A stretch of DNA of 22,316 bases from a virus: IMG/VR virus record IMGVR_UViG_3300048061_000347, positions 1 through 22,316 of that record, one strand, 5' to 3'. The notes beneath the pieces were generated by a model. That model ran no database searches, had not been told where the DNA came from, and saw only the letters and a program-made list of their open reading frames with translations. Positions 1 through 22,316 of the stretch are shown here, piece after piece (position 1 is the stretch's first letter; every line of letters starts with the position of its first letter). The translations under genes were made by a program, and so were the position numbers.

Positions 1-5
1 CCAAA

Positions 6-860
6 ATGATCGAACTGACACAACACTTTAAAAGCATTTACAAAAATACAGATATTCGTATAATCGAATTAAGTATTGACGGTAGTTGCGATAGTGGTTG
101 TATTGAGGAAGTACGTTTTTACGATACAAATGCTAATGACATAGAAATAAACTATGAAACAGCAGCATTGTCTTATCGTGAAGAATGGAACAACGAAGGA
201 ACGTATAGTTGGGATATTAGTTGTGATAATTGGGGTTCTAAAGCAAACTTTGAAAAAGCATTTACACCATCAGTTAAAGGTGATACAAATGAAGGCTTTT
301 ACAATGTTTGTGTTGCTCAATTAAAAGAAGCTAACGATCTTGAACAAGATTCCAATGGTATGAAATGGATTGTAAGTTCAATTCACACTGAAGATCGTAA
401 ACTTGAGTTGTTTAGATTTACTAATAATCATGTAACTCAAAAATACTTTCCAAGTGAACGTGGCAGTGAAAATCATGGTATCAAACTACAGTTTCCTAAA
501 GTACCATATAATGCTTGGGATGCTATAGAAGATCATGCTTATGCTCAGTTAGAAGGCGGTTGGGAAATTAACGAAGGTAGTCAAAATACCGTGCAATACA
601 AAATAATACCTTCGACTAACCCTGATGCTGAATATCATGTAGAAGTTAGCGTAGAACAAAATCGTAACATCATGGAAGTGGAAACATATAATGATGAATA
701 TGTAGTTCGTTCAGATCATAAAGATAAGTTGAAAAAGTATATAGAAGATACTTTGAAAATGAATACTTATGAAGAACAAACGTTAGATTTTGCTATCAAG
801 AAAGATAGAAATAAAATCTACGATATTGCAGCATTCATTCATGAATTAAAGGTATCTTAA
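6..860 (+). CDS. DUF6878-like hypothetical protein, possibly 5'-truncated
   Basis: A 284-residue acidic protein of unknown function. The N-terminal third has a CDSGCIEEV segment (near residues 28-36). The later part has a stretch around an 'IEDHAYAQLEGGWEINEGS' block. From memory these two signatures resemble the bacterial DUF6878 family, which carries a GDSG-x-IE motif early and a GGWE-N-DG motif late. Here the two are separated by a long middle segment, so this may be an enlarged version of that fold. The frame is open through base 3 upstream of the ATG and no Shine-Dalgarno can be seen because the window starts there, so the true start may lie outside. Its stop overlaps the next ATG by one base (TAATG), so the two are probably co-translated. 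Family assignment is from recall; no enzymatic role is claimed. Confidence 0.72.
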   Translation: MIELTQHFKSIYKNTDIRIIELSIDGSCDSGCIEEVRFYDTNANDIEINYETAALSYREEWNNEGTYSWDISCDNWGSKANFEKAFTPSVKGDTNEGFYNVCVAQLKEANDLEQDSNGMKWIVSSIHTEDRKLELFRFTNNHVTQKYFPSERGSENHGIKLQFPKVPYNAWDAIEDHAYAQLEGGWEINEGSQNTVQYKIIPSTNPDAEYHVEVSVEQNRNIMEVETYNDEYVVRSDHKDKLKKYIEDTLKMNTYEEQTLDFAIKKDRNKIYDIAAFIHELKVS

Positions 861-1192
861 TGGATCCTTTGATGCATAGCAATAGTAGTGTTAAAAAATG
901 GGGAGGTAATGTTGATGATTACCTTCCTATTCATCATTGGTTTGATGATAGCAAAAGAGGTTTTGCGAACATTACACATCGAGCTATGCGACATCATTCA
1001 GAAGGTATCGGTTGGTGTATTGACACATTTGGTAAATATTTAGAATTATCAAATGGTAAAAGAATACCAGTTCGTTACGTTGCAGAACAACACGTCAAAG
1101 AAGATTGCGGCCAAATACCATCTATGAAAGACTGGTTAGTATGTATGAAACCACAAACATGGATGTACAAAGTTGGCAAAGTACGTGAATAA
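860..1192 (+). CDS. DUF6915-family protein
   Basis: A 110-residue protein of unknown biochemical function. It matches the DUF6915 family as I remember it, along its whole length: an N-terminal 'HSNSSVKKWGG' followed by 'DYLPIHHWFD', a histidine-rich 'THRAMRHHSEGI' segment near residues 38-49, then 'PVRYVAEQHVKEDCGQIP' and 'DWL'. The conserved histidines (IHHW, RHHSEG, EQHV) would suit a metal-binding site, but that is inference. It starts at ATG on the last base of the previous stop, with AAAGGT about 7 bases upstream as ribosome site. It is the last gene before a 213-base non-coding structured gap. Such proteins occur in phages and mobile elements. Family call fairly sure, function unknown. 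Confidence 0.85.
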   Translation: MDPLMHSNSSVKKWGGNVDDYLPIHHWFDDSKRGFANITHRAMRHHSEGIGWCIDTFGKYLELSNGKRIPVRYVAEQHVKEDCGQIPSMKDWLVCMKPQTWMYKVGKVRE

Positions 1193-1200
1193 TTACAATA

Positions 1201-1258
1201 ATCTTTTAGTGCCATATAAGGTTTTCTTCTTTATGTCCTTATTACGGTTGCAAAAGAT
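1201..1258 (+). ncRNA. Long imperfect RNA hairpin in the gap after the DUF6915 gene
   Basis: ATCTTTT (1201-1207) pairs with AAAAGAT (1252-1258). Pairing continues inward through GTGCC (1209-1213) against GG-T-TTGC (1246-1251), with GU pairs and small bulges. It ends in ATAAGG (1216-1221) against CCTTAT (1237-1242), closing a pyrimidine-rich loop. No U-tract follows, so it is not a standard intrinsic terminator. It could be an mRNA processing or stabilising element after 1192, or the first domain of a larger leader RNA that runs to 1405. The pairing is read directly; the function is unknown. Confidence 0.5.
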
Positions 1259-1299
1259 GAGTAATAATAGTCACATTACAGATGGTCCAGCAATGGAAT

Positions 1300-1405
1300 A
1301 TTCTGAGTGACTTAAATCAGAATAGAGGTGAGTATGGTTATCCTACTAACACAACTAGCGGACTTACCTCAGTTCTGAATAATATTAATTAGTTAGGAGA
1401 AAACA
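1300..1405 (+). promoter_or_regulatory. Candidate translational-control RNA (pseudoknot over the ribosome binding site of the 1406 gene)
   Basis: A 17-position stem (1317-1333 with 1362-1378) has one A-A mismatch and two GU pairs. Its loop carries TCCTACTAA (1341-1349), which can pair with TTAGTTAGGA (1389-1398, one bulged T at 1393). That stretch contains the AGGA core of the Shine-Dalgarno for the gene starting at 1406, so folding would hide the ribosome site. The 5' arm TCAGAAT (1317-1323) can instead pair with ATTCTGA (1300-1306), giving a rival hairpin. A short TCCA-GCAA-TGGA hairpin with a GNRA-type loop lies at 1286-1297. Mutually exclusive helices plus SD occlusion are what regulatory leaders show, but no known riboswitch family is recognised. 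Confidence 0.45.
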
Positions 1406-1645
1406 ATGAAAGCAGTAGATAATAATGAAGTAATAGTTGGAACTGGAACTGATACTGATCCAATAAATAAAATCCATAAAAGTGAATGGATAGCATTGTT
1501 AGAAGTAAGGCAAGACGGACAATACAATATGATGAGTCCTATGGCAAGACAATTAGCTGGAGTAGACAAAGAAACTTGGAAACAAATGTTAAGTAACTTT
1601 GATGATCTATATGAAAAATGGGGTGATCTAAATGAATGCGTCTGA
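1406..1645 (+). CDS. Small hypothetical protein
   Basis: A 79-residue acidic protein I do not recognise. The N-terminal half is polar with a 'GTGTDTDP' stretch. The middle (roughly residues 25-55) looks like a short beta strand followed by a helix, with 'SEWIALLEVRQDGQYNMMSPMARQLAG'. It has no signal peptide or membrane span. The start is well supported by AGGAGA (1396-1401) before the ATG. That ribosome site can be paired by an upstream hairpin loop (see the 1300-1405 entry), so this gene is the likely target of translational control. Its stop lies inside the next reading frame, which starts 14 bases before this gene ends, suggesting coupled translation. Being first after a structured gap it may head its own segment of the early operon. 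Confidence 0.7.
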   Translation: MKAVDNNEVIVGTGTDTDPINKIHKSEWIALLEVRQDGQYNMMSPMARQLAGVDKETWKQMLSNFDDLYEKWGDLNECV

Positions 1646-1766
1646 TAAAGCGTTAGAAATACAAGAGAAAATTCAAAAACAAATAGATAAATTGGAAAGA
1701 TTAGGTTTTGAATTTATGTATCATAACAGAATTAGCAGCATTAGGAGGTTGAGAAATGATAGATAA
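1632..1766 (+). CDS. 44-aa hypothetical protein
   Basis: A very small gene. The ATG at 1632 is preceded by GGGGTGATC, a good match to the extended anti-Shine-Dalgarno complement. The product is 44 residues, basic and helical. Residues about 5-25 form one heptad-like amphipathic helix with alternating Lys/Glu/Ile, followed by a basic tail (RISSIRRLRNDR). It overlaps the preceding gene by 14 bases and the following one by 11 bases. It fills the only gap in an otherwise contiguous set, which is the best argument that it is real. No homology is recognised and function is unknown. Confidence 0.55.
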   Translation: MNASDKALEIQEKIQKQIDKLERLGFEFMYHNRISSIRRLRNDR

Positions 1767-2022
1767 AGCATTTTCAATCAAACATGAAGGTCATTTAAAC
1801 AAAAACAACATTATATTTAAAAATACCAACATTGTAAGATTAGTAAAAGATATGCATAGTGTAAATAATCAATTAGGTGTATGGAAATCTTGCGATGAAT
1901 GTGGTGTCTGGGAATTAGAAGATGATTTACTTTATTGGGAATATATGAATAAAGTAGATCAAATGTTCTGGTCGCAACATAAAACAGGTGAAAAATTATG
2001 TGATGATTGTTGGAGAGATTAA
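1756..2022 (+). CDS. Small putative zinc-binding protein (CxxC...CxxC)
   Basis: An 88-residue protein with two cysteine pairs, C46-x2-C49 and C82-x2-C85, separated by 32 residues rich in aromatic and acidic side chains. This spacing suits a zinc ribbon or treble-clef knuckle in the C-terminal half. The N-terminal 40 residues are basic and polar with several histidines. The start is supported by AGGAGGTTGAGAA immediately before the ATG, and its TAA overlaps the next ATG (TAATG). Small zinc-knuckle proteins of early phage operons often bind host proteins or nucleic acids, but nothing here shows which. The cysteine pattern is seen directly; metal binding is inferred. Confidence 0.72.
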   Translation: MIDKAFSIKHEGHLNKNNIIFKNTNIVRLVKDMHSVNNQLGVWKSCDECGVWELEDDLLYWEYMNKVDQMFWSQHKTGEKLCDDCWRD

Positions 2023-2264
2023 TGAATAGTAGAGAAAAAGCATGGCACAAAAACAATAAACCACGTGAAACTATACATGATAGAATGAAATCAATGACTT
2101 TTGTAGATCCTTGGAGTGAAAAAGGTATGCAAGAATCAGAAGAATTTGCTAAAAAGTATGGTAGAGCATGGTGGGTTTACGTTGGAGTACCAGTAAATCA
2201 AAAAAAATACCTTGATGGATGGATAATGCAGTTCAATATCAAGGAAAATGACGAAAATGCATAA
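2022..2264 (+). CDS. Small basic hypothetical protein
   Basis: An 80-residue protein beginning at the ATG overlapping the previous stop (TAATG) with TTGGAGAGAT upstream. An in-frame TTG start 15 bases earlier is possible but has no better ribosome site. The N-terminus is strongly basic (MNSREKAWHKNNKPRETIHDRMK). The C-terminal half has aromatic-rich 'YGRAWWVYVGVPVNQKKYLDGWIMQFNI', which looks like two beta strands. No signal peptide, membrane span or catalytic motif is visible. I do not recognise the family. Its position in a run of tiny overlapping genes suggests an early, host-directed or accessory role, by context only. Confidence 0.68.
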   Translation: MNSREKAWHKNNKPRETIHDRMKSMTFVDPWSEKGMQESEEFAKKYGRAWWVYVGVPVNQKKYLDGWIMQFNIKENDENA

Positions 2265-2278
2265 GAAGGAGAATAAAA

Positions 2279-2416
2279 ATGAGACATTATTGGTATGACG
2301 CTGATGCAGATATTATGTATGCAGCGTGTTTACAGTCTTCACAATTATTTTTAGGAATAATTTTGTTGATTGTAGCTTGGGAAATCATAAAATACTTACT
2401 TTGGAGGTTAAAATGA
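2279..2416 (+). CDS. 45-aa single-span membrane peptide
   Basis: A 45-residue product. It has a strong Shine-Dalgarno (AAGGAGAAT) before the ATG at 2279. The N-terminal half is polar and acidic with Tyr/Trp/Cys (about residues 1-20). Residues about 23-41 are a hydrophobic helix (LFLGIILLIVAWEIIKYLL) with a single glutamate, ending in a short basic tail (WRLK). The basic end suggests an outside-in topology with the C-terminus in the cytoplasm. The stop overlaps the next gene's start as ATGA, a classic translational coupling. It could be a small holin, an inner-membrane host-takeover peptide or a superinfection-exclusion factor; the sequence does not choose between them. Confidence 0.68.
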   Translation: MRHYWYDADADIMYAACLQSSQLFLGIILLIVAWEIIKYLLWRLK

Positions 2417-2667
2417 GTATGTGGTGGCACAAAAAAGCCGAAGAGCTTTTAAAAGGACAAACAATTCTTAGTGTTAAATGGCAAAAATGGGATCCAGATG
2501 ATAGTGATTATGGAACTGGGTTGATATTTGAAACCGAGAATAATGTTTTCTTTGTAGGACAAGACGATGAGGGTAACGGCCCTGGTTCGTTGCATTATGT
2601 ATACAAAGAAGCAGAAGTAGCTAAAATAGCAGGTGGAGTATTACCTGTAGATGTAAAGGAGGTGTAA
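2413..2667 (+). CDS. Small hypothetical protein
   Basis: An 84-residue protein starting at the ATG that shares ATGA with the preceding stop, with GGAGGTTAAA as ribosome site. A longer in-frame reading from 2326 would duplicate the coding region of the membrane peptide and is rejected. The order is an N-terminal helix 'MWWHKKAEELLKGQTILSVKW', a middle strand-turn-strand with 'GLIFETENNVFFVGQDDEGNGPGSLHY', and a C-terminal helix. The 'DDEGNGPGSL' patch resembles, from memory, a conserved loop in several small phage proteins of unknown function. It is likely a soluble alpha/beta protein. No catalytic motif is claimed. Confidence 0.72.
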   Translation: MSMWWHKKAEELLKGQTILSVKWQKWDPDDSDYGTGLIFETENNVFFVGQDDEGNGPGSLHYVYKEAEVAKIAGGVLPVDVKEV

Positions 2668-2668
2668 T

Positions 2669-2998
2669 ATGGAAAAAGACCATATAACATACATGTCAAG
2701 CGATGGAAAAAAAGTTACTACTAAAAGAAAGTATACAAAATTTCCATACGATTTATCTGATTGTTCTATATTATCTAACGAACATGGACAAATGGATAAA
2801 TTCTTAGAAGTAACAAATCCTTTTAGTGGTGAATCTTACAGATTATCACCAGTAGAAGAAGCAGTTTACTCAGTTATAATGGGCGCACAATATATGCCTA
2901 ATTATATGACCAGTCCTAAGTTGCAGCAAGATGTACGCAAAGGACTTGACTGGTTTAGAGATAACAACGCAAAAGCGTACATGGTATTACTAGATTAA
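2669..2998 (+). CDS. Conserved-looking phage hypothetical protein
   Basis: A 109-residue soluble protein with an excellent Shine-Dalgarno (AAAGGAGGT) just before the ATG; the ribosome site lies inside the end of the preceding gene. Notable segments are 'NPFSGESYRLSPVEEAVYSVIMGAQ' in the middle, with an NPFSGE turn then a helix, and a C-terminal 'GLDWFRDNNAKAYMVLLD'. The NPF-G-E turn followed by L-P-E-A-VY and a terminal YM-LLD pattern recalls a small family common in environmental tailed phages, but I cannot name it or its role. It is the last gene before the 77-base gap with the 19-bp hairpin, so it probably ends a transcript segment. Confidence 0.72.
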   Translation: MEKDHITYMSSDGKKVTTKRKYTKFPYDLSDCSILSNEHGQMDKFLEVTNPFSGESYRLSPVEEAVYSVIMGAQYMPNYMTSPKLQQDVRKGLDWFRDNNAKAYMVLLD

Positions 2999-3009
2999 TA
3001 ACAATAACA

Positions 3010-3050
3010 CTTGGATAAAGGGTCTAATAATATTAGATTCTTTATTCAAG
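3010..3050 (+). ncRNA. Uninterrupted 19-bp RNA hairpin upstream of the annealing-protein gene
   Basis: CTTGGATAAAGGGTCTAAT (3010-3028) pairs fully with 3032-3050 around the triloop AAT. All 19 positions pair and exactly three are GU. The deviations from perfect complementarity are therefore all RNA-compatible on this strand; on the opposite strand they would be A-C mismatches. There is no U-tract after the stem. A double-stranded stem of this length between early genes is what RNase III processing sites look like in T7-like phages. It could also act as an attenuator or protect the 5' end of the downstream message. Confidence 0.65.
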
Positions 3051-3075
3051 CTAACCAACCATAAGGAGAAAATCT

Positions 3076-3651
3076 ATGGGATTTAATGTAAATAACTATG
3101 CATTAGTTAAAGATCGTTTAGTGAGTGCTCACGACGAATTTCCTAAATGTCAAATACGTACTGAATTAGTAAACGTACAACCTATTAAAGACACAGCAAC
3201 AGGAGAAACATGCAATGAGTACATCATCAAAGCGATATTCACGCCAGAACCATTATCAGAACCAGAAGTATACTACACAGGATATGCGGCTGAAAGAGAT
3301 AATACTGGGTTTGTTAATAAGACGAGCGCTTTGGAAAATGGCGAAACGAGTGCGGTGGGTAGGGCCCTTGCATTTGCAGGTTTTGGCGTTAATCATTCAA
3401 TCTCTTCTCGTGAAGAAGTTGAGAACGCAAAAGCTAAACAAAAAGTCGTTAATCCAACTATTAAATCATTGGAAGAAATGGATGATTTAGCAGGCGAATG
3501 TCTTAAAAAGGAGCTTATGTCTAAAGAACAGCATATAGCTTATATGAAGAAACGTGGCACAGGTTACTATGATACGAAAGTAAAAGTAACAAGAGCTGTA
3601 TTACATTTTCAGGAACTTTTAACTAAAAAGGAACCTAAAGATGTCAAGTAA
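3076..3651 (+). CDS. Putative single-strand annealing protein (Rad52/Erf-like)
   Basis: A 191-residue protein. The N-terminal 110 residues form an alpha/beta region that ends in the glycine-rich block 'ENGETSAVGRALAFAGFG' (residues 87-104). This TSA-hGRALA-hxGhG block is typical of a phage family I associate with Rad52/Erf-type single-strand annealing proteins or their relatives. Proteins of this kind bind ssDNA and pair complementary strands during phage recombination and end repair. The C-terminal 80 residues are lysine/glutamate-rich and helical. Context supports the role: an SSB-like gene, a primase-helicase and a resolvase-type nuclease follow on the same strand. ATAAGGAGAAAAT precedes the ATG, and the gene is led by a 19-bp hairpin. 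Coding is near certain, the function moderately likely. Confidence 0.72.
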   Translation: MGFNVNNYALVKDRLVSAHDEFPKCQIRTELVNVQPIKDTATGETCNEYIIKAIFTPEPLSEPEVYYTGYAAERDNTGFVNKTSALENGETSAVGRALAFAGFGVNHSISSREEVENAKAKQKVVNPTIKSLEEMDDLAGECLKKELMSKEQHIAYMKKRGTGYYDTKVKVTRAVLHFQELLTKKEPKDVK

Positions 3652-3895
3652 AAAAATGCCACAAGAACACAGAATAAGTGGATTACTACCAGGTGAAACA
3701 CAATGGATCAATAATAATCACGGTAGATATTTACTTGTTCACGTACCTTTTGCAGCAGACGAAGAACGTTATGACTTTGAGTTTCCAGACTATGAATTAG
3801 TTATGGCAGCTGTTGACAAAGCTATAATGACTGAAATGGATGCTGTAAATGATGCAGTAGATGAACGCAATAGCAAATACCAAAAGGAGGACTAA
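3641..3895 (+). CDS. Small acidic hypothetical protein in the recombination block
   Basis: An 84-residue acidic protein overlapping the preceding gene by 11 bases and the next by one base. AAAAAGGAACC is the probable ribosome site. The N-terminus (about 1-45) looks like a beta-rich segment with 'GETQWINNNHGRYLLVHVPFAADEERYDFEFPDYE'. The rest is one helix with many Asp/Glu/Ala residues. It has no cysteine pairs and no membrane span. Because it is wedged between the annealing-protein and SSB-like genes, it may be a cofactor of either, but that rests only on position. Confidence 0.7.
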   Translation: MSSKKMPQEHRISGLLPGETQWINNNHGRYLLVHVPFAADEERYDFEFPDYELVMAAVDKAIMTEMDAVNDAVDERNSKYQKED

Positions 3896-4416
3896 TGGCT
3901 ATTACAGGTACTAAAATAAAAAGCAATACAAGCGGAGGTAACAAAAAATACTTTATCAACAAGTGTACAGTTACCGCAGCAGAACAGATCGAATCACAAT
4001 ATAGTGATACAACAGTTAAACTTGAGTTAACCGATGAAAGCAATGGTTACAAATATAGTTTATTTATGAATCAGAATTACGAAAAAGACACTAACGGTGT
4101 TGTATCTGATTTGAAATATCCTGATTTAGTAAACACATTGTTCTTAGCAGCAGGTAAGGATCTAAATATATCTGATACTGGTGACATCAATTTAGAAGAG
4201 TTAACAAATTCACAAATAGCTTGTTTAAGTTATCCGTCAACTGGAAAATATAAACGTGCTATATGGTCTACAGTTAGTTCTTGGAAAGATGAAACTCAAT
4301 TGGGTAAGGATTTTGAAGCTCAATTAGCAAAAGGTTATCCTAAAAATTACAGAAAAGAAGATAGTGCAGTTCAAGCACCAACAGAATCTGTAGATTTAGA
4401 TGACCTTCCATTCTAG
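3895..4416 (+). CDS. Single-stranded DNA-binding protein (SSB-like)
   Basis: A 173-residue protein. Residues 1 to about 115 are strand-rich and fit an OB-like fold with many Lys and aromatic residues. Residues about 145-165 are a low-complexity polar linker, and the protein ends in the acidic/hydrophobic tip 'DLDDLPF'. Bacterial SSBs end in DDDIPF, and this tip docks replication and repair enzymes, so the match at the extreme C-terminus is strong functional evidence. The core itself is not recognisable by eye as classical SSB, so it may be a divergent phage version. The start has an ideal AAAGGAGGAC site. It lies between the annealing protein and primase-helicase genes, where an SSB is expected. 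Confidence 0.78.
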   Translation: MAITGTKIKSNTSGGNKKYFINKCTVTAAEQIESQYSDTTVKLELTDESNGYKYSLFMNQNYEKDTNGVVSDLKYPDLVNTLFLAAGKDLNISDTGDINLEELTNSQIACLSYPSTGKYKRAIWSTVSSWKDETQLGKDFEAQLAKGYPKNYRKEDSAVQAPTESVDLDDLPF

Positions 4417-4733
4417 TGACTGCTAAAACAATACTGCTTAACTGGGTATCAGAACAAGCAGATAAATCTAGCAACAATACATTTTATTCATACGACATTG
4501 AACTTAATGTTCCATTATATGGAAAATTAAAATATGGTAAAATACATACTGCTAGTACATACTCTAGGCTATGGAGAGAATTGAGAGAAAGTCCTCAATT
4601 GTTCGAAAGTTTAGATATAATGTTAATGGAAGTATCACACACAAAACAGAAAAAGGTAAAAGGATGGATGGCAACGAACATGAAGAAATACGGAGGGATT
4701 CCAGAATCACTTCAGACTGCTATGTCGAAATAG
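4416..4733 (+). CDS. Hypothetical protein overlapping the primase-helicase start
   Basis: A 105-residue basic protein that starts at GTG on the last base of the previous stop (TAGTG). No Shine-Dalgarno is evident and translation is probably coupled to the SSB-like gene. It reads 'YSYDIELNVPLYGKLKYGKIHTASTYSRLWRELRESPQLFESLDIMLMEVSHTKQKKVKGW', a pattern suggesting a small winged-helix or alpha/beta domain. The end is a basic helix 'MATNMKKYGGIPESLQTAMSK'. Its last 70 bases are also read in another frame as the beginning of the primase-helicase. No family recognised. It could be a helicase-loading or DNA-binding accessory given its place; that is inference. Confidence 0.7.
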   Translation: MTAKTILLNWVSEQADKSSNNTFYSYDIELNVPLYGKLKYGKIHTASTYSRLWRELRESPQLFESLDIMLMEVSHTKQKKVKGWMATNMKKYGGIPESLQTAMSK

Positions 4734-6508
4734 TAAAAGATAGTATTTCTAATCGTAATCAAGTAGTAACTACAGAACAATATAAGAAAGCTGTGTTAGA
4801 TTACTCTTGGTCGAAAGAAATGTATCGTTCTTATTTTGTGTTTGATAAAAGTTTCGATAAACACGTAACTGAAACTGGAACTGTAAAAGGTTTTGATGGT
4901 TCATGTGCATTGGATTATATCATATTAGATGTAGACAAAGGTGAAATACCTAAAGATCAAATGATAGGATATATTCAAGCGTGTTTGTCTGAAATGTTCG
5001 ATAAAGGCGTAATGGAAGAAGACATTAACCTATGGTTTAGTGGTAACGGTTTTCATATAGAAATGAAAAATGTATTTGGATTGCAACAAAGTAAAACACT
5101 TCATGATAAGCTAAGGCTTACAATGAATAAACATTTTGACTTTGCAGACTCAATCTATGATAAAACGAGGATCATCAGAACTAAATGGTCGTTAAATCCA
5201 AAAACACAATTACATAAAATATGGATACCTTTATCACAAATAGGTGACATAACTTACAAAGATCTTGAATGTTATGCTTCTACAAGACAAAACTACTTAG
5301 AGTGGGTTAACAGTGATTCAGATAATTTCTTTGAAACGCTGCATAAAACACCTCAAGTAGAACCTTATCTTCAATCAATGGTTATTGCATCACCTACTAT
5401 TGTAACAAAACCTAACTCTAGTAAGAAGAGTTCAGACGTTACAAGCGTAGTGTCGTGTATGCAGCACATATTCAACGAAGGTCCACACATTGGAGCTAGA
5501 AACAACAAAATGATGCGTATGACAAGCACGTACAAACGTGCAGGTGTACCTTTTATTGTTGCTTTGAATGGTATGCATACTTGGAGTGACGGTCAAATGA
5601 GTGAAGAAGAAGTAAATAGAACTGTTAAAAATGTGTACGATGGTAATTATCAATATGGCTGCGATGACCACATCATGGCTGAGTATTGTGATACTAAATG
5701 TATTTACTATAAACGTAAAGACTATAAATTAGATATTAAGGGTGTTAATGAGTTAGAAGACTCATTAAGAGATTACCTTATAAATACCATGTCGCAAAAC
5801 TCTATTCAATTAGATAAAATATATGGATGTGATTCCTACAACTTTTCACCAGGAGAATTAGTAATATTTTCTGGTGATACAGGTTTAGGTAAAACTGCTT
5901 TTATACAAGATATAATAGTAAAAGCAAGACAACATACATTGTTTTTATCTTTAGAGATGAATGAACAGTTAATATTCAGGAGGTTTGGTCAAATAGCTGT
6001 CGGTAAAGATAAAGAATGGATTACTAATGAATACAAAAATAATCCTGAATTTACTCTAAAAGATAAGTTAGATCACGTGCAAGTTATGACCATTGCACCT
6101 CGAATAGACTCAATTAAGAAAGTAGTATCTGAGTACCAACCTAAAGTGTTAGTAGTAGATACTACAGATGAAGTACAAGTAGACTTTGTTAAAGGTGAAA
6201 TAGAAAAGCAAAATATAGTTATTGGTGCATTGAAACAAATTGCACAGAAAACAAATATAATTATTATTGCAATACATCACTTAAACAAATCTTCTGCTAG
6301 TAATAACGTAATCAATTTGCATTCGTTAAAAGGTTCATCAAATGTAGTACAAAAAGCAGATAAAGTAATACTTATCAAAGGTAATCGTGACGATGCAGTA
6401 CGTATAGTGAGTTCTGTTAAATCACGTGACGAAGGTAGGTTTGAAATGACTGCAGCATTTGATACCAATACAATGCAATTTAATCAAATAAGGAGTAATT
6501 ATGATTAA
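4664..6508 (+). CDS. Primase-helicase: AEP (PrimPol-type) primase fused to RecA-fold replicative helicase
   Basis: A bifunctional replisome enzyme of 614 residues from the ATG at 4664, which has AAGGTAAAAGG just before it. An in-frame ATG at 4571 would overlap the upstream gene by 163 bases. Residues about 80-190 carry the three archaeo-eukaryotic primase motifs: DVDKG (89-93), SGNGFHIEM (126-134, catalytic-type His131), and D162 followed by 'RIIRTKWSLNPKTQ' ending in a lysine-bearing strand. A middle segment (about 265-355) has 'GARNNKMMR' and a Cys/His cluster (C333, H336, C342, C346), reminiscent of PriCT-type linkers. The helicase half has Walker A GDTGLGKT (404-411), Walker B VLVVD (D499), the IAIHHLNK strand (536-543), and SVKSRDEGRFE with a candidate arginine finger near R588. 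T7 gp4 fills the same role with a zinc-TOPRIM primase, absent here. It would unwind the fork and prime lagging strands. Confidence 0.88.
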   Translation: MDGNEHEEIRRDSRITSDCYVEIVKDSISNRNQVVTTEQYKKAVLDYSWSKEMYRSYFVFDKSFDKHVTETGTVKGFDGSCALDYIILDVDKGEIPKDQMIGYIQACLSEMFDKGVMEEDINLWFSGNGFHIEMKNVFGLQQSKTLHDKLRLTMNKHFDFADSIYDKTRIIRTKWSLNPKTQLHKIWIPLSQIGDITYKDLECYASTRQNYLEWVNSDSDNFFETLHKTPQVEPYLQSMVIASPTIVTKPNSSKKSSDVTSVVSCMQHIFNEGPHIGARNNKMMRMTSTYKRAGVPFIVALNGMHTWSDGQMSEEEVNRTVKNVYDGNYQYGCDDHIMAEYCDTKCIYYKRKDYKLDIKGVNELEDSLRDYLINTMSQNSIQLDKIYGCDSYNFSPGELVIFSGDTGLGKTAFIQDIIVKARQHTLFLSLEMNEQLIFRRFGQIAVGKDKEWITNEYKNNPEFTLKDKLDHVQVMTIAPRIDSIKKVVSEYQPKVLVVDTTDEVQVDFVKGEIEKQNIVIGALKQIAQKTNIIIIAIHHLNKSSASNNVINLHSLKGSSNVVQKADKVILIKGNRDDAVRIVSSVKSRDEGRFEMTAAFDTNTMQFNQIRSNYD

Positions 6509-6773
6509 ACTAGATACATTAGTTAAACCAAGTTATAGTGATAAAAATAATATTCAGAAAGCACATTTAAGATTGTTAAAAGTCTTAAACTTTTCTGCAA
6601 GAATGGATAGCAATTTTGGTAATCACTTGTGGTTTGACGTACGTGTAGGACCTATGGAATTTTCCACAGGTTTTAGAATGTGGGATGAATCACCGCAAGC
6701 TGTAGAGAAATACAAGGAGGATTTTAACATCTTTGAGATGGATCAAAATCTTGCTACAAGTGACGCATCCTAA
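6501..6773 (+). CDS. Small hypothetical protein
   Basis: A 90-residue protein that starts 8 bases inside the end of the primase-helicase gene, with AGGAGTAATT as its ribosome site. It has an N-terminal helix with 'KAHLRLLKVLNFSARMDSNFG' and a central strand pair 'HLWFDVRVGPMEFSTGFRMWDESPQAVEKY'. The C-terminus is acidic. There are no cysteine pairs, membrane spans or recognised catalytic residues. It is located between the helicase and a resolvase-like nuclease and is probably translated with them. Family unknown. Confidence 0.7.
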   Translation: MIKLDTLVKPSYSDKNNIQKAHLRLLKVLNFSARMDSNFGNHLWFDVRVGPMEFSTGFRMWDESPQAVEKYKEDFNIFEMDQNLATSDAS

Positions 6774-7092
6774 TAAAATACGTGGTAACAATCTCGAACG
6801 TGAGATCGTGAATACAGCTAAAGACATGGGCCTTTCTGCAAAGAGGGCCTATGCTTCAGATGGTAGATCACTAGGTAAATCAGAAGTTGTTGACGTGATA
6901 GTCGAAGATACATGCATACAAGCAAAGCGAAGAAAGAAAGTTGCACAATGGCTGTATCCAGATTATCACGGTGACGATGTAGACGTTGTTGTTACACGTA
7001 TGGATAGAAAAGAATCTTTAGCTATAATACCACTAAAAAGATTCTTAAGATTATTACAAATTGAAAAGGAGAATCGTGATGACTTTGAGTAA
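6760..7092 (+). CDS. Holliday-junction resolvase/Mrr-like PD-(D/E)XK nuclease
   Basis: 110 residues if started at the GTG at 6760, which gives the N-terminus 'THPNKIRGNNLEREIV' expected for Hjc-like enzymes. A TTG at 6733 with AGGAGG 12 bases upstream is an alternative. The motifs follow the Hjc/Mrr order: RGNNLERE (E13), 'GLSAKRAYASDGRSLGKSEVVDVIV' with the metal-binding D45, and 'CIQAKRRKK' with Q54-x-K56. The Glu of the classical E-x-K is replaced by Gln, as in Mrr-type members (QxK), so it need not be inactive. It is short, near the size of archaeal Hjc. The likely role is cleaving branched recombination or replication intermediates before packaging, or degrading host DNA. It sits at the end of the replication block. 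Confidence 0.78.
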   Translation: MTHPNKIRGNNLEREIVNTAKDMGLSAKRAYASDGRSLGKSEVVDVIVEDTCIQAKRRKKVAQWLYPDYHGDDVDVVVTRMDRKESLAIIPLKRFLRLLQIEKENRDDFE

Positions 7093-7231
7093 AGAAGAAA
7101 TCAATGCGATCATGTCTTTGGCTGCCAAGATTATAATGGAGCAAGAGAAAAATAAATCAGATAAAACTATTAGGGAATCAGAAGATTTCTTAGATTTAAC
7201 TGATGTTCGTAGACCTGATTGTAATGATTAA
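7079..7231 (+). CDS. 50-aa acidic hypothetical protein
   Basis: A small gene starting 14 bases before the end of the nuclease gene, with AAAAGGAGAAT before the ATG. The 50-residue product is a helix (about residues 3-28, 'SKEEINAIMSLAAKIIMEQEKNK') followed by an acidic segment with 'EDFLDLTDVRRPDCND'. It carries one cysteine near the end and no membrane span. Codon use and the strong ribosome site support expression. No family is recognised. It is the last gene before the structured RNA candidate at 7241-7356. Confidence 0.62.
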   Translation: MTLSKEEINAIMSLAAKIIMEQEKNKSDKTIRESEDFLDLTDVRRPDCND

Positions 7232-7240
7232 ATAAAATTG

Positions 7241-7356
7241 AGATGCCTCGCACACAAGTTATATTTGTTAGCTTGTGCAAATACTACGATTGGTTGGCTA
7301 CTAAAAACATATCTTCTTAGTCGATAGATATGTATCTTAAGTATTGTGGGGCATCT
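7241..7356 (+). ncRNA. Compact multi-helix structured RNA candidate, class unknown
   Basis: The element occupies most of a 145-base gap (7232-7376). A closing stem, AGATGCCTCGC (7241-7251) with GTGGGGCATCT (7346-7356, two GU pairs), surrounds several elements. There is a hairpin CACAAG (7253-7258)/CTTGTG (7272-7277), extendable by three pairs. A helix AATACT (7280-7285)/AGTATT (7340-7345) stacks directly on the closing stem. A hairpin CATATCT (7308-7314)/AGATATG (7326-7332) has an 11-base loop. That loop can also pair with 7287-7291 or 7296-7300, so a pseudoknot is possible. The 3' edge ends about 10 bases before the Shine-Dalgarno of the next small gene. It matches no riboswitch or phage RNA class I can name. 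Confidence 0.55.
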
Positions 7357-7376
7357 TAATAACAAGGAAAATAATT

Positions 7377-7529
7377 ATGACTGAACAAGAAAAAATAAAA
7401 GAAATTAAATTATTAAAAAAAGAAATAGAAGAAATAAAAAAACTAACTGAAAAAGCAATAAAATTTTTGACTACAAAAAAAGAAGAGTCGAAAATTTTAT
7501 TGGAAAAGCTTTCTAAAGAACAACGCTAA
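7377..7529 (+). CDS. 50-aa lysine-rich coiled-coil peptide
   Basis: A 50-residue peptide starting at ATG 7377 after AAGGAAAATAATT. An in-frame GTG at 7344 would begin inside the structured RNA and has no ribosome site. Almost the whole chain is one amphipathic helix with Ile/Leu at heptad spacing among Lys/Glu (residues about 5-48), which predicts a short coiled coil. It is the last plus-strand gene, ending 9 bases from the stop of the oppositely oriented giant gene. Function unknown. The arrangement of a structured RNA immediately before a tiny gene suggests RNA-level control of this peptide. Confidence 0.6.
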   Translation: MTEQEKIKEIKLLKKEIEEIKKLTEKAIKFLTTKKEESKILLEKLSKEQR

Positions 7530-7538
7530 ATAAAACAT

Positions 7539-10500
7539 TTATTCATCACTTAAATTTTCTAACATAATATCTCTATTGCGTTGCTCTCTTTCAACACGCT
7601 GACCATACCATTTCATGCTATTACGAGGTATACCAGTAGAATATTCCATCCAATAATTTGGTTTCTGTGTTGTCTTATAAACATCACGCATCAATCTACC
7701 ACCAGGTAAATATGTCCAAGCAGTATAATTCCAGAATGCTTCGTAGTTACCGTTAACTAAAGCATTAACATGAGGCATAATAAATCTTGCAGCAGGAGGT
7801 GTTACGATCTGTAACGGTGCCATAGCTTTGATAGGATATTGATTAAAGAATGCTCTTTCTCTAGTTTGTTCATCACCAAATAAAAACTCAGCTGTATCTT
7901 TAAACATATTCATAGGCGGCGATAAAGCATACTCAAATATACTGTAAGCAAATACACTAGCTAACGCCATAGTCATAGCATCATTAGCTATTTGTCTTTC
8001 AAATCTTTTAGTAGCTTCAAAGTTAGCGTGCCCTTCTACTGCCATCATATCTTCAAACATAGTTTTTCTACGTCTAATACTACTCCACATATAAGGTTGG
8101 AAACGTGTCATTACACGACCAAACGCAGTATTACTAAAGTTAGGTCTGTATGTAGCGTGATAGATAAACTGTGAACCTTCTACACCTTTTTTAGCAGTCT
8201 TCACTAAAAACTCGTCAGTTACTTTGATATTACCTTTTGTATCAGCGTATAATTCTCTAGCTTTTAAATAATGTGATAAAAACGCTTTACGTCTTAATAG
8301 TTTTTCAGATGCAGACATAAATACACTACCAACTTCCATGGCTGCAGCATCTACATTATATTTAGTAGCTAACTCTGTTATAGTTTCTTTAACAAAAGCA
8401 TCATTTTTTTCGTTAACTTCTTTAGAGTTCCCCCACAATTTGTTTTTCTTGGTATTTTGTGTAACTCTTTTTACAAGTTCTGATAAAAACTTTTTAACCT
8501 GAGCAGGCTCTTTAGCTTGTAGATAAGTTAATTCTTGTAACAAATTACCTTCCAACAATCCTAAACTATCTATCATCATGTGTACATCTTCCATAGATTT
8601 TAATTCTTTATCTTGATATGTTTTAGTTTTTGGATCGTATATCCTAAACTTTTTACCAGCAAATACTTCGTTTATTAAATAATCTTCTCTAAATGAATTA
8701 ACAAAATGTGTAAAACCAGTGTCTGTTATTACGTTTTGATAACCACCATATACATTTGTTATTGCAGCTTTAGGGTGAAACAGTAAACTAAATACTTCAA
8801 ATTTACCTTCTAAGTCACTCATATACTGAGCCATATCTACCATAGCTTTATGCCTTAGTATTGGATCTTCAGGTAATGATTGAAACATTTGTTTTTCTTT
8901 GCCTAACAATGATTTAGTAGCTTTACCATAGACTTTGTTAATATTGCCTTCAATTTTTAACATAGTATTACCAACAGATTCATCGCTAAACCATTGTCTA
9001 GGAGTAAAGTTAATCTTTAATTTATCTATGTTATCTTTATCAATAAGTAAATTTAAGTTTTCTGTTTGTGACTGTTCCATCCATTTAGTAAAATCTTTCT
9101 TTACTTCAGGACCAATTGTTGTTACAAAAAATTCATCACGTTTTTCTTTGGTAACACCTTTTAAATCTTTACCATGTTTTTTTATTAACTCACTTACTAA
9201 CTTCTTTTTCATAGCACGTTGTTCGGTGTAAGTTGGCAATGCTGCTGCTTCCATATCTAACAATAATTTCTTTTGAACATTGTTTAGTTTTCCATATTTC
9301 CACGATTGATCATATCCAGAATCTTGCCATTCTTTTAATAACACGTAATCTTTTTTATTAAAACCATGTACTTCTATATTTCTTGTAGAAGGTTGTCCCA
9401 TATAACCTTTAGAAAAATCTAATAAAGCAGAATGCCATTGTTCAATAACATCAGACATAGTTTCATTTTTTCTACCTTGTTCTAAAAATTTATCTAAATA
9501 AATTCTAGTATATAATGCACTAATGTTTTGAGTCAAACCTCTTGACATACTATCCATGTATTCTAAAGGAACATTACCATCAGTTCTAAAGAAAGGCAAT
9601 GCTCTTTCTGTTCTAGAACGTGCGTGTGTAGACATACCTAAACCAGCATATACTGTTTTGCCTCTTCTAGTAGGTACTTGATTTAAGGTGTCAGCAGCAT
9701 CCTGATCTACATTAGGATTTTCATACTTATTAGTTTTTAAAATTTTATTTTCTAATTGTTGATATTCAGCAAATCTAGCATCATCTAAAGTCGCTTCACC
9801 ATTCATTACATCCTCTTTCATTTTAGGATCTAGTAGCTGATCAACTTTTTTAGACATGATACGTTCTTTTTCAGCAGGTAAATATTCTTCGACAATTTTC
9901 TTTTTATTATCTTTAACTTCTAAAGAACCCATGTAAGGATAAAAACGAGCAGATTCATTTTGTTCTTTAAATTTACCGACTTCTAATTGCCTTGCATCTA
10001 ATTTTGATTGTTGAGATTCTAATTCTTTTCTAATTTGATCTCCTACTGTGAACTTTGTTTGTCCTTTAACTAATGTTTTATCTAACAATTTCCAGTCAAG
10101 TTCTCCGCTTTTATTTAAATACTGATTGTATTTATCGTGTATATTTTGACGAACATTAAAAGCATAATTTAAAAACTTAACATCGTCTAAATGAAAATGG
10201 TTACGCAATATTTCAGAACCAGAAACAGTGTCTTGTTTAATTCTAACAGACTTATCAAAAGCCATTAATCTTGAAGGACTAATCATTCCATTAGCATTAA
10301 AAAACATTTCCATTAAACGTTGTTGATAAAACAAAGGATGACTTGGTGCATATTTTTTAGCAGGACTATATACATTTTTATATATAGTTTCTCCAAATGC
10401 TTTTTCAATATTTTTATAATTACTTTCTATAAATTGTTTTAAAGCAAAATCCATTATTGGTTGTATAACTTGATTACGTATTACATCTGTGTATTTATTA

Positions 10501-13500
10501 GCATCTACAAACACCTGGTCACCTTGTTTATCAGTGTAATATAATTTTTCTGATATTTTACTAAGTTTTTTTTCTGCTACATCTAAACGTTCTTGTAGTT
10601 CAATGCGTTCTTCAGCTAACGTATTATTCTTTTTTGGTCCTAATTTATCTGGACCTAATACGTGTCTTAACACTGCAACTTCCCATAATATATCTTGATT
10701 AGCTGTATACACTTTTTGTTTTGTGTTTAATATTTTTTTATTAAATCCTACAAAATCTACATTAAACTTTTTAAGCTGACTTGCTATACTATGATTTTCA
10801 TATATATTTTCAGCTATAGTTTTTAACGTAGCAGTTGGAACTAAAATACCATATTCATCCATTTGTCTAGTTTTAGGATTATATTTAACACCTCTATCTA
10901 ATTGAAACCTTTTTTCAAAAGGTGAAATTAACTGGTCTAATCTTTGATAAATACCTAACACTTGATCTATGCCTTTAGGACTTCTTAAGTTTGCATCTAT
11001 AGGAAACATAAAATTAATTTTGTCTGTAATAACAGAAGATAAACTATCCATAGGTATTTTTTGTATAAGAGGATTAGCTTTTATATCTTTCTCTAGCTGC
11101 CCTATATTTTTATAAGGTTTAATTACTTTAGTTTTTTTATTATAACCATATACAATATTGTCTTTATCTTTTAATATCTTTCCTTGTGTTTGATCTGATA
11201 GCTTAGTTATAGAACCTTCATTAGCATTAGCCCACTCCATTACATACTTTCTATAATCTATTCTTGTTTTTTTAAACAATTCTAAATCAGACATCATTTT
11301 AACAAAAATGTCTTGTTCTTTAGCATATTCTGCAAACGTTTTTAAGGGAACCATATCGGTCATATCAACGTATAAGTCTTTACGTGCTTGATTAATTAAC
11401 TCTTTATTTCTACGAATAGCGTCAAATGCATCATTAGGACCGTATTGATTCTTCATGTGTTTTACAAAATACTTTAACCTCAAGCCATCTACATCTTGAA
11501 TTAAATCTATCTCTCTATTTTTTCCTTGAAAAAAATTAGAATACAAAGAAGATATATTATACAATATACCAGGATTACCATTTGCTATTTGATATTTAAT
11601 AACATCACGCAAGTCATCTAGATCTTTTTTAATACCTTCTGTTTGATTGCTAGTTAATTTTTTCTTTGTATCAATTAATTTATCTAATTTCTTAGGATCT
11701 GTAAGAACGTCAATATCAATTAAATCTGGAACAACTTGTTTAGTTCTGTTGACTGCTGGTTTAGCAGTGTCTACTACTACAGGTTCAGATAGACTTGATG
11801 TAGATGGCGGTGTAATATCCTCACTCACGTAATCAATCAAATTGTCAAAATCAAAATCTTTTTTAAATTGCTCTATTCTAGCGTCTTTTTCTGCTACTGC
11901 TAGTTCTAGTACCTTATAACGTTCTCTAGCCATATACTGCTTATTACGGGCCTTTATGGACCATGTCTGTTCTAAGTCAGGTAAAGAACCTACAAATTCT
12001 CTTTGTAATGCACCTCTTTGCTCGTATAATTTGTCTAAAGTAGATTGTTTAGAAAATTCTTCTAATCCTTTAGTAAGTTTTGTTTCCTGAGCTTTTAATT
12101 TAAGAAGTTCTTTTATATCTCTATTAACGCTTGTCAAGAAATCAAATCGTTTTTTTCCTCTAAATCCTGTAAAGTTTAAATCTATAACAGGGTTAGCTAT
12201 ATAAAATACATCAAATAAATCTTCTACTAACATCTTACCTTGTTTAGTCAAAGGTTTTCCTACTGCATTTCTAGCTGTAGTTAATGTTTCTAATTGTTCT
12301 TTTATAGATTCTTTAGTAAAGTATATTTGATCTCCGTAGCTTCTAACGTTTTGTTTTTTATACCACTGTTTATTATTATCAAATGATTGATAAATTTTAT
12401 TACGTTGTTCAAATGTAGTTTCTATTACGTCTACAATAAACTTATCAACAGCACTAGGGTTCATTTCTAATACCTCTACAGCATACTCTTTAAACGCTTG
12501 TGCTTTTTTCAAAGCATTGGACAAGTCTACAATACCATTAATTTTATTCCATAAAAAAGGAGGATAATCTTTAATGGTATTCATTTCTTTTCCATCAATA
12601 CCTTCCATAAACCATTTGTCAAATTCTCTTAAGTTTGCTTTTTTAAATAAAGGATGATCTTTCATAACCTTAGACAAATCTTTTAATACAGGAATAATAG
12701 CATCTTTGTCGATTGCATTGTAAGGATTAATTTCTAATTTTAATCCATTAATATTTTCACCAACCATTCTCAAATAACCAGTAGTACCTTCAGTCATATC
12801 TAAATATTTTTGAGATACTACGTTAGGTTCTAATGGAGCTTCGTCTTTACGTACTTTACTAAATACAAGTTTATACATATCACGCAATACAATACGATCT
12901 TCTGCTTCTAATAAATTGTCTTTATATTTTCCTCTTAGCTTGGCTGTAGCAGTAGACGGTAAATCAACATCAACTAATTTATTAGCATCTATAAATGTAC
13001 TTTGTAAAACATTTTGATCTATAATTAATTGTTTCCAAATTTTAGGTAACTCACTTGTTTGCATCTCGGTAACTTTACCGCTTCCGTCTTCTACCATTAA
13101 TTGTTTTCTTAAATCAAATTCTTGTTTAGCTATTTGAAATTGATTAGTAATATATCCAACACTGTCTTTACCTATTGCACTAAACAATCCATTACCAAGC
13201 TTAGCATCTATATCAATCATATTAGCTAACTGCTGCTTTCTTGTTTCTTTTTGTGGAAACTTTGCATTGGCTAATTCTTTAGCAATTTTAGCATCACTTA
13301 AAGAAATCATAGTTCCATCTTCTTTTAATAATTGATTTTGTATTTCAGGTCTAGCATATACCTTAGTTATTTCTTTAGGCATACCCCAAAATACATGAGC
13401 CGAGTCAATGTCTTTGTCTGCTCCGTTCATATTAAAGTCGTTAACTTCGTTGGTTATAATAGATATACCTTTTCTACCTTTAACAAATCCTACAAAATTA

Positions 13501-16500
13501 CCAATACGAACACCACTGTTACTAACCATTGGAGAACGTATATACATAACATTGTCTAATGTTTCTTTTAATTGTTTAGTAGTATCACTGTTTTTATCTA
13601 AATCATATTCTTTTTCAAACTTATCAAATACCTTACCTAACGTACTTTTCTTTTGAGTGGTAGGATCGGTAACAGGAATAATACGTGCACCTTCATGTAA
13701 TAAAAATTCATTATCAGCTAAACCTTTTTTAGCAGAAGAGTATTTAAAGTTTGTAGTTCGTATAATTACATCATACAGACCTAACTTAGAACTAAAAGAT
13801 TCTTCTACTACAGGTCTAGTTAATCTTTTAAAAGCATAGTCTGATATTTTTTCGTTTATAAACTCTATAACACCTGGTCTTAAAAATGCTCCTGGTTCAA
13901 AATCTGTAGAAATTAAATAGTCTTCTATTAATTGTTTGTTATATGTTTCATTACCATATTCTGCAAAGTCTTGTTCTATTCTTTTATCACGTTCAGAACT
14001 TCTACCATCAGTAAATAATTTACGTAATATACTTCTGGCTGTAATAGACGTAGGGTTTTCATTTAATATCTGGTCTATTAATCTAATATCTATTTTATCT
14101 AAAGATACTTTATCACCGAGAGGTTGATTAGACTTAAGCAACTGACTCACTTCTTTGCTTACAACAGCATCTCCTCTTGCAGATGCATCTATAATTTCTT
14201 GCCATTTATTCCAAAAAATCTTTCCATCTGTGCTAGTAGGATCCATGTCAATAGTATTTAAATTAGAAGTAACCTGTCTTAACAATTTTAATTTTTCTAA
14301 TTTATTAAAATTCTCATAGACATCTAAATTTATGTAATTATCTTCTAGTTTAGATTTCCATGTAACGTCTGTTTTACCTGGTACGTCTGGTCTTTTTGCT
14401 CCACTAATTTCTTTTACTGAAGTATCATAATGTAAGTAATCTATTTTTTTACCTGCTTCTGTTTTATCTAACAAAGCTTCCCACTTAGGGTCCATTCTAA
14501 ATGTAGCAGTTTTAATAATAGTTGTACCACGTTTATTCCCGTTAGTAAACTCACCAGGTCTGTGTATATGTATAGTTTTTATAACACCAGTTTCAGGATC
14601 TAATCCATACGCTTTTGCTAACCTGTCAAATTTTTCACCTCGTAACATACTAGCACCATCAGTACCTGAGTTAAATGCTTCCATTTCAGGCCCCATATTT
14701 TTAATACTACCAGGCAAATCTTTTATCAAAGCGTGTGTATATTCATCTTTAATGTATTGACTATCTATAGGTACTTCAATACCAGACATATGCTTAGTAT
14801 ACTTTTGCATTTTTGTAACATCAGTATAAGGTTCTGTTTTAAAATAAGTAGGCAATGTATCTATAATGTCCTGTGCTGTGTATTTAGCATCTATTAAATT
14901 CATTTCTTTCATACGCCAAATAACAAATCCAACATTAGATTTATATTTTTTAGCATCAGTGCCGCCTAATTCTTTTCTAATAGTTCTATCTATTTTTTTT
15001 AATTCTTTGTCAGATATATAATTAGTTTCATTTTTTCTACTGCTCCAAGGAAATTGTCTTACTTGCAATCTACCAGTGTCACTAACTGCTGCGTGTATAT
15101 ACAATCCTTCTTTTTCTTCTAAATTATTTCTTAGTTGGTCTATTTGTTTTTTAGACATATTTCTTACAGCACTAATAGGATCTTTAGTGTCTTTAGAAAA
15201 TGCAAATATATCTATAGATAAAGGTGATACATTTTTAATTTTAGCACCTGGTTTATATTTACCTTCTACTGCATCGTAATATCGTTGTGATACTACAGTA
15301 GTTAAATAGTCTATATCTAGATGTAATTGTTTATCATCTTTAGCATATATTTTATTTAAACGACTACCTTGGTCTGATTTAGTACCAGACTTTTTACCGC
15401 CTATAGGTTTGTTGTATATGTCTACTTCTGGTGCTTCTTCCTCAAATACGGGCTCTTCTGTTTTACGTTTTTTTAATCTACCCTTACCCTCTTCTGGCAC
15501 TAAATATATTCTAGATATTTTAAACTTATCTAAATGTTTATATTTATGTATAGCTTGAACTAAATCCATTTTTTGTTCTTCACTAACTTTAATTTTAAAT
15601 TTACCTTCTACTTCTTTAATAAAGTTATCAGGAGTAAAATTTGTGTCAATAGCTAACTTCTTAAACATTTGATGCAATTCTTGTGGATCTAAATCCTTAG
15701 AAGTTTTGTCACCAACTTTTTTAATATCTACAAATATGTTTTTTAGTGTACGTTGTTTTGGTAGATATTCACTAGCAATAGATGTATCTTGTTCTATGTG
15801 TTTAACTTCTTTGTCCATCTCCATAGAACTAAATTCAAATTCTTTTTCTTCTACTCTACGTTCTACTTCATCTATATTAAAAGTATCTTCGTGTTTTCTT
15901 TCTGCTTTTTCAGCTGCTTCATATAATTTTTCTAATATAGTTTCTCTAGTTTTATTATCTGTTCTAGCTCTTGCTTCCATTTCAGGCGTAATAAAACCTT
16001 GTTCTTTTAAATCTTTATATTCAGGAGCTAACGCTACAATAATGTCATTGTAGTTATTAACAACATAATCCATCTGTTGACGTTGTATATCTTTTAAATA
16101 CCTGCTCCAATATGCTTGATATTCAGGAGTTTCTGCTTGATACCACGGTTGTTCAGTAAGCCACTTACGTGCTTCTTTCATTTTAAAATCTCTAGGTATT
16201 ACTTTATCAGAACTAAATATATCTTTAGTAGCTCTATTTTCAAATGCAGCTCTACTATTTACACTAAAGAATACAGCCATTAATGTTTCATATATCTGGT
16301 CTTCTAAAGGCATATCGTGCAGTTTAGCAGTAGTAGTACCATACGCTGCACCTGCTGTACCTTTCATAAGAAAGTTTATAGTTTCAAATTGATCTCTACG
16401 ATTAGGTTGTTCTTTTAATGCTTTAGCAAATCCTCTAACTACTTTTTCTCCAGCAGTTCTAACTCCAACATTTTTACTAGCTAACATTCTACCTATGTTT

Positions 16501-17369
16501 GCATATTCACCTATACCTCCAAATATACCCCCTGCAATAGCACCTTGTACTGCTGCTTGTCCCATGCCCTGTATACCTTGTTCTCTAGCAGAAGCACCTA
16601 ATAATAATCCTAAGTGTACAGATTGATTAACAATATTGTCACGAGTAGCAGCATCCATAAATCTATTTTTAAATACACCTTTGTGTATAAATTCTGCTGC
16701 TTTAATATTATTATCTTTTAAAAAACTTGTACTTTGTTTTTGTACAAAGTTAGCAACTATACCAGGTACAGACTGCATACCGTATAATTTTTCACCTGTC
16801 TTAATATCTACACCAATAGGTTGTGGACTACGTAATGCTTTACCTCCAGGTAGTTTAGTAGTAACGTCGTGCATAGCTCTAGCTACTTTATTGTTAGAAT
16901 ATTGTAAAGATTCTCCTACGCTTTCTAAACGATCAGCTACTGCTTCAAATTGTTTAACACCTCTAGCTTTAGCTTGTCTACGCATTCCTCTAGCTACTAA
17001 TGCTGTTGCAGCACCACCTCCAGATAATGCTTGTACTACAACACCTGGTGCTAGTCCTACAAGATGAGATAATGAGTTTGCTATTTTTTCGGTAGATGTA
17101 TCAGGTTCATCTGCAAAACCAAAGGTTGTAAAACCTTCTAATAGTCCAGATGTAATCTGTGCAAGAACTCCGTCTGTTTGACCTTGTCTTCCATCCGTAA
17201 GGGGTAAGCCTGCATCAACTAGTTTTGTTTCCATATAACGCAAACTACGTGCGTCAAATTGCTTAGGTATGCGGTCATAAAACTTTTTTAGACCCAATGC
17301 GTACTGCATTTCATCTAAATGTCCTGCATCAAAAGCAGACTCTAGTATTTGTATTCTTCTATCTAACAT
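7539..17369 (-). CDS. Giant presumed internal virion/ejection protein, 3276 aa
   Basis: A single unbroken 3276-residue protein, about 44% of the window. It is last in a virion-gene run and follows two proteins arranged like T7 gp14 and gp15, so by position it corresponds to gp16, the largest ejection protein, but is about 2.5 times longer. Residues about 98-127 and 248-296 are Gly/Ala-rich hydrophobic segments, and 3128-3150 is another ('ALASVFAYSIFEYALSPP'). Pro/acidic or Ser/Thr linkers near residues 635-665 and 1845-1880 divide it into roughly three modules. The C-terminal part with 'LLFHPKAAITNVYGGYQN' and 'NTAFGRVMTRFQPYMWSS' resembles, from memory, C-terminal regions of very large phage polyvalent/ejection proteins. 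No lysozyme, transglycosylase, protease or polymerase motif was recognised. No Shine-Dalgarno precedes the ATG, which is 1 base past the upstream stop. Probably carried in the capsid and injected. Confidence 0.85.
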   Translation of the reverse strand: MLDRRIQILESAFDAGHLDEMQYALGLKKFYDRIPKQFDARSLRYMETKLVDAGLPLTDGRQGQTDGVLAQITSGLLEGFTTFGFADEPDTSTEKIANSLSHLVGLAPGVVVQALSGGGAATALVARGMRRQAKARGVKQFEAVADRLESVGESLQYSNNKVARAMHDVTTKLPGGKALRSPQPIGVDIKTGEKLYGMQSVPGIVANFVQKQSTSFLKDNNIKAAEFIHKGVFKNRFMDAATRDNIVNQSVHLGLLLGASAREQGIQGMGQAAVQGAIAGGIFGGIGEYANIGRMLASKNVGVRTAGEKVVRGFAKALKEQPNRRDQFETINFLMKGTAGAAYGTTTAKLHDMPLEDQIYETLMAVFFSVNSRAAFENRATKDIFSSDKVIPRDFKMKEARKWLTEQPWYQAETPEYQAYWSRYLKDIQRQQMDYVVNNYNDIIVALAPEYKDLKEQGFITPEMEARARTDNKTRETILEKLYEAAEKAERKHEDTFNIDEVERRVEEKEFEFSSMEMDKEVKHIEQDTSIASEYLPKQRTLKNIFVDIKKVGDKTSKDLDPQELHQMFKKLAIDTNFTPDNFIKEVEGKFKIKVSEEQKMDLVQAIHKYKHLDKFKISRIYLVPEEGKGRLKKRKTEEPVFEEEAPEVDIYNKPIGGKKSGTKSDQGSRLNKIYAKDDKQLHLDIDYLTTVVSQRYYDAVEGKYKPGAKIKNVSPLSIDIFAFSKDTKDPISAVRNMSKKQIDQLRNNLEEKEGLYIHAAVSDTGRLQVRQFPWSSRKNETNYISDKELKKIDRTIRKELGGTDAKKYKSNVGFVIWRMKEMNLIDAKYTAQDIIDTLPTYFKTEPYTDVTKMQKYTKHMSGIEVPIDSQYIKDEYTHALIKDLPGSIKNMGPEMEAFNSGTDGASMLRGEKFDRLAKAYGLDPETGVIKTIHIHRPGEFTNGNKRGTTIIKTATFRMDPKWEALLDKTEAGKKIDYLHYDTSVKEISGAKRPDVPGKTDVTWKSKLEDNYINLDVYENFNKLEKLKLLRQVTSNLNTIDMDPTSTDGKIFWNKWQEIIDASARGDAVVSKEVSQLLKSNQPLGDKVSLDKIDIRLIDQILNENPTSITARSILRKLFTDGRSSERDKRIEQDFAEYGNETYNKQLIEDYLISTDFEPGAFLRPGVIEFINEKISDYAFKRLTRPVVEESFSSKLGLYDVIIRTTNFKYSSAKKGLADNEFLLHEGARIIPVTDPTTQKKSTLGKVFDKFEKEYDLDKNSDTTKQLKETLDNVMYIRSPMVSNSGVRIGNFVGFVKGRKGISIITNEVNDFNMNGADKDIDSAHVFWGMPKEITKVYARPEIQNQLLKEDGTMISLSDAKIAKELANAKFPQKETRKQQLANMIDIDAKLGNGLFSAIGKDSVGYITNQFQIAKQEFDLRKQLMVEDGSGKVTEMQTSELPKIWKQLIIDQNVLQSTFIDANKLVDVDLPSTATAKLRGKYKDNLLEAEDRIVLRDMYKLVFSKVRKDEAPLEPNVVSQKYLDMTEGTTGYLRMVGENINGLKLEINPYNAIDKDAIIPVLKDLSKVMKDHPLFKKANLREFDKWFMEGIDGKEMNTIKDYPPFLWNKINGIVDLSNALKKAQAFKEYAVEVLEMNPSAVDKFIVDVIETTFEQRNKIYQSFDNNKQWYKKQNVRSYGDQIYFTKESIKEQLETLTTARNAVGKPLTKQGKMLVEDLFDVFYIANPVIDLNFTGFRGKKRFDFLTSVNRDIKELLKLKAQETKLTKGLEEFSKQSTLDKLYEQRGALQREFVGSLPDLEQTWSIKARNKQYMARERYKVLELAVAEKDARIEQFKKDFDFDNLIDYVSEDITPPSTSSLSEPVVVDTAKPAVNRTKQVVPDLIDIDVLTDPKKLDKLIDTKKKLTSNQTEGIKKDLDDLRDVIKYQIANGNPGILYNISSLYSNFFQGKNREIDLIQDVDGLRLKYFVKHMKNQYGPNDAFDAIRRNKELINQARKDLYVDMTDMVPLKTFAEYAKEQDIFVKMMSDLELFKKTRIDYRKYVMEWANANEGSITKLSDQTQGKILKDKDNIVYGYNKKTKVIKPYKNIGQLEKDIKANPLIQKIPMDSLSSVITDKINFMFPIDANLRSPKGIDQVLGIYQRLDQLISPFEKRFQLDRGVKYNPKTRQMDEYGILVPTATLKTIAENIYENHSIASQLKKFNVDFVGFNKKILNTKQKVYTANQDILWEVAVLRHVLGPDKLGPKKNNTLAEERIELQERLDVAEKKLSKISEKLYYTDKQGDQVFVDANKYTDVIRNQVIQPIMDFALKQFIESNYKNIEKAFGETIYKNVYSPAKKYAPSHPLFYQQRLMEMFFNANGMISPSRLMAFDKSVRIKQDTVSGSEILRNHFHLDDVKFLNYAFNVRQNIHDKYNQYLNKSGELDWKLLDKTLVKGQTKFTVGDQIRKELESQQSKLDARQLEVGKFKEQNESARFYPYMGSLEVKDNKKKIVEEYLPAEKERIMSKKVDQLLDPKMKEDVMNGEATLDDARFAEYQQLENKILKTNKYENPNVDQDAADTLNQVPTRRGKTVYAGLGMSTHARSRTERALPFFRTDGNVPLEYMDSMSRGLTQNISALYTRIYLDKFLEQGRKNETMSDVIEQWHSALLDFSKGYMGQPSTRNIEVHGFNKKDYVLLKEWQDSGYDQSWKYGKLNNVQKKLLLDMEAAALPTYTEQRAMKKKLVSELIKKHGKDLKGVTKEKRDEFFVTTIGPEVKKDFTKWMEQSQTENLNLLIDKDNIDKLKINFTPRQWFSDESVGNTMLKIEGNINKVYGKATKSLLGKEKQMFQSLPEDPILRHKAMVDMAQYMSDLEGKFEVFSLLFHPKAAITNVYGGYQNVITDTGFTHFVNSFREDYLINEVFAGKKFRIYDPKTKTYQDKELKSMEDVHMMIDSLGLLEGNLLQELTYLQAKEPAQVKKFLSELVKRVTQNTKKNKLWGNSKEVNEKNDAFVKETITELATKYNVDAAAMEVGSVFMSASEKLLRRKAFLSHYLKARELYADTKGNIKVTDEFLVKTAKKGVEGSQFIYHATYRPNFSNTAFGRVMTRFQPYMWSSIRRRKTMFEDMMAVEGHANFEATKRFERQIANDAMTMALASVFAYSIFEYALSPPMNMFKDTAEFLFGDEQTRERAFFNQYPIKAMAPLQIVTPPAARFIMPHVNALVNGNYEAFWNYTAWTYLPGGRLMRDVYKTTQKPNYWMEYSTGIPRNSMKWYGQRVEREQRNRDIMLENLSDE

Positions 17370-17370
17370 A

Positions 17371-18855
17371 TTATATATTAGCTAAATACTTTTCTAAAAC
17401 AATACTTCTTTCTTCCAATCCTTTTATAAGACCAGGATCTGCATTTATTTTTTTAGCAGCATCAATCATTTGATTACCAATAGCAATACCTTGTTTAAAG
17501 TCTTTTTTTAATTCTCTATTATTTTTTCTGTTGTATTTCATATTTTGAGCATGCTGGTATCTTAATAATAAATTTGCTGAAATATCATTATACCTATTTT
17601 CATTTTCATTTAAATATTCAGTTAATTTATTTTTACCTCTTTTGGTTAATTTAGTGCTAAACAAAAGTCTAGGCGAATTAGGCATATCATAATCATCTGT
17701 ACGTTTACTAGTATCTACATTACTCATTAAAGGCAAAGCATTAGATAACTCACTTATAGCAGTTTTTGCGCCAAATGTTTGTTGGTTAAATATAGCTTTG
17801 CTTACCAATGGATTATTAGTATCCATACCTGAGTATACGCTATTTTGCGCAGAAGCTGCACTTAATAATGATTTTGCCCTACTAGGATCTAACGCTTCTA
17901 TTCTAGTTAACTCTTGTCCTAAGTTTTGTACAAAACCCATATTTTGTAAATACAGTTGTTGATCCATATCAGTTATACCTGTTTTCTTTTTGTAGGCATT
18001 CATGCTTGGCGTAGGTTGAAAAAGATAATTTAGTACTGGCATATCAGTATATATATAATCTCTAACAGGTTTACTTTTACTATCTTTAAGCAAGTTTCTA
18101 AACTGTGCTTGTTTCATAGCATCTTGAGTTGAAGCTGTATAACTAATTAAATATTCACCGTTAGTTTTACCAGTACCTTCACCTGTTTTAGGATCTATAT
18201 ATTCTTCATTCATAATTTTGGCTTGTTCTAAAGGTTTTTTAGTTTCAAAATCTAACATCCATTCTACATCTTCTCGTCTTATAAATTTCATTACTTCTGC
18301 ATTATCTTTAAATGTTTGCGCACTTACAACTCCTTGATGACTTGCAAGTTCCATAGCGTTTTTTGTTTGTAAATTCATATTTTCAACATTAAACCCTTGT
18401 AACAAATTATCTCTCTCTTCTGTAAATCCTGCTTGTAACGTTATTCTTGATTCGGTGTTTTCTTTATCTATAGTGCCTCTAAGTTTAGTCATTTTTTCAT
18501 CTTGTCCAAAACTTGCTTCTTGCATGTAACGTTGGTTAGCAATTAATTTATCATCCCTTGTCGCTCCAGCAAGAATATTTTTATCGTCACTTGCTGCTCT
18601 TGCAGATATGTTCTTATCAGTTATTAATTGATCAGAATCAATACCTCTTATTTGTTGCTCGGCTGCTATCTTACCCGATAAATCTATTTGCTCTAAAGAA
18701 TATTTTTGGTCTAATTCCATCAATTCTTTTCTTTTAGCTGTTTCCATAGCTAATTTTTCTTCATAGTCAGGTTCCCTTATGCTTCTTAATAATCCAGAAG
18801 CACTTTGTGATGCCATATTTAATGCTTGTAAAAATTCAGTTTCGTAACTTGCCAT
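17371..18855 (-). CDS. Putative internal virion protein (gp15-like position), coiled-coil rich
   Basis: A 494-residue protein. The first 200 residues are almost all Lys/Glu/Gln/Ala-rich amphipathic helix with repeated 'DDKNILAGATRDDKLIA'-type stretches, which predicts long coiled coil. The C-terminal half is mixed helical with 'DPSRAKSLLSAASAQNSVYSGMDTNNPL' and a very basic stretch 'YNRKNNRELKKDFKQG'. It has no signal peptide. It starts on the last base of the upstream stop (TAATG) with GGAGGA upstream. Position between a small membrane-segment protein and a giant protein matches the T7 order gp14-gp15-gp16, where gp15 forms part of the periplasmic ejection channel. Sequence similarity to gp15 is not visible by eye, so the role is inferred from order, length and helix content. 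Confidence 0.75.
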   Translation of the reverse strand: MASYETEFLQALNMASQSASGLLRSIREPDYEEKLAMETAKRKELMELDQKYSLEQIDLSGKIAAEQQIRGIDSDQLITDKNISARAASDDKNILAGATRDDKLIANQRYMQEASFGQDEKMTKLRGTIDKENTESRITLQAGFTEERDNLLQGFNVENMNLQTKNAMELASHQGVVSAQTFKDNAEVMKFIRREDVEWMLDFETKKPLEQAKIMNEEYIDPKTGEGTGKTNGEYLISYTASTQDAMKQAQFRNLLKDSKSKPVRDYIYTDMPVLNYLFQPTPSMNAYKKKTGITDMDQQLYLQNMGFVQNLGQELTRIEALDPSRAKSLLSAASAQNSVYSGMDTNNPLVSKAIFNQQTFGAKTAISELSNALPLMSNVDTSKRTDDYDMPNSPRLLFSTKLTKRGKNKLTEYLNENENRYNDISANLLLRYQHAQNMKYNRKNNRELKKDFKQGIAIGNQMIDAAKKINADPGLIKGLEERSIVLEKYLANI

Positions 18856-19343
18856 TATACGTTTCCTCCATATTGGTTTTTAACTGCTTGATTAAAATCT
18901 GTAGACAATACAGCACCACCTTGCGCAGCTTGCGATGCAGCATTGTAGTAAGTTTTTTGTATTGCGTCTAACTCCATACCTTTTTGTTCTTGTATTTGTC
19001 GATTAGAAGCTTGGTATGCTAAGTCTAATCCTGTAAATGCTTGTGTAGGATCCATAACATTTGCACCTAATCCTGCAAAACCTGTTTGTCCCATTTTATT
19101 TTCTAAGGCATTGTATTGATTTATTCTAGAATCTGTAGCTAAATCAAATTTATCCCCTTGAGTTTCAAGTCGTTGTATTTCATTTTCTTGTACTGCTGGT
19201 AATAAACCAATAGCATTACTTTGTAAATCTCCAAATACACTTTTTAAAACACCACGCCTTCTTTTACCTTCTTCTCTAGCTTTACTTGCAGCTGAGGTAG
19301 TTGCTGCCGCTCCAATTAATCCTGCTACTACTGCCCATGCCAT
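18855..19343 (-). CDS. Putative internal virion protein (gp14-like), N-terminal membrane segment
   Basis: A 162-residue protein. It begins with a Gly/Ala-rich hydrophobic stretch 'MAWAVVAGLIGAAATTSAASKAR', followed by a basic cluster 'REEGKRRRG', then a helical polar body with many Gln/Asn/Ala and 'AASQAAQGGAVLSTDFNQAVKNQYGG' at the end. The layout of a short N-terminal membrane-active helix plus helical body, ahead of a coiled-coil protein and a giant protein, is that of T7 gp14-type ejection proteins. Those form an outer-membrane pore during DNA injection. It is similar in size to T7 gp14 (196 residues). The ribosome site GGAG lies in the end of the preceding 58-aa gene, implying coupled translation. 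Confidence 0.72.
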   Translation of the reverse strand: MAWAVVAGLIGAAATTSAASKAREEGKRRRGVLKSVFGDLQSNAIGLLPAVQENEIQRLETQGDKFDLATDSRINQYNALENKMGQTGFAGLGANVMDPTQAFTGLDLAYQASNRQIQEQKGMELDAIQKTYYNAASQAAQGGAVLSTDFNQAVKNQYGGNV

Positions 19344-19346
19344 ATT

Positions 19347-19523
19347 CTACTCCTTTATCTTTACTACTAAATTAGGTGATACAGCTTTCAACCAATTGTA
19401 TTCATTAAAATGTGGAGCGTATTCTAAATTAGCTTCACGTTTACCTTGCGTAATTTCATCGTCTATGTCTTTAACCATAGGTGGTTGTTGTCTGTTTGGA
19501 TTAACTATATTTTTCTTATCCAT
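19347..19523 (-). CDS. 58-aa hypothetical protein between lysozyme and ejection proteins
   Basis: A 58-residue protein starting 8 bases inside the lysozyme stop region, with AAAGGAGATACATA before its ATG. It ends 3 bases before the next start. The N-terminus is polar and proline-rich ('NPNRQQPPMVKDIDDE'). The rest is acidic then aromatic ('EYAPHFNEYNWLKAVSPNLVVKIKE'). There is no transmembrane segment, so it is not an obvious holin despite following the lysozyme. It fits the spacing pattern of real genes in this operon precisely. It may be a small virion component; function unknown. Confidence 0.62.
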   Translation of the reverse strand: MDKKNIVNPNRQQPPMVKDIDDEITQGKREANLEYAPHFNEYNWLKAVSPNLVVKIKE

Positions 19524-20001
19524 TATGTATCTCCTTTAATTTATTAATTGCTTTAACAAAATCTTTAACACGTACTGGTGTTTGTTTATACCAACGTGAA
19601 TATCTATCTGCTTTTTTATCTGCATACATTATTTCATCTATAGCACGATCATACTCCTGATGACATAAACATTTCCAAGCAGTAGGAAACTTTCTAGTCC
19701 AGCTAGTACCTAATTGGTAATTTACTGAAACTAACGCTATTTTCACAGATTCATTATCTGTAGATAGTATGCTTGCTTGCTTATCTGCTGCTTCCATAGC
19801 AGTAGTAATATCTTCCATATACCATTCTTTAATTTTATAATCATCTACTTCAGTACCTACAGGATAATCTTCACGTTCTGCTGCAGTTAATAAATGACCA
19901 ATACCGCAAGTAGGTTTATCTAACGTATCTAAATATACTTCGTTCTTATATCCTTCACGAAGTTTCATATGATCGTATACTTTTTTTTCAAATTCATTCA
20001 T
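19516..20001 (-). CDS. Lysozyme (GH24, T4-type endolysin)
   Basis: Cleaves the MurNAc-GlcNAc bond of peptidoglycan. With the ATG at 20001, preceded by AAGGAAAATAGG, the protein is 161 residues, almost the length of T4 lysozyme (164). An upstream in-frame ATG at 20064 would overlap the previous gene by 53 bases and is less likely. The catalytic triad pattern is exact: E16 in 'LREGYKNEVYLD', eight residues to D25, five to T31, then CGIGHLL as in the T4 'TIGIGHLL'. The later 'VNYQLGTSWTRKFPTAW' and 'RWYKQTPVRVKDF' match the C-terminal lobe pattern (including QTP-R). There is no signal peptide or SAR anchor, so export would need a holin. Within the virion operon it may be an endolysin or a virion-associated enzyme. 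Confidence 0.93.
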   Translation of the reverse strand: MNEFEKKVYDHMKLREGYKNEVYLDTLDKPTCGIGHLLTAAEREDYPVGTEVDDYKIKEWYMEDITTAMEAADKQASILSTDNESVKIALVSVNYQLGTSWTRKFPTAWKCLCHQEYDRAIDEIMYADKKADRYSRWYKQTPVRVKDFVKAINKLKEIHNG

Positions 20002-20011
20002 CCTATTTTCC

Positions 20012-20731
20012 TTACATTGAAATTGAGTTACCAATAAATCTACTATTTTCTTCAGCTTCATCATATTCTTCTTGAGTTGTAGGTTGATTCATTAAACTTA
20101 TTAGACTTCTGTCTTTGCCAAAGATTTCTATTGGTTTGTTCATAGAAGGATAAAAGTCCATTGAATTTCTAGCTATAGTTACTTGCTTAAATTCAGCAGC
20201 TCCATCTGCAGTTGTATTTCCAGTAGGTTCGTAATTAGTAACACTGTTTAAATAAAAAGCTTTTACTCTAGCTTTATCAGCCATTCTATTACTTGTTCTA
20301 TCTCTACCTTCTATAATAACTTCACCTTTATCGTTATAAATTGTTTCCATTGGACCTGCATTTTCCATAGCATCTTTAGCAGGGTTTTTAACAGTTTTTT
20401 TGTAAAAATCTCTAAAGCTATTTACACCTTCCAACTCTTGCGGTCTTTCTTTGTAGGGAGTACCTTGCTTTGTTGTTGCTCCGTAATTACCTAATGCGTT
20501 GTCATTGTAATCTCTTCTAGCTTGTCTTCTTACTTTCATATTGTCTACCATAGGTTGCATAGTTTTACCTAGTTCATGCCCCATAGTATATCCAGACATA
20601 GCTGCAGTTCCATAGTACATAGCTTTACCTAATAAACTATCTCTATATTCTGAATCAGCTTCTGCTTTGTCAACAGATACTTCAGCTCCTGCTTGTGCCT
20701 GATAAACGCTTAACTTTGAATTAATATTCAT
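20012..20731 (-). CDS. Hypothetical virion-operon protein
   Basis: A 239-residue protein I do not recognise. It starts at ATG 20731 with an ideal AAGGAGAT site that overlaps the upstream TAA. Residues about 35-60 are Gly/Ala/Met-rich and mildly hydrophobic ('AMYYGTAAMSGYTMGHELG'), possibly a membrane-associated helix. A basic patch 'KVRRQARRDYND' follows. The middle is polar with 'NSFRDFYKKTVKNPAKDAMENAG', and the C-terminus is acidic ('TTQEEYDEAEENSR'). Between a fibre/Ig-like structural gene and lysozyme, it is probably a virion or assembly component. It could also be a small internal protein of the ejection set. Confidence 0.72.
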   Translation of the reverse strand: MNINSKLSVYQAQAGAEVSVDKAEADSEYRDSLLGKAMYYGTAAMSGYTMGHELGKTMQPMVDNMKVRRQARRDYNDNALGNYGATTKQGTPYKERPQELEGVNSFRDFYKKTVKNPAKDAMENAGPMETIYNDKGEVIIEGRDRTSNRMADKARVKAFYLNSVTNYEPTGNTTADGAAEFKQVTIARNSMDFYPSMNKPIEIFGKDRSLISLMNQPTTQEEYDEAEENSRFIGNSISM

Positions 20732-20740
20732 AATATCTCC

Positions 20741-22316
20741 TTATGGCTGTAATTGTGACCATCTTATACCAGCTATTGTAGAATCTACACTTGTTCCACT
20801 GCTAGTTGTTTCTCTAAAATTGAATGTTGCAACCCCATCTCTATATTCATCTGTTGCTGCTTTATAGCTTAATTGACTTCTAAATTGAACATATACAATC
20901 CCACTACTTGGTGTTATAGTAGAAGATTGATTTGAAGCATATATACTTGCAGTAGTCCAACTACCTCCACTTGTAATTTTATCATTAGCACTACTTGCTA
21001 CTCTATATTGAGGAACATGAAAACTATTGTTAGCAGGAACTCCTTGTATAAATATACTTCCAGAACCATTTGTTACAGTTACTGTTACTACATCAGAATA
21101 ATAATATCCTGCAGTATTTGAAGCAGGGTGTTGTACATTAGAAGGACTAACACTTACACTAGGACTTGGAGTACCAGAAGTAGTTAAATTAGCATTGGTT
21201 ACTTCTACTTCTGCACTATCTGTTAATCCTTGTGCTACTACTTTAAAATCATAACGCTGTGATTGTGCTAAACCACTTACTGTAATATCTGTATTTACAC
21301 CAGTATTTGCAGCATAGCCTTTAGCATCAGGCGTAACAGGAGTTCCTGAGTCCCACGATCCTCCATACGGTCTTTTATATAATACAAAATTACTTGTTAC
21401 TTGTGTATTTGCTGTAATACGTAAAGGTATACTATTTGTACCTACGCTTCCATTTAAAGCAATAGATGTAACAGCGTTAGGAAACGCTCCTCTATAAAAT
21501 GTAGTAGTTCCGCTTGTATTTGTTTTATATATACTTGGTTCACTGCCAAACAAACCTAATCCTTCTCTAGTATATTTTGTTCCTGTGCTTACAGCACTAT
21601 TTAATGCAGTGTTTGTAAATATTGTTTTATTTAAACCAAATGCAGTTTGTTCAAAATCTCCATATATATTGAATTGATTAATAGATTCTGTATACGGAAC
21701 ATTCCCTGCGGTAATATCTAAACTATCGCCTGTAGCTGTAGCAGCAGCACATTGTACTAATTTACCATCAGACCAATATGCAGAAATAGTATCTCCATCT
21801 GACACTCCACTGTAAGTACCAGTGCCATCTTCTGTATATGTTATTGTTTGATTGTAAGAAGTACTAACAAAAACTGTACCTGTTTGTTCTTCAACAGCTT
21901 CTGGTCCTACTGTATTGCTTCCATATTGTGCTTCTAACGTATATAAAAAGGTATCAGGTGTCTGTTGCCCTGAATTTGTTACTCCGTTTGCAGAATTATC
22001 TGTAAATGTCAATGGAGTATTTCCAGAAAAACTGACTACGCTTGTACTATCTGCAACCCAGTTAGATCCATTCCAAATAACAGTATCTCCATAAAAACTA
22101 GTTCCACCTGCTTTTTTTCTTCTTCTAAGTTTTTGATTAGTAATACCAGTAGCATTAGACCATGTCCAATTTAATTCAATTTCTGGACCACTAGATTCTT
22201 GTGTGTAATCTCCTGTAAACGATGTAATAGTTGGAACGTCTGTACCTGTTGGAGTTTCACTAGTAGTTGCAGTAGTTTCTGTTGGATTTTTTTCAAATAC
22301 ATTACGTTGCCAACCT
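20741..22316 (-). CDS. Fibronectin/Ig-like virion structural protein, 5' end outside the window
   Basis: The frame is open from the right edge, with at least 524 residues visible; the N-terminus lies outside. The composition is rich in Ser/Thr/Gly/Asn with few charges, as in exposed phage fibres. Two or more fibronectin-type-III-like beta modules are visible: one near the start ('EIELNWTWSNATGITNQKLRRRKK'), one around 'SIALNGSVGTNSIPLRITANTQVTSNFVLYKRPYGGSWDSG' ending with 'GLAQSQRYDFKVVA'. A Ser/Pro linker 'SPSVSVSPSNVQ' precedes a C-terminal Ig-like domain ending 'GIRWSQLQP'. The TTG at 22012 is an internal codon rather than the start, since coding continues upstream with no stop. It probably mediates host contact as tail-fibre or capsid decoration. 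Confidence 0.8.
   Translation of the reverse strand, partial: GWQRNVFEKNPTETTATTSETPTGTDVPTITSFTGDYTQESSGPEIELNWTWSNATGITNQKLRRRKKAGGTSFYGDTVIWNGSNWVADSTSVVSFSGNTPLTFTDNSANGVTNSGQQTPDTFLYTLEAQYGSNTVGPEAVEEQTGTVFVSTSYNQTITYTEDGTGTYSGVSDGDTISAYWSDGKLVQCAAATATGDSLDITAGNVPYTESINQFNIYGDFEQTAFGLNKTIFTNTALNSAVSTGTKYTREGLGLFGSEPSIYKTNTSGTTTFYRGAFPNAVTSIALNGSVGTNSIPLRITANTQVTSNFVLYKRPYGGSWDSGTPVTPDAKGYAANTGVNTDITVSGLAQSQRYDFKVVAQGLTDSAEVEVTNANLTTSGTPSPSVSVSPSNVQHPASNTAGYYYSDVVTVTVTNGSGSIFIQGVPANNSFHVPQYRVASSANDKITSGGSWTTASIYASNQSSTITPSSGIVYVQFRSQLSYKAATDEYRDGVATFNFRETTSSGTSVDSTIAGIRWSQLQP

Follow-up and report, generated by a model that had tools for sequence, protein, structure and literature searches.

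The locus

The window, i.e., the whole stretch of DNA that was analysed, is a virus record of 22,316 bases. A replication cassette and several small genes point rightward. The leftward genes code for a lysozyme-like protein, for putative internal virion proteins and for a single protein of 3,276 aa. The latter (7539-17369, minus strand) is without significant Pfam match, has a counterpart of >3,700 aa in the related locus L089 and is itself probably an internal virion protein. The replication cassette comprises the following genes:

3076-3651, plus strand: 191-aa protein (phrog_11717, unknown function), in 75 of 81 loci at a near-fixed offset
3895-4416, plus strand: SSB-like protein, 173 aa, C-terminus ...DLDDLPF, in 77 of 81 loci
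4416-4733, plus strand: 105-aa protein, in 78 of 81 loci, overlapping the primase-helicase start by 70 nt
4664-6508, plus strand: archaeo-eukaryotic primase (AEP), PriL-like four-cysteine domain and DnaB-core helicase, 614 aa, stop included
6733-7092, plus strand: Holliday-junction-resolvase-like protein (phrog_244, E 3e-7), in 81 of 81 loci

The primase-helicase gene was found where the initial annotation had placed it. Its stop ends at 6508, and its start at 4664 is common to the closest relatives (L003, L005 and L016). All motifs quoted for it are present, i.e., DVDKG at residues 89-93, SGNGFHIEM at 126-134, D166, RIIR at 169-172, SLNPK at 176-180, GDTGLGKT at 404-411 and VLVVD at 495-499. 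They do not occur by chance, since the key residues are identical in 46 out of 46 aligned relatives, whose overall identity goes down to 48%. In the primase half these are D89, D91, S126, G127, G129, H131, D162, D166, R169, R172, N178 and K180; in the helicase half they are G404, D405, G409 and K410 of the P-loop, D499, H539, K586 and R588.

The protein is a single chain consisting of a PriS-like domain, a domain resembling the C-terminal domain (CTD) of PriL, and a DnaB core. The order of the domains, the folds of the two outer ones, the conservation of active-site residues and cysteines, and the synteny are established computationally. The middle domain (residues 253-350) and the linker helix that follows it (residues 361-379) were absent from the initial annotation.

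The primase half

The features of the first domain are:

4721-5383, plus strand: PriS-like AEP catalytic domain, residues 20-240 (AF2 pLDDT ~90; Foldseek and VIA matches)
4928-4936, plus strand: motif I, DxD (D89, D91), probable metal ligands, invariant in 46/46
5039-5056, plus strand: motif II, S-G-x-G-x-H (S126-H131), invariant in 46/46, aligning with FSGNRGFH of Sulfolobus PriS (1zt2)
5147-5203, plus strand: motif III with D162, R169, R172, N178 and K180, invariant in 46/46, from the PriS alignment

The fold was searched with an AF2 model of residues 19-366, from which the helicase had been removed. The 35 best Foldseek matches were AEPs throughout, with modest E-values of 0.006 and up. Archaeal PriS (P. 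abyssi/P. furiosus), human PrimPol, CAPP, LigD-Pol, the PrimPol of cyanophage S-2L and human PriS came on top; Prim-PolC was also among the matches. VIA listed AEPs in all of its 50 rows, with Z of 9-12 over 160-200 residues. The predicted fold thus bears out the claim that this half is an AEP. D89, D91 and H131, the residues whose variation had been set beforehand as a refuting test, are constant in the 46 relatives. A TOPRIM or zinc-finger primase found no support, as there was no Pfam zinc-finger or Toprim match and the fold search led to AEPs; absence from a hit list is, of course, no formal exclusion.

Motifs I-III are in register with those of Sulfolobus PriS, which is also the best PDB match of a profile made of the AEP and four-cysteine domains (E 9.4e-5). 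In the relative from Bacillus phage vB_BboS-125, PF01896 is matched above the cut-off with an E of 3.9e-10. The D...RIIR...S-NPK pattern described earlier is indeed there, and its D166 is invariant, but the alignment with PriS suggests D162, rather than D166, as the likely third catalytic carboxylate. N178 takes the position of the His in the PriS motif S-x-H-x-K, a residue that the relatives in Moorella, Bacillus and Thermus phages keep. This deviation was counted against the primosome reading given below.

The middle domain and its cysteines

Only four cysteine columns are fully conserved in the whole protein (46/46), and all of them lie in the middle domain:

5420-5713, plus strand: PriL-CTD-like domain, residues 253-350, four invariant Cys (46/46), profile matches via relatives
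5456-5458, plus strand: C265, invariant in 46/46
5660-5662, plus strand: C333, invariant in 46/46
5687-5689, plus strand: C342, invariant in 46/46
5699-5701, plus strand: C346, invariant in 46/46

The profile of the window family's own middle domain (A6) found nothing in the PDB. PF04104 (PriL) was not among the Pfam matches of the window family or its consensus, which showed just a weak PriCT_1. Two AF2 predictions of the domain were of low confidence (pLDDT ~35-80), so a PriL-like fold rests on sequence here. As the family profile by itself misses PriL and the fold is not confidently modelled, the assignment runs via unfused relatives.

These relatives are phage primases. By tblastn the window protein matches one of a Moorella phage with an E of 1e-11 and one of a Bacillus phage with an E of 3e-10; the latter alignment spans residues 121 to 353 of the window protein. 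When the middle domain was compared by hhalign with the domain after the AEP in the Moorella and Bacillus phage primases, 98% was obtained. In all three groups of phages, those of Moorella, Bacillus and Thermus, it is this four-cysteine domain that comes after the AEP. A profile of the wider family was built from seven sequences, namely six phage proteins plus the consensus of the window family. With an E limit of 10 it retrieved 13 PDB sequences, of which the ten best are DNA primase large subunits, i.e., PriL. Its top match, Sulfolobus PriL, has an E of 0.0042 with all four cysteines aligned. The spacing of the cysteines is C-x67-C-x8-C-x3-C in the window protein versus C-x63-C-x8-C-x3-C in Sulfolobus PriL (5of3_B). 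PF04104 itself is matched in four unfused or MCM-fused relatives (E 0.001-0.013), and the NCBIfam PriL model in the protein of Thermus phage P23-45 (E 1.4e-4). Judged from these alignments, the middle domain is homologous to the C-terminal iron-sulphur domain of PriL.

In PriL the corresponding cysteines bind a 4Fe-4S cluster that is required for priming (PMC4434180). By analogy, the four cysteines of the window protein probably carry a metal centre of the 4Fe-4S type. PriCT domains were already considered homologous to the C-terminal domain of PriL (PMC5862659); in contrast to them, the phage domain retains the cysteines. The cysteines might instead bind structural zinc, the domain being a PriCT-like, template-binding knuckle. 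In most AEPs a structural zinc sits close to the active site (PMC4434180), the AEP domain of the window family lacks any fully conserved Cys in the 46 relatives, and the weak Pfam match of the middle domain is to PriCT_1. Yet the four cysteines are in register with those of PriL and share the C-x8-C-x3-C spacing of the Sulfolobus protein. We consider zinc the less likely and prefer the iron-sulphur centre.

The helicase half

Residues 355-614, the third domain, comprise a linker helix and a RecA core of the DnaB/T7-gp4 type:

5744-5800, plus strand: linker helix (residues 361-379), within the part that VIA matches to T7 gp4 (residue 264 onwards)
5831-6493, plus strand: DnaB/T7-gp4-like RecA-fold helicase core, residues 390-610 (PF03796; VIA)
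5873-5896, plus strand: Walker A, GDTGLGKT (G404, D405, G409 and K410 invariant in 46/46)
6146-6160, plus strand: Walker B, VLVVD (D499 invariant in 46/46)
6419-6427, plus strand: K586-S-R588, candidate trans-acting Lys/Arg finger, invariant in 46/46

The RecA-fold, DnaB-like nature of this half had been proposed from its motifs and is confirmed. DnaB_C (PF03796) scores 42.3 bits versus a cut-off of 27, and VIA relates the core to DnaB, T4 gp41, T7 gp4 and Twinkle with Z of 20-25. Of the profiles proposed for checking, DnaB_C thus came out above its cut-off, PriCT_1 as a weak match. K586 and R588 are candidate finger residues by analogy with DnaB and T7 gp4. The DnaB N-terminal domain had no Pfam match at E up to 10, and residues 1-350 are taken up by the AEP and the four-cysteine domain. 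Since that domain is absent and a primase stands in its place, the protein is to be called a DnaB-core fusion, not a DnaB.

Distribution and gene neighbourhood

Relatives were found at ~80 loci with 48-100% identity, in uncultured viral contigs only. A marine origin is inferred from the character of the sequence and from the relatives, not from metadata. No such fusion was detected among 50,697 records of isolated phages, where tblastn yielded two matches, both ~24% identical and both unfused. Plasmids contained no match to the window protein; in the contigs of bacterial and archaeal genomes, a MAG of Sulfurovum gave the only match, which was weak and confined to the helicase. Scanning viral contigs with the single primases of the Moorella or Bacillus phage revealed no relatives.

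In the relatives the cassette runs in the order 191-aa gene, SSB-like gene, 105-aa gene, primase-helicase and Hjc-like resolvase. Each neighbour occurs at 75-81 of the 81 loci, without exception on the same strand. The overlap of the conserved 105-aa gene with the start of the primase-helicase by 70 nt suggests translational coupling. The SSB-like protein had no strong Pfam or PHROG match. Its tail (DDLPF), conserved in the relatives, resembles that of bacterial SSBs, and the 25 commonest C-terminal tails all end in PF. A strong Shine-Dalgarno sequence lies upstream of its gene. An archaeal virus, an idea raised by the PriS/PriL domains and the Hjc-like gene, is less likely given the DnaB core, the bacterial-SSB-like tail and the Shine-Dalgarno sequence.

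Seven contigs of relatives (G001-G007, comprising, e.g., L086-L094) are 44-54 kb long, and all contain the primase-helicase, the SSB-like protein and the resolvase. The ends of G001 overlap by 369 bp, as in a complete genome. In G004 (L093:8925-13193) the replication cassette has as neighbours ThiF/E1-like and JAB/MPN-like genes, recognised by eye only, and a gene for 835 aa; together they may be a ubiquitin-like conjugation cluster. One IMG/VR contig of 89,793 bp carries two copies of the cassette (L017 and L057, which share 71% and 53% identity with the window) and is either a chimera or two joined genomes.

Unfused and otherwise fused relatives

The same AEP plus four-cysteine module occurs in the Thermus phages P23-45, TSP4 and phiFa, in Moorella phage MTATph1 and in Bacillus phage KLEB27-3, each time with a DnaB-like gene nearby. 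There, primase and helicase are separate genes, whereas they are fused in the window family. In the Thermus phages the DnaB gene, an archaeal-type Holliday junction resolvase gene and the AEP gene lie separately within ~4 kb. In MTATph1 (L026:5827-7776) the AEP gene is followed in the same frame by the DnaB-core gene, with one stop codon and 57 nt between them, and a single tblastn alignment of the window protein crosses both genes. Such an arrangement would be expected of an unfused ancestor of the window gene. In Bacillus phage vB_BboS-125 (L096:3974-7057) the module is again attached to a replicative helicase, which is, however, an MCM (PF00493, E 3.4e-13) and not a DnaB. One module that stands free in the vicinity of DnaB in some phages and is joined to MCM or DnaB in others shows the swapping of replisome parts.

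The presumable function

The 614-aa protein is, in all likelihood, the phage's own single-polypeptide primosome, a T7-gp4-like machine working with AEP chemistry. The DnaB-like core would encircle the lagging-strand template as a (probably hexameric) ring, travelling 5' to 3' at the expense of NTP. The PriS-like domain, tethered by the linker helix, would make short primers on the emerging strand. The four-cysteine domain would act like the C-terminal domain of PriL: it would carry a metal centre, probably 4Fe-4S, and would hold both template and 5' initiating nucleotide in place for the active site of the PriS-like domain. SSB and junction resolvase would be provided by the same cassette. Since none of the genes was recognised as that of a DNA polymerase, the host replicase is the most likely recipient of the primers. 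Only tentatively would we go further and regard the protein as a redox-active single-chain primosome, in which PriS and a 4Fe-4S PriL ride on a bacterial-type hexameric helicase and prime, perhaps also copy, the phage DNA.

The lack of a polymerase can also be read differently. Family A, B or PolIII-alpha (C) enzymes had no match in the seven contigs of 44-54 kb, the self-overlapping G001 included; this result stands without the PF03175 search, whose control gave no signal. The AEP might accordingly be a primase-polymerase that copies much of the phage genome, the fork being opened by the fused helicase and bulk synthesis proceeding without the host polymerase. Genome copying by a primase-polymerase has reportedly been proposed for phage NrS-1. 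The encoded SSB-like protein would fit, and an AEP that polymerises dNTPs is known in PolpTN2 (PMC5862659). Many phages, however, rely on the replicase of their host, short primers are the usual product of PriS-like enzymes that have a PriL-type domain, and in its C-terminal tip the SSB-like protein resembles those bacterial SSBs by which host proteins are recruited. Self-sufficient copying is rather improbable, and priming for the host replicase is preferred. Still less probable is a recombination or repair enzyme made of a RadA-like helicase and a repriming AEP, for which RadA/Sms among the best sequence matches of the helicase domain and the neighbouring junction resolvase and 191-aa gene of unknown function may be quoted. 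But in relatives the same AEP lies near the phage's DnaB-like helicase gene, the scanned proteins included no second recognisable primase or helicase, and VIA aligns both the linker-helix region and the core with DnaB and T7 gp4 (Z 20-25).

Comparison with known systems

Like the window protein, T7 gp4 and Twinkle combine primase, linker helix and a RecA-fold ring helicase core in the same order and in one chain; the VIA alignment with helicases of this type covers residues 355-611. The primases differ: that of T7 gp4 consists of a zinc finger and TOPRIM, that of the window protein of an AEP and the PriL-like four-cysteine domain.

The fusion had been considered as possibly little described. 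This is correct only in part, for AEPs fused to DnaB-family helicases are known from the PrimQH family of the PrimPol-PV1 supergroup (PMC5862659), and in phage 0305phi8-36 the AEP and DnaB genes are adjacent (PMC2147016); the four-cysteine domain between the halves, however, is not described there. PrimQH proteins unite AEP, PriCT and, in some members, the helicase in a single chain, as does the window protein (PMC5862659). They have PriCT-1/2 or a zinc domain where the window protein has the PriL-like one, and most of them end in a winged helix, which is missing in the window protein with its stop at the helicase core (residue 614). PolpTN2 of the Thermococcus plasmid pTN2, a PriS-PriL fusion that was called unique (PMC4538821), combines a PriS-like domain with a PriL-like 4Fe-4S domain in a single chain, to which the first two domains of the window protein correspond (PMC5862659, PMC4538821). 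It lacks a helicase, has an extra PriCT-1 and winged helix, and carries Gln for His in motif II, where the window family has H131 in 46/46. GP55 of lactococcal phage 1706 is a phage AEP-helicase fusion, too, yet with an SF3 helicase, a fused PolB and no PriL/HBD domain (PMC12205980). A chain made of PriS-like domain, PriL-CTD-like domain and DnaB core was not described in the literature searched, which did not cover Iyer 2005 and Kazlauskas 2016.

Overall, the protein is a variant of the phage primase-helicases. What goes beyond the fusions in the literature searched is the PriL-CTD-like four-cysteine domain between AEP and DnaB core in the same chain. As a T7-gp4-like solution with an unrelated primase, it could serve to test whether ring-tethered priming works with AEP chemistry. 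Moreover, both halves of a eukaryotic-type primase and a helicase are contained in 614 residues, and the role of the PriL iron-sulphur domain might thereby become accessible to study without separate subunits.
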